This document shows positions 1 through 64,000 of a DNA stretch of 64,000 nucleotides, one piece after another. The notes under the pieces are model-generated. The model searched no databases. It was not told the DNA's origin and saw only the letters and a program-made list of their open reading frames with translations. How positions within the stretch are numbered: position 1 is the first letter of the stretch; every line of letters starts with the position of its first letter. The stretch is from Pseudomonas sp. DY-1 (GTDB lineage Bacteria; Pseudomonadota; Gammaproteobacteria; Pseudomonadales; Pseudomonadaceae). The translations under genes were made by a program, and so were the position numbers. The DNA lies in the NCBI RefSeq assembly GCF_003626975.1, contig NZ_CP032616.1, forward strand, positions 3,596,001 through 3,660,000, in the 5' to 3' direction.

Positions 1-672
<672 letters not shown>

Positions 673-683
673 TCCACAAACAA

Positions 684-711
684 AAACGCCGTGCCCAAAG
701 GCACGGCGTTT
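684..711. terminator. Bidirectional terminator between anmK and erpA
   Basis: A perfect 12-bp stem (684-695 with 700-711) closes a CAAA loop. It has A residues on the left flank and T residues on the right, so it can end both anmK (+) and the convergent erpA (-). Confidence 0.9.
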
Positions 712-729
712 GTTGTATTCGGACTCGAA

Positions 730-1080
730 TCAGATCGAGAAGGACGAACCGCAGCCGCAGGTGGTGGTGGCATTCGGGTTCTTGATCACGAAGCGCGAAC
801 CCTCGAGGCCTTCCTGATAGTCCACTTCGGCACCGGCCAGATACTGGAAGCTCATCGGGTCTACCACAAGGCTCACGCCATCGCGCTCGACAATGGTGTC
901 ATCGTCAGACACGTCTTCATCAAAGGTGAAACCGTACTGGAAGCCCGAGCAGCCGCCACCGGTGACGAACACACGGAGTTTCAGGCGCGGGTTGCCCTCT
1001 TCATCGACCAGGTTCTTCACCTTGCTGGCCGCGCTCTCGGTGAACATCAGGGCTGAAGGGGTGAAGGTTTCGACGCTCAT
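730..1080 (-). CDS. erpA: Iron-sulfur cluster insertion protein ErpA
   Basis: A-type carrier that delivers [4Fe-4S] clusters to apo-enzymes, notably of isoprenoid synthesis and respiration. The 116-residue product has the HesB-like fold with the three cluster ligands at Cys44 (GGGCSG), Cys108 and Cys110 (CGCG near the C-terminus). The start at 1080 was chosen over an in-frame ATG at 1110 because the family begins at MSVETFTP and 116 residues is the usual Pseudomonas length. The gene is monocistronic, convergent with anmK and sharing its terminator. A good sigma-70-like promoter lies 50 to 80 bp upstream. Confidence 0.95.
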
Positions 1081-1128
1081 GCTGCAACTCTCCCGGCTTG
1101 ACGCCGCCATACTGCGCTAAGGCGAGGC

Positions 1129-1158
1129 ATTATCCGCTTACCCTACAAAACTGGTCAA
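1129..1158 (-). promoter_or_regulatory. Predicted sigma-70 promoter of erpA
   Basis: On the minus strand TTGACC (1158-1153) and GATAAT (1134-1129) are separated by 18 bp, close to the consensus -35 and -10 boxes. The -10 box is 48 bp before the erpA ATG. No IscR-type operator could be assigned by eye. Confidence 0.5.
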
Positions 1159-1194
1159 CTATTAAGCGATTCGACCCACTCTATGGATCGGAGT

Positions 1195-1225
1195 GCGACG
1201 CCGACCGTGCAATTGCCGGCGTCGC
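1195..1225 (-). terminator. Hairpin after argC, weak terminator candidate
   Basis: A perfect 9-bp GC-rich stem (1195-1203 with 1217-1225) begins 6 bp past the argC stop. The minus-strand 3' flank has no T-run, so termination is uncertain. Confidence 0.35.
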
Positions 1226-1231
1226 GCCCCA

Positions 1232-2266
1232 TCAGGGCAGCAGAGCAGCGTGGGACAGGCCCAGGCGCTCCTCGAGGCCGAACATGATATTGAGGTTCTG
1301 TACCGCCTGGCCGGACGCCCCTTTGACCAGGTTGTCGATCACCGAGAGCACCACCACCAGGTCTCCGCCCTGAGGACGGTGAACCGCGATCCGGCAAACG
1401 TTGGCACCACGGACGCTGCGGGTTTCCGGATGGCTGCCCGCCGGCATCACATCGACGAAGGGTTCGCTGGCATAGCGCTTTTCGAACAGGGCCTGCAGGT
1501 CGACGCTCTTGTCCGCGACGTTTGCGTACAGGGTGGCGTGAATACCACGAATCATCGGCGTCAGGTGTGGAACGAAGGTCAGGCCGACCGGACCACCGGC
1601 AGCGCGACGCAGACCCTGGCTGATTTCCGGCAGGTGACGATGCCCTTTAACCGAGTAAGCCATCATGCTCTCGCCCGCCTCGCAGAAAAGCGAGCCCACC
1701 TTCGCGCCACGGCCAGCGCCGCTGACGCCGGACTTGCAGTCAGCGATCAGTTGCGTGGTGTCGGCAAGGCCAGCTTCCAACAGCGGAATGAAGCCAAGCT
1801 GAGTGGCGGTCGGATAGCAGCCAGGAACTGCGATCAGGCGCGCGCCCTTGATCGCTTCACGGTTCACTTCCGGCAGGCCGTAAACGGCTTCCGGCAGCAG
1901 GGTGGGCGCTCCGTGGGGCTGACCGTACCACTTGGCCCATTCTTCAGCATCCTGCAGTCGGAAGTCAGCGGAAAGGTCGATCACGCGGGTACCGGCGTCC
2001 AGCAGTTCGCCGGCCAGCGCGTGGGCAACGCCGTGCGGCGTAGCGAAGAAGACCACGTCGCAGCCGCCCAAGGTAGCCACATCGGGCACGCTGAACGAGA
2101 GGTTGTCGTAGTGGCCGCGCAGGTTCGGGTACATATCGGCGACCTTCACCCCAGCCTCGGATCGCGAGGTGATTACCGCGACCTCCGCTTGCGGATGCTG
2201 AGCCAGCAGACGCAGCAGTTCGACACCGGTATAGCCCGTGCCGCCGACGATTCCGACCTTGACCAT
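1232..2266 (-). CDS. argC: N-acetyl-gamma-glutamyl-phosphate reductase
   Basis: Third step of arginine biosynthesis: NADPH-dependent reduction of N-acetylglutamyl phosphate to the semialdehyde. The 344-residue product starts with a Rossmann motif [11 protein letters not shown] and carries the active-site cysteine in AVPGCYPT at about residue 150. The start at 2266 follows a strong ribosome-binding site (GAGGGG, 7 nt away); the upstream in-frame ATG at 2317 would add 17 residues absent from the family. It is divergent from hemJ across a 134-bp spacer. Confidence 0.96.
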
Positions 2267-2400
2267 CACTTGCCCCTCAAAGAACCGATTGGAAAGCTGC
2301 CGATGATAAGGCCGCATCGGCCAGGGGCCAACCGCCGAGGTGACGTGCGGCCGCTCAAGCCTCTACTATCCGGGCAATCTGTCTGATGGAAACCGTCCCC

Positions 2401-2826
2401 ATGCTCTATCTGTGGCTCAAGGCCCTGCACATCATCGCCATCGTCTGCTGGTTCGCCGGCCTTTTCTACCTGCCACGCCTCTTCGTCTACCACGCCATGG
2501 CCGAGGACGAGCCCAGCCGCGAACGCTTCAAGATCATGGAGCGCAAGCTGTACCGCGGCATCATGGGCCCCTCGATGATCGCCACGCTGGTGTTCGGCAT
2601 CTGGATGCTCTATCTCAATCCGGCCTGGCTGAGCCAGGGCTGGCTGCACGCCAAGCTCACCCTGGTCATCCTGCTGATTGGCTATCACCACGCCTGCGGC
2701 TCCCTGCTCAAGCGCTTCGCGCGCGGAGAAAACCGCCGCGGCCATGTGTTCTTTCGCTGGTTCAACGAAGTCCCAGTGCTGTTCCTGATCGCCATCGTCA
2801 TCCTGGTGGTGGTCAAGCCCTTCTGA
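2401..2826 (+). CDS. hemJ: Protoporphyrinogen IX oxidase, HemJ type
   Basis: HemJ is the membrane-bound, oxygen-independent-quinone-linked enzyme that oxidises protoporphyrinogen IX in bacteria lacking HemG/HemY. The 141-residue product has four predicted membrane helices (about residues 3-23, 57-76, 86-102, 121-139). Family-conserved residues are visible: a histidine at position 10 (LKALHII), the LPRLFVYH segment and a KLTLVILL helix. The start at 2401 gives the normal length; an ATG at 2386 would add five residues and has a poorer upstream site. It is followed after 21 bp by the nitronate monooxygenase gene, probably in one transcript. Confidence 0.88.
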   Translation: MLYLWLKALHIIAIVCWFAGLFYLPRLFVYHAMAEDEPSRERFKIMERKLYRGIMGPSMIATLVFGIWMLYLNPAWLSQGWLHAKLTLVILLIGYHHACGSLLKRFARGENRRGHVFFRWFNEVPVLFLIAIVILVVVKPF

Positions 2827-2847
2827 CCCTGACAAGAGGAATGCCAG

Positions 2848-3810
2848 ATGCCCCTGCCCGCCCTGCTCGAACAACGCCTGCGCTTGCCGGTCGTAGCTGC
2901 GCCGATGTTTCTGGTTTCCAACCCCAAGCTGGTCCTGGCCTGCTGCAACAACGGCATCGTCGGCAGCTTTCCCGCGCTCAACCAGCGCGAGAGCAGCGGC
3001 TTCCGCGCCTGGCTCGATGAGATCGAAGCGTCGCTGGGGACGGATGCGGCCCCCTACGCGGTGAACCTGATCGTCCATCACAGCAACCCGCGTCTGCAGG
3101 CGGACCTCGCGATCTGCGTGGAAAAGCGCGTCCCGATCGTCATCACCAGCCTGGGAGCGGTGAAGGAAGTGGTAGACGCCGTGCATAGCTACGGCGGTCT
3201 GGTATTCCACGACGTGACCACCCGCCGCCACGCGGAGAAGGCCGCCGAGGCGGGCGTGGACGGTTTGATCGCGGTTGCCGCCGGCGCCGGTGGCCATGCC
3301 GGCACCTGGAGTCCCTTCGCCCTGGTCGCCGAGATTCGCCAGTTCTTCGACAAGACGCTGCTGCTCGCCGGTTGCCTCAACCACGGCCACGAAATCTTCG
3401 CGGCCCAGATGCTCGGCGCCGATCTGGCCTATCTCGGCACCCGTTTCATCGCCACCCAGCAAAGCGACGCCGAAACCCGCTACAAGCAGATGATCCTCGA
3501 CGCCCGGGCCGCCGACATCATTCATACGCCAGCCGTCTCCGGCGTGCCGGCCAGCTTCATGCGCCAGAGCCTGGAGGCAGCCGGCTACGACATGAAACGC
3601 CTCGCCGACAAGGGCAGTGTCGACTACGGCGAGAAGCTGAAACCGGTCAGCGATGAAGCCAAGGCCTGGAAGACCGTGTGGTCCGCCGGCCAAGGCGTCG
3701 GCAACATCCGCGACTTGCCGACCGTGGACGAACTCATCGCCCGACTCGACCAGGAATACCGCGCGGCCCGCGACAAGTCCGTGCAACTGGGCCAACGCTG
3801 GGCACGATGA
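2848..3810 (+). CDS. Nitronate monooxygenase (2-nitropropane dioxygenase family)
   Basis: FMN-dependent TIM-barrel enzyme of 320 residues. Family hallmarks: APMFLVS near the N-terminus, the IAVAAGAGGHAGTW phosphate-binding and catalytic segment (residues about 140-155, with the class-conserved histidine in GGHAG) and the GADLAYLGTRF motif near residue 195. Enzymes of this family detoxify propionate-3-nitronate or nitroalkanes; the actual substrate here is unknown. A clear AGAGGA site precedes the ATG. Its stop overlaps the next gene's start (ATGA), indicating translational coupling to the PLP-dependent protein. Confidence 0.85.
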   Translation: MPLPALLEQRLRLPVVAAPMFLVSNPKLVLACCNNGIVGSFPALNQRESSGFRAWLDEIEASLGTDAAPYAVNLIVHHSNPRLQADLAICVEKRVPIVITSLGAVKEVVDAVHSYGGLVFHDVTTRRHAEKAAEAGVDGLIAVAAGAGGHAGTWSPFALVAEIRQFFDKTLLLAGCLNHGHEIFAAQMLGADLAYLGTRFIATQQSDAETRYKQMILDARAADIIHTPAVSGVPASFMRQSLEAAGYDMKRLADKGSVDYGEKLKPVSDEAKAWKTVWSAGQGVGNIRDLPTVDELIARLDQEYRAARDKSVQLGQRWAR

Positions 3811-5066
3811 GGCGACGCACTCTGCTCGGTATTGGCGCGCTTGGTGCGCTTGGCATCTGGGCGGCGCGCCCGACTGATCATGGCCGCCCCCACGACGCCT
3901 ACTTTGCACGCCTTAACCAACTGTTTCGCGAAGACGGTGGCGGCGTCCCGCAAATGGTCATCGACCTTGATCGCCTGGATGCCAACGCCGATTTGCTCGC
4001 CGCCAGGCTGGGTTCGCGCCAATTGCGCCTGGTGGCAAAGTCTTTGGCGTCCGGCGGACTGCTCGATTACCTGGCACGCCGCCTGAACTGCACGCGCTTC
4101 ATGGTTTTCCACCAGCCGCAGCTGAACCAGTTGGCTCGCCTCTTCCCCTCCGCCGACCTGCTGCTGGGCAAACCCTTACCCACCGCCGCAGCCCTGGCCT
4201 TCTACCAGCAGTTGCCCCGTCACCTCGGTTTCGACCCGAGCAATCAGGTCACCTGGCTCGTGGACAGCGCCCAGCGCTTGCAGGAATACACCGAGTTGAG
4301 CCGTGCGCTTGGCCAATCGCTGCAGGTTGCGCTGGAGATCGACATCGGTCTCGCGCGCGGTGGGCTCTCTTCACCCGACGCACTGGCCAACGTCCTTTCG
4401 CAAATGACGGCGTCTGCGTCTCCATTGAAACTGCGCGGGCTTATGGGATATGACGCTCAGGTCGCCCACGCGCCATTCTGGATCGGCAAGGAACGGGCCC
4501 TGAGAGAAAGTAATGCGCGCTACCAGGCATTCATCCAGGTGGCCCGCACATTCCCGATCTGGCCACAGGACCCCCTGCTGAATGGCGGCGGTAGCCAGAC
4601 CTACCCACTACACGTCGCTGGCAACGGCCCCCTGAGCGAGGTCGCTGTGGGTTCCGCCCTGCTCAAGCCCGCCGCCTTTGACAGCGAATTACTCCGGGAA
4701 CACCAGGCGGCCCTATGGATAGCCAGCCCTGTGCTAAAGGTGCTCGATGGCACCCTGCCCTATCTGGACAACGTTCAGGGCCTGCTGCAGGGCTGGAACC
4801 CTAATCGCCAGCGCGCTCATTACCTCTACGGCGGCAACTGGCAGGCAGAGCCGGTCTCCCCCGCAGGGTTGGGCTACGACAGCCTCTATGGCCGCAGCGC
4901 CAACCAGGAACGCCTGATTGGGTCCCGGAGCACGGGGCTTGCCGTGGACGACTGGGTATTTCTGCGCCCCACCCAATCCGAAGGAACCCTTGGCGAGTTC
5001 GCTGACTTGCGCCTGCTGCGCCGTGGCAACCTGGTCGGCCGCTGGAACCCGCTGAGCCTGGCCTGA
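3807..5066 (+). CDS. DSD1-like PLP-dependent protein with twin-arginine-like leader
   Basis: A 419-residue fold-type III PLP protein (alanine racemase N-terminal domain, D-serine dehydratase/D-threonine aldolase C-terminal domain). The Schiff-base lysine is probably in LRLVAKSLAS near residue 75. The leader starts MRRRTLLGIGALGALGIWAA, which resembles a Tat signal (RRxxL then a hydrophobic core without a clear AxA site), so the folded holo-enzyme may be exported or anchored. Where D-threonine aldolases and D-serine dehydratases have a metal-binding His/Cys pair, this protein reads FLRPTQSEG, with neither residue. Reaction and substrate are therefore unknown. Start 3807 overlaps the previous stop by 4 nt; an upstream open frame to 3678 is only a shadow of the neighbour. 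Confidence 0.75.
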   Translation: MRRRTLLGIGALGALGIWAARPTDHGRPHDAYFARLNQLFREDGGGVPQMVIDLDRLDANADLLAARLGSRQLRLVAKSLASGGLLDYLARRLNCTRFMVFHQPQLNQLARLFPSADLLLGKPLPTAAALAFYQQLPRHLGFDPSNQVTWLVDSAQRLQEYTELSRALGQSLQVALEIDIGLARGGLSSPDALANVLSQMTASASPLKLRGLMGYDAQVAHAPFWIGKERALRESNARYQAFIQVARTFPIWPQDPLLNGGGSQTYPLHVAGNGPLSEVAVGSALLKPAAFDSELLREHQAALWIASPVLKVLDGTLPYLDNVQGLLQGWNPNRQRAHYLYGGNWQAEPVSPAGLGYDSLYGRSANQERLIGSRSTGLAVDDWVFLRPTQSEGTLGEFADLRLLRRGNLVGRWNPLSLA

Positions 5067-5160
5067 GCCCCACTTTTTGTGCGCCAGGCCGCTTGTGCCG
5101 TGGGCCAGCGCGCAATTACGCTGTGCCATCATTCTTTCTGTCGCTGACAAGGATGCCCGC

Positions 5161-6204
5161 ATGACCGAAGCCCGCTTCAAAATCGTCTTCGACGGTGAGC
5201 CCATGCCCGGTGTGGCGCTGGAGACCGTCAAGGAAAACCTCGCCCGTCTGTTCAAGAGCGATGCCAGCAAGATCGACAGCCTGTTCGGCGGCCGCAGCGT
5301 CGCGCTCAAGCGCGATCTGGTGGAAGCCGAGGCGGATAAGTACCTCACCGCATTGCAGCGAGCCGGCGCGATGGTGCGCAAGGAGCAAGACATTGCAGCC
5401 GGCCTGAGCCTGGTGGCCACGGAAGATCACCCTGCCCCGGTCACCGCAGCCGCTGCTGCAGAAACCAGCACTGACACTGACACCATGAACTGTCCCAAGT
5501 GCGGCCACGAGCAGGCCAAGGCAGCCGAGTGTCAGGTCTGTGGGATCATCATCGACAAGTACCTGGCGCGCCAGGCGCAACTGACAGAAGAGGCGCCGCA
5601 GGTAAAGCCATCCGTCATCAGTAGCGAAACGACCTCCCCCTACGCGCCACCCAGAGCACAGGTCGGCGAGCAACTGCCAGAGTTCGGGGAACTGAAGGTC
5701 CTCGGCACCAGCGGCCGGATCGGCCGGGTGCGCTATCTGGGCTGGAGCATGGCGCTGATGCTGGCGTTCCTGCCGATTGGAGGGGTGATCCTCGGCAGCT
5801 TTGCACTCTCCGACGCACTGGCGGCGCTACTGACCCTAGTGGCCTGCCTTGCTCTGGTGGTGGTCAGCGTGTGCATCGGTGTGCAGCGCCTCCACGATAT
5901 CGGCTGGTCCGGCTGGCTCTGGCTGCTGAACTTCGTCCCGATCATAGGCAGTGTGTTCGCCCTGATCATGCTGTTCATGCCAGGTACAGACGGCCCCAAC
6001 CGCTATGGCCCACCGCCGCCGCCCAACAGCCGAGGGGTAAAAGTGCTGGCATGGCTGATTATTTTGGTACCGGTTATCGGTATAGTCGCCGCCATTTCGT
6101 TACCGGCTTACCAGGACTATCTGATGCGCACCCAGATGGGCGACGCCGCAAGCTTCGAGCAGCCGGGCGATGCGCCCGCCCTCGAAGGCGAGTCCGCAGA
6201 GTAA
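5161..6204 (+). CDS. DUF805 membrane protein with N-terminal domain, zinc ribbon and pilin-like tail
   Basis: A 347-residue composite. Residues 1-80 form a soluble domain beginning ARFKIVFDGE. Around 113-135 is a zinc ribbon (CPKCGHEQ then CQVCG). Residues about 190-290 are a DUF805 domain with several membrane helices and the family segment VQRLHDIGWSGWLWL. The last 45 residues contain a hydrophobic helix followed by SLPAYQDYLMR, which closely resembles the N-terminal helix of type IV pilins after the prepilin cleavage site. Function is unknown. Start 5161 has an AAGG site 6 nt upstream and matches the beginning of the conserved domain. Confidence 0.7.
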   Translation: MTEARFKIVFDGEPMPGVALETVKENLARLFKSDASKIDSLFGGRSVALKRDLVEAEADKYLTALQRAGAMVRKEQDIAAGLSLVATEDHPAPVTAAAAAETSTDTDTMNCPKCGHEQAKAAECQVCGIIIDKYLARQAQLTEEAPQVKPSVISSETTSPYAPPRAQVGEQLPEFGELKVLGTSGRIGRVRYLGWSMALMLAFLPIGGVILGSFALSDALAALLTLVACLALVVVSVCIGVQRLHDIGWSGWLWLLNFVPIIGSVFALIMLFMPGTDGPNRYGPPPPPNSRGVKVLAWLIILVPVIGIVAAISLPAYQDYLMRTQMGDAASFEQPGDAPALEGESAE

Positions 6205-6215
6205 GCAACCTCCCG

Positions 6216-6240
6216 GGGCCGGCGTTGTCCAACCCGGCCC
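6216..6240 (+). terminator. Hairpin between the DUF805 and SDR genes
   Basis: A 7-bp stem GGGCCGG (6216-6222) pairs with CCGGCCC (6234-6240). There is no T-run, so it may be a weak terminator or an RNA-stability hairpin. Confidence 0.3.
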
Positions 6241-6258
6241 TGTTATGGAGAACCCCAG

Positions 6259-7047
6259 ATGCCTCGTTATGCCCTGATCACCGGCGCCTCCAGCGGTATT
6301 GGCCTGGCTCTGGCCGAGGCACTGGCGCGACGGGGCCGTCGCCTTTTGCTGGTCTCCCGGAATCGGGACGCGCTCGAAAGCATCGCCTGCGAACTGACCC
6401 AGCGCTTCGGTGTGGAAGTGCTGTTCCGCTACTGCGACCTCGCCGAACCCCTTCACGTATCCGGCCTGCTGATGGACCTGGAGCAGGGCGAACGGGAAAT
6501 CGACCTGCTGGTGAACAATGCCGGCATAGGTTCTTCCGGGACATTCGTCGACCAGGACTGGGGCCGTGAGCAGGAACTGATCGAACTGAACATCCTCGCG
6601 CTCGCGCGGCTCTGCCACGGCATCGGCGGTCTGATGGCGCGGCAGGGCGGCGGACAGATCCTCAATGTTGCCTCAGTAGCGGGCTTCCAGCCCGGCCCCT
6701 GGATGAGCAACTACTACGCCAGCAAGGCCTACGTGCTGAGCTTCTCAGAAGGTCTGCGTGAGGAATTGCGACCGCGCGGCGTGAAAGTCTCGGTTCTGTG
6801 CCCCGGCCCCACCCGCACTGCCTTCTTCCGCGGCGCCCACTTGGAAGTCGGGAAGCTTGAGGGCAGCAAGCTGATGATGAGCCCAGAAGAACTGGCACTG
6901 TTCGCTGTACGTGCACTGGAAAAGAACCGCGCGATCATCATTCCTGGCTGGCGAAACCGGCTTGCAGCGCAGCTCCCGCGATTGGCACCACGCTGGCTGG
7001 TACGCCGCCTACTGGGCCGGATCATTCGCCGCTTCGCCCAGCCCTGA
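6259..7047 (+). CDS. Short-chain dehydrogenase/reductase
   Basis: A 262-residue classical-type SDR. The cofactor motif TGASSGIG is at residues 8-15, NNAG near residue 87, and the catalytic Tyr152-x3-Lys156 is in YYASK, with the preceding serine in NVASVAG. The Arg/Ser residues after the second strand (SRNRD) favour NADP(H). The C-terminal about 60 residues are basic and contain a hydrophobic stretch (RAIIIPGWRNRL), a pattern seen in membrane-associated DltE/YqjQ-like SDRs. Substrate unknown. Good GGAG site. It converges on the ATPase gene with only 6 bp between the stops and no terminator. Confidence 0.85.
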   Translation: MPRYALITGASSGIGLALAEALARRGRRLLLVSRNRDALESIACELTQRFGVEVLFRYCDLAEPLHVSGLLMDLEQGEREIDLLVNNAGIGSSGTFVDQDWGREQELIELNILALARLCHGIGGLMARQGGGQILNVASVAGFQPGPWMSNYYASKAYVLSFSEGLREELRPRGVKVSVLCPGPTRTAFFRGAHLEVGKLEGSKLMMSPEELALFAVRALEKNRAIIIPGWRNRLAAQLPRLAPRWLVRRLLGRIIRRFAQP

Positions 7048-7053
7048 ACAGGC

Positions 7054-8535
7054 TCAATCAGCCTTTACGCAACGCCCATCCGCCCACGCGCGCAAGTTTG
7101 CCAACTGCTCGGCCATCAGCACCGAAAGCGGCGCCGTCCCCTTGAGTTCACATAGCAGCAGGGTCTGGTCGGCCGGGCATTGCTGGGCCTGCGACGCATA
7201 GAGCATCCCCACCACCGCCTGCTCGATCTCGGCGCCCGAGAAACCATCGCTGGCGGCGACCAGCTGATGCAGGTCGAACTGCGCCGGGTCCAGTTCGCGG
7301 CGAACGAGGTGAATGCGGAATATCTCGGAACGAACCTCGGGCTGCGGCAGGTCGACGAAAAACAGCTCGTCGAAACGTCCCTTGCGCAGCAACTCCGGTG
7401 GCAGGCGATCAATCGCGTTGGCGGTTGCGACCATGAACACCGGCGCCTTGCGCTCGGCCATCCAGGTCAGCAGGGTCCCCAACACGCGCTGGCTCACGCC
7501 ACCGTCATGGTCACCGCTGGCCAGCCCCTTCTCTACCTCATCCATCCACAACACGCAGGGCGCCATCTGCTCGGCGAGCTTCAAGGCCTCGCGCAGGTTG
7601 CGTTCGGTCTCGCCGAAGAACTTGTTGTACAGGCAGGCAAAGTCCAGGCGTAGCAGTGGCAAGCCCCAGAGGCCGGCAACGGCCTTGGCCGCCAGGCTCT
7701 TGCCGCCGCCTTGTACGCCGACCAACAGGACACCCTTCGGCCGGTCCACCGCCTTTTCGTCCAGCACCGCAGCCTGGCGCTCGGCCAACCAACGCTTGAG
7801 GTTGGCCAATCCGCCCACTTCGGCGAACCGGGCGGTCTCGTATTCGAAGCTGAGTACGCCTTCCAGATCCAGCAACTGGAACTTGGCCTTATTCAGCTCC
7901 GGCAAGTCTTCCTGGGTGATGGCACCGTCGTCACAGATCACGTTGCGCGCCAACGCGCGCGCTTCTCCGTGGCTCATGCCGCGCAGGTTCTTCACCACCT
8001 GCTGCAGGGTGCGGTTGTCCGTCCGGACCCGCGCGCCCCGATTGCGCTCGCTCCAGCGCGACGCCTCTTCCCGAACGATGCTCAGCAGCTCGTCTTCATT
8101 GGGCAGCGCCAGATCGAAACGGGCGGCATAGCGTTGCACCTCCGGCGGCAACTTCAGCGCGTGGGAAACCAGCACCAGCGTCGGCTTGTGATTACCCTCC
8201 GCCATGGCCACCTCCTTGAGCAGGCGCACCACCTTGGGGTTGTCACTGAGGAACGGGTGCAGGTCGCACATCACATAGAGGTTCGGTTGCGGATCGGCCT
8301 TGATCAGCTTGAGCGCCGTTTCCGGCTCGCGGCTATCACCCTCGCCCAGGACTTCGCCTCCAAAACCCAGGCGCTGCAGCCCTTCGCTGATGGCCCAGGT
8401 GAAGAGTCCGAGTCCACGTTTGACCGCAAGGCTGGTGAGCGTTTCCAGCACCCGGCGCTCGTCCCATGACTCGATCAGGATCAGCTTCACGCGTGAGTCC
8501 AGTACCAGGCCGAGGTCGTGGATATCGTTCTTCAC
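7054..8535 (-). CDS. Ycf46-type AAA+ ATPase
   Basis: A 493-residue protein. Residues 1-225 are a degenerate ATPase-like N-terminal domain; the C-terminal half is an intact AAA+ module with Walker A GVQGGGKS (273-280), Walker B CVLWMDEVEKG and an arginine-finger region PPELLRKGRFDELF. This architecture matches the Ycf46/YjoB-type family, of ill-defined chaperone- or stress-linked function. It starts with GTG at 8535 behind a strong AAGGAG site (5-nt spacer). It is divergent from the HIT gene across 90 bp and convergent with the SDR gene. Confidence 0.85.
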   Translation of the reverse strand: MKNDIHDLGLVLDSRVKLILIESWDERRVLETLTSLAVKRGLGLFTWAISEGLQRLGFGGEVLGEGDSREPETALKLIKADPQPNLYVMCDLHPFLSDNPKVVRLLKEVAMAEGNHKPTLVLVSHALKLPPEVQRYAARFDLALPNEDELLSIVREEASRWSERNRGARVRTDNRTLQQVVKNLRGMSHGEARALARNVICDDGAITQEDLPELNKAKFQLLDLEGVLSFEYETARFAEVGGLANLKRWLAERQAAVLDEKAVDRPKGVLLVGVQGGGKSLAAKAVAGLWGLPLLRLDFACLYNKFFGETERNLREALKLAEQMAPCVLWMDEVEKGLASGDHDGGVSQRVLGTLLTWMAERKAPVFMVATANAIDRLPPELLRKGRFDELFFVDLPQPEVRSEIFRIHLVRRELDPAQFDLHQLVAASDGFSGAEIEQAVVGMLYASQAQQCPADQTLLLCELKGTAPLSVLMAEQLANLRAWADGRCVKAD

Positions 8536-8625
8536 AGGGGCTCCTTGTGGGCATCGGCCAGCGCTGGCCGGGGCAATCGCTCACCGTTAAACTCGGGACC
8601 TCTTATAACAGGCCGGAGAATTCCC

Positions 8626-8964
8626 GTGGACTGTCTGTTCTGCAAAATCGCCGCCGGAGAAATTCCCGCGCGCAAGCTCTATGAAGATGACCAGGTCGTC
8701 GCCTTTCACGACATTGCGCCGCAGGCCCCCGTGCACTTCCTGGTGATCCCGAAGAAGCACATCCGCACCCTCACCGAACTCACTGAAGGTGACAAGGCAC
8801 TGGTCGGCCACATTGCCTATACCGCCCAGCGCCTCGCTGCCGAACAAGGCTGCGATGAGGGCTTCCGCCTGGTGATGAACTGCAATGAGCAAGGCGGCCA
8901 GACCGTCTACCACATCCACATGCATGTCCTCGGCCAGCGCCAGATGCACTGGCCGCCGGGCTGA
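8626..8964 (+). CDS. HIT family nucleotide-binding protein (HinT-like)
   Basis: A 112-residue purine nucleoside phosphoramidase-like protein. It has the N-terminal CLFCKIAAG motif with a Cys-x2-Cys pair, and the histidine triad His96-x-His98-x-His100 in YHIHMHVLG. The start is a GTG at 8626 following a GGAGAA site; the longer frame from 8518 is non-coding upstream sequence. Cellular substrates of bacterial HinT proteins are poorly defined. It lies upstream of coq7 with 84 bp between them, so separate transcription is likely. Confidence 0.9.
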   Translation: MDCLFCKIAAGEIPARKLYEDDQVVAFHDIAPQAPVHFLVIPKKHIRTLTELTEGDKALVGHIAYTAQRLAAEQGCDEGFRLVMNCNEQGGQTVYHIHMHVLGQRQMHWPPG

Positions 8965-9048
8965 CCCATCGGCCGGGGCCTGATACCGGTCAAGCCTCGG
9001 TCATCCCCTTGCGGTAGAATGCCCACCGATATTCCACGGAGGTGCCGC

Positions 9049-9696
9049 ATGGCCAGCGAACGTTCCTATTCCCCCGCCGACCGTCTGCTGCTGCAGGCCG
9101 ATGCCGCGCTGCGCACGCTGCTGCCGTTTACCGGCCAGCCATTCCGACCCTCCCCTGCCGAAGGCCAGGCCGATGCCGAACTCAAACCTGAGGACGCTCG
9201 CCATATCGCCGGACTGATGCGCATCAACCACACCGGCGAGGTCTGCGCGCAAGCGCTCTATCAGGGCCAGGCGCTGACCGCCAAGCTGCCGGAAGTGCGC
9301 GAAGCCATGGAACATGCGGCCGAGGAAGAGATCGACCACCTGGCCTGGTGCGAACAGCGCATCCGCGAGCTCGGCAGCCGCCCTAGCGTCCTCAACCCGA
9401 TCTTCTATGGACTGTCCTTCGGCGTCGGCGCCGTGGCCGGCCTGATCAGCGACCGGGTCAGCCTGGGTTTCGTCGCAGCGACTGAAGACCAGGTATGCAA
9501 GCACCTCGACGAACACCTGGCGCAGTTGCCTGCCGATGATGCCAAGTCGCGAGCCATCCTCGAGCAGATGCGTACCGACGAAGAGCAACACGCCACCAGC
9601 GCCCTGGAAGCTGGCGGCCTGCGCTTCCCCGCCCCAGTGAAGTTCGGCATGACGCTGCTGTCGAAGGTCATGACCAAGAGCACCTACCGGGTCTGA
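9049..9696 (+). CDS. coq7: 2-nonaprenyl-3-methyl-6-methoxy-1,4-benzoquinol hydroxylase
   Basis: Di-iron monooxygenase for the penultimate hydroxylation in ubiquinone synthesis. The 215-residue product has the ferritin-like carboxylate ligands in [19 protein letters not shown] and DEEQHATSA, arranged as the two repeated ExxH halves, plus the hydrophobic membrane-contact helix [12 protein letters not shown] near residues 123-134. The start at 9049 matches the family length; an ATG at 9019 would add ten residues. Transcription ends at the hairpin right after the stop. Confidence 0.95.
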
Positions 9697-9709
9697 AACC
9701 CGCACATGA

Positions 9710-9735
9710 AAAAGGGCGCCACCAGGCGCCCTTTT
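9710..9735. terminator. Bidirectional terminator between coq7 and speD
   Basis: A perfect 11-bp stem AAAAGGGCGCC (9710-9720) pairs with 9725-9735 across an ACCA loop, with A and T flanks. It serves coq7 (+) and speD (-). Confidence 0.9.
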
Positions 9736-9756
9736 CGTTTCCACTGCGAAACTACA

Positions 9757-10551
9757 TCAGTGAGGCATGTTCCGCGCGTAGAAGATTTCCAGCATTTCGT
9801 GGCGCACGCGCTCCTCGACTTCCTTTCGCTGTTCAGGCGTCAGGTTGTTGGTGGCGTCACCAAACAGGTAGTTGTCCAGTTCGAAGTCCTTGAGCAGCAT
9901 CTTCGTGTGGAACATGTTCTCCTGGTACACGTTGACGTCCGTCATCTGATAGGCGTCCTGGGTGTCGTCGGAGAGGTAGTTCTGGATCGAGTTGATCTCG
10001 TGGTCGATGAAGTGCTTCTTGCCTTCCACGTCACGGGTGAACCCGCGCACGCGATAGTCCACGGTGACGATATCCGAGTCGAACTGGTGAATCAGGTAGT
10101 TGAGCGCCTTCAGCGGTGAGATAACGCCGCACGTGGAAACATCGATGTCCACCCGGAAGGTTGCGATACCCGACACCGGATGGATTTCCGGATAGGTGTG
10201 AACGGTGATGTGACTCTTGTCGAGGTGGGCCAGGATGGTCTCCGGCAGCGGGCCAGGAGATTCCTCGATCTGGCTGTCGGTGGGGGTCACCGGCTGCTCG
10301 GAGATCAGGATGGTCACACTCGCGCCCTGGGGATCGTAATCCTGGCGGGCAATATTGAGGATATTGGCACCGATGATGTCGACTACGTCGGTGAGGATCT
10401 GGGTCAGGCGTTCGGCATCGTACTCTTCGTCGATGTACTGGACGTAGGCCTGCTGGTCCTCGGGGGTTTCCGCGTAGCAGATGTCATAGATGTTGAAGCT
10501 CAAGGTCTTTGTCAGGTTGTTGAACCCGTGGAGCTTGAGTTTGCTTTTCAC
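9757..10551 (-). CDS. speD: S-adenosylmethionine decarboxylase proenzyme
   Basis: Makes decarboxylated SAM, the aminopropyl donor for spermidine. This is the class 1A (E. coli-type) enzyme of 264 residues that self-cleaves between Lys and Ser; the pyruvoyl-forming serine is Ser113 in [13 protein letters not shown]. Highly conserved throughout (for example [14 protein letters not shown] at the start). I chose the GTG at 10551 because it gives the family length and begins with KSKLKLHG; an in-frame ATG at 10572 would add seven residues and remains possible because neither site has a strong ribosome-binding sequence. Confidence 0.94.
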
Positions 10552-10760
10552 CGTTGAGAGCTCTCTGTGCATATGCGGCTCTGCCGCGTGGTTGAGCATG
10601 CCCGTCAGAAGCGCACGACACTTCTGCGTAGGACGGTTTACACCTCTTCGCGTTGGCGATTGTGGTCGTAGGTTCGGAGCCCGATGCCCCGGAAATTGGA
10701 AGGGGGCGAATTATGCAGACGACGGGCGCCGTCTGCCAGAGTTTGCCGCGCAAATATGAT

Positions 10761-10786
10761 GGCCGGATGTCCTGCGCCATCCGGCC
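10761..10786 (-). terminator. Hairpin after the OsmC-family gene
   Basis: A perfect 9-bp stem GGCCGGATG (10761-10769) pairs with 10778-10786. It lies 17 bp past the stop of the minus-strand OsmC gene and is followed on that strand by ATCATATTT, a weak T tract. A second smaller hairpin (10715-10721 with 10730-10736) lies further on, in the speD upstream region. Confidence 0.5.
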
Positions 10787-10802
10787 GTCGGCTAATTGGA
10801 AA

Positions 10803-11228
10803 TCACGCGCCGAGTTCGACGATCTCGTAATCGTGGGTGATCTCGACGCCGGCACGGCCAAGCATGATCGAGGCCGAGCAGTACTTCTCGGCGGACAGCT
10901 CCACCGCGCGCTTGACCTGGGCCTCTTTGAGACCGCGCCCTTTCACCACGAAATGCACGTGGATTCTGGTGAATACCTTGGGGTCTTCGCTGGCGCGCTC
11001 GGCCTCAAGAAAAGCTTCACAGCTTTCCACGGGCTGGCGGGACTTCTTCAGGATGCTCACCACGTCAAAGTTGGTGCAGCCGCCCAGGCCAAGCAACAAC
11101 ATTTCCATGGGACGCACGCCCAGGTTGCGACCACCGGACTCGGGTGGACCGTCCATCACTACGACATGGCCGCTGCCGGATTCGCCAAGGAACAGGGCTT
11201 CGCCTGCCCATTGGATGCGTGCTTTCAT
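10803..11228 (-). CDS. OsmC/Ohr family protein
   Basis: A 141-residue thiol peroxidase-fold protein. The two redox cysteines are in LLGLGGCTNFD (near residue 60) and EKYCSASIML (near 122), the positions of the catalytic pair in OsmC and Ohr. It belongs to the YhfA-like branch, judging by GPPESGGRNLGVRPMEMLL, so a role in organic hydroperoxide reduction is inferred, not shown. The start at 11228 (MKARIQW) was preferred over 11270, which would add fourteen residues. It is divergent from vfr. Confidence 0.85.
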   Translation of the reverse strand: MKARIQWAGEALFLGESGSGHVVVMDGPPESGGRNLGVRPMEMLLLGLGGCTNFDVVSILKKSRQPVESCEAFLEAERASEDPKVFTRIHVHFVVKGRGLKEAQVKRAVELSAEKYCSASIMLGRAGVEITHDYEIVELGA

Positions 11229-11454
11229 CGCCTGAAACTCCGCTCGGAAAAAGGTGCGGTAGCTTATCACAGCGCCTTTTCCCCGCCGGCCCGCAAATAG
11301 TTCCTGAGCAGGTGTTAGATGCGTCGCAAAATCACATTGTCGAATCAGGGACCTCTGTTAAGCTGGCGCCGGATTACTGGCACACTTGGCCGGACAACTA
11401 TTAGAAAATTGCCTGTTGGACAAAGGCTTACCTTCTCTTTTTCGGGACTCGGGC

Positions 11455-12099
11455 ATGGTCGCAATTACCCTTACACCAAAAATAAAGAGCCTGGACAAAA
11501 TACTCGCGCATTGTCACCGCCGCCGTTACACGGCCAAGAGCACCATCATCTATGCAGGTGATCGTTGCGAAACCCTCTTCTTCATCATCAAAGGCTCCGT
11601 CACCATCCTGATCGAGGACGACGATGGGCGCGAAATGATCATCGCCTACCTTAATGCCGGCGACTTCTTCGGCGAGATGGGGCTGTTCGAAAAGGAAGGG
11701 GCGGAGAAGGAGCGCAGCGCCTGGGTTCGAGCCAAGACGGAATGCGAAGTGGCTGAACTGAGCTACGCCAAGTTCCGCGAGCTCACCCAGCAGGACCCGG
11801 AAATCCTCTACGCACTGGGCAGCCAGATGGCTGACCGCCTGCGCAATACCACCCGCAAAGTGGGCGACCTGGCCTTCCTCGATGTCACCGGCCGTGTTGC
11901 GCGCACCCTGCTCGACCTGTGCAAGCAGCCCGATGCCATGACCCACCCGGACGGTATGCAGATCAAGATCACCCGCCAGGAAATCGGCCGGATCGTTGGC
12001 TGCTCCCGCGAGATGGTCGGCCGCGTACTCAAGAGCCTTGAAGAACAGGGCTTGGTGCACGTGAAGGGTAAGACGATGGTGGTCTTCGGCACGCGCTGA
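11455..12099 (+). CDS. vfr: cAMP receptor-family virulence regulator Vfr
   Basis: A 214-residue CRP-family activator. The N-terminal cyclic-nucleotide barrel includes [10 protein letters not shown] and ERSAWVRA (the phosphate-binding Arg-Ser and nearby cAMP contacts), followed by the long C-helix and a winged helix-turn-helix with recognition segment [16 protein letters not shown]. The sequence is nearly identical over long runs to P. aeruginosa Vfr, which controls type II/III secretion, pili and quorum sensing. The start at 11455 (MVAITLTP) gives the family length; the frame opens earlier at 11386. The 226-bp upstream spacer contains a half CRP site only. Confidence 0.96.
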
Positions 12100-12110
12100 A
12101 GCCCCCAACG

Positions 12111-12136
12111 AAAAAGCCGGCGCAAGCCGGCTTTTT
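12111..12136. terminator. Bidirectional terminator between vfr and trpC
   Basis: An 11-bp stem AAAAAGCCGGC (12111-12121) pairs perfectly with 12126-12136 across a GCAA tetraloop, with A and T runs. It serves both converging transcripts. Confidence 0.93.
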
Positions 12137-12159
12137 CATTTCTGGAGGACCGAACCGGA

Positions 12160-12996
12160 TCAATCCGGATCGATTCCCGCCACCACGCGGTTGCGATCGG
12201 GGAAGAACAGGCGGCCCAGTTCGACGCCCGGCTCTTCGGCGCGCATGAACGCTTCGCCTACCAGGAACGCATAGACGCCGCTGACTTCCATCAGCTCTAC
12301 GTCGGCGCGGTTGAGAATGCCACTCTCGGTAATGACCAGGCGATCACGTGGAATACGTGGCAACAGATCGAGGGTGTTTTCCAGGCTGACCTCGAAGGTG
12401 TGCAGGTTGCGGTTGTTGATGCCCACGAGCGGGGTATCCAGGCAGTTCAACGCGCGATCCAGCTCTTCACCGTCATGCACTTCCACCAGCACGTCGAGGC
12501 CGACATCCTTGGCGGTGGCGGCCAGTTCCTTCATGCGTACGTCGTCCAGCGCGGAGACGATCAACAGGATGCAGTCCGCGCCGATAGCGCGAGCTTCGAC
12601 CACCTGGTACGGGTCGATCATGAAGTCCTTGCGGATCACCGGCAGGGAGCAGGCGGCACGAGCCTCCTGCAAGTACGCATCGGCGCCCTGGAAGAAGTCC
12701 ACGTCGGTCAGGACCGACAGGCAGGCTGCACCGCCAGCCTCGTAGCTCCTGGCGATCTGCGCAGGGTTGAAGTCCTCGCGCAGCACGCCCTTGCTGGGCG
12801 AGGCTTTCTTCACTTCGGCAATCACTGCCGGCTCGTGGCGCTCGGCCCGTTCCAGCAGCGCGCGGGCGAAACCACGAGGTACGTCGGCAGAGCGAGCCAG
12901 CGCCTCGACCTCGGACAGGGAAACGCGGGCACGGCGCTCGGCCACTTCCTCAGCCTTGCGCGCCAGGATCTTCTCAAGAACGGTTGGGATGCTCAC
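12160..12996 (-). CDS. trpC: Indole-3-glycerol phosphate synthase
   Basis: Ring closure of CdRP to indoleglycerol phosphate in tryptophan synthesis; 278-residue TIM barrel. Catalytic features: [12 protein letters not shown] (first catalytic lysine), IRKDFMID (second), and the phosphate-binding [10 protein letters not shown] and FLVGEAFM loops. It is a monofunctional TrpC, with no TrpF domain. It starts with GTG at 12996, and the GTGA overlaps the trpD stop by 4 nt, indicating translational coupling. It is the last gene of the trp unit, ended by the terminator shared with vfr. Confidence 0.97.
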
Positions 12997-14042
12997 GCTT
13001 CATTCTCCACTCGGAACACCGCGGTAAAGGAGGCCAGCTCGTCCAGCTTCTCGCGGGCGAGGCCGGTGTGCAGAGCGTCCTGCGCCAGACGCACACCTTC
13101 CTTCAGGCTGGAGGCCAGGTCTGCAGCATAGAGGGCCGCACCGGCATTCAACACGATCATGTCGCCGGCCTTCTGGCCATTTTCGGTCTTGCGCCTGCCC
13201 AGGGCATCGCGGATCAGTTCAAGGGATTCCTGTGGGCTGCCAACAGTCAGACCGATCAGGCTTTGGCTCTTGATGCCGAAGTCCTCGGGCTGGATCTGGT
13301 ACTCGGTCACTTCGCCGTTCTTCAGCTCTGCGACATGGGTCGGCGCGGCGAGGCTCACCTCGTCCAGACCATCGCGCGAATGCACGACCAGAATGTGATC
13401 GCTGCCCAGGCGCTTGAGCACCTCGGCCAGCGGACGGCACAGCGTCTGGCTGAACACGCCCACGACCTGGTGCTTCACACCGGCCGGATTCGTAAGCGGG
13501 CCAAGCATGTTGAACAGGGTGCGCAGACCCAGCTCACGACGTGGGCCGGCAGCGTATTTCATGGCCTTGTGATGAGCCTGGGCAAACATGAAGCCGACGC
13601 CGATGCTCTCGATGCAACGGGCGACTTGTTCGGGATTGAGGTCGAGATAGATGCCAGCGGCTTCCAGCACGTCGGCGCTGCCGGTTTTGCCGGAAACCGC
13701 TCGGTTACCGTGCTTGGCAACCTTGCCGCCCGCAGCGGCGACCACGAAGGTGGCGGCGGACGAAACGTTGAAGATGTTGGCGCCATCACCGCCGGTACCG
13801 ACCACATCCACCACGTGCTTGAGGCTGGAAAGCTCGACTCGTGTCGCCAGCTCACGCATCACCGAGACCGCACCAACGATTTCCTCGATGGTCTCGCTCT
13901 TCATGCGCATCCCCATGAGGAAGGCGCCGATCTGCGCATCAGTGCACTGGCCGGTCATGATCAGGCGCATCACGTCCTGCATTTCTTCGATGGTCAGGTC
14001 CAGCTGGTTGACCACCCGGTTCAGGGCTTCCTTGATGTCCAT
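12993..14042 (-). CDS. trpD: Anthranilate phosphoribosyltransferase
   Basis: Transfers the phosphoribosyl group from PRPP to anthranilate. The 349-residue product has the glycine-rich PRPP loop [16 protein letters not shown] (about residues 79-94), the [15 protein letters not shown] segment and the [15 protein letters not shown] anthranilate-binding region. The ATG at 14042 overlaps the trpG stop by one base (TGATG), and its 3' end overlaps trpC, so trpG, trpD and trpC are tightly coupled. Confidence 0.97.
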
Positions 14043-14635
14043 CAGCGCACTCCGCCGGTCTGCTTGAGGAAGTTGGCCAGAAGTTCATGGCCCTGTTCGG
14101 TAAGGATGGACTCCGGATGGAACTGCACACCCTCGATATTCAGCGTTTTGTGACGCAGCCCCATGATCTCGTCGACGGTGCCATCGGCATGCTGGGTCCA
14201 GGCGGTGACTTCCAGCTCGCCGGGCAGGGTTTCCAGCTTCACCACCAGGGAGTGGTAGCGGGTGACGGTCAGTGGGTGGTTCAGGCCTTGGAAGACGCCC
14301 TGGTCCTTGTGGAACACCGGGCTGGTCTTGCCATGCATGGCCTGGCGCGCGCGCACCACATCGCCGCCGAAAGCCTGACCGATGCTCTGGTGACCCAGGC
14401 AGACGCCGAGAATCGGCAGCTTGCCGGCGAAGTGGCGGATCACCTCCAGCGACACGCCCGCTTCGTTGGGCGTGCAGGGGCCGGGAGAGACCACGATGCG
14501 TTCCGGGTTCAGCGCTTCAATCTCGGCGATGGAGAGCTCGTCGTTACGGATCACATGCACGTCCGCGCCCAACTCACCGAGGTACTGCACCACGTTGTAG
14601 GTAAAGGAATCGTAGTTGTCGATCATCAGCAGCAT
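14042..14635 (-). CDS. trpG: Anthranilate synthase component II (glutamine amidotransferase)
   Basis: Supplies ammonia to TrpE. The 197-residue class I amidotransferase has the nucleophile Cys79 in [10 protein letters not shown] and the His-Glu pair in [10 protein letters not shown]. The start at 14635 is fixed by the conserved [11 protein letters not shown]; its GAGG ribosome-binding site overlaps the trpE stop codon. Only 10 bp separate it from trpE. In PAO1, by established knowledge, an R/F-pyocin cluster sits between these two genes; here nothing does. Confidence 0.97.
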
Positions 14636-14645
14636 GGTGCAATCC

Positions 14646-16133
14646 TCAGGCGTCGGTCTTGGCGGTCTGTTCGGCGAGAGCCACGGCACGGAACATGGCG
14701 CGGCGCTTGTTCAGCGTCTCTTCCCATTCCAGTGCCGGGACTGAGTCGGCGACGATGCCGGCGCCGGCCTGCACGTGCAGCTCGCCGTCCTTGATGACCG
14801 CCGTGCGGATCGCGATGGCAGTGTCCATATTGCCGTTCCAGGCCAGGTATCCCACGGCACCACCGTAGACGCCACGTTTGACCGGTTCGAGGTCGTCGAT
14901 GATCTCCATGGCGCGGATCTTCGGTGCGCCGGAAAGCGTGCCGGCCGGCAGGATGGCGCGCAGGGCTTCCATTGCGGAGATGCCTTCCTTGAGCTGGCCG
15001 GTGACGTTGGAAACGATGTGCATCACGTTGGAGTAACGCTCGATCACCATCTTCTCGGTGACCTTGACGCTGCCCGTGCTGGCAACGCGGCCGACGTCAT
15101 TGCGGCCGAGGTCGATCAGCATCAGGTGCTCGGCCAACTCCTTGGCATCGGAGAGCAGGTCTTCTTCCAGGGCGCGGTCGGTTTCCTCGGTCGCGCCGCG
15201 CGGGCGAGTGCCGGCAATCGGGCGCACGGTGACCAGGCCATCCTCGACGCGCACCAGCACTTCCGGCGAACTGCCCACTACGTGGAAGTCACCGAAGTTG
15301 AAGAAGTACATGTAAGGCGTTGGGTTGAAGCAGCGCAAGGCGCGGTACAGATCGATGGGAGCGGCCTGGAAGGGAATCGACATGCGCTGGGATATCACCA
15401 CCTGCATGCAGTCACCGGCCAGGATGTACTCCTTGATCTCACGCACCGCCTGCTCGTAGTCCTCACGGGTGAAGCTGGAGCGGAAGTCCGGCTCACCCCC
15501 GACAGGCAGGCTGGGGTCCACGCCCAGGCGCGGCACTACCGGCTGGCGCAGTTTCTGACGCAGTTCGACCAGGCGCGCCTGGCCCTTCTCGTAGGCCTCG
15601 GGCTGAGTCGGATCGACCAGGACGATGGCGTGCAGCTTGCCAGCGAGGTTGTCGAACACGATCACAGCGTCCGAAACCATCAGCAGGATGTCCGGAGTGC
15701 CCAGCGGATCGGGATTCGGGCAATTGGCCAAACGCTTTTCTACGTAGCGCACGCAGTCGTAACCGAAGTAGCCGACCAGGCCGCCGTTGAAACGCGGAAG
15801 GCCAGCGATGGGCGCCACCTGATAGCGCTCTTTGAACGCTTCGACGAAGGCCAGCGGGTCTTCGCAATCGTGGGACTCAACTTCGACATCATCGACGCTG
15901 ACGCTGACTTTCGGGCCGTGGGCGCGCAGTACAGTGCGGCTCTGCAGGCCGATGATGGAGTAACGGCCCCATTTCTCGCCGCCCTGCACGGACTCCAGCA
16001 GGTAGGAGTACGGGGTATCAGCGAGCTTCAGGTAGAGGGAAAGGGGGGTATCGAAATCCGCCAGGGTTTCGAACGCAAGCGGAATGCGGTTATAGCCTTC
16101 GGCGGCCAAACGCAGGAATTCTTCGCGGGTCAT
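14646..16133 (-). CDS. trpE: Anthranilate synthase component I
   Basis: Chorismate to anthranilate, feedback-inhibited by tryptophan. The 495-residue product has the LLES element of the Trp-binding site ([11 protein letters not shown]), the chorismate-binding core [11 protein letters not shown] and the [13 protein letters not shown] motif. I chose the ATG at 16133 because a GAGG site lies 5 nt upstream; the ATG at 16145 has none. Expression is likely attenuated by the Trp-codon leader at 16227-16271. trpE and trpGDC are contiguous here and form one probable transcript with gph and rpe upstream. Confidence 0.96.
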
Positions 16134-16151
16134 GATCAGCCTCATGGGGCG

Positions 16152-16238
16152 GGGAACCCCTTTGAGGGGTTCCTGGAGAAAAAGACGTCGGTGTGAAAGC
16201 GCGCCGGAGTATCCGGCCAGAATGAATTAGGCGCGCCA
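16152..16238 (-). promoter_or_regulatory. trp leader RNA: mutually exclusive hairpins before trpE
   Basis: On the minus strand, GCGCGCC made by the last leader codons (16238-16229 region) can pair with GGCGCGC at 16205-16199. Alternatively GCCGGA and TCCGGC (16218-16203) form a small hairpin on their own. A third stem, GGAACCCC with GGGGTTCC, lies at 16171-16152 just before trpE. A ribosome stalled at the two Trp codons would cover the left arm of the first stem. The only long U-run precedes the third stem, so which hairpin terminates is unclear. Attenuation of trpE is established for P. putida; the structures here are my reading. Confidence 0.5.
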
Positions 16239-16271
16239 GCGCCAACGGGCGACGGCCTTGATGATCTTCAT
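16227..16271 (-). CDS. trpL: trp operon leader peptide, in frame with the gph 3' end
   Basis: An ATG at 16271 opens a 14-codon peptide MKIIKAVARWRWRA ending at TAA 16227, with two Trp codons separated by one codon. This is the composition expected of a tryptophan attenuator peptide, 93 bp before trpE. It is in the same frame as gph, so the same codons are also the C-terminus of the longer gph product. The upstream sequence has only a weak ribosome-binding site and a perfect palindrome GGCTCGTTCGAGCC (16276-16289). Whether the peptide is started independently or only as the tail of Gph is unknown. Confidence 0.6.
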   Translation of the reverse strand: MKIIKAVARWRWRA

Positions 16272-17066
16272 TCCGGCTCGTTCGAGCCAATGCTTGCAGG
16301 GAACCACCACGTGTCTGTCTCGTTGAGGCGGATTGTCGGAGGAGTTCGGCGACATTAGCGCAGCGCCGTGGGCGGCGCAACCGCCGGGAAGCAGCTCACG
16401 CAGGTCATCCACCACCAGCGCCGGTTCCTCTTCGGCGATGGGCCGGCCGTGGTTGTAACCGTAGCTCAGGGCCACGCATTTGACCCCGGCGGCCTTGGCA
16501 GCGAGCACGTCATTGCGCGAATCACCGACGAACAAGGCCTCGCCGCGGCTGACGCCAGTCATGTGCATCACATGGAGCAACGCGGCCGGGTCAGGCTTCT
16601 GTTGCGGCAGGGTGTCGCCAGCGATGATCAGCGGGAAATAGCGGCCCAGCTTCATCTCGTCCAGCAAGGGTGCAACGAAACGCTCGGGCTTGTTGGTGAT
16701 CAGCGCCAGCTCCACGCCCTTCTTCTTCAGCCACTTCAGGGTTTCTGCCACACCGGGATAGACAGTGGTCAGCGCATGGCTGTCGGCGTAGGCCTCCATG
16801 AACAGCTCCAGGCCGCGTTCGGCGTCGCTGTCATGCACGGAGGAATGGTCGAGGCCGCCGGCCAAGGCACGGCGTACCAGCACCCGGGCGCCGTTGCCAA
16901 CCCATTCGCGGACCTGCTCGACGCCAGCCACTGGGCGCCCCAAGGCGACCAGCATGCGATCAATGGCGGCCGCGAGGTCCGGCACCGAATCCACCAGGGT
17001 ACCGTCCAGGTCGAACATCACCAGGCGTGGCAGACGCCCATCGAACAGCCGGTGCAACGTGCCCAT
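16227..17066 (-). CDS. gph: Phosphoglycolate phosphatase, with C-terminal extension
   Basis: HAD-superfamily hydrolase removing 2-phosphoglycolate. The 279-residue product has the nucleophile/acid pair Asp19-x-Asp21 in MFDLDGTLVDS, motif II ITNKPERF, and motif III with FVGDSRNDVLAAKAAG. The enzyme core ends at about residue 233 (DDLRELLPGG). The remaining 46 or so residues are not part of the family, and the last 14 are the trp leader peptide. The start at 17066 lies 1 nt after the rpe stop. A longer frame from 17102 would overlap rpe. Confidence 0.93.
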   Translation of the reverse strand: MGTLHRLFDGRLPRLVMFDLDGTLVDSVPDLAAAIDRMLVALGRPVAGVEQVREWVGNGARVLVRRALAGGLDHSSVHDSDAERGLELFMEAYADSHALTTVYPGVAETLKWLKKKGVELALITNKPERFVAPLLDEMKLGRYFPLIIAGDTLPQQKPDPAALLHVMHMTGVSRGEALFVGDSRNDVLAAKAAGVKCVALSYGYNHGRPIAEEEPALVVDDLRELLPGGCAAHGAALMSPNSSDNPPQRDRHVVVPCKHWLERAGMKIIKAVARWRWRA

Positions 17067-17067
17067 A

Positions 17068-17736
17068 TCAGACCTGGGCCAGCTCGGCGCGCATGGCGGC
17101 AATGACTTCGGCGTAATCCGGCGTATTGAAGATGGCCGAACCGGCGACGAAGGTATCGGCGCCCGCAGCGGCTATCTCGCGGATGTTCTTGACGTTGACG
17201 CCGCCGTCGATCTCCAGGCGGATGTCGCGACCTGAGGCATCGATCAGGGCGCGGGCCTCGCGAAGCTTGTCGAGGGTGCCGGGAATGAACTTCTGCCCAC
17301 CGAAGCCAGGGTTGACGCTCATCAGCAGGATCATGTCGACCTTGTCCATCACGTACTTCAGCACGTCCAGCGGAGTGGCCGGGTTGAACACCAGGCCGGC
17401 CTTCGCACCGCCGTCGCGGATCAGCTGCAGGGAACGGTCGACGTGCTCGGAGGCTTCCGGGTGGAAGGTGACATAGGTGGCGCCGGCTTCAATGAAGTCG
17501 CCAATGATGCGGTCCACCGGCTTGACCATCAGGTGCGCATCGATGGGCGCAGTGATGCCGTACTTGCGCAACGCCGAACAGACCATGGGGCCGATGGTCA
17601 GGTTGGGCACGTAGTGGTTGTCCATCACGTCGAAGTGAACGATGTCGGCGCCGGCGGCGAGAACGTTCTCCACTTCCTCACCCAAGCGGGCGAAATCGGC
17701 GGAAAGAATCGACGGTGCGATGGCGAAAGGCTGCAT
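17068..17736 (-). CDS. rpe: Ribulose-phosphate 3-epimerase
   Basis: Interconverts ribulose-5-P and xylulose-5-P in the pentose phosphate pathway. The 222-residue TIM barrel has [12 protein letters not shown] at the start, the metal/catalytic residues in [12 protein letters not shown] and [18 protein letters not shown] near residue 145 and the C-terminal EIDGGV and AGSAIF phosphate-binding loops. A GAGG site precedes the ATG. It is the first gene of a unit that runs through gph to trpE; pentose phosphates also feed PRPP used by TrpD. Confidence 0.96.
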
Positions 17737-17831
17737 GGCTGACCTCAGGGCAGAATCACGGTGGCGCGAATTGTAGCCGGGATGGATGGCGCGCGGGGAT
17801 TCGACCGATGACTGAGGCGAGGCGGAAAAGA

Positions 17832-17860
17832 ACCTGCCCGCGACGGGGACGCGGACAGGT
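17832..17860 (-). terminator. Terminator of the agt operon
   Basis: An 11-bp stem with one mismatch (17832-17842 with 17850-17860) lies 15 bp past the agtD stop on the minus strand. It is followed by TCTTTT. Confidence 0.7.
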
Positions 17861-17875
17861 GAAGGTTAAAGACGT

Positions 17876-18703
17876 TTACTCCGGCATGGATGTGCGCATG
17901 CGCTCGCTGCGGCCGCGCAGCCACTCCAGCACCAGCAGCAGCGCAATGGAGAAGCCGATCAGCAGGGTTGCAGCGGCGGCGATGGTGGGGCTGAGGTTCT
18001 CGCGTATGCCACTGAACATCTGCCGCGGCAGGGTCGCCTGCTCGGGGCCGGCGAGGAACAGGGTCACCACCACTTCGTCGAAGGAGGTGGCGAAGGCGAA
18101 CAGCGCCCCCGAGATCACTCCCGGTGCGATCAGCGGCAGGGTCACCTTGAAGAACGCGGTCAGCGGCGGTGCGCCCAGGCTGGCGGCGGCACGCACCAGG
18201 TTGTAGTTGAAGCCCTGCAAGGTCGCCGACACCGTGATGATCACGAACGGCACGCCGAGCACCGCGTGCACCAGTATCAGCGACAGGTAGCTGTTACCCA
18301 GGCCCAACGGGGCGAAGAACAGGTAACTGGCCACACCGATGATCACCACTGGAACCACCATTGGCGAAATCAGCAGGCTCATCACCAGTGCCTTGCCGCG
18401 AAATTCGCCACGGGTCAGGCCAATGGACGCCAGCGTACCGAAGACCATCGCCAGTACGGTCGCTGCCGGGGCAACGATCATGCTGTTGGTCAAAGAGCGC
18501 ATCCACTCCGCCGAGTTGAAGAAGTCGGCGTACCAGCGCAGGGAAAAGCCCTGCAGCGGGTACACAAGGAAGGTGCCGGAATTGAACGACAGCGGGATGA
18601 TCACCAGCACCGGCAGGATCAGGAACAGCAGCACCAGGCCGCAAAGGCCACGCAGCGTGTAGAACCACAGGCGCTCGACCGGAGACATGTAGGGACTCAG
18701 CAT
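17876..18703 (-). CDS. agtD: ABC transporter permease, PotC-like (AgtD)
   Basis: A 275-residue inner-membrane permease with six predicted helices. The EAA loop that docks on the ATPase reads VRAAASLGAPPLTAFFKVTL (about residues 178-197), followed by PLIAPG. By position and family it corresponds to AgtD of P. aeruginosa, part of a transporter reported for 4-aminobutyrate and 5-aminovalerate uptake. The start at 18703 has a GAGGAG site; a longer frame to 18766 overlaps the upstream gene. It is the last gene of agtABCD. Confidence 0.88.
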   Translation of the reverse strand: MLSPYMSPVERLWFYTLRGLCGLVLLFLILPVLVIIPLSFNSGTFLVYPLQGFSLRWYADFFNSAEWMRSLTNSMIVAPAATVLAMVFGTLASIGLTRGEFRGKALVMSLLISPMVVPVVIIGVASYLFFAPLGLGNSYLSLILVHAVLGVPFVIITVSATLQGFNYNLVRAAASLGAPPLTAFFKVTLPLIAPGVISGALFAFATSFDEVVVTLFLAGPEQATLPRQMFSGIRENLSPTIAAAATLLIGFSIALLLVLEWLRGRSERMRTSMPE

Positions 18704-18716
18704 TTTCTTGTTCTCC

Positions 18717-19964
18717 TCAACCCAGACGCAGACGGCCAGCGCCGACAAGCCAGCTGTAGACCACATAGAGGATCAGGGTGGCGAACAGCAGCATGCCGCC
18801 CAGGGCCGTGGCCATGCCCCAGTTGATGGTGGTGTTGGTGAAGAAGGCGACGAAGTAGCTGACCATCTGGTCGTTCGGGCTACCCAGCAGTGCCGGTGTG
18901 ATGTAGTAGCCAATGGACAGGATGAACACCAGCAGGCACCCGGCGCCAACGCCGGCCACGGTCTGCGGGAAATACACCTTCCAGAAGCTGGCGAAGGGGT
19001 GGCAGCCAAGGGAGATCGCCGCCCGCATGTAGCTCGGGGAAATGCCCTTCATCACGCTGTAGATCGGCAGGATCATGAACGGCAGCATGATGTGCACCAT
19101 GGCGATGTAGACGCCGGTGCGGTTGAACACCAGTTGCAACGGCTGGTCGATCAGACCCAGTTTGAGCAGCGCTCCGTTGATCAGACCGCCGGACTGCAAC
19201 AGCACGATCCACGCTGCCACACGCACCAGAATGGAGGTCCAGAACGGCAGCAGCACCAGGATCATCAACAGGTTGCTCTTGCGCGTCGGCAAATTGGCCA
19301 GCAGGTAGGCCAACGGATAGGCCAGCAGCAGGCAGATCACGGTGATGACCGCGCCCATCCAGAAAGTGCGGACAAAGATATCCAGATAGATGGCCTGGTC
19401 CGGGGTAGCCGGGGCCAACTCTCCCAGATCATCGATGCGATGGTCGAGGGCGGCCAGCAGGTAATAGGGGGTCAGGTGGCTGGCGTTGCGGCGAATCGCC
19501 TGCCAGTACGCAGGGTCGCCCCAGCGCTCGTCCAGGCTTTCCAGCGCGTCCTTGTAGGAAGCTGGCTCAGCCTTGAACGGCAGGGCGCGGGCGGTCTTGG
19601 CCATCAGGCTGCGGTAGCCGGCCAGTTCCATGTTCAGGCGCTTGGAGAGGTCGCCGATTGTCTGGTTCTTGCGCGCCGCGGCGAGGTCTTCGGCCAAGGC
19701 CTTGTACACAGGCTCGGCGGGCAGCGCCTTGCCGTCCCAGCTGGAAATGGCTTCGACCGTACGCGGCATGGAGCCGACCACTTCCGGGTTGTTCACGCTC
19801 TTGTAAAGCAACGCGCCGATGGGCACCAGGAAGGTCAGCAGGAGGAAAATCAGCAGCGGCAGGATCAGCGCCTGGGACTTCAGGCGGTTCATCCGCTCGG
19901 CTCGGGCGAGGCGCTGCTTGAGGCTGGGGCCGGCGACCTCGTTCAGGGGCACTGCAGTGGCCAT
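18717..19964 (-). CDS. agtC: ABC transporter permease, PotB-like, with long periplasmic insert (AgtC)
   Basis: A 415-residue permease. After the first helix (about residues 31-52) there is a hydrophilic insert of some 140 residues before helix 2 near residue 195, longer than in E. coli PotB; five more helices follow. The EAA loop is YMRAAISLGCHPFASFWKVY (about 312-331) with FPQTVAGVGAG after it. The family transports polyamine-like cations and omega-amino acids; substrate assignment is by synteny with agtC. GGAG site. It is 13 bp upstream of agtD and separated from agtB by three hairpins. Confidence 0.88.
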   Translation of the reverse strand: MATAVPLNEVAGPSLKQRLARAERMNRLKSQALILPLLIFLLLTFLVPIGALLYKSVNNPEVVGSMPRTVEAISSWDGKALPAEPVYKALAEDLAAARKNQTIGDLSKRLNMELAGYRSLMAKTARALPFKAEPASYKDALESLDERWGDPAYWQAIRRNASHLTPYYLLAALDHRIDDLGELAPATPDQAIYLDIFVRTFWMGAVITVICLLLAYPLAYLLANLPTRKSNLLMILVLLPFWTSILVRVAAWIVLLQSGGLINGALLKLGLIDQPLQLVFNRTGVYIAMVHIMLPFMILPIYSVMKGISPSYMRAAISLGCHPFASFWKVYFPQTVAGVGAGCLLVFILSIGYYITPALLGSPNDQMVSYFVAFFTNTTINWGMATALGGMLLFATLILYVVYSWLVGAGRLRLG

Positions 19965-19997
19965 GGCGAACTCCGTTGGAACAGGTATTTAGGTTCA

Positions 19998-20062
19998 GGC
20001 CCCACCGGGGCCGGGTGAGGGAAACCCCCTCACCCCCCGCCCCTCTCCCATCGGGAGAGGGG
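19998..20062. repeat. Triple-hairpin (REP-like) element between agtB and agtC
   Basis: Three back-to-back perfect hairpins fill the agtB-agtC gap: GGCCCC/GGGGCC (19998-20012, ACC loop), GGGTGAGGG/CCCTCACCC (20013-20035) and CCCCTCTCCC/GGGAGAGGGG (20040-20062, ATC loop). There is no T-run. The element resembles the palindromic CCCTCTCCC repeats scattered in GC-rich proteobacterial genomes. Placed after the binding-protein gene, it could protect the agtB mRNA 3' end. Confidence 0.65.
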
Positions 20063-20076
20063 GGATACAGGCGGAC

Positions 20077-21108
20077 TTACTTGGCCGCCCAGGAGTTGAA
20101 GCGCTGCTCCAACTGCTCGCCGTAGTCAGCCCAGAAGGTGACGTCCATGGCGACCTGATCCTTGATGTTCTCCGGAGTGGTCGGCATGTCCTTCAGCAGG
20201 CCCTTGTCCAGCAGCGGCACCGCCTGGGTATTGGCCGGGCCATAGGCGATGTTCTCGGAGTAGATCTTCTGCTGTTCGGGCTTGACCGAGAAGGCGATGA
20301 ACTCCTTGGCCTTGTCGGCATCCTTGGCACCCTTCGGAATGGCCCAGGAGTCGAAATCGTAGATACCGCCGGCCCACACGACCTTCAGGTTGCTTTCCTT
20401 CTGCACGGCAGCGATACGGCCGTTGTAGGCCGAGCTCATGACCACGTCACCCGAGGCGAGGAACTGCGGCGGCTGGGCGCCGGCTTCCCACCACTGGATG
20501 CTCGGCTTGATTTCGTCGAGCTTCTTGAACGCGCGATCCTGGCCTTCCTTGGTGGCCAGCACGCTGTAGACGTCCTTGGGAGCGACGCCATCGGCCATCA
20601 GGGCAAATTCCAAGGTGTACTTGGCACCCTTGCGCAGGCCGCGCTTGCCGGGGAATTTCTTCACGTCCCAGAAATCAGCCCAGCTGGTGGGGGCGGACTT
20701 CAGCTTGTCGGCGTTGTAGGCCAGCACGGTGGACCAGACGAAGAAGCCGACGCCGCAAGGCTGGACGGCGCCGGGAACGAAATCTTCAGCCTTGCCGAAC
20801 TGGGCAGCGTCCAGTTCTTCGAACAGGCCTTCGTCACAGCCGCGGGACAGCTCTGGCGACTCCACTTCCACCAGGTTCCAGGAAACGCTGTTGGTGTCGA
20901 CCATGGCCTTCACCTTGGCCATTTCACCGTTGTACTCGCCTGCGATGATCTTGTTGCCGGTGCTCTGCTGGTAGGGCTCGTAGAACGCCTTGACCTGCGC
21001 ATTCTTGTTGGCTCCACCAAAGGACACCACGGTCAGGTCGGCGGCCATTGCCTGAGCGGCGCAGGCCAACCCGAGGGCGATGGCGGTAAGTTTCAGGGAT
21101 TTCGACAT
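20077..21108 (-). CDS. agtB: Periplasmic substrate-binding protein, spermidine/putrescine type (AgtB)
   Basis: A 343-residue type II periplasmic binding protein. The signal peptide is about residues 1-22 (hydrophobic core TAIALGLACAAQ, cleavage after AMA). The mature part begins ADLTVVSFGG, and FVWSTVLAYN and DFWDVKKFPGKRGL are PotD/PotF-family segments. It captures substrate for the AgtCD-AgtA transporter. The start at 21108 was chosen because the signal peptide begins there; the frame is open to 21222 without a plausible start. It lies 49 bp downstream of agtA. Confidence 0.88.
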   Translation of the reverse strand: MSKSLKLTAIALGLACAAQAMAADLTVVSFGGANKNAQVKAFYEPYQQSTGNKIIAGEYNGEMAKVKAMVDTNSVSWNLVEVESPELSRGCDEGLFEELDAAQFGKAEDFVPGAVQPCGVGFFVWSTVLAYNADKLKSAPTSWADFWDVKKFPGKRGLRKGAKYTLEFALMADGVAPKDVYSVLATKEGQDRAFKKLDEIKPSIQWWEAGAQPPQFLASGDVVMSSAYNGRIAAVQKESNLKVVWAGGIYDFDSWAIPKGAKDADKAKEFIAFSVKPEQQKIYSENIAYGPANTQAVPLLDKGLLKDMPTTPENIKDQVAMDVTFWADYGEQLEQRFNSWAAK

Positions 21109-21157
21109 TGTTGTTTTCTCCACAGTGCAGGGTTGCTTATGCCTTGGCGCCGCCGCG

Positions 21158-22267
21158 TCATTCCGCCAGAAGCGGGTCCAGTGCGCGGACGTGCTCCACT
21201 TGCCAGCCGAGCGGCACCACATCGCCTACCGCCAGTGCGGGGTCGAGCTCAGCAATAGGTTGCTTGACGAAGAAATCGGGCTTGCCACAGACCTCCATGC
21301 GGATACGCACGTGGTCGCCCAGGTAGATGAACTCGGCGACGCGACCGGAAAAACGGTTCACGCAACTCTCGCTGTGACCGTTGATGCGCACGCGCTCGGG
21401 ACGAATTGACAGGGTCACCGGCTCGCCCGGCTGGCCGACGTTGATTGCCAGGGCCTCGACCTTCTCACCACGGCCCAGGCGCACGACGCAACGTTCGCCG
21501 TCGCGGCTTTCCAGCTGGCCGTTCAGGCGATTGTTCTCACCGATGAAGTTGGCCACGAAGGTGTTCTTCGGCAGTTCGTAAAGCTCGCGCGGCGGAGCGA
21601 TCTGCTGGATCTCGCCCTGGTGGAATACCGCCACACGGTCGGACATGGTTAGCGCCTCGCCCTGGTCGTGGGTCACGTAGACCACGGTGACGCCCAGGCG
21701 CTGATGGATGTGCTTGATCTCCATCTGCATGTGCTCGCGCAACTGCTTATCCAGTGCACCGAGGGGCTCGTCCATCAACACGAGCTGGGGCTCGAACACC
21801 AGAGCACGGGCCAGGGCGACACGCTGCTGCTGGCCACCGGAAAGCTGGCCGGGGTAGCGATTGCGGAATGCATCCAGCTGGACCATGGAGAGAGCGCGCT
21901 TGACCCGCTCACTGGCGTCAGTCTTGCTCATGCCGCGCACAGAGAGCGGGAAGGCCAGGTTCTCGGCCACCGTCATGTGCGGGAACAGCGCGTAGTTCTG
22001 GAACACCATGCCAATGTCGCGCTTATGCGGAGGCACGTTGTTGATGGAACGACCGGCCAGAAGAATCTCGCCGCTGGTGGGGGTTTCGAACCCGGCGAGC
22101 ATCATCAGGCTGGTGGTCTTGCCGGAGCCGGATGGCCCGAGCAGGGTGAGGAATTCGCCTTTGCGAATATCCAGGTTGAGGTCTTTGACGATCAGGGTCT
22201 CGCCGTCGTAGCTCTTCTGCACGCCGCGAAAGCTGACCAGGATGTCGTTGCCTTGTGTCTCGGCCAT
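21158..22267 (-). CDS. agtA: ABC transporter ATP-binding protein, PotA-like (AgtA)
   Basis: A 369-residue ATPase energising the transporter. Walker A GPSGSGKT, the ABC signature LSGGQQQR and Walker [13 protein letters not shown] are intact, with a conserved switch histidine in VTHDQGEA. The C-terminal about 100 residues form the TOBE/OB regulatory domain. First gene of agtABCD; the promoter must lie in the 151-bp spacer before agtR, which holds a perfect palindrome (22376-22395). Start 22267 follows an AAAGGTG site. Confidence 0.9.
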
Positions 22268-22375
22268 AACCGCACCTTTGTTTTTGTGTCTGCCGTAGTG
22301 GAAAGCGTAGAGAAGGCGGCAGGCCACGCAAATCGGGCGGTATGAGAGATTGCTATAAGGCTTGGAGAGGATTCC

Positions 22376-22395
22376 TTGTAGGGATCGCCCTACAA
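22376..22395. promoter_or_regulatory. Perfect palindrome upstream of agtA, candidate AgtR operator
   Basis: TTGTAGGG (22376-22383) and CCCTACAA (22388-22395) are separated by ATCG. It lies 109 bp before the agtA ATG and 24 bp past the agtR stop. There is no T-run, so an operator is more likely than a terminator; the link to AgtR is inference from position. Confidence 0.45.
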
Positions 22396-22418
22396 TTCAC
22401 AGCGCGATTGTCGGACAT

Positions 22419-23048
22419 TCACAGCAGTTTGTGCTCGACCGCGTACTTCACCAGGTCCGCGACCGAGTGCATCCCCAGCTTCTGCATCAGGCGCGCCTTG
22501 TGGGTACTCACCGTCTTGCTGCTGACCGCCAGTTGCTGGGCGATTTCATTCACACCTTCGCCACGGACCAGACGCTCGAAAACCGAGAACTCGCGCTCCG
22601 AAAGCAGCGTATGGGCCGGGCGGGCATCGGTCAGCCCTACCTCGAAGACCATGCGGTCGGCCAGGTCCGGGTCGATGTAGCGACCACCCGAGGCCACCTT
22701 GCGGATGGCGGTGAGCAACAGGGCCGGGTCGCTGTCCTTGGTGGCGTAACCGGCGGCGCCGATCTTCAGCGCCCGCGCAGCCATCTGCGCTTCATCGTGC
22801 ATCGATAGCACCAGCACCGCCGGCGGATTGCCGAGGGCGCGAATGCGCGGAATGGCTTCCAGTCCGTTGACACCGGGCATGGAGATATCCAGCAGCACTA
22901 CCTCGCAGGGTGTCTGGCGCAGAACTTCCATTAGCTGCTCGCCGTTGCCGGCCTCCCCAACCACGCAGAGGTCCTTGGCAAGGCCAATCAGCTGCTTGAT
23001 GCCCTCACGGACGATGGTGTGGTCTTCTGCCACCAGTACTCGGATCAC
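22419..23048 (-). CDS. agtR: NarL/LuxR-family response regulator AgtR
   Basis: A 209-residue regulator: receiver domain (residues 1-120) with phospho-acceptor Asp54 in VVLLDISMPG, acidic pocket near Glu8-Asp9 and the conserved Lys in ATKDSDP, then a LuxR-type helix-turn-helix (LSEREFSVFERL through VSSKTVSTHKARLMQKL). It starts with GTG at 23048 and the GTGA overlaps the agtS stop by 4 nt. By synteny it is AgtR, which activates agtABCD in response to 4-aminobutyrate or 5-aminovalerate. The second binding-protein gene found next to agtR in PAO1 (PA0602) is absent here. Confidence 0.87.
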   Translation of the reverse strand: MIRVLVAEDHTIVREGIKQLIGLAKDLCVVGEAGNGEQLMEVLRQTPCEVVLLDISMPGVNGLEAIPRIRALGNPPAVLVLSMHDEAQMAARALKIGAAGYATKDSDPALLLTAIRKVASGGRYIDPDLADRMVFEVGLTDARPAHTLLSEREFSVFERLVRGEGVNEIAQQLAVSSKTVSTHKARLMQKLGMHSVADLVKYAVEHKLL

Positions 23049-25471
23049 GCCGCTTTCTCCTTATCCAACGCTACGCGCACGCAAAGGGTGGTGCCCTCGC
23101 CTGGCTGGCTCTCTATCTGCAGGCTGCCGCCCAGCATCAGCACGCGCTCGCGCATGCCCACCAGGCCGAATGAACTACCGCGTCTGGCGCCGGTATCGAA
23201 CCCCCGACCATCGTCGCTGATACGCAGGCAGAGCGCGCCATCTTCTTCGCTCAGGCGAACCGCGACAGTATGTGCCTCAGCGTGGCGCATGACGTTGGTC
23301 AGCGCCTCCTGCAGTACCCGGAACAAGCCTACCGCCTTGGCATCGGACAGCTGCGGCAACTGCTCAGGCACTTCCACCAGGCACGGTATCTGTGTTCGCG
23401 CTTCGAAGCGCCGGGCCTGCCACTCGATGGCCGAAGCGATGCCGGCATCGAGGATCGGCGGGCGCAACGCCGTCGCCACATCGCGTACCAGCTGGAAGAG
23501 CTGCGCAATCAGGCGTTTCATGCTGTCCAGGCGGTCACGCAGGCCTGAGTCGAGCCCAGCGAAGGCCAGCTCGCACATGGAAGTCTCCAGCTTGAGCACG
23601 GTAAGCACCTGGCCCAGTTCGTCATGCACTTCGCGGGCAATGCGAGCCTTCTCTTCTTCGCGCACGCTTTCCAGGTGCGCCGACAATTCCCGGAGTTGCG
23701 CACGGGAAGCCGCCAGCTCCAGCTCGATCTGCTTGTTCTCGGTGATATCCCAGACGACGCCGTCCCAGACCGCACGGCCATCTTCGAAGACCCGCGCACT
23801 CGCTTTGATATCCGCCCAGCGCAGAGCGCCATCACGAGTGAGAATTCGGCCCTGCCAGTGCCAGTCACGATCTGCATCCAGCGCCTGTAGCTGGCTTTCC
23901 CAGTAGCCGTCGCGGTCGTCTGGATGGACCAGACCGCGAATGCCACGGCCGGTACTCAGCAACTCGCTGGCGCTGTAGCCCACCAACCCTTCGCTGCCCT
24001 CACCGATGAACGCGAAAGCAGTTGGTGCGCCCGCTTTCGGCCGTTCCAGACGGAATACGAGCCCGGGAACGTTGGAGGCGATGCCCTTGAGGCGCGCTTC
24101 ACTTTCTTCCACGGCCTCCCGGGCACGACGGCGCTCGGTGGCATCGGAGAGGAACACCACCAGGTATTCGGAGGAGCCGAAGCGCAGGAAACTGAGCGAC
24201 ACATCCGCCGGAAGCCAGGAACCGTCTGGACGCAGGCAACGGGTCTCGAAACTCAGCGGGCCTTCGTCACTATTGCGTGCGCGGCGCCAGAGATTGAGCC
24301 AGCGGTCCATGTTCAGCTCGGGCTGGAAATCCGCCAGAGGGCGATCCGCAAGACTGCCCGGCCGATAGCCGAGCATCTGTTCGGCGGCGCGGTTGGCGTA
24401 GCGCACATGGCTGTCCCAGTTCACCCAGAGTATGCCCAAGGTGCTCTGGTCGATGGAGAACTGGGTAAGGCGCAGGGCTTCTTCGGCCGCTTCGCGCAAC
24501 TGCAGTGCGTGACGCGAATCCAGCAGTTGCCGCTCCAGACGACGCTGCTGCCGCCGAAGCCAGGCGATGATGGCCGCCGCAGTGAGCAACAGCACGCCGA
24601 GCAAAAGGCTGAGGTTCTGCCAGAAGCCGCTGGATTCGCCGAGGCGGGGATACTGGGGCTGCAACCAGCGCTCATGCAGTTGGTCGAGGTCCTTTGGCGG
24701 CAAACTGCGCAGGGCGATATCGATGATGGCAGCCAGTTCCGGCCAATCACGTCTTGATGCAACGCGCAGCAACTGCGGAAAACCGATGTCCCCGACCACG
24801 GCCAGTCCGGTGAATTCCTGCTCGCGAGACAATCGGCTGAGCTGGGCCTCGTCGAGCACGGCATAGCGTACCTGCTCGGCAAGCAAGGCCTGCAGGGCCT
24901 GCCGCTCGCTGTCCATGGGCCTGAGGTTGAGGTTGGAGTAGGTCGAGCGCAGGTAATCGGCCACGGCGCTCGGATGACGCAGGGCTACAGGCGAAGTGGC
25001 GTCAAGCTGCTCCAGGTCCACTGAGGCATTGCCTTCGCGCTCGCCGACCAGCAACTGCGAGACGCGCATGTAGGGATCGGAGAACAGCCACAGACGCAGT
25101 CCGGCGGGCGTCTGCCCAAGTCCGGGGGCGAGGTCGATCTGTTCGGAGCGCAGGGCCTGCTCCAGTTCGCCGGGGCTGTCATAGGTGCGCCAGATCAGCT
25201 CGACGCCCATGGCCTTCGCGAGCCAGTTCATCAACTCGACGTTGGCACCCGAAAGCTGTTGCAGGCGACGATCCAGCTGGACGTAAGGTGCCTGCAGCAC
25301 AGCACCAACGCGGAGCTGTCCATGGTTCTCGAGCCATTGCCGCTGCCCCTCGTCCAGGGGCAGCCCAGCTGGTGCAGCCAGTACAGGCATCGCCAGGCAG
25401 AAGGCGAACAGGAGGGAAAGGAGTGCACGGATCATCGAGGACCAACCGCAACAAGGGGAAACAGCCGACAT
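23045..25471 (-). CDS. agtS: Sensor histidine kinase AgtS with periplasmic binding domain
   Basis: An 808-residue kinase. The signal sequence is followed by a periplasmic SBP_bac_3 domain (about residues 40-275, starting LENHGQLRVGAVL), one membrane helix (about 288-308), two PAS domains (about 345-455 and 470-585), a HisKA_3 dimerisation domain with phospho-accepting His616 (REVHDELGQ) and a HATPase domain with DDGRGFD. The periplasmic domain probably senses the ligand directly. I chose the ATG at 25471 because it has a GGAG site 6 nt away; an ATG at 25435 (796 residues) starts right at the signal peptide but lacks such a site. Confidence 0.87.
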   Translation of the reverse strand: MSAVSPCCGWSSMIRALLSLLFAFCLAMPVLAAPAGLPLDEGQRQWLENHGQLRVGAVLQAPYVQLDRRLQQLSGANVELMNWLAKAMGVELIWRTYDSPGELEQALRSEQIDLAPGLGQTPAGLRLWLFSDPYMRVSQLLVGEREGNASVDLEQLDATSPVALRHPSAVADYLRSTYSNLNLRPMDSERQALQALLAEQVRYAVLDEAQLSRLSREQEFTGLAVVGDIGFPQLLRVASRRDWPELAAIIDIALRSLPPKDLDQLHERWLQPQYPRLGESSGFWQNLSLLLGVLLLTAAAIIAWLRRQQRRLERQLLDSRHALQLREAAEEALRLTQFSIDQSTLGILWVNWDSHVRYANRAAEQMLGYRPGSLADRPLADFQPELNMDRWLNLWRRARNSDEGPLSFETRCLRPDGSWLPADVSLSFLRFGSSEYLVVFLSDATERRRAREAVEESEARLKGIASNVPGLVFRLERPKAGAPTAFAFIGEGSEGLVGYSASELLSTGRGIRGLVHPDDRDGYWESQLQALDADRDWHWQGRILTRDGALRWADIKASARVFEDGRAVWDGVVWDITENKQIELELAASRAQLRELSAHLESVREEEKARIAREVHDELGQVLTVLKLETSMCELAFAGLDSGLRDRLDSMKRLIAQLFQLVRDVATALRPPILDAGIASAIEWQARRFEARTQIPCLVEVPEQLPQLSDAKAVGLFRVLQEALTNVMRHAEAHTVAVRLSEEDGALCLRISDDGRGFDTGARRGSSFGLVGMRERVLMLGGSLQIESQPGEGTTLCVRVALDKEKAA

Positions 25472-25570
25472 ACCTTACTCCAGCCAAGACGAACCATGCG
25501 AAGGCACGGCCTGACAAAAGACCATTGAGCCATTAGGCTCCTGTTTCCCAGCTCGACCAGGAATGTCCAG

Positions 25571-26587
25571 ATGCTCCGCGCCATTCGCCTGCCCCTTGCG
25601 GCCCTTTGCCTCACCCTGCTGCCCGCCTCTCCTGCCGTGCTGGCGGAAGAGGGCTCCGCGGCAGCGCCCAAGGAACCTGCACCGGCAGTGGAACGGGCAC
25701 CGCTGGAGGAACGTAGCCAAGAGGACTCCATCAGCCTGGAGCGCCAGATTCCGAGTAGAGAACAGCAACAACTCAAGGCTGGCGAGGAGCGCTTTCTCGC
25801 ACTGTGGCAGCCTGCCAATGTCAGCGACCCCAGTGGGCTGGTGATCCTTCTACCCGGCGACGGCGAGACGGCCAACTGGCCGGAAGCGATCGGCCCACTG
25901 CGGCGCAGCCTGCCGAACTCCGGCTGGAGCACCCTCGCCCTGACGCTGCCAGACCCCAGCGACGACCCGCTGCCACCGCGCCCGCTGAAGACCGAGGAAA
26001 CGACGAAGGCGGAACCTGCTGTGAGCCCCGAGAAAGCCCAGGAAGAGGGCCCGGCCAATACCGAGCAGGCTGGAAGCGCTGAACCCAGCACGGACCCGGC
26101 GCCTCCGCCGCAATCCCGCGACGCTATCCAGAAGACCCAGACAGACCGGGTGTTCGCCCGAATCGAGGCAGCCCTAGCCTTCGCGCGCCAACAGAAACCC
26201 AAGGCGATTGTGTTGCTGGGACACGGCACCGGTGCCTATTGGGCGACGCAGTACCTTGCCGCCAATGAGCCGAAGGATGTGCGCAATCTCCTCTTGGTGG
26301 CAGCGGAGCTGCCCGAAGGCTATGAGCCGGCGTTGGAGGATTCACTACCCGATTTGAAACTGGCCACCGGCGACTTCTACTACAAAGACCAGCCGGCCGA
26401 CCGTGACGCCGCGCTGCGCCGTAGCCACGCGAGCAAGCGGCAGAAGCACCCGGCCTATATCCAGATCGCCATGAAGGGCCTTCCGGGCGATCGCGCCACC
26501 GAGCAGGAACAGCTTATCCGCCGTATTCGTGGCTGGTTGACCCTGCATCTGGAAGCAGGCGCCGGAAAGGCCTTGACCGACGGTTGA
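25571..26587 (+). CDS. DUF3530 alpha/beta-hydrolase-like secreted protein
   Basis: A 338-residue protein with a signal peptide (about 1-25, cleavage near AVLA). The DUF3530 core has an alpha/beta-hydrolase look: GLVILLPGDGETANWPEA for the first strand and oxyanion region, and IVLLGHGTGAYWA in place of the GxSxG nucleophile elbow. That elbow is G-H-G-T-G, so the usual serine is a glycine and catalysis is doubtful. A low-complexity acidic/proline linker lies at about 130-185. Function unknown. Converges on djlA with 4 bp between stops. Confidence 0.8.
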   Translation: MLRAIRLPLAALCLTLLPASPAVLAEEGSAAAPKEPAPAVERAPLEERSQEDSISLERQIPSREQQQLKAGEERFLALWQPANVSDPSGLVILLPGDGETANWPEAIGPLRRSLPNSGWSTLALTLPDPSDDPLPPRPLKTEETTKAEPAVSPEKAQEEGPANTEQAGSAEPSTDPAPPPQSRDAIQKTQTDRVFARIEAALAFARQQKPKAIVLLGHGTGAYWATQYLAANEPKDVRNLLLVAAELPEGYEPALEDSLPDLKLATGDFYYKDQPADRDAALRRSHASKRQKHPAYIQIAMKGLPGDRATEQEQLIRRIRGWLTLHLEAGAGKALTDG

Positions 26588-26591
26588 AAGC

Positions 26592-27359
26592 TCAGCGGAA
26601 ACCGTGGCGCTCGCGGATCAGGTTGTAGGCACTATGCAACTCGCGGGTGCGATCAGTCGCGGCACGTACTACGGCAGGGCTGGCGCCTGAACCGGCCAGC
26701 TTGTCCGGGTGGTTCTGACTGAGCAGGCGACGGTATGCACGCTTGATCACCGCGGGTTCACAGTCGGCAGTCACGCCAAGCAGGGACAGGGCGTCTCTGT
26801 AGCTATTGCCACGCTTGGGAGGCAGGCCCTGGGGGGTGTCATAGCCCGCGCCGAGCGCCTCCACCTGGTGAGCCGCGAGCCCGAGCCAGCTTCCCCATTG
26901 CAGAATGAGCGCGCGCTCCCGCTGGCCGATCCGGCCATCTGCCGCCGCCATCTGCCAGCAGCTACGTAGCAAGCGCTCCACCGTTACCCGCTCGCCCTTC
27001 AGCTTGTGCAACGCCGGGTGCAGGTTGTCGCCACCCGACTTGCCCCGGCTGAAGGCTGCGATGGCCCGGCGGGTACCCGCTTCATCCAGACCGATGCGCT
27101 TCATCTCTGATCGCGCTTGCTGAATGTGTGCCTCCTGTACCCGACCGTCGCTCTTGGCCAGGCGCCCCAACAGGATGAACAGCAGGTCCTGTTGGTCGAT
27201 AGCGGGGTCGCCACGCATGCGGGCACGCAACGCACCCCAGGAGTCCAGGTGCAGGCGCCGGTCGAGCACATGCCCCAGCAAACCGCCGAGCATGGCTCCC
27301 GGGATGTTCGCCAGGGCGAATCCCGCAGCAGCGCCGATCAGGGTAGCTGGCCAGACCAA
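26592..27359 (-). CDS. djlA: DjlA-type membrane J-domain co-chaperone
   Basis: A 255-residue protein with an N-terminal glycine-rich membrane segment (about residues 5-30), a TerB-like central domain and a C-terminal J domain with the HPD motif in LSQNHPDKLAG. It stimulates DnaK at the inner membrane. The start is unusual: the reading frame needs a TTG at 27359, 1 nt after the murU stop, with a GAGG site 7 to 8 nt upstream inside murU. No ATG or GTG close by would keep the membrane segment. It is the last gene of amgK-murU-djlA. Confidence 0.85.
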   Translation of the reverse strand: MVWPATLIGAAAGFALANIPGAMLGGLLGHVLDRRLHLDSWGALRARMRGDPAIDQQDLLFILLGRLAKSDGRVQEAHIQQARSEMKRIGLDEAGTRRAIAAFSRGKSGGDNLHPALHKLKGERVTVERLLRSCWQMAAADGRIGQRERALILQWGSWLGLAAHQVEALGAGYDTPQGLPPKRGNSYRDALSLLGVTADCEPAVIKRAYRRLLSQNHPDKLAGSGASPAVVRAATDRTRELHSAYNLIRERHGFR

Positions 27360-27360
27360 C

Positions 27361-29054
<1,694 letters not shown>

Positions 29055-29180
29055 CGGGTGGTCTCCGGCGGCGCTAGCCGTTGTGCGGGTCATGCTTTAT
29101 TATCCAGCATCTTTTTCAGCCCATCGAGAGGCGTGCGGCCCTAGCGGGTCGAAGGCGCGCAGGAAGCCCGGACTAACAAG

Positions 29181-31985
29181 ATGGCAGTAAGATCCCCCGC
29201 GTTTCGTAGAAAGTTCCCTCTGCTGGTGACCGGCAGCCTGCTGGCCCTCCAGCCAGTAGCCACCTCATTCGTCGTCGCCGCAGAGCAATTCGACTGCCAG
29301 GCTTCCGCAACTGGCGGGTGGGCATGCGCCCCCAAAGCCAGCACCGAGAGCCTGCCGCCACGCCCCGTGCATAGCGGCAGCGCCGTGAGCTCGACCATTG
29401 GTGCCGCTCCGCAGGCCACCCAGGAAGGTGAGGCCGAAGGCAGTAAAGCCACCCTGGTGACCGAGGCAGAAGGCAAAGGCCTGGCAACCCGCAGCGCTGA
29501 CTACAGTCACCTCGACTGGGTACCGCGCGACAAGCTCACACCCGCACAACTGGCCGAAGCCGGTCCTTACTGCGCCGGGTCCTACATCGAGCCGCCGCGC
29601 CCAGGTATGGACGACAGCACGCCGATGGAAGATGCGCCGACCTACATCTCTGCCAAAGCCTCGCGCTACGAGCAGGAGAAGCAGGTTGCCACCCTCGCCG
29701 GTGATGTGGTCCTGCGCCAGGGCAGCATGCAGGTGGAGGCCGACGAGGCCAACCTGCACCAGGCGGAGAACCGTGGCGAGCTGGTCGGCAACGTCAAGCT
29801 GCGTGACAAGGGCGCCTTGGTTGTCGGCGACCGCGCCGAACTGCAACTGGACAACGGCGAAGCCAAGGTCGACAACGCCGAATACGTCCTGCACCAGTCG
29901 CACACGCGCGGCAGTGCGCTGTACGCCAAGCGTCAGGAAGACGCGATCATCCGTCTGAAGGACGGCACCTACACCCGTTGCGAACCGGGTGACAATGCCT
30001 GGCACCTGAAGGGCAACAACATCAAGCTGAACCCGGCCACCGGCTTCGGCACTGCGACCAACGTCACCCTGCGGGTCAAGGACATTCCGGTGTTCTATAC
30101 CCCGTACATCTATTTCCCGATCGACGATCGTCGCCAGTCCGGCTTCCTGCCGCCGACCATCGGCAGCAGCAGCGACACCGGCTTCCTGCTGGTCACGCCG
30201 TACTACTTCAACCTGGCGCCGAACTACGACGCCACCCTGTATCCGCGCTACATGGCCAAGCGCGGCCTGCTAATGGAAGGCGAGTTCCGCTATCTGACCC
30301 ACAGCAGTGAAGGCCAACTGGGCGCTGCCTATCTCGATGACAAGGAAGACGAGCGCAAGCTCATGTCCGAGTACGAGAAGAAGCGCTGGCTGTACAACTG
30401 GAAGCACACCGGTGGCCTGGATTCCCGGCTGTTGGCCGAAGTCGACTACACCGACATCAGCGATCCCTACTACTTCGACGACCTGGATACCGACCTGGGT
30501 GTGGACACCCCCACCTACGTCAACCAGCGCGGCACCCTGACCTATCGCGGCGATAGCTACACCGCGCGGTTGAATGCCCACGCCTACGAACTGGCGACCA
30601 TTTCGGACATCACACCGTATGACCGCTTGCCGCAGATCACTCTGAACGGTGCCTTGCCCTTCCAGCCCGGTGGCCTGAACTTCGCCTACAACACCGAGTT
30701 CGTGCGTTTCGACCGCAACTTGCGTGAAGGCCGTTTCACCGACATCGACGGCAACAACGACACGTTTTGGAATGACAACAACCTTAAGGGGCTGGCCCGC
30801 GCCAATGGCGACCGAACCTACCTAGAGCCAAGCGTCAGCCTACCGATGAATTGGACCTGGGGCTTCCTCAAGCCGCAAGTCAAGTACACCTATACCCAGT
30901 ACGACCTGGACCTAGACCAGCAAGGAAAAACCTCTCTTTTTGCCGAGCAGTCTTTCCATGGCAGCCAGGATCGCCAGGTACCGATCTACAGCCTCGACAG
31001 CGGCCTTTTCTTCGACCGCAAGACCCAGTTCTTCGGCAAAAATTACACCCAGACCCTGGAACCACGTCTGTTCTACCTCTACGTACCGGAAGAGGACCAG
31101 ACCGACATTCCGCTGTTCGACACCGGCGAATCGACCTTCAGCTACTCGTCGCTGTGGCGTGACAACCGCTTCAGTGGTCGCGACCGCATTGGCGACGCCA
31201 ACCAGCTATCCCTAGGAGCAACCAATCGCTGGATCGAGTCGAACGGCTTCGAGCGGCAACGATTCAGCATCGGCCAGGCCTTCTACTTCAAGGATCGAGA
31301 AGTAACCCTGCCGGACAATTTCAGCGGACGCCCAGGCACATCTCCAATGAAGGATCGTGCGGACTATACGTCGTCGGTCTCCCCCTACGCGCTGGAGTAC
31401 ATGTACCGCTTCAACCGCGACTGGCGCTTCAATTCGGACTTCAACTGGGACCCGGACTCACACCGCACCCGCTCCGGCAGTGCGATGTTCCACTACCAGC
31501 CTGAAGACAATCCGAACAAGGTGGTCAACGCTGGCTATCGCTACCGCAATGACACCATCCGCTTCGACCAGTCCACCGGTACCTGGAACGTAGGCGGTGG
31601 CGACTTCGGTACTCCGGGCACCCCGGGCTTCATCGAGGACTACTACAAGATCAGCCAACATGACTTTTCCGTCATCTGGCCGGTGGTCCCACAGTGGAGC
31701 GCCATCGCTCGCTGGCAGTACGACTACAACCGCAACCGTACGCTGGAAGCCTTTGGCGGCTTCGAGTACGACAGTTGCTGCTGGAAGCTGCGCCTGATCA
31801 ACCGCTACTGGGTCGACTACGACGAATTCGACCAGACACCGGACCCGACCAACGAAAGTGGCGACCGCGGGATCTTCCTGCAGATCGTCCTCAAAGGCCT
31901 CGGTGGCGTCGTGGGCAACCAGACCGAAGGCTTCCTGGAAAAAGGCATTCAAGGTTACCGTGAACGTGAAGACCAAGCTCTCTGA
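29181..31985 (+). CDS. lptD: LPS-assembly outer membrane protein LptD
   Basis: Outer membrane beta-barrel that, with LptE, inserts lipopolysaccharide into the outer leaflet. The 934-residue product has a signal peptide (about 1-33), a Pseudomonas-type N-terminal extension to about residue 145, an OstA/LptA-like jellyroll domain (about 155-290: [17 protein letters not shown]) and a C-terminal barrel. Paired cysteines of the disulfide network are visible in the N-terminal part and in [10 protein letters not shown] near residue 865. It heads a long envelope/housekeeping cluster; surA begins inside its 3' end. Confidence 0.96.
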
Positions 31986-33258
31986 TTGTCTGCGCCCGCT
32001 GCTATTGGGCGCCCTGATCCTCGGCGGCCTCGCGCACGCCGAGGTTCGCTCCATCGACCGAGTGGTCGCCATTGTCGATAACGATGTGATCATGCAGAGC
32101 CAGCTGGACCAGCGCCTGCGTGAAGTGCAGCAAACCATCGCCAAGCGCGGCGCCTCTCTGCCGCCTGAGCATGTGCTCAGCCAGCAGGTGCTGGAACGCC
32201 TGATCATCGAGAATATCCAGTTGCAGATCGGCGACCGCTCCGGCATCCGTATCGCCGACGAAGAACTGAACCAGGCCATCGAAGCCATCGCCCAGCGCAA
32301 TGGTATGACAGTCGACCAGTTCCGTGGCGCGCTCGCTCGTGACGGTCTGTCCTATGACGACGCACGCGACCAGGTTCGTCGCGAAATGGTCATCAGTCGT
32401 GTACGCCAGCGCCGCGTGGCTGAACGTATCCAGGTCACCGATCAGGAAGTACAGAACTTCCTGACTTCCGATATGGGCAAGATCCAGCTGTCGGAAGAGT
32501 TTCGCCTGGCCAACATCCTGATCCCTGTACCGGAAGGCTCCTCGCCCAGCACCATCCAGGCTGCCGAGCGCCAGGCCCAGGAGCTGTACCAGCAGCTCCA
32601 GCAAGGCGCCGACTTCGCCCAGCTGGCCATTTCTCGCTCCGCCGGCGAAACCGCTCTGGAAGGCGGCGAAATTGGCTGGCGCAAGGCGGCCCAATTGCCC
32701 CCGCCCTTCGACGGCATGATCAGCGCCCTGCGGCCCGGCCAGGTTACCGAGCCCGTCCGCACTCCGGGCGGCTTCATTATCCTGAAGCTGCTGGATAAGC
32801 GCGGTGGCGACACCCTGGTTCGCGACGAAGTGCATGTTCGCCACATCCTGCTCAAGCCCAGTGAAATTCGCAGCGAAGCAGACACCAAGCGCCTTGCCGA
32901 GCGTCTTTACGAGCGCATCCAATCTGGCGAAGACTTCGGCGAACTGGCCAAGAGCTTCTCCGAAGACCCGGGTTCGGCCCTCAACGGCGGCGACCTGAAT
33001 TGGATCGACCCCAATGCCCTGGTGCCGGAGTTCCGCGAAGTCATGGGCAAGACCCCAGCCGGCGAGCTCTCCAAGCCGTTCAAGAGCGCCTATGGCTGGC
33101 ATGTACTGGAAGTGATGGGTCGCCGCGCTACCGACAGCAGCGAGAAGTTCCGCGAACAGCAGGCCATGAACATCCTGCGCAACCGCAAGTACGACGAAGA
33201 ACTGCAGGCCTGGCTGCGCCAGATCCGCGACGAAGCCTACGTCGAAACCAAGCTGTAA
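31966..33258 (+). CDS. surA: Periplasmic chaperone/peptidyl-prolyl isomerase SurA
   Basis: Chaperones outer membrane proteins, including LptD, across the periplasm. The 430-residue product has a signal peptide (about 1-24), the N-terminal chaperone domain, and two parvulin domains (first about 175-275, second about 285-385, with RHILLKPS and GGDLNW motifs). I chose the GTG at 31966, giving [11 protein letters not shown] and the usual 430 residues; it overlaps lptD by 20 nt in another frame, so translation is coupled. A GTG at 31960 would add two residues. Confidence 0.94.
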
Positions 33259-33333
33259 ATCCCAAGCGAGTCTCAGCCGTGCGCTGGCGGTACAATCCCC
33301 GCCAGCGTATCGGCCCCCTGCACAGGACTCGCC

Positions 33334-34332
33334 ATGACTCCCCTTCGTTTCGCGCTCACCCCCGGTGAACCCGCCGGCATCGGTCCCGACCTCTGCCTGC
33401 TCCTCTCCCGCACTGCCCAACCTCATGCCCTGATTGCCGTCGCCAGCCGCGAACTGCTTGCACAGCGTGCTGCCGAATTGGGCCTGCCCACTCAGCTGAT
33501 TGACGTCGATCCGGCCCGGCTACCAGAAACACCAGCCCCTGCTGGCAGCCTGTATGTGTGGGACACGCCTCTGCGCACCCCGGCCATTCCCGGCCAACTG
33601 TCGCCGTCCAATGCTGACTATGTGCTGGAAACCTTGACCCGCGCAGGTCAGGGCTGCCTCGACGGGCTGTTCGCCGGGATGATCACCGCGCCAGTGCACA
33701 AGGGCGTGATCAATGAAGCCGGCATTGCCTTCTCTGGGCATACCGAGTTCCTCGCCGACCTCACCGCGACCCGCCAGGTGGTGATGATGCTGGCAACTCG
33801 CGGCCTGCGCGTAGCCCTGGCGACCACTCACCTGCCCCTCAAGGACGTCGCCGCGGCAATTACCCCGGAGCGACTGCAACGCGTCAGCCGCATCCTGCAT
33901 GCCGACCTGGTGAACAAGTTCGGCATCACCCAGCCACGCATTCTGGTCTGCGGCCTGAACCCGCACGCGGGTGAAGGCGGCCACCTCGGCCGGGAAGAGC
34001 TGGAGATCATCGAGCCAACCCTGGAAGGCCTGCGCGCCGAAGGACTGAACCTGATCGGCCCGCTACCGGCCGACACATTGTTCACGCCGAAGCACCTCGA
34101 ACATTGCGACGCCGTGCTCGCCATGTACCACGACCAAGGCCTGCCGGTGCTGAAGTACAAGGGCTTCGGCGCAGCGGTGAACGTTACCCTGGGTCTGCCG
34201 ATCATTCGTACCTCGGTGGACCATGGCACCGCGCTGGACTTGGCCGGCACTGGCCGCATCGATTGCGGCAGCCTGGAAGTCGCCCTGGAGACGGCCTACC
34301 AGATGGCGGCCGCACAGCAACGCAGTCATTGA
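33334..34332 (+). CDS. pdxA: 4-hydroxythreonine-4-phosphate dehydrogenase
   Basis: Pyridoxal phosphate synthesis: oxidises 4-phosphohydroxythreonine, with PdxJ acting next. The 332-residue product has [11 protein letters not shown] at the start, the GHTEFLAD metal-ligand segment, [12 protein letters not shown] (about 207-218) and [11 protein letters not shown]. It sits in the conserved surA-pdxA-rsmA-apaG-apaH order. Confidence 0.95.
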
Positions 34333-34340
34333 TCCAGCCT

Positions 34341-34432
34341 CCCGCGCCGCTTTAACGTCCTGTCTTAGGCGGCGCGGGCTGGGGCCTGATAAACTGCGCG
34401 ATTCAGTTTCCACGCCAGGCCCTTCGGCCTGG
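34341..34432 (+). promoter_or_regulatory. Two hairpins in the pdxA-rsmA spacer
   Basis: A 10-bp stem CCCGCGCCGC (34341-34350) pairs with 34369-34378 across 18 nt. CCAGGCC (34415-34421) pairs with GGCCTGG (34426-34432) across CTTC, 21 bp before the rsmA ATG. Neither has a T-run; the second lies close enough to rsmA to affect its translation. Confidence 0.4.
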
Positions 34433-34453
34433 CCTCAAGGCCCGGAGCCTTCG

Positions 34454-35260
34454 ATGTCCGAACACTACCAACACCGCGCGCGCAAGCGCTTCGGCCAGAA
34501 CTTCCTGCACGACGCTGGCGTCATCTATCGCATCCTGCGCAGCATCCACGCCCGCGAAGGCGAGCGCCTGCTGGAAATCGGCCCAGGCCAGGGCGCGCTC
34601 ACCGAAGGTTTGCTTGGCAGTGGTGCCCAGCTCGATGTGATCGAACTGGACCTCGACCTGATCCCCATCCTGCAGCACAAGTTCGGTCAGTTGCCCAACT
34701 TCCGCCTCAATCAGGGCGATGCACTGAAGTTCGACTTCCGCCGGCTCGACGCCGAACCACACAGCCTGCGGGTAGTGGGCAACCTTCCGTACAACATTTC
34801 CACGCCGCTGATCTTCCACCTGCTGGACCACGCAGACCTCATCCGCGACATGCACTTCATGCTGCAAAAGGAAGTGGTGGAGCGCCTGGCTGCCGAGCCG
34901 GGCGGCGGCGACTGGGGCCGGCTTTCGATCATGGTCCAGTACCACTGCCGCGTGGAGCACCTGTTCAATGTCGGCCCAGGCGCGTTCAATCCGCCGCCCA
35001 AGGTGGATTCAGCCATCGTGAGGCTGGTTCCGCACGAGGTCCTGCCGCATCCGGCCAAGGACGTCGCCCTGCTTGAGCGCGTGGTGCGTGAAGCCTTCAA
35101 CCAACGCCGCAAGACCTTGCGCAATACGCTCAAAGGCCTTCTGGACGCCGCCGCAATCGAAGCGGCTGGTGTCGACGGCGGTCTGCGTCCGGAACAATTG
35201 GACCTCGCTGCCTTTGTCCGCCTGGCTGATCAACTGGCTGCAGCAGACCCCAAACCCTAG
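34454..35260 (+). CDS. rsmA: 16S rRNA (adenine-1518/1519-N6)-dimethyltransferase
   Basis: KsgA. Dimethylates the two adjacent adenines of helix 45 late in 30S assembly. The 268-residue product has [10 protein letters not shown], the SAM motif [13 protein letters not shown] and the catalytic NLPYNIS (about residues 113-119). The ATG at 34454 ([11 protein letters not shown]) gives the usual length; the open frame from 34223 is a shadow of pdxA. Confidence 0.96.
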
Positions 35261-35290
35261 ACTCATATCCAGCTACTCGAGAGCCTTCGC

Positions 35291-35671
35291 GTGTCCGATC
35301 CCCGATACAAGGTCGACGTCAGCGTCGTCACCCGCTTCCTCCCGGAACAATCGCAGCCGGACGAGAATCGCTTTGCCTTCGCGTACACCGTGACCATCCA
35401 CAACAACGGCGAGCTGCCCGCCAAGCTGCTTACCCGTCACTGGGTGATCACCGACGGCGACGGCCATGTGCAGGAAGTCCGAGGTGCCGGCGTAGTCGGC
35501 CAGCAGCCCCTGATCGACCCGGGCGCCAGCCATACCTACACCAGCGGTACCGTCATGGCCACACGAGTCGGCAGCATGCAGGGCAGCTACCAGATGGTCG
35601 CCGACGACGGCAAACGCTTCGATGCCATCATCGCGCCCTTCCGCCTCGCCGTTCCCGGCTCGCTGCACTGA
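35291..35671 (+). CDS. apaG: ApaG domain protein
   Basis: A 126-residue single-domain protein of the ApaG (Fn3-like) family, with [24 protein letters not shown] and [13 protein letters not shown] forming the conserved core. The biochemical role is uncertain; it is genetically linked to ApaH. It starts with GTG at 35291, 30 bp after rsmA, and ends 10 bp before apaH. Confidence 0.93.
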
Positions 35672-35681
35672 GAGAACCGGC

Positions 35682-36509
35682 ATGACGACCTATGCAGTTG
35701 GCGATCTCCAGGGTTGCCTGGATCAGCTGAAGTGCCTCCTGGAGCGGGTGCGATTCGACCCGGCGAAGGACGAACTCTGGCTAGTGGGCGATCTGGTCAA
35801 TCGCGGCCCGAAGTCGCTGGAAACCCTGCGCTTCCTATATTCGATCCGCGACTCCGTGGTCTGTGTGCTGGGCAACCATGACCTGCACCTTCTGGCCGTG
35901 GCCAACAACATAGAGCGACTGCGCAAGGCCGATACCTTGCGCGAGATCCTCGAAGCACCGGACTGCGCCGAACTGCTGGACTGGCTACGCCAGCAGAAAC
36001 TGCTGCACTACGACGAGCAACGGGATATCGCCCTCGTTCACGCCGGCATCCCACCCCAGTGGTCGCTCAAGAAGGCGCTGAAACGTGCCGCCGAAGTAGA
36101 GGAGGCGCTGCGGGACGATGCCCGCCTGCCCCTCTTTCTCGACGGCATGTATGGCAACGAGCCAGCCAAGTGGGACAGCGACCTCCACGGCGTCACGCGC
36201 CTGCGGGTCATTACCAACTACTTCACGCGCATGCGCTTCTGCAGTGCCGATGGCACCCTGGACCTCAAATCCAAGGAAGGCCTGGACACGGCGCCTCCGG
36301 GATTTGCCCCCTGGTTCAGCTTCCCTGAGCGCAAGACCCGTGGGCAGAAGATCATCTTCGGCCACTGGGCAGCCCTGGAAGGCAAATGCAATGAACCCGG
36401 CCTGTACGCTCTCGATACTGGTTGCGTCTGGGGCGGCAGCATGACTCTTTTGAATATCGACAGTGGCGAGCAAATCAGCTGCAGCTGCGAGGAGAACCGC
36501 CATGAGTGA
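35682..36509 (+). CDS. apaH: Symmetrical diadenosine tetraphosphatase
   Basis: Hydrolyses Ap4A and removes Np4 caps from RNA. The 275-residue metallophosphatase has the motifs GDLQGCLDQ (residues 7-15), [20 protein letters not shown] and a later HAGIPPQW. The start at 35682 has a GAGAAC site. Its stop overlaps the glpE start region by 8 nt. Confidence 0.95.
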
Positions 36510-36831
36510 ATTCAAACGCATCCCGCCTGAACAGGCGCAGACCCTGCGCGAACAAGGCGCCGTGGTCGTGGATATCCGCGACCCGCAGAGCTTCGCCCTG
36601 GGTCACATCAGCGGCTCGCACCACCTGGACAATTACTCCCTGCCTGACTTCATCGCCCAGGCCGACTTCGAAAAGCCGCTGATCGTTACCTGCTATCACG
36701 GCAACTCCAGCCAAGGCGCGGCCGCCTATCTTGCCCATCAGGGCTTCTCCGAGGTCTACAGCCTCGATGGCGGCTTCGAACTGTGGCGCAGCGTCTATCC
36801 CGGGGAAGTCGCCCAGGGCAGCGTCGAATAA
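36502..36831 (+). CDS. glpE: Thiosulfate sulfurtransferase GlpE
   Basis: A 109-residue single-domain rhodanese. The active-site loop is CYHGNSSQG with nucleophile Cys64, matching GlpE. It transfers sulfane sulfur from thiosulfate to cyanide or thioredoxin. It overlaps apaH by 8 nt, has a GGAG site inside apaH and is the end of the lptD-to-glpE cluster. No clear intrinsic terminator follows, only TTTTTT at 36834-36839 without a stem. Confidence 0.92.
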
Positions 36832-36922
36832 AATTTTTTCGGTGAGGCGCAACCCCGCGCCATCACTGGCTTGGCGTCACTTCTCCGACGGACGGTAATC
36901 CCCTGTTGTCGTCCCGTAACGC

Positions 36923-36952
36923 TTGACCTTGCCGATAACGAACTACTCTTAG
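36923..36952 (+). promoter_or_regulatory. Candidate RpoS-type promoter of prkA
   Basis: CTACTCTTAG (36943-36952) resembles the extended -10 box of sigma-S promoters, with TTGACC (36923-36928) about 15 bp before the -10 hexamer. The 287-bp glpE-prkA spacer holds no supportable gene. It also contains a hairpin GAGCCGG/CCGGTTC at about 36974-36991, which would lie in a 5' leader of about 160 nt. No good sigma-54 element was found. Confidence 0.35.
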
Positions 36953-37118
36953 CTCAGGCCATCCAAAAAAGGGGAGAGCCGGTACACCGGTTCCGGGCCA
37001 TCGGCAGCGACCATTCAGGTGTTCTGGGGGATTTCAATCGGCCGACCTTCTTCGGCTGACTGCCCGCACCCGCATAACCGACCCCGCGCCGGCTTCCTGA
37101 TTCCAGCGAGGTGACGTC

Positions 37119-39041
37119 ATGAGCATTTTCAGCCACTTCCAACAACGCTTCGAAGCGACTCGCCAGGAGGAATATTCCCTTCAGGAATACCTCGACCTGT
37201 GCAAGCAGGACCGCAGCGCCTACGCCACCGCCGCCGAACGTATGCTCATGGCCATCGGTGACCCGGAACTGCTCGACACCTCGCTCGATCCGAGGTTGTC
37301 ACGGATCTTCTCCAACAAGGTGATCCGTCGCTACCCGGCCTTTGCCGACTTCCATGGCATGGAAGAGTGCATCGACCAGATCGTTTCCTACTTCCGCCAC
37401 GCTGCCCAAGGCCTGGAAGAGAAGAAGCAAATTCTCTATCTACTTGGCCCAGTGGGTGGTGGTAAGTCGTCCCTGGCGGAAAAGCTCAAGCAGCTCATGG
37501 AGCGCGTTCCCTTCTACGCCATCAAGGGCTCGCCGGTGTTCGAATCGCCTCTCGGACTGTTCAACGCGGATGAGGACGGTGCCATCCTCGAAGAGGAATA
37601 CGGCATCCCACGTCGCTACCTGCGTTCAGTGATCTCGCCCTGGGCGACCAAGCGCCTGAATGAGTATGGCGGCGATATCAGCAAGTTCCGCGTGGTCAAA
37701 CTCTATCCATCGATCCTAAACCAGATCGCTATCGCCAAGACCGAGCCCGGTGACGAGAACAACCAGGACATTTCTGCCCTGGTGGGTAAGGTGGATATCC
37801 GCAAGCTCGAGGAATTCCCACAGAACGACGCCGACGCCTACAGCTTTTCGGGCGCGCTGTGCCGGGCCAACCAGGGCCTGATGGAATTCGTCGAGATGTT
37901 CAAGGCGCCGATCAAGGTGCTGCACCCGTTGCTGACCGCTACCCAGGAAGGCAATTACAATAGCACCGAGGGCCTGGGCGGCTTGCCCTTCAGCGGCATC
38001 ATCCTGGCCCACTCCAACGAATCGGAATGGCACAGCTTCCGCAATAACAAGAACAACGAAGCCTTCATCGACCGGATCTACATCGTCAAGGTGCCCTACT
38101 GCCTGCGGGTTGCCGACGAGATCAAGATCTACGACAAACTGCTCGTCGGCAGCTCCCTGGCCCATGCCCACTGCGCGCCGGACACCCTGCGCATGCTTGC
38201 GCAATTCTCGGTGCTGTCACGCCTGAAGGAACCGGAGAACTCCAACATCTATTCGAAGATGCGTGTCTACGACGGTGAGAATCTTAAAGACACCGACCCG
38301 AAGGCCAAGTCGATCCAGGAGTATCGCGATACCGCAGGCGTAGACGAAGGCATGAACGGACTCTCGACCCGTTTCGCCTTCAAGATCCTCTCCAAGGTAT
38401 TCAACTTCGACCCGCACGAAGTGGCAGCCAACCCGGTGCACCTGCTCTATGTGCTGGAGCAACAGATCGAGCAGGAACAGTTCCCGGCAGAGATGCGTGA
38501 GCGCTACCTGCGCTACATCAAGGAATACCTTGCCCCGCGCTACATCGAGTTCATCGGCAAGGAAATCCAGACGGCCTATCTCGAGTCCTACAGCGAGTAC
38601 GGCCAGAACATCTTCGACCGCTATGTGCTGTATGCGGACTTCTGGATCCAGGATCAGGAATACCGCGATCCGGAAACTGGCGAGATCCTCAATCGCGTAG
38701 CCCTGAACGAGGAGCTGGAGAAAATCGAGAAGCCGGCCGGCATCAGCAACCCGAAGGACTTCCGCAACGAGATCGTCAATTTCGTGCTGCGCGCCCGGGC
38801 CAACAACAACGGCAAGAACCCCAGCTGGCTGAGCTACGAGAAGCTGCGCGTGGTCATCGAGAAGAAAATGTTCTCCAACACCGAGGATCTCCTGCCGGTC
38901 ATCAGCTTCAATGCCAAGGGGAGCAAGGAGGAGCAGCAGAAACACAACGACTTCGTCAAACGCATGGTCGAGCGCGGCTATACGGAGAAACAGGTACGCC
39001 TGCTGTCCGAATGGTACCTGCGGGTACGCAAGTCGCAGTAA
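37119..39041 (+). CDS. prkA: PrkA-family serine protein kinase/AAA protein (YeaG)
   Basis: A 640-residue protein with an N-terminal AAA domain (Walker A GPVGGGKS at residues 110-117) and a C-terminal kinase-homology region. YeaG of E. coli acts in stationary phase and nitrogen starvation; targets are poorly known. It is the first gene of the conserved triad prkA-yeaH-spoVR. A strong GAGGTG site precedes the ATG. A 98-bp spacer with an imperfect hairpin separates it from yeaH. Confidence 0.94.
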   Translation: MSIFSHFQQRFEATRQEEYSLQEYLDLCKQDRSAYATAAERMLMAIGDPELLDTSLDPRLSRIFSNKVIRRYPAFADFHGMEECIDQIVSYFRHAAQGLEEKKQILYLLGPVGGGKSSLAEKLKQLMERVPFYAIKGSPVFESPLGLFNADEDGAILEEEYGIPRRYLRSVISPWATKRLNEYGGDISKFRVVKLYPSILNQIAIAKTEPGDENNQDISALVGKVDIRKLEEFPQNDADAYSFSGALCRANQGLMEFVEMFKAPIKVLHPLLTATQEGNYNSTEGLGGLPFSGIILAHSNESEWHSFRNNKNNEAFIDRIYIVKVPYCLRVADEIKIYDKLLVGSSLAHAHCAPDTLRMLAQFSVLSRLKEPENSNIYSKMRVYDGENLKDTDPKAKSIQEYRDTAGVDEGMNGLSTRFAFKILSKVFNFDPHEVAANPVHLLYVLEQQIEQEQFPAEMRERYLRYIKEYLAPRYIEFIGKEIQTAYLESYSEYGQNIFDRYVLYADFWIQDQEYRDPETGEILNRVALNEELEKIEKPAGISNPKDFRNEIVNFVLRARANNNGKNPSWLSYEKLRVVIEKKMFSNTEDLLPVISFNAKGSKEEQQKHNDFVKRMVERGYTEKQVRLLSEWYLRVRKSQ

Positions 39042-39052
39042 AACAGTCTCAA

Positions 39053-39117
39053 GCTGCAAGCCAGGAACACGCCAGCCGGAGGCGCCGTCTCGTACGGCGT
39101 CCTCCGCGCTTTGCAGC
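39053..39117 (+). repeat. Imperfect long hairpin between prkA and yeaH
   Basis: An inner stem CGGAGGCGCCGT (39077-39088) pairs with 39094-39106 with one bulged base. An outer stem GCTGCAAGC (39053-39061) pairs with 39108-39117 with one extra T. It has the look of a Pseudomonas intercistronic palindromic repeat and could affect relative mRNA levels of the two genes. Confidence 0.55.
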
Positions 39118-39139
39118 CTGAAGCTCCCCGGAGGGGTCT

Positions 39140-40411
39140 ATGAGTTACGTCATCGACAGGCGATTGAACGGGAAGAACAAGAGCACCGTGAACCGGCAGC
39201 GGTTCCTGCGGCGCTACCGCGAGCACATCAAGAAGGCCGTGGAGGAGGCCGTCAGCCGCCGTTCCATCACCGATATGGAGCATGGCGAACAGATCAGCAT
39301 CCCCGGTCGTGACATCGACGAGCCCGTCCTGCATCACGGTCGCGGTGGTCGCCAGACCATCGTCCACCCTGGCAACAAGGAGTTCACCAGCGGTGACCGC
39401 ATCCCTCGCCCTCAGGGTGGCGGAGGTGGGCGTGGTGGCGGCAAGGCAAGCAACCAGGGCGAGGGGATGGACGATTTCGTCTTCCAGATCACTCAGGAGG
39501 AGTTCCTCGACTTCATGTTCGAGGACCTTGAGCTACCCAACCTGGTAAAGCGCCACCTCACCGGTTCCGACACATTCAAGACTGTCCGCGCCGGGATCAG
39601 CAATGAGGGCAATCCATCGCGGATCAACATCGTCCGCACCCTTCGCTCGGCCCACGCCCGTCGCATCGCACTTTCCGGCAGTAGCCGCGGCAAGCTGAAA
39701 GAGGCGAAAGCGGAGCTGGAGCGCCTGAAGCGCGAGGAACCGGACAACTTCGGCGATATCCAGGAGCTTGAGGCGGAAATCGCCAGGCTTCGCGCCAGAA
39801 TCGAGCGAGTCCCCTTCCTCGACACCTTCGACCTCAAGTACAACCTGCTGGTCAAGCAGCCCAATCCCTCGTCCAAGGCGGTGATGTTCTGCCTGATGGA
39901 CGTGTCCGGCTCCATGACCCAGGCCACCAAGGACATCGCCAAGCGCTTCTTCATCCTCCTGTACCTCTTCCTCAAGCGGAACTACGACAAGATCGAGGTC
40001 GTGTTCATCCGCCATCACACCAGCGCCCGCGAGGTGGACGAGGAGGAATTCTTCTATTCCCGGGAAACCGGCGGCACCATAGTCTCCAGCGCACTCAAGC
40101 TGATGCAGGAGATCATGGCAGAGCGCTACCCCATCAACGAATGGAACATTTACGCCGCCCAGGCTTCGGACGGCGACAACTGGAACGACGATTCACCCAT
40201 CTGCCGGGATATCCTGATCAAGCAGATCATGCCGTTCGTGCAGTACTACACCTACGTCGAGATCACACCGCGCGAGCACCAGGCGCTGTGGTACGAGTAC
40301 GAACAGGTCTGCGAAGCGTTCGGCGATACCTTCGCCCAGCAACAGATCGTCTCGGCGGCGGATATCTACCCGGTGTTCCGCGAGCTGTTCCATCGCAGGC
40401 TCGTGACCTGA
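39140..40411 (+). CDS. yeaH: DUF444 protein YeaH with von Willebrand A-like domain
   Basis: A 423-residue protein. After a basic N-terminus there is a Gly-rich linker (about residues 94-112), a charged coiled-coil-like region (about 185-225), and a VWA-like domain with a MIDAS-type motif MDVSGSM at residues 253-259. It is the invariant partner of PrkA and SpoVR; molecular function unknown. Good GGAGG site. It is 13 bp upstream of spoVR. Confidence 0.93.
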
Positions 40412-40424
40412 GGGGAGGCGTGAA

Positions 40425-41990
40425 ATGACTGCCAGCAAGAAGGAACGAAAGCCCATCTCCACAGGGTCGGAATGGACCTTCGACCTGATCCGCACCTATG
40501 ACCGCGAGATCAGCAGGATCGCCGAGCGCTACGCGCTGGACACTTACCCAAACCAGATCGAAGTGATAAGCGCCGAGCAGATGATGGATGCCTATGCTTC
40601 AGTCGGCATGCCTATTGGCTATAACCACTGGTCCTACGGCAAGCATTTCCTTGCAACCGAGAAAGGTTACTCGCGCGGCCAGATGGGTCTGGCATACGAG
40701 ATCGTGATCAACTCCGACCCCTGCATCGCCTATCTGATGGAAGAGAACACCATCACCATGCAGGCCCTGGTCATCGCCCATGCCTGCTACGGCCACAACA
40801 GCTTCTTCAAGGGCAACTACCTGTTCCGCACCTGGACCGATGCCAGTTCGATCATCGACTACCTGGTGTTCGCCAAGCAGTACATCAACCAGTGCGAAGA
40901 GCGCCACGGCATCGACGCGGTGGAAGACCTGCTCGATTCCTGCCACGCCCTGATGAACTACGGCGTGGACCGCTACAAGCGCCCCTACCCCATTTCAGCC
41001 GAAGAGGAACGGCGTCGGCAGAAGGACCGAGAAGAACACCTGCAGAAGCAGATCAACGATCTCTGGCGCACCATTCCCAAGGGTGCCGGCAAGGGCGGCG
41101 AGCGGGACAACCAGCGCTTCCCCGCGGAGCCGCAGGAAAACATCCTCTACTTCATCGAGAAGCACGCCCCGCTACTGGAACCCTGGCAGCGGGAAGTCGT
41201 GCGTATCGTGCGCAAGGTCGCCCAGTATTTCTATCCACAGCGCCAAACCCAGGTGATGAACGAAGGCTGGGCCACCTTCTGGCACTACACCCTCCTCAAT
41301 GACCTGTACGACGAAGGCCTGGTCACCGACGGTTTCATGATGGAATTCCTGCAATCCCATACCAGCGTGGTCTATCAGCCGCCCTTCGACAGCCCCTACT
41401 ACAGCGGCATCAACCCCTACGCCCTGGGCTTCGCGATGTACCGCGACATCCGCCGCATCTGCGAGGAACCCACGGAGGAAGACCGTCACTGGTTCCCGGA
41501 CATCGCCGGCAGTGACTGGCTGTCGACGCTCAAGTTCGCCATGAACAGTTTCAAGGACGAAAGCTTCATCCTGCAGTTCCTCTCACCCAAGGTGATCCGC
41601 GACTTCAAGCTGTTCAGCATTCTTGACGACGACCAGAAGGATGAGCTGTTCGTACCTGCCATTCACGACGAACAGGGTTACAAGCTGATCCGCGAAACCC
41701 TGGCTGCCCAGTACAACCTCGGGAACCGCGAACCCAACGTGCAGATCTGGAGCGTCGACCGCCGTGGTGATCGCTCGCTGACGCTGCGCCACCAGCAGCA
41801 CGACCGCAAACCCCTGGGCGAGTCCACCGAGGAGGTACTCAAGCACCTGCACCGTCTTTGGGGCTTCGATATCCACCTGGAAACGCGCCACGGTGAACAG
41901 ATCACAGGGAGTCATCACGTCCCCCCAAAGGGGGAGCGCACTGAGGACGGGGAATACCCACGCCTGGACCTGATCATTCCACCCATTTGA
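40425..41990 (+). CDS. SpoVR family protein (YcgB)
   Basis: A 521-residue SpoVR-family protein. In Bacillus SpoVR affects spore cortex; in non-sporulating bacteria the family is part of the stress-induced prkA-yeaH-ycgB triad with unknown chemistry. Conserved segments include HWSYGKHF, AHACYGHNSFFKGNYLF and VMNEGWATFWHY, a histidine/glutamate-rich set that looks like a possible metal site. GGGAGG site. Confidence 0.93.
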   Translation: MTASKKERKPISTGSEWTFDLIRTYDREISRIAERYALDTYPNQIEVISAEQMMDAYASVGMPIGYNHWSYGKHFLATEKGYSRGQMGLAYEIVINSDPCIAYLMEENTITMQALVIAHACYGHNSFFKGNYLFRTWTDASSIIDYLVFAKQYINQCEERHGIDAVEDLLDSCHALMNYGVDRYKRPYPISAEEERRRQKDREEHLQKQINDLWRTIPKGAGKGGERDNQRFPAEPQENILYFIEKHAPLLEPWQREVVRIVRKVAQYFYPQRQTQVMNEGWATFWHYTLLNDLYDEGLVTDGFMMEFLQSHTSVVYQPPFDSPYYSGINPYALGFAMYRDIRRICEEPTEEDRHWFPDIAGSDWLSTLKFAMNSFKDESFILQFLSPKVIRDFKLFSILDDDQKDELFVPAIHDEQGYKLIRETLAAQYNLGNREPNVQIWSVDRRGDRSLTLRHQQHDRKPLGESTEEVLKHLHRLWGFDIHLETRHGEQITGSHHVPPKGERTEDGEYPRLDLIIPPI

Positions 41991-42054
41991 TCGGTTGACC
42001 GCGTGCCCGGCACACGCCGAGCATGCGGTTCACCCATATGGGAGCCGTCCTCAG

Positions 42055-42564
42055 ATGCGCCTGTACTTCGTCCTGCTGCTGTGTCTGGCCCTGGCCACCT
42101 GCACCACCTCCATCCCGCAGATTCGCATCCTGCAACCGGCCAGTACCGAACTGGCCGGACGCAGCAGCTTTGCGCTGATTCCGCCGGAGCAGGCGGTGAA
42201 CGGCGAGTTGCCCTATCCAGAGCGCTATACCCAGCTCACCCCTCTGATCCGTCAGGAACTGGAGGCCCGCGGTTATCGCGCCGACAGCGATGCCCAGCTG
42301 CGGGTGTACTACTGGCTGGCGGTGAACAACCAACCGCTGGAATTCAAGGTCAATCAGGCACCACCCAGCCCCCTTGGCCCCTACCAGGCCATCCACCGAC
42401 TACGTGATGAGACCGGCACATTGCGCCTGCGCTTGACCGACCCTGCCGGCAACGTACTTTGGGAAGGCTTGGCCAGCACCGGCCTCAGCCCTTCCCGGGA
42501 CAGCGCCGAACTGCTGGAAAACGCCGCAAGGGCCCTGGTCGGGCAGATTCCTGCAGCCCGCTAG
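42055..42564 (+). CDS. DUF4136-like lipoprotein
   Basis: A 169-residue protein. The N-terminus [17 protein letters not shown] looks like a lipoprotein signal, although the residue before the cysteine is Thr, not the usual Gly/Ala/Ser. The rest fits the DUF4136 pattern: [45 protein letters not shown], and a C-terminal helix. Function unknown. GGAG site. It lies 64 bp after spoVR and 32 bp before cca. Confidence 0.75.
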
Positions 42565-42596
42565 GCTGCTATCCTCCGCAGCCACGGAGGCAATAC

Positions 42597-43829
42597 ATGC
42601 AGATATACAAAGTCGGTGGCGCGGTTCGCGACCGCCTGTTGAACCGTCCGGTCACCGAGAATGACTGGGTCGTGGTGGGCGCAACCGCCGAAGAGATGCT
42701 GGAAAAGGGTTACCGTCCGGTGGGTGCGGACTTTCCGGTGTTCCTGCATCCACAGACGGGCGACGAATATGCGCTGGCGCGCACCGAGCGCAAGAGTGGC
42801 CGCGGCTATGGTGGTTTCACCTTCCATGCCAGCCCGGACGTGACCCTGGAACAGGACCTGATCCGCCGCGACCTCACGGTCAACGCGATGGCGGAAGATG
42901 ACCACGGCAACGTAATCGACCCGTATGGCGGCCAGAAAGACCTCGAATCCCGCGTCTTGCGCCATGTCTCCCCTGCCTTCGCCGAGGACCCCCTGCGGGT
43001 CCTGCGTGTTGCGCGCTTCGCCGCGCGCTATGCGCCCCTCGGCTTCACCGTCGCAAATGAGACCCTGGAGTTGATGCGGCAGATCGCCGAATCGGGCGAG
43101 CTGAACGCCCTCACACCGGAGCGCAGCTGGAAGGAAATATCTCGCGCCCTGATGGAGTCACGCCCGGACGTATTCATCCAGGTGCTGCATGACTGCGGCG
43201 CCCTGGCAGCCTGGCTGCCAGAGGTGGACAGCCTGTTTGGCGTGCCGCAGCCGGCGAAACATCATCCCGAAGTGGACACCGGCGTACACGTGCTAAACGT
43301 CCTGCGCCAGTGCGCCGAGCACGACCAGCCGCTGACCGTGCGCTGGGCCTGCCTGCTGCATGATCTGGGCAAGGGCCTGACACCAGCGGAAGAATGGCCC
43401 CAGCACATCGCCCACGAGAAACGCGGGCTGAAACTGATCCAGGCTATCAACGAGCGTTGCAAGGCACCCCGCGACTGCCAGGAACTGGCGTTGCTGGTGG
43501 GCGAGTATCACACTCACGCCCATCGCGCCCTGGAACTGCGTGCATCCACCTTGCTGGAGTTCCTGCAAAGCTTCGACGTCTACCGCCGGCCGCAGCGCTT
43601 CGAAGAGTTCGTCGCGGCCAGCGAGATGGACGCCCGCGGTCGCACCGGTCTGGAGCAGCGAGACTATCCACAAGCGGCCTACCTGCTCGGTGCAGCGCAG
43701 GCCGCACGGAAAGTTGCCGTACAACCCCTTCTTGATAAGGGACTTAAAGGAGCCGAATTGGGCGAAGCGCTCAAGGGCGAGCGCCTCAAGACCCTCAAGG
43801 CCTACAAGGAAGGCTGCGGGAAGGCTTGA
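42597..43829 (+). CDS. cca: CCA-adding multifunctional tRNA nucleotidyltransferase
   Basis: Adds or repairs the 3' CCA of tRNAs. The 410-residue class II enzyme has GGAVRDRLL at residues 7-15, [10 protein letters not shown], the ERxxxE-like ERSWKEIS and a C-terminal HD domain with LLHDLGKG. In E. coli the catalytic metal pair is Asp21-x-Asp23 in DRDW; here the sequence is ENDW, giving Glu21 and Asp23. Its 3' end overlaps the convergent folK gene by 28 bp. The start at 42597 follows a GGAG site. Confidence 0.95.
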
Positions 43830-44344
43830 ATCAGCCCAGGCGGCGTCAGTTCGACGCCGCGCCAGGAGAAGGACGCAGGCCAGAGTGCCTGCTCGATGGC
43901 GGCGTTTTCCCAGAGTTCAGCGAAGCGGCGATGTTCACCGGGGTGCTTCAGCTCAGGCGCCAGCAGCGCCAGAGGCCAGAGAACGAAGGCGTTCTTCAGC
44001 ACTTCCGGGCGCGGCAGGACAAGTCCGTCGAAATTCCCCACACGGTCGCCATACAGCAACACGTCGATATCCAGCGGCAGGCCTTTGCGACCTGGCGCAT
44101 AGCGACCGTTGTCAGCCTCGATCTCCTTCAGACGGCGATCCAGCTCATGCAGGGACAGGTCGGTAAGGGCGGTCACCACGAAATTGAAGAAATTCCCGCT
44201 CTTGATGCCCACAGGGAAGCTCTCGAACACCGGGGAACAGCGAATGTCCTGGAGGAATCCGTCCAGCGCTTCAAGCCCTGCGGTCAGGTTCCTCTCGCGC
44301 TCGATATTGCTGCCGAGACCGAGGTAGATAGGCGTCAGCGGCAT
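43802..44344 (-). CDS. folK: HPPK-like 2-amino-4-hydroxy-6-hydroxymethyldihydropteridine pyrophosphokinase paralogue
   Basis: A 180-residue HPPK-fold protein of folate synthesis, next to folB. It has YLGLGSNI at the start, FFNFVVTA and [10 protein letters not shown] with the two magnesium-binding aspartates. The preceding segment reads GRKGLP where E. coli HPPK has RWGPRT, so the position of Arg92 is leucine. This is the divergent second FolK seen in pseudomonads (the main copy lies elsewhere in PAO1). Its start overlaps the folB stop by 10 nt. Confidence 0.82.
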
Positions 44345-44688
44345 CCGCGCTCGATCTCCACACCAACACTGCTGGCCGCCGGTACGGCACCAGGCTTGTG
44401 CAGCTTCAGACGAACCCAGGGGATGTTGAACTCCGCCATCAGCACCGCCACCAGGCGCTCGGCGAAGGTCTCCACCAGAAGGTACTGCGCCTCGGCGGCG
44501 AAGGCCTGGATGCGCTGGGAAACGGCGGCGTAGTCGAGTGCTTTCTCGAGGTCATCGCCAGCGGCGGCCGGTCGGTTGTCCCAGGCCAGCTGCAGGTCCA
44601 GCCGCAGGCACTGACGGATACTGCGTTCCCAGTCATAGGCACCGATTACGGTGTCCACTTCCAGACCCTCGATGAAAACCGTGTCCAC
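44335..44688 (-). CDS. folB: Dihydroneopterin aldolase
   Basis: Cleaves dihydroneopterin to 6-hydroxymethyldihydropterin, the HPPK substrate. The 117-residue product has [17 protein letters not shown] (catalytic Glu/Tyr region), [20 protein letters not shown] and the catalytic lysine in RLKLHKPGA. It starts with GTG at 44688. It is divergent from plsY with 51 bp between the start codons and coupled to folK. Confidence 0.93.
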
Positions 44689-44739
44689 GTCAGTGCTGCC
44701 CCGCTAGAATCGGGACTTCCTCGCCCCGGAATGGATACC

Positions 44740-45309
44740 ATGTTTTGGCTGCTGGCGACTCTCGCCTACCTGCTCGGATCGTTGTCCTTCGCCATTCTGC
44801 TCAGCCGACTATTCGGCACGGGCGACCCACGTGCCCAGGGTTCCGGCAACCCTGGCGCCACCAACATGCTGCGGGTGGCGGGAAAGAAACTTGCGATCCT
44901 GACCCTGCTTGGCGACCTGCTCAAAGGCTTGTTGCCGGTACTGGTCGCCCAACTCTGTGGCTTCGACATCCAGCAGCAAGCCTGGGTCGGCCTCGCAGCA
45001 GTGGTCGGGCACCTCTATCCCCTGTACTTCCGCTTTCGCGGCGGCAAGGGCGTGGCCACCGCCGCCGGCATGCTGCTCGGCCTTTATCCTCCGGCGGCAC
45101 TTCTAGCCATCTGCGCCTGGTTGTTGACGTTCTACCTGACCCGCACCAGTTCGCTGGCGGCTCTTATCGCCACGCCGCTAACCCTGCCTTTGCTGGCCTG
45201 GCAGCAACCTGGCGCGCTACTGCCAATGACAGTGCTGACCGGACTCATCGTCTGGCGCCATCGAGGAAATCTACGCGACCTTTTCGCCGGACGCGAACGG
45301 CATTTCTGA
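44740..45309 (+). CDS. plsY: Glycerol-3-phosphate acyltransferase PlsY
   Basis: Acylates glycerol-3-phosphate from acyl-phosphate in the inner membrane, the first step of phospholipid synthesis. The 189-residue protein has five predicted helices and the three cytoplasmic motifs [30 protein letters not shown] and a C-terminal RHRGNLRDL. Start 44740 gives the usual 189 residues; ATG 44731 would add three. It converges on tsaD. Confidence 0.95.
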
Positions 45310-45338
45310 ATGACCGAGTGAAATCGGCTCACCCGTCG

Positions 45339-46364
45339 TCAGAGGGGTGGCAACTGCTCCATCGACCAACGCGCCTGCACACCTATCGCCGGACCATCCT
45401 GTTGGCCCGCCAGCAAACGCTGGCAGCCGGCGTAAGCGATCATCGCGCCGTTGTCAGTGCAGAAACGCGGCCGGGCATAAAACACATCACCCTTCAGTTC
45501 GCCGAGCATCTTGCCCAGCGACTGGCGCAACGACTGGTTGGCGCTGACACCGCCCGCGATCACCAGACGCTTGAGACCGGTCTGCTTTAGCGCCCGACGG
45601 CATTTGATGCTGAGAGTCTCCACCACCGCCTGTTCGAAGGCCAGAGCGATGTCGCAACGGGTTTGTTCGCCGTCGTCCCCAGCATCGCGGCAACGCTGCC
45701 AGGTATTGAGGGCAAAGGTCTTGAGGCCGCTGAATGAGAAGTCCAGGCCGGGACGATCGGTCATCGGTCGCGGGAACACGAAGCGGCCAGGCGTGCCGCT
45801 CTGGGCCAGTCGCGCGATTTCCGGGCCACCCGGATAGCCGAGGCCGATCAGCTTGGCCGTCTTGTCGAAGGCCTCGCCCGCGGCATCGTCCACCGACTCG
45901 CCGAGCAGCTGGTAACGGCCAATACCATCCACCCGTACCAGTTGGGTGTGACCGCCCGAAACCAGCAAGGCGACGAACGGGAACTCCGGTGGCGTTTCTT
46001 CCAGCATGGGCGCCAGCAGATGGCCTTCCATATGGTGCACACCGAGCGCCGGCAAGCCCCAGGCGAATGCCAGCGCCTGGGCGCAGGAGGCCCCCACCAG
46101 CAGCGCACCAACCAGGCCGGGACCCGCTGTGTAGGCGATACCGTCGATATCCTCGGGCTTGCGACCGGCCTCTTCCAGCACTTCGCGCAGCAGCGGCAGC
46201 AGGCGCTTCACGTGGTCGCGGGAAGCCAGTTCGGGCACGACCCCGCCGTAGACCCGATGCAGGTCGATCTGACTGAACAGCGCGTCAGCCAGAAGGCCGC
46301 GTTCGCTGTCGTAAAGTGCGACGCCGGTTTCGTCGCAAGAGGTTTCCAACCCCAGCACTAGCAT
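45339..46364 (-). CDS. tsaD: tRNA N6-adenosine threonylcarbamoyltransferase TsaD
   Basis: With TsaB and TsaE, forms t6A at position 37 of ANN-decoding tRNAs. The 341-residue protein has [12 protein letters not shown] at the N-terminus, the iron-binding histidines in HHMEGHL (about residues 111-115), LVSGGHTQL and [12 protein letters not shown]. It is divergent from rpsU across 206 bp. Confidence 0.96.
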
Positions 46365-46454
46365 GGGTACGAGCCTTTCTGGCCTGGTAAAAGAAGAAGG
46401 CGCGAATCATAATCGCCACCCCCAGCGCCGACCAGCGGTTTTCGACTGAAGGCT

Positions 46455-46483
46455 TTGCATTCCGTGCCCTGAGGCGTTAATAT
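46455..46483 (+). promoter_or_regulatory. Promoter of the rpsU-dnaG-rpoD operon
   Basis: TTGCAT (46455-46460) and TAATAT (46478-46483) are separated by exactly 17 bp, a good sigma-70 match 88 bp before the rpsU ATG. No LexA box was found in the spacer. Confidence 0.7.
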
Positions 46484-46570
46484 CCGCAGCCCTTGAAATC
46501 CGACGCGCCACCGAGCCAGCTTTTGCCGGAATGCGTCGACCATTCGGTAATTGATGAAGGTACGACCTGG

Positions 46571-46786
46571 ATGCCAGCCGTCAAAGTTAAAGAGAACGAA
46601 CCCTTCGACGTAGCTCTGCGTCGTTTCAAGCGCTCCTGCGAGAAAGCCGGCGTACTGGCCGAAGTTCGCAGCCGTGAGTTCTACGAGAAGCCCACTGCAG
46701 AGCGCAAGCGCAAAGCCGCCGCCGCGGTCAAGCGTCACGCCAAGAAAGTGCAGCGCGAGCAGCGTCGCCGCGAGCGCCTGTACTGA
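46571..46786 (+). CDS. rpsU: 30S ribosomal protein S21
   Basis: A 71-residue basic ribosomal protein, helping translation initiation. [20 protein letters not shown] and the Arg/Lys-rich C-terminus are typical. The ATG at 46571 matches the family start; the frame opens at 46493. First gene of the macromolecular synthesis operon. Confidence 0.97.
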
Positions 46787-46857
46787 GTTAGCAGGCTACG
46801 CCGCACGCTCACGCATCGCCCGGCTCCGGCCGGGCGAGTGCATGCTGGGCACACAGG

Positions 46858-46894
46858 AAACTCCGCTTCGCTCCGGCGAATCGCGGAGTTTTTT
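46858..46894 (+). terminator. Intrinsic terminator between rpsU and dnaG
   Basis: AAACTCCGC (46858-46866) pairs with GCGGAGTTT (46883-46891), with an inner TTCGC/GCGAA stem and a T-run (46889-46894). As in E. coli, a partial terminator here would let rpsU be made in excess of dnaG and rpoD. Confidence 0.85.
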
Positions 46895-46975
46895 GCTTTT
46901 CAGCCTTAACCTCGCTTCTGTCGCCTCCGACCGGCCGCGAGTATGCTTTGAACCTTCCTGCGCCCCGAGCACCCT

Positions 46976-48964
46976 ATGGCCGGCCTGATCCCCCAAGGCT
47001 TCATCGACGACCTGCTGAACCGCACCGACATAGTCGAAGTGGTCGGCGCGCGCGTGCAACTGAAAAAGGCCGGCAAGAACTACACTGCTCGCTGCCCATT
47101 CCATAACGAAAAGACACCATCCTTCAGCGTCAGCCCGGACAAGCAGTTCTACTACTGCTTCGGCTGCGGCGCCGGCGGCAATGCCCTCGGCTTCGTCATG
47201 GATCACGATCACCTGGACTTCCCCCAGGCAGTCGAGGAACTGGCCAAGCGCGCAGGCCTGGAAGTCCCAAGAGAAGAAGGCAGCCGTAGCAGTGGACCGC
47301 GCCAGCCCAGCGATTCACCGCTCTACGCCCTGCTCACCGCCGCATCCGATTACTACCGCCACGCACTGAAACAGCATCCGACTCGCAAGGCCGCCGTCGA
47401 GTACCTGAAAGGGCGCGGCTTGACCGGCGAAATAGCCCGCGACTTTGCCCTCGGCTTCGCTCCGCCCGGTTGGGACAACCTGCTCAAGCACATGGGCGGC
47501 GACAGCCTGCAGCAGAAGCACATGATCGATGCCGGCCTACTGATCGAGAACGCCGACTCGGGCAAGCGCTACGACCGCTTCCGCGACCGCGTGATGTTTC
47601 CGATCCGCGACAGCCGTGGACGCATCATCGCCTTCGGGGGGCGCGTGCTTGGCGACGACAAGCCCAAATACCTGAACTCGCCGGAAACCCCTGTTTTCCA
47701 TAAGGGCCAGGAGCTCTACGGGCTGTTCGAAGCACGCAAGCACAATCGCAACCTCGACGAAATCATGGTCGTCGAGGGTTATATGGATGTCATCGCCCTG
47801 GCCCAGCAGGGCCTGCGTAATGCCGTTGCAACACTGGGCACAGCCACCAGCGAAGAACATATCCGCCGCCTGTTCCGACTGGTGCCGAACATTCTCTTCT
47901 GCTTCGACGGCGACCAAGCCGGGCGCAAGGCTGCCTGGCGCGCCCTGGAAGCAGCCCTGTCCGGCCTTGAGGATGGACGCCGTGCGCGCTTCCTGTTCCT
48001 GCCCGAGGGCGAAGACCCGGATAGCCTGGTCCGCAAGGAAGGCACCGATGCCTTCAGGGCGCGAATCAACCAGCACGCGCAACCGCTCGCGGACTATTTC
48101 TTCCAGCAACTGACCCAGGAAGCCGACCCCACTTCCCTGGAAGGCAAGGCCCACCTGGCTACGTTGGCCGCCCCACTGATCGAGAGGATTCCAGGCGCCA
48201 ACCTCAAGGCCCTGATGCGCCAGCGGCTGGCCGAGATCACCGGGCTCAACGGCGAGGCGCTCGGCCAGTTCGCCCGCAGTGCGCCAGTCAGCAGCGAGAG
48301 TCTCAGCCATCCAGACGACGCGTACTACGCATCCTTCGCGGGCTACGACGACCAGCAACACGAGCCGGACCATTCGCACTACTTCGAGCAGCCAGCCGCA
48401 CAACCAGGAAATTGGCAGAAGGACGAACGGCGCAAGGAAGGCTGGAAAAAGGACGATTGGAAAAAAGACGGCAAGAAGTGGAGCAAGCAGGGACGCGATG
48501 ATTTCAAGCGGCCGCCGCGGACAGAGGTGAAAGTGGAATCCCCTACCCTCACAGCATTGCGCACCTTGCTGCACCATCCGTCATTGGCGCAGAAGGTCGA
48601 GGATGCCAGCCACTTCGCAGCCGAAGACGACACGTACGCCCAACTCATGGTGTCGCTCGTTGAAGCCGTTCAGAAAAATCCGAAACTTCGTTCGCTGCAG
48701 CTGATAGCGCGCTGGCACGGTACCGATCAGGGCCGTCTGTTACGGGCTCTGGCGGAAAAGGAATGGCTGATTTCCGAAGACAACCTTGAACAACAGTTTT
48801 TCGACACTATAACTAGGTTGTCGGCTCGCCAGCGGGAACGCCGCCTGGAAAATCTGCTGCGGAAAGCGCGGCAAAGCGAACTCAGCGCAGAGGAAAAAGA
48901 TCAGCTGCGCGATCTTCTCAACCGCAACACTTCTCCCCTGACTCCGACCTCAACTGGCGCGTAA
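46976..48964 (+). CDS. dnaG: DNA primase
   Basis: Synthesises RNA primers for replication. The 662-residue protein has the zinc-binding CHCC motif at the N-terminus (ARCPFHNEKTPSF and YYCFGCGAGG), the TOPRIM core with VVEGYMDVIAL (catalytic Glu) and FDGDQAGRKAAW, and a C-terminal helicase-binding domain. Between the last two, about residues 480-515 are a low-complexity stretch of Lys, Trp, Asp and Arg with repeated WKKD-type units. The start at 46976 has a weak site (GAGC). Confidence 0.96.
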   Translation: MAGLIPQGFIDDLLNRTDIVEVVGARVQLKKAGKNYTARCPFHNEKTPSFSVSPDKQFYYCFGCGAGGNALGFVMDHDHLDFPQAVEELAKRAGLEVPREEGSRSSGPRQPSDSPLYALLTAASDYYRHALKQHPTRKAAVEYLKGRGLTGEIARDFALGFAPPGWDNLLKHMGGDSLQQKHMIDAGLLIENADSGKRYDRFRDRVMFPIRDSRGRIIAFGGRVLGDDKPKYLNSPETPVFHKGQELYGLFEARKHNRNLDEIMVVEGYMDVIALAQQGLRNAVATLGTATSEEHIRRLFRLVPNILFCFDGDQAGRKAAWRALEAALSGLEDGRRARFLFLPEGEDPDSLVRKEGTDAFRARINQHAQPLADYFFQQLTQEADPTSLEGKAHLATLAAPLIERIPGANLKALMRQRLAEITGLNGEALGQFARSAPVSSESLSHPDDAYYASFAGYDDQQHEPDHSHYFEQPAAQPGNWQKDERRKEGWKKDDWKKDGKKWSKQGRDDFKRPPRTEVKVESPTLTALRTLLHHPSLAQKVEDASHFAAEDDTYAQLMVSLVEAVQKNPKLRSLQLIARWHGTDQGRLLRALAEKEWLISEDNLEQQFFDTITRLSARQRERRLENLLRKARQSELSAEEKDQLRDLLNRNTSPLTPTSTGA

Positions 48965-48984
48965 GGCCCCGGATCAGGTATAAT
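48955..48984 (+). promoter_or_regulatory. Candidate promoter upstream of rpoD
   Basis: A perfect TATAAT (48979-48984) lies 47 bp before the rpoD ATG, with TGGCGC (48955-48960) 18 bp before it, inside the end of dnaG. The same TGGCGC/TATAAT pair with 17 bp occurs at the tRNA promoter (54731-54759). Confidence 0.5.
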
Positions 48985-49031
48985 CCTCGGCTTGTTTTCA
49001 GCCCGCCAAGACCTTAAGTGGATAGGGTGCT

Positions 49032-50885
49032 ATGTCCGGAAAAGCGCAACAGCAGTCTCGCCTCAAAGAGTTGATCGCCCGTGGCCGTGAGCAGGGATAC
49101 CTGACTTACGCGGAGGTCAACGACCACCTGCCGGAGGATATTTCCGATCCGGAACAGGTGGAAGACATCATCCGCATGATCAACGACATGGGGATCAACG
49201 TATTCGAGAGTGCTCCGGATGCGGATGCCCTGTTGCTGGCCGAAGCCGACACCGACGAAGCCGCAGCCGAAGAAGCCGCAGCCGCACTCGCTGCGGTGGA
49301 AACCGACATCGGCCGCACTACCGACCCTGTGCGCATGTACATGCGTGAAATGGGTACCGTGGAACTGCTGACCCGCGAAGGCGAGATCGAAATCGCCAAA
49401 CGCATCGAGGAAGGCATCCGCGAAGTCATGAGCGCGATCGCCCACTTCCCTGGCGCTGTCGACGGCATTCTCGCCGACTATCAGCGCATCACCAGTGAAG
49501 GTGGTCGCCTGTCCGACGTTCTCAGCGGCTATATCGACCCGGACGACGGCACCCTGCCGGCCGAAGAGGTCGAGCCTGTCGAGCTGAAGGACGATTCCGC
49601 CAAAGCCAAGGAAAAGGACGACGAGGAAGACGAAGAAGGCGACGGCGACGACGCAGAGGAAGAAGGCGACGGCGGTCCTGACCCGGAAGAAGCCCTGCGC
49701 CGCTTCACCGCAGTTTCCGACCAGCTCGAAAAGGCCAAGAAGGCCCTGAAGAAGCACGGTCGCAACAGCAAGCAGGCCACCGAGGAGCTGCTGGCCCTGG
49801 CCGAGCTCTTCATGCCGATCAAGCTGGTGCCGAAGCAGTTCGACGCCCTTGTGGAAAAAGTCCGCAGCGCCCTGGATCGCGTCCGCGGCCAGGAACGCGC
49901 CATCATGCAGCTCTGCGTGCGTGATGCCCGTATGCCGCGTGCCGACTTCCTGCGCCTGTTCCCGGGCAACGAAGTCGACCTCGACTGGGCCGACGGCCTG
50001 GCCAAGGGCAAGGCCAAGTACGCCGAAGCCATCGGCAAGCTGGTGGACGACATCAAGCGCAACCAGCAGAAGCTGGTGGATCTCGAGAACGAGGTCGAAC
50101 TGACCGTCAACGAGATCAAGGACGTCAACCGTCGCATGTCCATCGGCGAAGCCAAGGCTCGCCGGGCGAAGAAAGAGATGGTCGAGGCCAACCTGCGTCT
50201 CGTGATCTCCATCGCCAAGAAGTACACCAACCGCGGCCTGCAATTCCTCGACCTGATTCAGGAAGGCAACATCGGCCTGATGAAGGCGGTGGACAAGTTC
50301 GAATACCGTCGCGGCTACAAGTTCTCGACCTATGCCACCTGGTGGATCCGTCAGGCGATCACTCGCTCGATCGCCGACCAGGCACGGACCATCCGTATTC
50401 CGGTGCACATGATCGAGACCATCAACAAGCTCAACCGCATCTCCCGTCAGATGCTGCAGGAAATGGGCCGCGAGCCCACTCCGGAAGAGCTTGGCGAGCG
50501 CATGGAGATGCCTGAGGACAAGATCCGCAAGGTACTGAAGATCGCCAAAGAGCCGATCTCCATGGAAACCCCGATTGGCGACGACGAAGACTCTCATTTG
50601 GGCGACTTCATCGAGGACAGCACCATGCAGTCCCCGATCGATGTAGCCACAGTGGAGAGCCTCAAGGAAGCGACCCGCGAAGTCCTGGCCGGCCTCACTG
50701 CCCGTGAAGCCAAGGTCCTGCGCATGCGCTTCGGCATCGACATGAACACCGACCACACCCTTGAGGAAGTCGGCAAGCAGTTCGATGTAACCCGTGAGCG
50801 TATCCGCCAGATTGAAGCCAAGGCGTTGCGCAAACTTCGCCACCCGTCGCGAAGCGAGCACCTGCGCTCCTTCCTCGACGAATAA
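49032..50885 (+). CDS. rpoD: RNA polymerase housekeeping sigma-70 factor
   Basis: A 617-residue primary sigma factor. Region 1.1 is at the N-terminus, an acidic insert (about residues 185-215, rich in Asp/Glu) lies in the non-conserved region, region 2 has [20 protein letters not shown] and [12 protein letters not shown], region 3 [12 protein letters not shown], and region 4 the helix-turn-helix [20 protein letters not shown]. Third gene of the operon with rpsU and dnaG; it probably also has its own promoter. Confidence 0.98.
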
Positions 50886-50895
50886 GCGATACGAC

Positions 50896-50918
50896 AACCC
50901 CCGGCCAGTCCGGGGGTT
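50896..50918 (+). terminator. Terminator after rpoD
   Basis: AACCCCCGG (50896-50904) pairs with CCGGGGGTT (50910-50918) across CCAGT, followed by TTCATTT. It lies 10 bp past the rpoD stop. Confidence 0.93.
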
Positions 50919-51023
50919 TTCATTTGCGTGCAGCAGCGCTCAGCGCGCTCATTTCTCTTCCAGATGGCAAGCGGCCACGTCTACACTTCGTGTCTGACAT
51001 CCCTTCAAGGAACGAGGCCGCCA

Positions 51024-54000
51024 ATGGCGCGAGCGCGGGCCCTACTGATGTTCTGGCTGGCACTCTGGACCTTCCCGGCCGGCGCCCTGACGCTCACCCC
51101 GGAAGAACAGGCCTGGCTCGACAATCACGGCGAGCTGCAACTGGGCATAGACACCTCCTGGCCCCCCTTCGAATTCCGGGACGCCCAAGGCCGTCACCAA
51201 GGCCTGGCTGCCGACTATGTCGAGTTGATCCGCCGCAAGCTGAATCTGAAGCTCACCCCGGTCGAGTCCAGAAGTTGGGCAGAAGTGCTCAAGCGAGCAC
51301 GCGAGGGTGAGCTGGATATCCTGCCCGGCGTCATGTCCACCCCGGAGCGCCAGCAGTACCTGAATTTCACCCGTCCATACCTCGACTTCCCCATCGCCAT
51401 CCTGTCCCAGACCAAGGGCCCACGGCCTTCGAACATCCAGGACCTCTACGGTCTGCGCGTCGGGGTCGTATCCGATTACGCCCCCCATGAACTCCTGCGT
51501 AACCAGCACCCCGACCTGAGCTTGCAGGGCTACCCCACAGTCGCCGCCGCGCTCCAGGCCCTGGCTACCGGTGAGGTAGATGCCTTCGTCGGCGACCTCG
51601 CGTCCAGCGTCTGGAGCCTGCGCCAGCTCAAGCTGAACGGCATCAGCATCAGCGGCGAAACGCCCTATCGCTACCAGTTGGCCATGGCGACACCGAAGAT
51701 CCATCCGCTGCTGGCCGGCATCCTCGACCGGGTATTCGCCGAGATCACCCCGGAAGAAACCGCTGCCATCCAGGAGCGCTGGGTGGGCGACGCCCTCTAC
51801 CAGCACATCGACTGGAACCGCATCCTGCTCTACGGCCTTCCGGCACTGCTGCTGGCCGGTGTGCTTGCATTCGTCATGCGCGTCAATCGCCGTCTCAGCA
51901 ATGAAATGACCAGCCGCGCCGCCCTGCAGGATGAGCTGCGAAGCAGCGAACAGCACTATCGCGGCCTGGTGGAAAGCCTCAATGCCATCGCCTGGGAGAT
52001 GCGCGTCGAAGACTACTGCTACACCTACGTCTCGCCCCATGCCGAACGCTTGCTCGGCTACCCCTTGAGCGACTGGCTGGAACAGGGGTTCTGGCGCCGC
52101 ACCCTGCACCCCGACGACGCTGGATGGGCCAATGCCTTCTGCGAAGCGGAAACCATCGCCGGCCGCGACCACAGCCTCGACTACCGCATGATCGCCGCGG
52201 ACGGCCGAGTGCTCTGGGTGCGAGACATCATCACCCTCATCCCCCACGGTGAGACACAGATGATGCGCGGCCTGATGATCGACATCACCGAGACCAAGCA
52301 GACCGAACAGGCGCTGCAACTCTCCGAGCAGAAGTTCGCCTCGGTGTTCCACAACTGCCCCGACATCATCGTCATCGCACGACGCACTGACGGCAGCCTC
52401 CTGGCGATCAACCAGACCTTCGAGCAGCAGATTGGACTCAAGGCCAGTGAGGCCCTTGGTCGCACCGCCACCGAACTCGATATCTGGGGCATTCCCGGCA
52501 TTGGTCCGAAGCTCCTCCAGCGTCTGCAGCAGGGCAATCCGCTGCACAACCTGGAAATGCCCTTCCGCCGCGCCAACGGCGAAACCTTCATCGGGCTGAT
52601 TTCTGCCCAGAACATCGACCTCGACAACACCCCCGCGCTAGTAGTCGTGGTCCGCGACGTCACCCAGCTCAAAGAAACCCAGCAACTGCTTCAAGTCTCC
52701 GAAGAAAAATTCGCCAGTGCCTTCCACGCCTCGCCGGACGGGCTGCTCATCACCCGCATCAGCGACGGGCGCCTGCTGGAAGCCAACGATGGCTTCACCC
52801 GGATCACCGGCTACAGCCAGCGCGAGATCGCCGACCGCTCCACCCTCGAGCTCGGCCTGTGGGCCAACCCGGCCGACCGCAAGCTCATGATCCAGGCGAT
52901 CCACGACCAGGGCAGCCTGTATCACTTCACCACCGCCGTACGCACCAAGGCAGGCCAAATACGAATCTGCGAGCTTTCCGCTCAGCCGATTCCTATTGGC
53001 GGCGAACCGTGCATGCTGACCATTGCCCGCGATGTCACCGAGCGCCAGCAAATGCAGGAAAAGCTGCTGCAAGCCGCCACCGTGTTCGAAAGTACGGCCG
53101 AAGGCGTGATGATCACCGACACCGAACAACGCATCACGGCCGTCAACCGTGCCTTCAGCGAGATCACCGGATACAGCGAAAGCGAGGCTCTCGGCCAATC
53201 ACCGCGCATGCTCGCCTCCGGCCAGCACGACAGCGCTTTCTACGCGGCAATGTGGCACCAGCTCGAGCGCGAGGGGCACTGGCAGGGCGAAATCTGGAAC
53301 CGCCGCAGGAACGGTGAGCCCTACCCCGAATGGCTCACCATCAGCGCTGTGCGCGACCGCCACCAGCAGGTCACCCACTACGTCGGCGTATTCGCCGATA
53401 TCTCGCCACTCAAGCACGCCCAGGCACGGCTCGACTTCCAGGCCCACCACGACTCCTTGACCGGCCTACCCAATCGCCTGCTGTTCGAAAGCCGCCTGCA
53501 GCTGGCGCTGGCCGACGCCGCCACCGAGCACCACCATGGCGCTGTCCTGTTCATTGACCTGGACCGCTTCAAACACATCAACGACAGCCTTGGCCACCCC
53601 GTGGGCGACCTGCTGCTCAAGGGCATCGCCACCCGTCTTCGCGAACAACTGCGCGACATCGACACCGTGGCCCGCCTCGGCGGCGATGAATTCATCATTC
53701 TCCTGCCCGGCCTACACAATGCCAGCGACGCGCAGACCGTAGCCAACAAGCTGCTGGCCTGCTTCGAAGCGCCGATCCCTGCCGGCCAGCACGAGTTTTT
53801 CATGAGTGCCAGCATTGGCATCAGCCTGTTCCCCGAACACGGCCTCGACGTCGCCACCGTGGTCAAGAATGCCGACGCCGCCATGTACCGGGCCAAGGCC
53901 CGCGGCCGCAATCGCATCGAGTTCTACACCCGCGACCTCACCAGCCAGGCGACCGAGCGGATGGCCCTCGAGACCGAACTGCGCCGCGCGCTGGAACGCA

Positions 54001-54758
54001 ATGAATTGTCCCTCAGCTACCAGCCCAAGTTCAGCCTCCAGCACCAGACACTGGTTGGCGCTGAAGCCCTGGTGCGCTGGTATCACCCGCAATTCGGCGA
54101 GATTCCCCCGGAGCGCTTCATTCCCCTCGCTGAAGAGTGCGGCCTGATCCTCCCGCTGGGCGACTGGGTGCTGGAACACGCCTGCAGGCAGATGCAGCAA
54201 TGGCAGGAAGACCATGCCCCGTTCGGCCCACTCTCGGTGAACCTCGCCGGCGCCCAATTGCGCCAACCGCTCTTGATGGAACGCTTGCGGCTGCTCCTCC
54301 AGGGACTTGGACTCGAGCCCCAGCGCCTGCAACTGGAAATCACCGAAAGCTTCATCATGAGCCAGGCAGAAGAAGCGCTCAGTGTGCTGCACAGCCTCAA
54401 GACCCTCGGCGTGCAGCTGGCCATCGACGACTTCGGCACCGGCTACTCCTCACTCAGCTACCTCAAGCGCCTCCCGTTGGATGTGCTGAAGATCGACAAG
54501 TCGTTCGTACGTGGCCTGCCGGACGACCCCAATGACGCTGCCATCAGCCGCGCCATCATCGCTCTCGGCCGCAGCATGCAACTCACCGTCATCGCCGAAG
54601 GCGTCGAAACCAAGGCCCAGGAGTACTTCCTCGCAGCCGAAGGATGTGAACAGATTCAAGGCTTTATCGTCAGCGCAGCGCTGCCAGCCGAGACTTTCGC
54701 CCGCAAATTCCTCAGCCCCCAGCCCGCGATTGGCGCCCAGCAAAAGGCGCCTGTATAA
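51024..54758 (+). CDS. rmcA: RmcA-like redox-sensing c-di-GMP phosphodiesterase/cyclase
   Basis: A 1,244-residue membrane signalling protein. A signal sequence is followed by a periplasmic SBP_bac_3 domain (about residues 28-260), a membrane helix (about 267-288), four PAS domains (about 305-430, 435-560, 560-680, 690-815), a GGDEF domain with intact RLGGDEF near residue 886 and an EAL domain with EAL at 1014-1016 and later DDFGTGYSS. In P. aeruginosa this protein (PA0575) lowers c-di-GMP according to redox state and shapes colony biofilms. The start at 51024 was chosen because the signal peptide begins there. The TAA stop lies within the -10 box of the downstream tRNA promoter. Confidence 0.9.
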   Translation: MARARALLMFWLALWTFPAGALTLTPEEQAWLDNHGELQLGIDTSWPPFEFRDAQGRHQGLAADYVELIRRKLNLKLTPVESRSWAEVLKRAREGELDILPGVMSTPERQQYLNFTRPYLDFPIAILSQTKGPRPSNIQDLYGLRVGVVSDYAPHELLRNQHPDLSLQGYPTVAAALQALATGEVDAFVGDLASSVWSLRQLKLNGISISGETPYRYQLAMATPKIHPLLAGILDRVFAEITPEETAAIQERWVGDALYQHIDWNRILLYGLPALLLAGVLAFVMRVNRRLSNEMTSRAALQDELRSSEQHYRGLVESLNAIAWEMRVEDYCYTYVSPHAERLLGYPLSDWLEQGFWRRTLHPDDAGWANAFCEAETIAGRDHSLDYRMIAADGRVLWVRDIITLIPHGETQMMRGLMIDITETKQTEQALQLSEQKFASVFHNCPDIIVIARRTDGSLLAINQTFEQQIGLKASEALGRTATELDIWGIPGIGPKLLQRLQQGNPLHNLEMPFRRANGETFIGLISAQNIDLDNTPALVVVVRDVTQLKETQQLLQVSEEKFASAFHASPDGLLITRISDGRLLEANDGFTRITGYSQREIADRSTLELGLWANPADRKLMIQAIHDQGSLYHFTTAVRTKAGQIRICELSAQPIPIGGEPCMLTIARDVTERQQMQEKLLQAATVFESTAEGVMITDTEQRITAVNRAFSEITGYSESEALGQSPRMLASGQHDSAFYAAMWHQLEREGHWQGEIWNRRRNGEPYPEWLTISAVRDRHQQVTHYVGVFADISPLKHAQARLDFQAHHDSLTGLPNRLLFESRLQLALADAATEHHHGAVLFIDLDRFKHINDSLGHPVGDLLLKGIATRLREQLRDIDTVARLGGDEFIILLPGLHNASDAQTVANKLLACFEAPIPAGQHEFFMSASIGISLFPEHGLDVATVVKNADAAMYRAKARGRNRIEFYTRDLTSQATERMALETELRRALERNELSLSYQPKFSLQHQTLVGAEALVRWYHPQFGEIPPERFIPLAEECGLILPLGDWVLEHACRQMQQWQEDHAPFGPLSVNLAGAQLRQPLLMERLRLLLQGLGLEPQRLQLEITESFIMSQAEEALSVLHSLKTLGVQLAIDDFGTGYSSLSYLKRLPLDVLKIDKSFVRGLPDDPNDAAISRAIIALGRSMQLTVIAEGVETKAQEYFLAAEGCEQIQGFIVSAALPAETFARKFLSPQPAIGAQQKAPV

Positions 54759-54759
54759 T
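54731..54759 (+). promoter_or_regulatory. tRNA promoter inside the 3' end of rmcA
   Basis: TGGCGC (54731-54736) and TATAAT (54754-54759) are 17 bp apart; the -10 box contains the rmcA TAA stop (54756-54758). The tRNA begins 14 bp after the -10 box. Confidence 0.65.
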
Positions 54760-54773
54760 CCGCCGGCCTTCTG

Positions 54774-54850
54774 GGGCCTATAGCTCAGTCGGTTAGAGCA
54801 GAGGACTCATAATCCTTTGGTCCACGGTTCGAGTCCGTGTGGGCCCACCA
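54774..54850 (+). tRNA. tRNA with CAT anticodon, probably tRNA-Ile2 (lysidine-modified)
   Basis: A 77-nt cloverleaf with an encoded CCA end. The acceptor stem GGGCCTA pairs with TGGGCCC with one G-T pair; the D-loop has GGTTAGA, the T-loop GGTTCGAGTCC, and the anticodon loop CTCATAA gives CAT. The anticodon stem GGACT/AATCC-type sequence resembles the minor tRNA-Ile that reads AUA after lysidine modification, not initiator or elongator Met; annotation pipelines may call it Met. Its 3' half is the likely integration site of the neighbouring recombinase. Confidence 0.95.
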
Positions 54851-54854
54851 AATC

Positions 54855-54879
54855 AAAAGCCGCGCATTGCGCGGCTTTT
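54855..54879 (+). terminator. tRNA terminator
   Basis: AAAAGCCGCGC (54855-54865) pairs with GCGCGGCTTTT (54869-54879) across ATT and continues into T residues. It directly follows the CCA end. Confidence 0.9.
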
Positions 54880-54978
54880 TCATTCCAGCGCCAAAATCAG
54901 CTAGACCAGTCCTATAGTCCAAAGGTACAAATTCAGTACAGTGCCGGTACAGCGGCACGCTTTGGGAGCAGGAAAGAG

Positions 54979-56052
54979 ATGGCCACCATCGTCAAAACGG
55001 ATGCCGGCACCTGGAAGGCTCTGGTGCGCAAAACCGGCTGGCCGACCAACACCAAAACCTTCCGCACCAAGCGCGATGCCGAAGACTGGGCTCGCCGCAC
55101 CGAAGACGAAATGGTCAGGGGCGTGTACATCCAACGCAGCGGCTCCGAGCGCATGACCTTGGAAATGGCGCTGAAGCGCTATCTCAGCGAAATCAGCCCC
55201 ACCAAGAAGCCGACCACCCAGCGCGCCGAAGCCACCAAAGCCCAACAGCTGATCAGCCACCTGGGCAAGTACTCCATGGCCGCCCTCTCCGCCGAGATCA
55301 TCGCCGGCTACCGCGACACCCGCCTCGCTTCGATCACCAATCGCGGTAAGCCCACCAGCAACAACACCGTGCGCCTGGAGCTGGCCCTACTCAGCCACCT
55401 GTTCACCGTGGCAATTCAGGAGTGGGGCCTGGGCCTCAGCTTCAACCCGGTTCTGAACATCCGCAAACCCAGCCCTGGCGAGGGCCGTGACCGGCGCTTG
55501 TCTGCAGAGGAGGAACGCCGCCTGCTGACAGCCGTAAACAATCACAGCAATCCCATGCTTGGCTGGATCGTCCGCATCGCCCTGGAAACCGGCATGCGCT
55601 CATCTGAGATCACATCCCTGCGCCGGCATCAGGTCGACATGCAAAAGCGCGTGGTGCGCCTCTCCGACACCAAGAACGACAGCGCACGCACTGTGCCGCT
55701 GAGCAAATGGGCGACAGAAACCTTCCAGGCAGCGCTGAACAACCCTGTGCGGCCGATAGACTGTGATTTGGTGTTCTTTGGCGAGCCGGGCAAGAACGGT
55801 AAGCGAAGCCCCTACGCATTTACCAAGACCTGGGGCCTGCTGAAGACCAAGCTCGGTATGCCCGACCTGCGCTTTCACGATCTGCGCCATGAAGCAGTCA
55901 GCCGGCTGGTCGAGGGCGGCCTATCCGATCAGGAGGTCTCGGCCATCAGCGGCCACAAGTCGATGCAGATGCTTAAGCGCTACACTCACCTACGTGCCGA
56001 AGACCTTGTTAGCAAGCTAGATAAGCTGAGTCACGGGCGCAAAGTGCCGTAG
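54979..56052 (+). CDS. Tyrosine-type site-specific recombinase (integrase)
   Basis: A 357-residue phage-type integrase: N-terminal AP2-like arm-binding region (KTDAGTWKALVRKTGW), a core-binding domain (about 65-165) and the catalytic domain with Arg207 (TGMRSSE), His300-x2-Arg303 (HDLRHEA), His326 (SGHKS) and Tyr335 (KRYTHLR). All catalytic residues are present, so it should be active. The start at 54979 has an AGGAAAG site; the frame is open back to 54817, inside the tRNA, but that part has no family similarity. It converges on the next gene with 15 bp between stops. Confidence 0.93.
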   Translation: MATIVKTDAGTWKALVRKTGWPTNTKTFRTKRDAEDWARRTEDEMVRGVYIQRSGSERMTLEMALKRYLSEISPTKKPTTQRAEATKAQQLISHLGKYSMAALSAEIIAGYRDTRLASITNRGKPTSNNTVRLELALLSHLFTVAIQEWGLGLSFNPVLNIRKPSPGEGRDRRLSAEEERRLLTAVNNHSNPMLGWIVRIALETGMRSSEITSLRRHQVDMQKRVVRLSDTKNDSARTVPLSKWATETFQAALNNPVRPIDCDLVFFGEPGKNGKRSPYAFTKTWGLLKTKLGMPDLRFHDLRHEAVSRLVEGGLSDQEVSAISGHKSMQMLKRYTHLRAEDLVSKLDKLSHGRKVP

Positions 56053-56067
56053 CTGACACGATCGCTA

Positions 56068-57039
56068 TCACAGCTGTCGGAATGACGCAGCCGCCTTTGC
56101 CGGCCGCCCCGCTCCTGCCCTACCGCCACCCCAATTATCTCGGCGCTCGGCTGCCGCTCCGAGCCAAGCCTCCGCACGAAGCAGAAGATCAAAAACAGCC
56201 GTGAGATCATCCACTAGATCGCGGTGGAAGTCCGCCCTTTGCTCGCGCATCTCACCAATTTCCAGGCTGTGATCATCCAGAGCCCGGATCAAGGTAGGCA
56301 ACATGAAGGCCCCGCCGGGCCTTCCAACTCGCTCAATCACAAACTGCCATACATGCGGCCTGTAGCGTTCGAGCCAAGGAGCAACCCGAACAATCTCAAT
56401 TGCCTCCCTCCACTGGGAACGCAATTTCTCTTTCCGTGCCTGACTGGAGAGAGCGCGAATATGGTCATTGAACTGTGGCGACAGCTTCCGACCAAACCAG
56501 TAGCCATCGCGGGCTTGAGATGACTGCCCAGTTGTACCTACAGCCGGAACTCGGTGTTCTCTGCAGTGCTTCCCTGCACCCAACACGTAACGCCAGCACA
56601 AGGCGCAGAACTTACGGGCGGGAAGTGCAGCTCCATGCCCATAAAAAACGTTGATTGCAGGCCCAAGAGCCATTAGCTGGCCGAGCGAAACTATTGAATC
56701 TGATGGCGAACGGTTTGAGGTGCAGCTCAAGGAACGGCCTTGCTTGGCAAATGTCGCCCATCTCAGCTCCCGTCCGCTCAGAAAGGCGCACGCAGAACTC
56801 AGCTCAGCGATCAAACGCGGACGATCTGGAAGATCCGCCATAGCCTCAATTTTCGCTAACAGCTCGCCGACATACTTTTTAAGCGTGAGCCTGAAATGCA
56901 CTGGCCTCAAGGCTCCTTTCGCAGCTTGCTCCGAAAGATCAACAACAAGTGGATACCACTCATTCACGAGCCACCACCCGTGCGCCTTGTAAAGATAGAA
57001 AACGAGGGAGTTCACCTGCCGTTTTCCAGTGGAGTTCAT
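56068..57039 (-). CDS. Unknown element-borne protein with a CxxC...CxxH motif
   Basis: I do not recognise this 323-residue protein. A zinc-finger-like segment is visible near residues 142-160: FCALCWRYV followed by HCREHR. The N-terminal 60 residues look helical with aromatic clusters (GWWLVNEWYPLV), the middle has a WREAIEIVRVAPWLERYRPHVW segment, and the C-terminus is basic, ending with GGGRAGAGRPAKAA. It is the only minus-strand gene of the putative element, convergent with the integrase and divergent from the small AlpA-like gene. The ATG at 57039 has an AAGGG site. It may be a nucleic-acid-binding protein, but that is a guess from the motif. Confidence 0.6.
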   Translation of the reverse strand: MNSTGKRQVNSLVFYLYKAHGWWLVNEWYPLVVDLSEQAAKGALRPVHFRLTLKKYVGELLAKIEAMADLPDRPRLIAELSSACAFLSGRELRWATFAKQGRSLSCTSNRSPSDSIVSLGQLMALGPAINVFYGHGAALPARKFCALCWRYVLGAGKHCREHRVPAVGTTGQSSQARDGYWFGRKLSPQFNDHIRALSSQARKEKLRSQWREAIEIVRVAPWLERYRPHVWQFVIERVGRPGGAFMLPTLIRALDDHSLEIGEMREQRADFHRDLVDDLTAVFDLLLRAEAWLGAAAERRDNWGGGRAGAGRPAKAAASFRQL

Positions 57040-57085
57040 GCCAGAGACCCTTCAGTGCGAAATCAAGAAATCTGCGAAAAACCGC

Positions 57086-57103
57086 TATAGACCACCATCT
57101 ATA
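57086..57103. promoter_or_regulatory. Palindrome in the divergent promoter region of the element
   Basis: TATAGA (57086-57091) and TCTATA (57098-57103) flank CCACCA, between the two divergent element genes. It could be an operator for the AlpA-like protein. Confidence 0.35.
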
Positions 57104-57200
57104 AGGCCTACGGCGCTTTTCAAGTGGCAAATCTTACAACTTAATTCAGCGTGAAGAATGTCTCTAGGATTTAGCCGTAACTGAACCTAGGAGCAACGAC

Positions 57201-57428
57201 ATGCCGACAACCCAAGATATTCTGACCGAGCGCTGCGGGATCCTGATGACCTATGAACAGCTCGGCGAAATCATGCATCGCAGCCCTGAAGCACTGCGGA
57301 TCACGCTCTCCGACAACAGAACCGACTGGGCAAGAAGCATCAACGCCGCCAAGCTCAAGTGGGGGCGCCGAGTGCTTTTCCGCACCGCAGATATTGCGAG
57401 ATTGATCGACCAAGGCCTCAACGACTAA
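57201..57428 (+). CDS. Small AlpA/Xis-like DNA-binding protein
   Basis: A 75-residue protein. The pattern MTYEQLGEIMHRSPEALRIT, then INAAKLKWGRRVLFRTADIARLID, fits a winged helix-turn-helix of the MerR/excisionase type: recognition helix, beta wing (WGRRVLF), then a final helix. Such proteins act as excisionases or activators of the integrase in satellites and integrative elements. Good TAGGAG site. It is 31 bp upstream of the replication-like gene, probably in one transcript. Confidence 0.65.
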   Translation: MPTTQDILTERCGILMTYEQLGEIMHRSPEALRITLSDNRTDWARSINAAKLKWGRRVLFRTADIARLIDQGLND

Positions 57429-57459
57429 TCAGCCCAGCACTCATTACAAGCGTCCGATC

Positions 57460-58227
57460 ATGAGCATAAAAATCTCAAGTTTGGTGTGGGAACACTACCC
57501 TGCCGGCGGCTGTGAGCTGCTCACAGCTTTGGCCTATGCCGACCACGCGCACGATGACGGCACCAACATCCGGCCGAGTGTGGCTTACATCGCCCGAAAA
57601 ACTCGCCAAAGTGAACGTACCGTCCAGCGCCACCTTGCTCAAATGAAGAAGAGCGGCTGGCTACTGACAGTCAGATACGCCAAAGGCGGTCGCAATTTTG
57701 TGACGGAATATCGAGTAAACCCTCGGTGGATAACTAACCCTGACAATATGTCACCCTTTTCCAAAGAAGAGGATGAAGCCCTGACAAATCAGGTACAGAA
57801 AGATGACAGCAGAGGCATACAAAGGGTGACCCCCATGTCACCCCAACCACCAAGAACCGTAAAGGAACCTAAAACAGGCCAAGGGAAAGATGCCCCTGCG
57901 CCCACCGAAGCATTTCCTGCATCGAAACAAGCTGTAGTCCAGAAGCTGCTACAGCAATGCCCTATCGAATTTCGGCAGCTCGTGATTAACGAAATCTCCG
58001 CCCGAATTACAGCAGGCCAGGTTCGCAACCCGGTCGGCTTACTTCGGAAACTTATAGAACTGGCTCAACAAGGCAACTTCGTGCCCAGCGCCAAGTCACT
58101 ACCGCAACCCCAAGGCAGATCACAGCGCAAGCCGGACCAAGATCGAGAACCCGACAAGCGCTATGGCAATCAGTCGATCCAGGCAGTAATGGAGCTGCTC
58201 GGGATGCCCATCAAAGTTAAAAGCTGA
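57460..58227 (+). CDS. Helix-turn-helix, replication-initiator-like protein
   Basis: A 255-residue protein. Residues 1-85 are a winged helix with YIARKTRQSERTVQRHLAQMKKSGWL, the arrangement of N-terminal domains of phage/plasmid replication proteins. The middle (about 90-145) is a polar linker. The C-terminal part has VVQKLLQQCPIEFRQLVINE and RNPVGLLRKLIELAQQG, a motif found in proteins of small integrative elements. A replication or regulatory role is inferred. It is AT-richer and uses codons rarer in the flanking core genes. Confidence 0.6.
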   Translation: MSIKISSLVWEHYPAGGCELLTALAYADHAHDDGTNIRPSVAYIARKTRQSERTVQRHLAQMKKSGWLLTVRYAKGGRNFVTEYRVNPRWITNPDNMSPFSKEEDEALTNQVQKDDSRGIQRVTPMSPQPPRTVKEPKTGQGKDAPAPTEAFPASKQAVVQKLLQQCPIEFRQLVINEISARITAGQVRNPVGLLRKLIELAQQGNFVPSAKSLPQPQGRSQRKPDQDREPDKRYGNQSIQAVMELLGMPIKVKS

Positions 58228-58433
58228 CGATTAAAGCTGGTAGCTTGACTAAGGGCAGTTTGAGTACAACACCGACCATGAAAGATCTCGGGCTTGCAGG
58301 CATCTGTCGACGCCAGGTGGAAGCGCCGGCACCGTCACCGGAGCGGGCATGTGGCCAAACATCCACTGAAGCGCGCAAGTAGGCCCACCTAAGGCACGTG
58401 GGGAAGTACGCGCGCGATGCACCGCGCTAAAAG

Positions 58434-59336
58434 TTATTTGCTCACAACCAGCACTTGTGAGAGACGCTCGGTCGCAAGCGCCAGGAAGCAACGCGTTTTT
58501 GCTGGCAGCCTGCCTTGGTGTGCATAAAGTAAGTTCACTGGGGATGGCGTGGGCTCGTACTCCCTCAAGAGACGGACCAGCGAGTTCTGGGCGAACTGGG
58601 AAGCGGCCTGGTAGCACAGCACCCGGGTGAGACCCAGGCCACTCGTAGCGGCGGCCACGGCCGCATCGGCGGTGTTCACGGACAGGCGAGAGCGGATCGG
58701 CACCCGCGTCGTGCCCTTCGAGCTGGAAAACGACCACGCATGTGATGGCGAGAGGCCTGAGAAGGTCACGCACTCGTGGTTACGCAGATCGGACGGGGTC
58801 TCTGGCGTCCCATGCTTCTCAAGGTATGCGGGACTGGCGCACACCACTCTGGTGATCTCGCCTACCTGTCTAGCCGTCAAGCCGCTGTCGGGAAGGACCC
58901 CAATGCGCACGGCCACGTCGATATTCTCCTCGAGCAGGTTCGCATTGGTGTCGCTGAGCACCAGGCGAACGTTCATGTCGTCGGACCGACTCAAGAGCTC
59001 CATGACAATCGGCAGCACATGGTCGCGCCCGAACATCAAAGGTGCGGCGATGACCAGCTCGCCCCTCGGATTCATGCTGCCGCCGATCGCTGTTCGTTCG
59101 GCTTCGGCCACACGATCCAGGATCTCGCGAGATGCAACCAGATAGTCACGTCCCGCATCAGTCAGCGTCAGTTGCCGCGTCGATCGGGTCATCAACCGCA
59201 CGCCTAGGTGAGCCTCCAGATCAGCCAACTTCCGGCTGACCGAGGGAAGTGGCATTTGCAATCGCCGCCCAGCAGCTGAAAGGCTTCCTTCATCCGCTGC
59301 AGCGACGAAAACAGTCATGGCTTCTATGCGATCCAT
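58434..59336 (-). CDS. LysR-family transcriptional regulator
   Basis: A 300-residue LysR-type regulator of the CrgA-like branch. The helix-turn-helix (SLSAAGRRLQMPLPSVSRKLADLE) is at residues 17-40, with ARLGVRLMTR-type follow-up (HLGVRLMTRSTRQLTLT). The effector domain starts near residue 90 (GELVIAAP). It is divergent from the MFS gene across 134 bp and probably controls it, and perhaps the efflux genes beyond. The ATG at 59336 has only a weak ribosome-binding site. Confidence 0.9.
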   Translation of the reverse strand: MDRIEAMTVFVAAADEGSLSAAGRRLQMPLPSVSRKLADLEAHLGVRLMTRSTRQLTLTDAGRDYLVASREILDRVAEAERTAIGGSMNPRGELVIAAPLMFGRDHVLPIVMELLSRSDDMNVRLVLSDTNANLLEENIDVAVRIGVLPDSGLTARQVGEITRVVCASPAYLEKHGTPETPSDLRNHECVTFSGLSPSHAWSFSSSKGTTRVPIRSRLSVNTADAAVAAATSGLGLTRVLCYQAASQFAQNSLVRLLREYEPTPSPVNLLYAHQGRLPAKTRCFLALATERLSQVLVVSK

Positions 59337-59357
59337 ATTTTCACTTTTCGAGATACT

Positions 59358-59370
59358 GACTCTTAAAGTC
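59358..59370. promoter_or_regulatory. Candidate LysR-type operator in the divergent spacer
   Basis: GACT-CTTAA-AGTC is a perfect 13-bp dyad, 22 bp from the regulator start and 101 bp from the MFS start. A related AGTC follows at 59373-59376. The spacing is compatible with a LysR box, T-N11-A-like. Confidence 0.4.
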
Positions 59371-59470
59371 GCAGTCTAGTTCTCCATATTGAGAGTGTCT
59401 ACATTGCACTGGCCGAGGTTCTCTCGGCTTCGCAGCTATCCCGACGACTTGGAAACCTTGGAAAACTTCA

Positions 59471-60679
59471 ATGACGGACAAAGCATTACAGCTTGATGGT
59501 GAGCTGATAGACCTGAACGCCGAGGCGCCAACCAGGTGGAGTCTGAAAACCTGGTTCGCAGTCAGTTCTATGGCAGCTACCAGCTTTGCTTTGGTGTCAG
59601 CCGAGTTTTTGCCGGCGGGCCTGTTGACGCCAATGGCACGCGATCTCGGCATCAGCGAGGGAACGGCGGGACAGGTCGTCACGGCCACGGCATCTGTCGG
59701 CGCCGTGATGGCCCTGCTGAGCAATGTTCTGATCGGCAGATTGAACCGCAAGACAGTACTGATGGGGCTCAGCGCCCTGGCGATCCTCTCCAACCTGCTT
59801 GCGGCTGTAGGTACCGAGTTTTGGCAAATACTGATAGGCCGGGCCGGGCTGGGGATCGCCCTCAGTGGCTTCTGGGCGCTTTCATTTGCCGTCGTAGCGA
59901 GGCTGGTGGGCGCCAACGCGACGGGGCGTGGGATGTCTATCGTCACCCTCGGCGTCTCGCTCGCCACCATTGCCGCGCCATCGATGGGGGCACTGATTAG
60001 CGACTGGCTGGGTTGGCGCAGCGCCATGGCCATGACAGCGGGGCTTGCCTTGCTGGCGATGGTCATGCAGTGGCTCGCCCTGCCGGCATTGCCTGCATCC
60101 ACCAGCAACAGTCTTGGCGATGTCCTGCGGCTGACACGCCGGCGCGGCATTCAACTCGGCATGCTGGCGATCCTCCTGCTGATGACCGGGCATTTTGCAG
60201 GATCGGTTTATCTGCGCCCCTTCTTCGAACAGATCACCCATCTTGAAACCGGCCCGATTGCCCTGGCGCTGCTCGGTTTCGGTGTCGCAGCTGTAATTGG
60301 CAATGTCGTGGGTGGCCGCATGGCCGACACCAATATCCACACGGCCGTCACGACCACTGCGGTGCTGATGGCGTTTGCGGCTCTCGCTTTGGTCATTTGG
60401 GGCATGCGCTTGGACGTTGCCTTCGGCTTCGCTGCGCTCTGGGGGCTCGCATTCGGCATGGCGCCGGTGGTGCTTCCGATCAATCTGTCCCGCGCCGCGC
60501 CCGACGCACTGGAGGCAGCGGGGAGTTTGATGATCACTTCCTTCCAGGTCGCCATCACGACCGGCGCTGTGGTCGGCGGCTATGTCGTGGACACTTACGG
60601 CGCCATGGGGCCTATCACACTTACCGCCATCCTTGCTTCGTCGACAGTCGTACTGACGCTACTGCAACCCCGCAATTAG
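59471..60679 (+). CDS. MFS transporter, DHA1-type efflux family
   Basis: A 402-residue transporter with twelve predicted helices. The family motif A region reads LLSNVLIGRLNRKTVLMG (about 77-94) and motif C-like glycine/proline residues are in SLATIAAPSMGALISD (helix 5). It resembles NepI/AraJ-type nucleoside or drug exporters; substrate unknown. It is divergent from the LysR gene and 137 bp upstream of the RND adaptor, with no terminator visible between. Confidence 0.85.
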   Translation: MTDKALQLDGELIDLNAEAPTRWSLKTWFAVSSMAATSFALVSAEFLPAGLLTPMARDLGISEGTAGQVVTATASVGAVMALLSNVLIGRLNRKTVLMGLSALAILSNLLAAVGTEFWQILIGRAGLGIALSGFWALSFAVVARLVGANATGRGMSIVTLGVSLATIAAPSMGALISDWLGWRSAMAMTAGLALLAMVMQWLALPALPASTSNSLGDVLRLTRRRGIQLGMLAILLLMTGHFAGSVYLRPFFEQITHLETGPIALALLGFGVAAVIGNVVGGRMADTNIHTAVTTTAVLMAFAALALVIWGMRLDVAFGFAALWGLAFGMAPVVLPINLSRAAPDALEAAGSLMITSFQVAITTGAVVGGYVVDTYGAMGPITLTAILASSTVVLTLLQPRN

Positions 60680-60816
60680 TCCGTTCTTCCGCACGGGTTG
60701 AAGCAGCCAGACGGCATTCCAATTTTCAGGTCGTATCGTTCATCACGACCAAGGCGCGTTCTGCGTCTTTCGGCAAACGATTCAGATCAGTGCCCCCGAC
60801 GGGAAGTGAGAACCAG

Positions 60817-61971
60817 ATGCAAGCAATCACCTTCAAGGACGCCAAAGTGACTCTGCTTGGCGCCTTGTCGCTGGCCTTAATGGCTGGCTGCGACTCCCAA
60901 GGCCAGGACAACGCCGCATCAACAGCGCCACGGCCAGAGGTTGAAGTCGCCGAGGTCCAGGCCGAACGCGTGACGCTCTGGGGTGCCTTCAGCGGCCGGG
61001 TCGAGGCGCCGCAAACGGTGGAGCTGCGGCCACGGGTCAGCGGTTATATCGATCAGGTCGGCTTTGAAGAAGGCGAGCTAGTCAGCGAGGGCGACGTGCT
61101 CTTCGTCATAGATCCGCGCCCCTACAAAGCCCGTGAGCAACTGGCCCAGGCCGAACTGGCGCGCATGCGCAGCCAATTAACCCTGGCCAGCAGTGAAGCG
61201 GCCCGGTCTGAACAACTGTGGGAACGCCGGGCGATCTCCCGCGAGGAGTTCGAGCAGCGCAATGCGGCCAGGAACACGGCTCAGGCAGCAGTCAATGCAG
61301 CTGCCGCAGCGCTAAAAAGCGCGCAACTGGATCTGGAATATACCCAGGTCAAGGCGCCGGTTAGCGGTCGTATCGGTCGTGCCCAGGTGACCCGTGGCAA
61401 TCTGGCCACGGCAGACAGCACCCTGCTGTCAACGCTGGTATCGGTCGACCCGCTCTACGTTTACTTCGAAAGCGACCAACGGACTGCGCAGGACAATCCG
61501 CACGGCCAGAACGTGCCGGTGCGTATCGGGTTGGCGGGAGGGGACGATTTTCCCTTCGAGGGTCAGCTCGACTTCGTCGATAACCAGTACAACCCCCGCA
61601 CCGGCACCCTGCAGTACCGCGCGCAGGTGGCTAATCCGCACGGCGCCCTGCGTCCGGGGCAGTTTGCCCGGGTAGAAATGCCGGTGGCCTCAGCCAGTGC
61701 CGCATTGCTGGTCGATCAGAAAGCAGTGATGACCGATCAGGATCGCCGCTACCTCTATGTGTTGGGTAAGGACAATCGGGCCGAACGGCGCGTTGTCAAA
61801 ACCGGCCGTCGAGTCGATGGTCTGCTGGTGATTACCGAAGGCCTGGCCGCAGGCGAGCGTGTGGTGGTCAAAGGGTTGCAGAAGATCCTGTTCCCCGGCA
61901 TTGAAGTGGTGCCGCAGTTGATTGATATGCGCAGCACCCCGGACCCGGCGGTAGTCGCGACATCGCCGTGA
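60817..61971 (+). CDS. RND efflux periplasmic adaptor, MexE-like
   Basis: A 384-residue membrane fusion lipoprotein. The signal ends LALMAGC with lipidated Cys29 followed by Asp, the inner-membrane retention type. It has the barrel-sandwich halves (ELRPRVSGYIDQVGF and LEYTQVKAPVSGRIGR), a helical hairpin between (about 110-175), and the beta-barrel segments DNQYNPRTGTLQYRAQV. Family closest by eye to MexE, partner of MexF. The start is at 60817; the open frame from 60397 is a shadow of the MFS gene. The RND pump begins 83 bp later. Confidence 0.9.
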   Translation: MQAITFKDAKVTLLGALSLALMAGCDSQGQDNAASTAPRPEVEVAEVQAERVTLWGAFSGRVEAPQTVELRPRVSGYIDQVGFEEGELVSEGDVLFVIDPRPYKAREQLAQAELARMRSQLTLASSEAARSEQLWERRAISREEFEQRNAARNTAQAAVNAAAAALKSAQLDLEYTQVKAPVSGRIGRAQVTRGNLATADSTLLSTLVSVDPLYVYFESDQRTAQDNPHGQNVPVRIGLAGGDDFPFEGQLDFVDNQYNPRTGTLQYRAQVANPHGALRPGQFARVEMPVASASAALLVDQKAVMTDQDRRYLYVLGKDNRAERRVVKTGRRVDGLLVITEGLAAGERVVVKGLQKILFPGIEVVPQLIDMRSTPDPAVVATSP

Positions 61972-62054
61972 GGCAGTAGCGCTCCTCTTAGCTTTGTTTC
62001 TCTATCTGACTGACACGGGCGCGTCTTCCGGACGCGCTCCGGGAGGCTGTTGCC

Positions 62055-64000
62055 GTGAGTTTTTCGCGTTTCTTCGTGGACAGACCGATCTTTGCCTCGG
62101 TGCTGTCGATCATTATCTTCGTGGTCGGGTTGATCAGCATTCCGCTGCTACCGGTCAGTGAGTACCCCGAGGTAGTGCTGCCCAGCGTGCTGGTCAGCGC
62201 CAGCTATCCGGGAGCCAACCCCAAGACCATTTCCACGACCGTGGCCACGCCATTGGAAGAAGCCATTAACGGCGTCGAGGACATGATCTACATGAAATCA
62301 GTCGCCGGCAGTGATGGCAGCCTGGCGCTGACCGTGACCTTTGCGCTGGGCACCGACCCCGACCAGGCCCAGGTGCAGGTGCAGAACCGGGTGTCCCAGG
62401 CGCTGCCGCGCTTGCCCGAAGATGTACGCCAACTGGGTGTAACCACCCAGAAGCAGGTACCGAATCTGATGATGGCGGTGCACCTGACCTCGCCGGATGA
62501 CAGCCTGGACGCCACCTATATGCGCAACTACGCGGTACTGCATATCCGTGACGAGTTGGCGCGCATTCCCGGTGTGGGTCGGGCGGGTCTGAATGGTTCG
62601 GGCGATTACGCCATGCGCCTGTGGATAGATCCGCAGCGCGCCGCTGCGCTGGGCGTCACGGCGGGCGATATCAGTGCCGCCGTGCGCGAGCAGAACGTCC
62701 AGGTGTCGGCCGGGCAGATCGGTGCGCCGCCGATGCCGGATGGCTCGGACATGCTGATTTCGATCAACGCCCAGGGCCGCCTGGAGACTGTCGAAGAGTT
62801 TGGCAACATCGTATTGAAAACCGGTGAACAAGGCGAAGTCACGCTTCTCAAAGACGTCGCGCGCATCGAACTGGCTGCTTCGCAAGATGCCTTGAGGGCA
62901 TTACTGAACGGCCGTCAGGCGGTAGATATTCCGATCTTCCAGGCGCCGGGCTCCAATTCGCTGGATGTGTCGGCCGCTGTGCGCGCGAAAATGACCGAGC
63001 TGCAGGCGGATTTCCCGAAAGGCTTGGCTTGGGAAGTGGTCTACGACCCCACCGTATTTGTCAGTACCTCTATCAAGGCGGTGATAATTACCCTGCTTGA
63101 AGCGGTCGCGCTGGTGGTGCTGGTGGTGATCCTGTTCCTGCAGACCTGGCGCGCGTCCTTGATTCCGCTGCTGGCGGTGCCGGTATCGATTGTCGGTACT
63201 TTTGCGGTGCTGCTGCTGATGGGCTTCTCGATCAATACGCTGACGCTGTTCGCGATGGTACTGGCCATCGGTATTGTGGTCGACGATGCCATCGTGGTGG
63301 TGGAGAACGTCGAGCGTAATATCGAGGCCGGTCTCGCGCCACTGGCCGCCGCGCATCAGGCGATGCGCGAAGTAAGCGGGCCGATCGTGGCCATCAGCCT
63401 GGTGCTCTGCGCGGTGTTTGTGCCCATGGCATTTCTGGACGGTATTACCGGCCAGTTCTACCGTCAGTTCGCGATGACTATTGCCGTTGCCACGGTTATT
63501 TCGGCGATCAACTCACTGACGCTGTCACCCGCTCTGGCGGCGACTTTGCTGAAACCACACGGTGCACCGCCAGATCTGCCGGCGCGCGTCATCAACCGAC
63601 TGTTTGGTTGGATATTCCGTCCATTCAATCGGTTCTTCCTGCGCTATGCGCAGCGCTACGAGTCGCTGGTTGGCCATAGTCTGAGCCGTCGGGGATTGGT
63701 CTTCGGGGTCTATCTCTTGCTGCTCGGTGGTACCGCGTTGATGTTCAACCAGGTGCCTGGCGGTTTTATTCCGACCCAGGACAAGACCTATCTGATCGGC
63801 AGTATTCGCTTGCCCGAAGGGGCATCGCTGGATCGGACCGAAGCGGTGGCCCGGCGAGTCAGTGAAATGGCGATGAAAACCGATGGGGTAAAGCACGCTG
63901 TGGCCTTAGTGGGTTTCAACGCGCTGCAGGGCGCCAACACGCCTAACGTAGGCACCGTGTTTATTCTGTTCGATGATTTCGACGTGCGCGAGCGTACCGC
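62055..64000 (+). CDS. RND efflux pump, MexF-like, 5' part
   Basis: The reading frame runs off the window; 648 residues are visible of about 1,050. It starts with GTG at 62055 behind GGGAGG. Features: first membrane helix IFASVLSIIIFVVGLISIPL, porter domain with YPGANPKTI, helix 4 with the proton-relay aspartates Asp410-Asp411 (VVDDAIVVVENV), and a second large periplasmic domain starting near residue 570 (VPGGFIPTQDKTYL). Inner-membrane proton/drug antiporter; substrates are unknown. An outer membrane component would be expected downstream or elsewhere. Confidence 0.92.
   Translation, partial: MSFSRFFVDRPIFASVLSIIIFVVGLISIPLLPVSEYPEVVLPSVLVSASYPGANPKTISTTVATPLEEAINGVEDMIYMKSVAGSDGSLALTVTFALGTDPDQAQVQVQNRVSQALPRLPEDVRQLGVTTQKQVPNLMMAVHLTSPDDSLDATYMRNYAVLHIRDELARIPGVGRAGLNGSGDYAMRLWIDPQRAAALGVTAGDISAAVREQNVQVSAGQIGAPPMPDGSDMLISINAQGRLETVEEFGNIVLKTGEQGEVTLLKDVARIELAASQDALRALLNGRQAVDIPIFQAPGSNSLDVSAAVRAKMTELQADFPKGLAWEVVYDPTVFVSTSIKAVIITLLEAVALVVLVVILFLQTWRASLIPLLAVPVSIVGTFAVLLLMGFSINTLTLFAMVLAIGIVVDDAIVVVENVERNIEAGLAPLAAAHQAMREVSGPIVAISLVLCAVFVPMAFLDGITGQFYRQFAMTIAVATVISAINSLTLSPALAATLLKPHGAPPDLPARVINRLFGWIFRPFNRFFLRYAQRYESLVGHSLSRRGLVFGVYLLLLGGTALMFNQVPGGFIPTQDKTYLIGSIRLPEGASLDRTEAVARRVSEMAMKTDGVKHAVALVGFNALQGANTPNVGTVFILFDDFDVRERT

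What the first reader, a model, noticed from the sequence alone, without database searches (positions are those of the whole stretch)
16227..17066. trp attenuator peptide is nested in frame as the C-terminus of gph
The 14-codon Trp-rich peptide MKIIKAVARWRWRA, 93 bp before trpE, has the composition of an attenuator leader peptide but has no stop between it and gph. The Gph core ends near residue 233, and the extra 46 residues include this peptide. Ribosomes finishing Gph would therefore also read the Trp codons, which could make gph translation itself the attenuation sensor. Attenuation of trpE is known in P. putida; I have not seen the in-frame fusion described.
Basis: partly seen in the sequence, partly recalled or inferred. 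Interest (0 to 1): 0.72.

Follow-up and report, generated by a model that had tools for sequence, protein, structure and literature searches.

The report
Trp leader nested inside gph end
In this Pseudomonas and its close relatives the gene gph runs, in the same reading frame, through the promoter and the tryptophan-sensing leader peptide of the next gene trpE and shares the leader's stop codon, but the leader appears to have its own start signals, so the overlap looks like an evolutionary by-product whose possible use as a second sensor is untested.

Summary
In detail: gph (window 17066-16227, minus) has no stop before the Trp-rich peptide and ends on its stop codon, 93 nt before trpE. The 14-codon leader is probably too short: a Shine-Dalgarno-like GAGA and a GTG (16310) give 27 codons with three Trp codons, and a conserved promoter-like TTGCGC-17-TAATGT (16380-16352) lies upstream, also inside gph. 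In 148 family genomes, 136 have gph directly upstream of trpE: gph ends on the leader's stop in 49, on the TAG/TAA opening the trpE -10 hexamer in 39, on the TGA of the -35 TTGA in 9, further upstream in 32, otherwise in 7. Separate relatives keep the same kind of promoter, SD, GTG and Trp codons, so the leader should not need gph translation. The fused state is essentially one clade; three lineages in or beside it broke the frame and kept the leader. Yet the frame changes less often there than outside (1 versus 24 changes; 6.1 expected, P about 0.02, with ascertainment bias), although the linker is weakly constrained as protein. Gph ribosomes acting as a second Trp sensor stays open, not shown. 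No canonical U-tract terminator was found.

The parts
16227..17066 (-). gph, 279 aa, including the nested tail; stop codon TAA 16229-16227 shared with the trp leader
16368..17066 (-). Gph structured core, about residues 1-233
   Evidence: domain matches end by 225-229; pLDDT under 50 from residue 232
16375..16380 (-). -35-like hexamer TTGCGC of the trpE leader promoter, inside gph; some relatives with TTGA end gph on this TGA
16352..16357 (-). -10-like hexamer TAATGT (17-nt spacer; exact register of the -10 not settled); in other genera its TAG/TAA is the gph stop codon
16318..16321 (-). Shine-Dalgarno-like GAGA of the leader
16227..16310 (-). trp leader ORF from GTG, 27 codons VVVPCKHWLERAGMKIIKAVARWRWRA (first codon read as Met in use); Trp codons 16289-16287, 16244-16242, 16238-16236
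16269..16271 (-).
   Evidence: SD 4-mer upstream in only 1 of 110 family genomes with this ATG
16230..16243 (-). hairpin H1 GGCGC-UGGC-GCGCC over the last Trp codons
   Evidence: 98.9% of cells paired but no compensatory change; GC-rich codons kept in AT-rich g12 genomes
16203..16217 (-). hairpin H2 GCCGGA-UAC-UCCGGC starting 9 nt after the leader stop
   Evidence: two-sided changes in all 5 pairs tested, 81.0% of cells paired
16153..16173 (-). further hairpin GGAACCCC-UCAAA-GGGGUUCC before trpE; similar hairpins in other genomes of the window's genus
14646..16133 (-). trpE, likely start ATG 16133 with GAGG 16143-16140 upstream (ORF listing starts it at 16145)

Best explanation
trpE of Pseudomonadaceae is preceded by its own sigma-70-like promoter and a Trp-codon leader ORF that starts at GTG with its own SD; both commonly overlap the 3' end of gph. 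Where gph stops is largely set by these trpE signals: a frame that meets the TGA of the -35 (TTGA) or the TAG/TAA of the -10 stops there. In the ancestor of one clade, which includes the window's genus and loci labelled P. aeruginosa, P. putida and P. fluorescens, the -35 reads TTGC and the -10 lies out of phase, so gph reads on, happens to be in the leader's frame, and ends on the leader's stop. Shown here: the anatomy, its conservation and distribution, frame losses. Inferred: promoter and start use; that ribosomes starved of Trp pause in the leader and raise trpE expression; that gph ribosomes on transcripts entering from upstream pass the same Trp codons, as a side effect rather than as the main sensor.
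For: Promoter pattern TTG-N20-TARYGT in 96 of 116 family genomes against 0.06 expected in mononucleotide shuffles (the genomes are related, so the excess is inflated). 17-nt spacer in 49 of 49 fused genomes (the search preferred 17 where it had a choice). TTGC of the -35 and 4 of 6 positions of the -10 unchanged in 67 fused rows of one spacing class, while core third positions change 10.3 times per site (no fused row lacked the pattern). SD 4-mer before the GTG/TTG start in 104 of 116, 40 of 49 fused and 64 of 67 separate. gph ends on leader stop 49, -10 stop 39, -35 TGA 9, upstream 32, other 7, of 136 (of the 39, 9 and 32, 32, 7 and 23 also show the leader pattern). Distance from -10 to leader stop modulo 3 in separate genomes: 24, 22, 21 of 67. 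Fused genomes lie in one clade of 51 rows, support 99/91, with two exceptions. Frame losses with intact leader: L128, L295, L296/L297.
Against: The frame changed once in the fused clade against 6.1 expected from the outside rate (P 0.016 Poisson, 0.026 binomial), which a pure by-product does not predict. The generic promoter scan called no promoter here, and one match of the pattern in 64 kb is no more than chance (0.48 expected), so the promoter rests on conservation. In a quick second tree the smallest clade with all fused rows has poor support (0.154) and leaves L128 outside. No transcription start or ribosome data were available.
Confidence: 0.8

Rival explanations
1. gph translation is a selected second Trp sensor: ribosomes finishing Gph on transcripts from the rpe-gph promoter read the Trp codons, so that both the long and the short transcript are attenuated; the frame, not the linker's amino acids, is under selection.
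For: Frame kept: 1 change in the clade (tree length 3.34) versus 24 outside (13.15). The linker shows little codon pattern (93, 58, 101 changes at positions 1, 2, 3 summed over four fused groups; 12, 14, 10 in a separate group). 122 of 143 g14 genomes with a match extend to residue 271 or 272 of a fused query.
Against: The clade was defined by the trait, so the P value is optimistic; the leader frame is free of stops by chance in 44 of 67 separate genomes. Three lineages in or beside the clade lost the frame and keep an intact leader. 15 of the 19 genera sampled have no fused case.
Confidence: 0.2
2. The 46-residue tail has a function in the Gph protein (activity, stability, binding), and the leader was built on it.
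For: The tail's end is nearly invariant in protein (W260, K270, A271, A273-R278 invariant in 28 aligned Gph). A helix at 268-277 is drawn, at very low confidence. Second codon positions of the linker change less (58) than first and third (93, 101) in the fused groups, a weak coding-like pattern.
Against: The same peptide is conserved where it is not part of Gph; pLDDT under 50 for 232-279; most separate Gph proteins end near 225-239; third positions of the linker are not raised as in the core (1.88, 0.92, 10.32 per site).
Confidence: 0.08
3. The Trp-rich end is not a leader at all but a chance gph extension.
For: No Rfam match; no canonical terminator; fold energies of four short stretches do not stand out from shuffles (z -0.55, 1.67, 0.89, -1.46).
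Against: The leader pattern is found in 17 of 19 genera, free-standing with SD, GTG and promoter outside the fused ones; RWRW-type ORFs stand before trpE in other families of the order; hairpin H2 is kept through changes; the 156-nt stretch folds better than most shuffles (z -2.08).
Confidence: 0.03

Closest known systems
Attenuation of trpE and trpGDC in Pseudomonas putida (Olekhnovich and Gussin 2001, J Bacteriol 183:3256; title seen in a reference list; the paper is not held; its content is recalled)
   Same: trpE preceded by a putative leader peptide; same gene and genus group
   Different: I cannot say whether that paper noted the frame shared with gph; none of my searches found it described
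E. coli trpL attenuator (recalled)
   Same: short ORF with Trp codons before trpE, hairpin over the Trp codons, further hairpin after the stop
   Different: trpL is free-standing; it has a U-tract terminator, which was not found here; the last Trp codons here sit directly before the stop, spaced by Arg
E. coli tnaC (recalled)
   Same: Trp-sensing leader whose decisive ribosome position is at its end; Rho rather than a U-tract would fit the lack of a terminator here
   Different: tnaC responds to excess Trp; no Rho evidence was obtained here
NCBIfam PRK13223 phosphoglycolate phosphatase
   Same: the model includes the fused tail end to end
   Different: its description, as shown, does not name the tail as a trp leader

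Membership tests
Ribosome-mediated trp leader-peptide attenuator | short ORF with regulatory Trp codons just upstream of a trp gene | tested here: met
Ribosome-mediated trp leader-peptide attenuator | own translation start (SD and start codon) | tested here: met
   by sequence and conservation only: GTG with an SD 4-mer in 104 of 116, 41.8 expected for SD in shuffles
Ribosome-mediated trp leader-peptide attenuator | alternative RNA hairpins tied to the Trp codons | tested here: inconclusive
   H1 and H2 conserved; predicted folds differ between species; no conserved switch shown
Ribosome-mediated trp leader-peptide attenuator | intrinsic terminator with U-tract before the structural gene | tested here: not met
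   0 terminator-like sites; 178 of 199 loci have 3 or fewer T in the 8 nt after the best hairpin
Ribosome-mediated trp leader-peptide attenuator | trpE expression rises on Trp starvation through the leader | not testable with these tools
   needs an experiment
Rfam families of trp leaders | match to a covariance model | tested here: not met
   no match to any Rfam family up to E 1 in 15900-17100
NCBIfam PRK13223 Gph | score above curated cut-off over full length | tested here: met
   469.2 bits against 466, 1-279

The most novel reading that the evidence does not exclude
The reading frame of a metabolic enzyme has been kept open into an amino-acid leader peptide in one clade because ribosomes completing the enzyme serve as a second Trp sensor for the downstream operon, so one stop codon and one set of Trp codons serve two ORFs on two transcripts.
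Probability: 0.2. Interest if true: 0.72.

Novelty: new variant of a known kind. Interest (0 to 1): 0.5.

Why it matters
It shows a regulatory leader, its likely promoter and its stop codon overprinted on the end of an upstream enzyme gene over a large bacterial clade, and it explains the odd, conserved C-terminus in public Gph annotation. Within one family gph takes its stop codon from a -35 box, a -10 box or a leader stop. Natural frame-loss strains next to fused ones make the second-sensor idea directly testable.

Tried and rejected
Leader start at ATG 16271: rejected in favour of GTG 16310. A pairing of the end of the leader with the 3' arm of H2 as a universal antiterminator: rejected, because g2, g13 and g16 examples have CCG instead of GCG after H2. 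A stall at the first Trp codon as the universal sensor: rejected, because that Trp is missing in 16 of 116 leaders.

Fusion outside the family: one search covered 155 genomes and found trpE in 124; I fetched 46 loci from outside the family; trpE was recognised in 43, gph upstream on the same strand in 17, and no Trp-rich ORF listed shares its stop with gph. The 80 named loci are all fused, but they are the best matches to a fused query and were not used for frequencies; they do enter the substitution counts. One search took L160, L161 and L164 as fused because the reading began behind a stop; corrected. 25 of 144 family loci do not match my leader pattern (119 do), L129 and L148 only by a changed last residue. 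Eight of the 144 have no gph upstream. In the tree 4 short gph rows were left out. One search listed only its 150 best matches of 258 genomes and was replaced, which lists all 143. In one search the 21 genomes that do not reach residue 271 have identities of 61-71% (18) and 78-91% (3); the three lie with the fused rows in a quick tree. Control against the structure: slid versions of the helices show as many or more two-sided changes (11, 17 and 11 at -3, -2 and +1, against 11), although far fewer cells pair (28.7-56.7% against 90.0%); so the support for H2 is the pairing together with the changes.

Papers: searches were aimed at this locus or at a nested leader (10, 62 and 78 found no paper; two listed six each, none of which describes it by title, start of abstract or, for PMC6722718, passages). 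Broader searches listed attenuation papers; none describes it as far as the listings show. Of PMC8297930, PMC6722718, PMC2965389 and PMC12548453 I saw passages only. Most subscription papers are not held, so absence from print is not shown.

Full report
Observation. On the minus strand gph runs from 17066 to 16227 without a stop and its last residues are MKIIKAVARWRWRA; 93 nt separate its stop from the trpE ATG at 16133. Domain matches end by residue 225-229. An AlphaFold2 model from an alignment of 28 Gph gives pLDDT under 50 for 232-279 and for no other stretch of three or more residues. NCBIfam's PRK13223 model covers the protein to its last residue.

Leader anatomy. Still further up is TTGCGC-17-TAATGT at 16380-16352. 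In the window alone these prove nothing: the promoter pattern is expected 0.48 times in 64 kb and a generic scan found no promoter. They stand on comparison.

Survey. 148 Pseudomonadaceae genomes drawn evenly were searched with TrpE; 144 had a match, and their upstream regions were read (loci). gph lies directly upstream in 136. It ends on the leader's stop in 49, on the TAG/TAA that begins the -10 hexamer in 39, on the TGA inside the -35 TTGA in 9, further upstream in 32, and otherwise in 7. Of the 39, 9 and 32, the leader pattern is also present in 32, 7 and 23; in the rest the promoter assignment is less sure. The window's genus g1 is fused in 18 of 18, g2 in 2 of 2, g9 in 17 of 17, g14 in 12 of 18; none of the other 15 genera has a fused case. 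The promoter pattern is present in 96 of 116 genomes that have gph and the leader pattern (0.06 expected), and an SD 4-mer stands before the GTG/TTG start in 104 of 116 (41.8 expected), 40 of 49 fused and 64 of 67 separate; before the ATG in 1 of 110 (5.9 expected). In separate genomes the distance from -10 to leader stop is spread over all three frames (24, 22, 21 of 67).

History. On a tree of the Gph core the 49 fused rows fall in one clade of 51 (support 99/91) with two exceptions: L128, whose frame is shifted just before the leader, and L200, a divergent row without a recognised leader on a long branch. A quick second tree gives the clade poor support (0.154) and puts L128 just outside, but its linker is plainly the fused type with a shifted frame. 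Near neighbours L124, L129 and L130 stop on the TGA of the -35, where fused genomes have TTGC; a TGA to TGC change is therefore a plausible origin, not a proven one. In a second sample of 144 g14 genomes 143 matched a fused query; 122 match to residue 271 or 272 and 21 do not. Three of the 21 are closer to the fused ones (78-91% identity): G329 has a frame shift in the linker, G423 and G305 a shift that puts the -10 TAA in frame. All three keep an intact leader and fall among the fused rows in the quick tree.

Is the frame selected? Counting changes in the frame between Gph core and leader on the tree gives 1 in the fused clade (length 3.34) and 24 outside (length 13.15); 6.1 expected, P 0.016 by Poisson and 0.026 by a binomial, 0.012 without two long-branched genera. 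Against this, the clade is defined by the trait, and the leader frame is free of stops by chance in 44 of 67 separate genomes. The linker between -10 and SD has little codon pattern in fused groups (93, 58, 101 changes by codon position over four groups, so second positions change somewhat less) compared with the core (1.88, 0.92, 10.32 per site in the largest group); a separate group gives 12, 14, 10. So if anything is selected it is the open frame more than the amino acids.

RNA. The last Trp codons lie in a hairpin GGCGC-UGGC-GCGCC (H1), nearly invariant even in g12 genomes with locus GC of 0.36-0.39. A second hairpin (H2) starts 7-11 nt after the stop in the examples printed, with two-sided changes in all five pairs tested; shuffles reached the observed number of compensatory cells in 0 of 500, but slid versions of the helices reached it too, so the percentage of paired cells (90.0 against 28.7-56.7) is the better evidence. 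Fold energies stand out only mildly (z -2.08 for 156 nt; -0.55 for the 61-nt core). H2 is mostly followed by TTTGC rather than a U-tract: 178 of 199 loci have at most three T in the next eight bases. How termination or its avoidance works here is unresolved; Rho is a candidate that I could not test.

Outside the family, 43 order-level loci with trpE include free-standing ORFs ending in RWRW-like peptides and 17 upstream gph genes; no listed ORF shares its stop with gph.

Conclusion. The finding is real and widely conserved, the leader is probably longer than described, and by sequence it carries its own promoter and start. The nesting is best read as one clade's outcome of a family-wide overlap in which trpE signals set the end of gph. 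The second-sensor reading is not excluded, has modest statistical support, and can be tested with one stop codon.

Noticed in passing
window 16288-16275 (minus): Palindrome GGCTCGAACGAGCC in an insert of the leader between the first Trp codon and the ATG, in the window's genus; similar GGCTC-N4-GAGC stretches in L299 and L300.
   Followed up: no
window 16153-16173: Extra hairpin between H2 and trpE; similar hairpins with changed arms in other genomes of the window's genus.
   Followed up: no
window 14635-14648: trpE stop and the likely trpG ATG are about 10 nt apart, so trpE and trpG are contiguous here, with trpD following.
   Followed up: no
L301 (G346): Two copies of the gph end with leader about 1.3 kb apart in one g14 genome with 9% contamination.
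   Followed up: no
L143, L149, L152, L214 and L016, L017, L020: Longer stretches between the box after H2 and trpE (104-201 nt from leader stop in the first four), so the control element seems to end at that box.
   Followed up: partly
L250, L258, L263, L274 and others: Other families of the order have free-standing ORFs before trpE whose Arg-Trp codons sit at or near the stop.
   Followed up: partly
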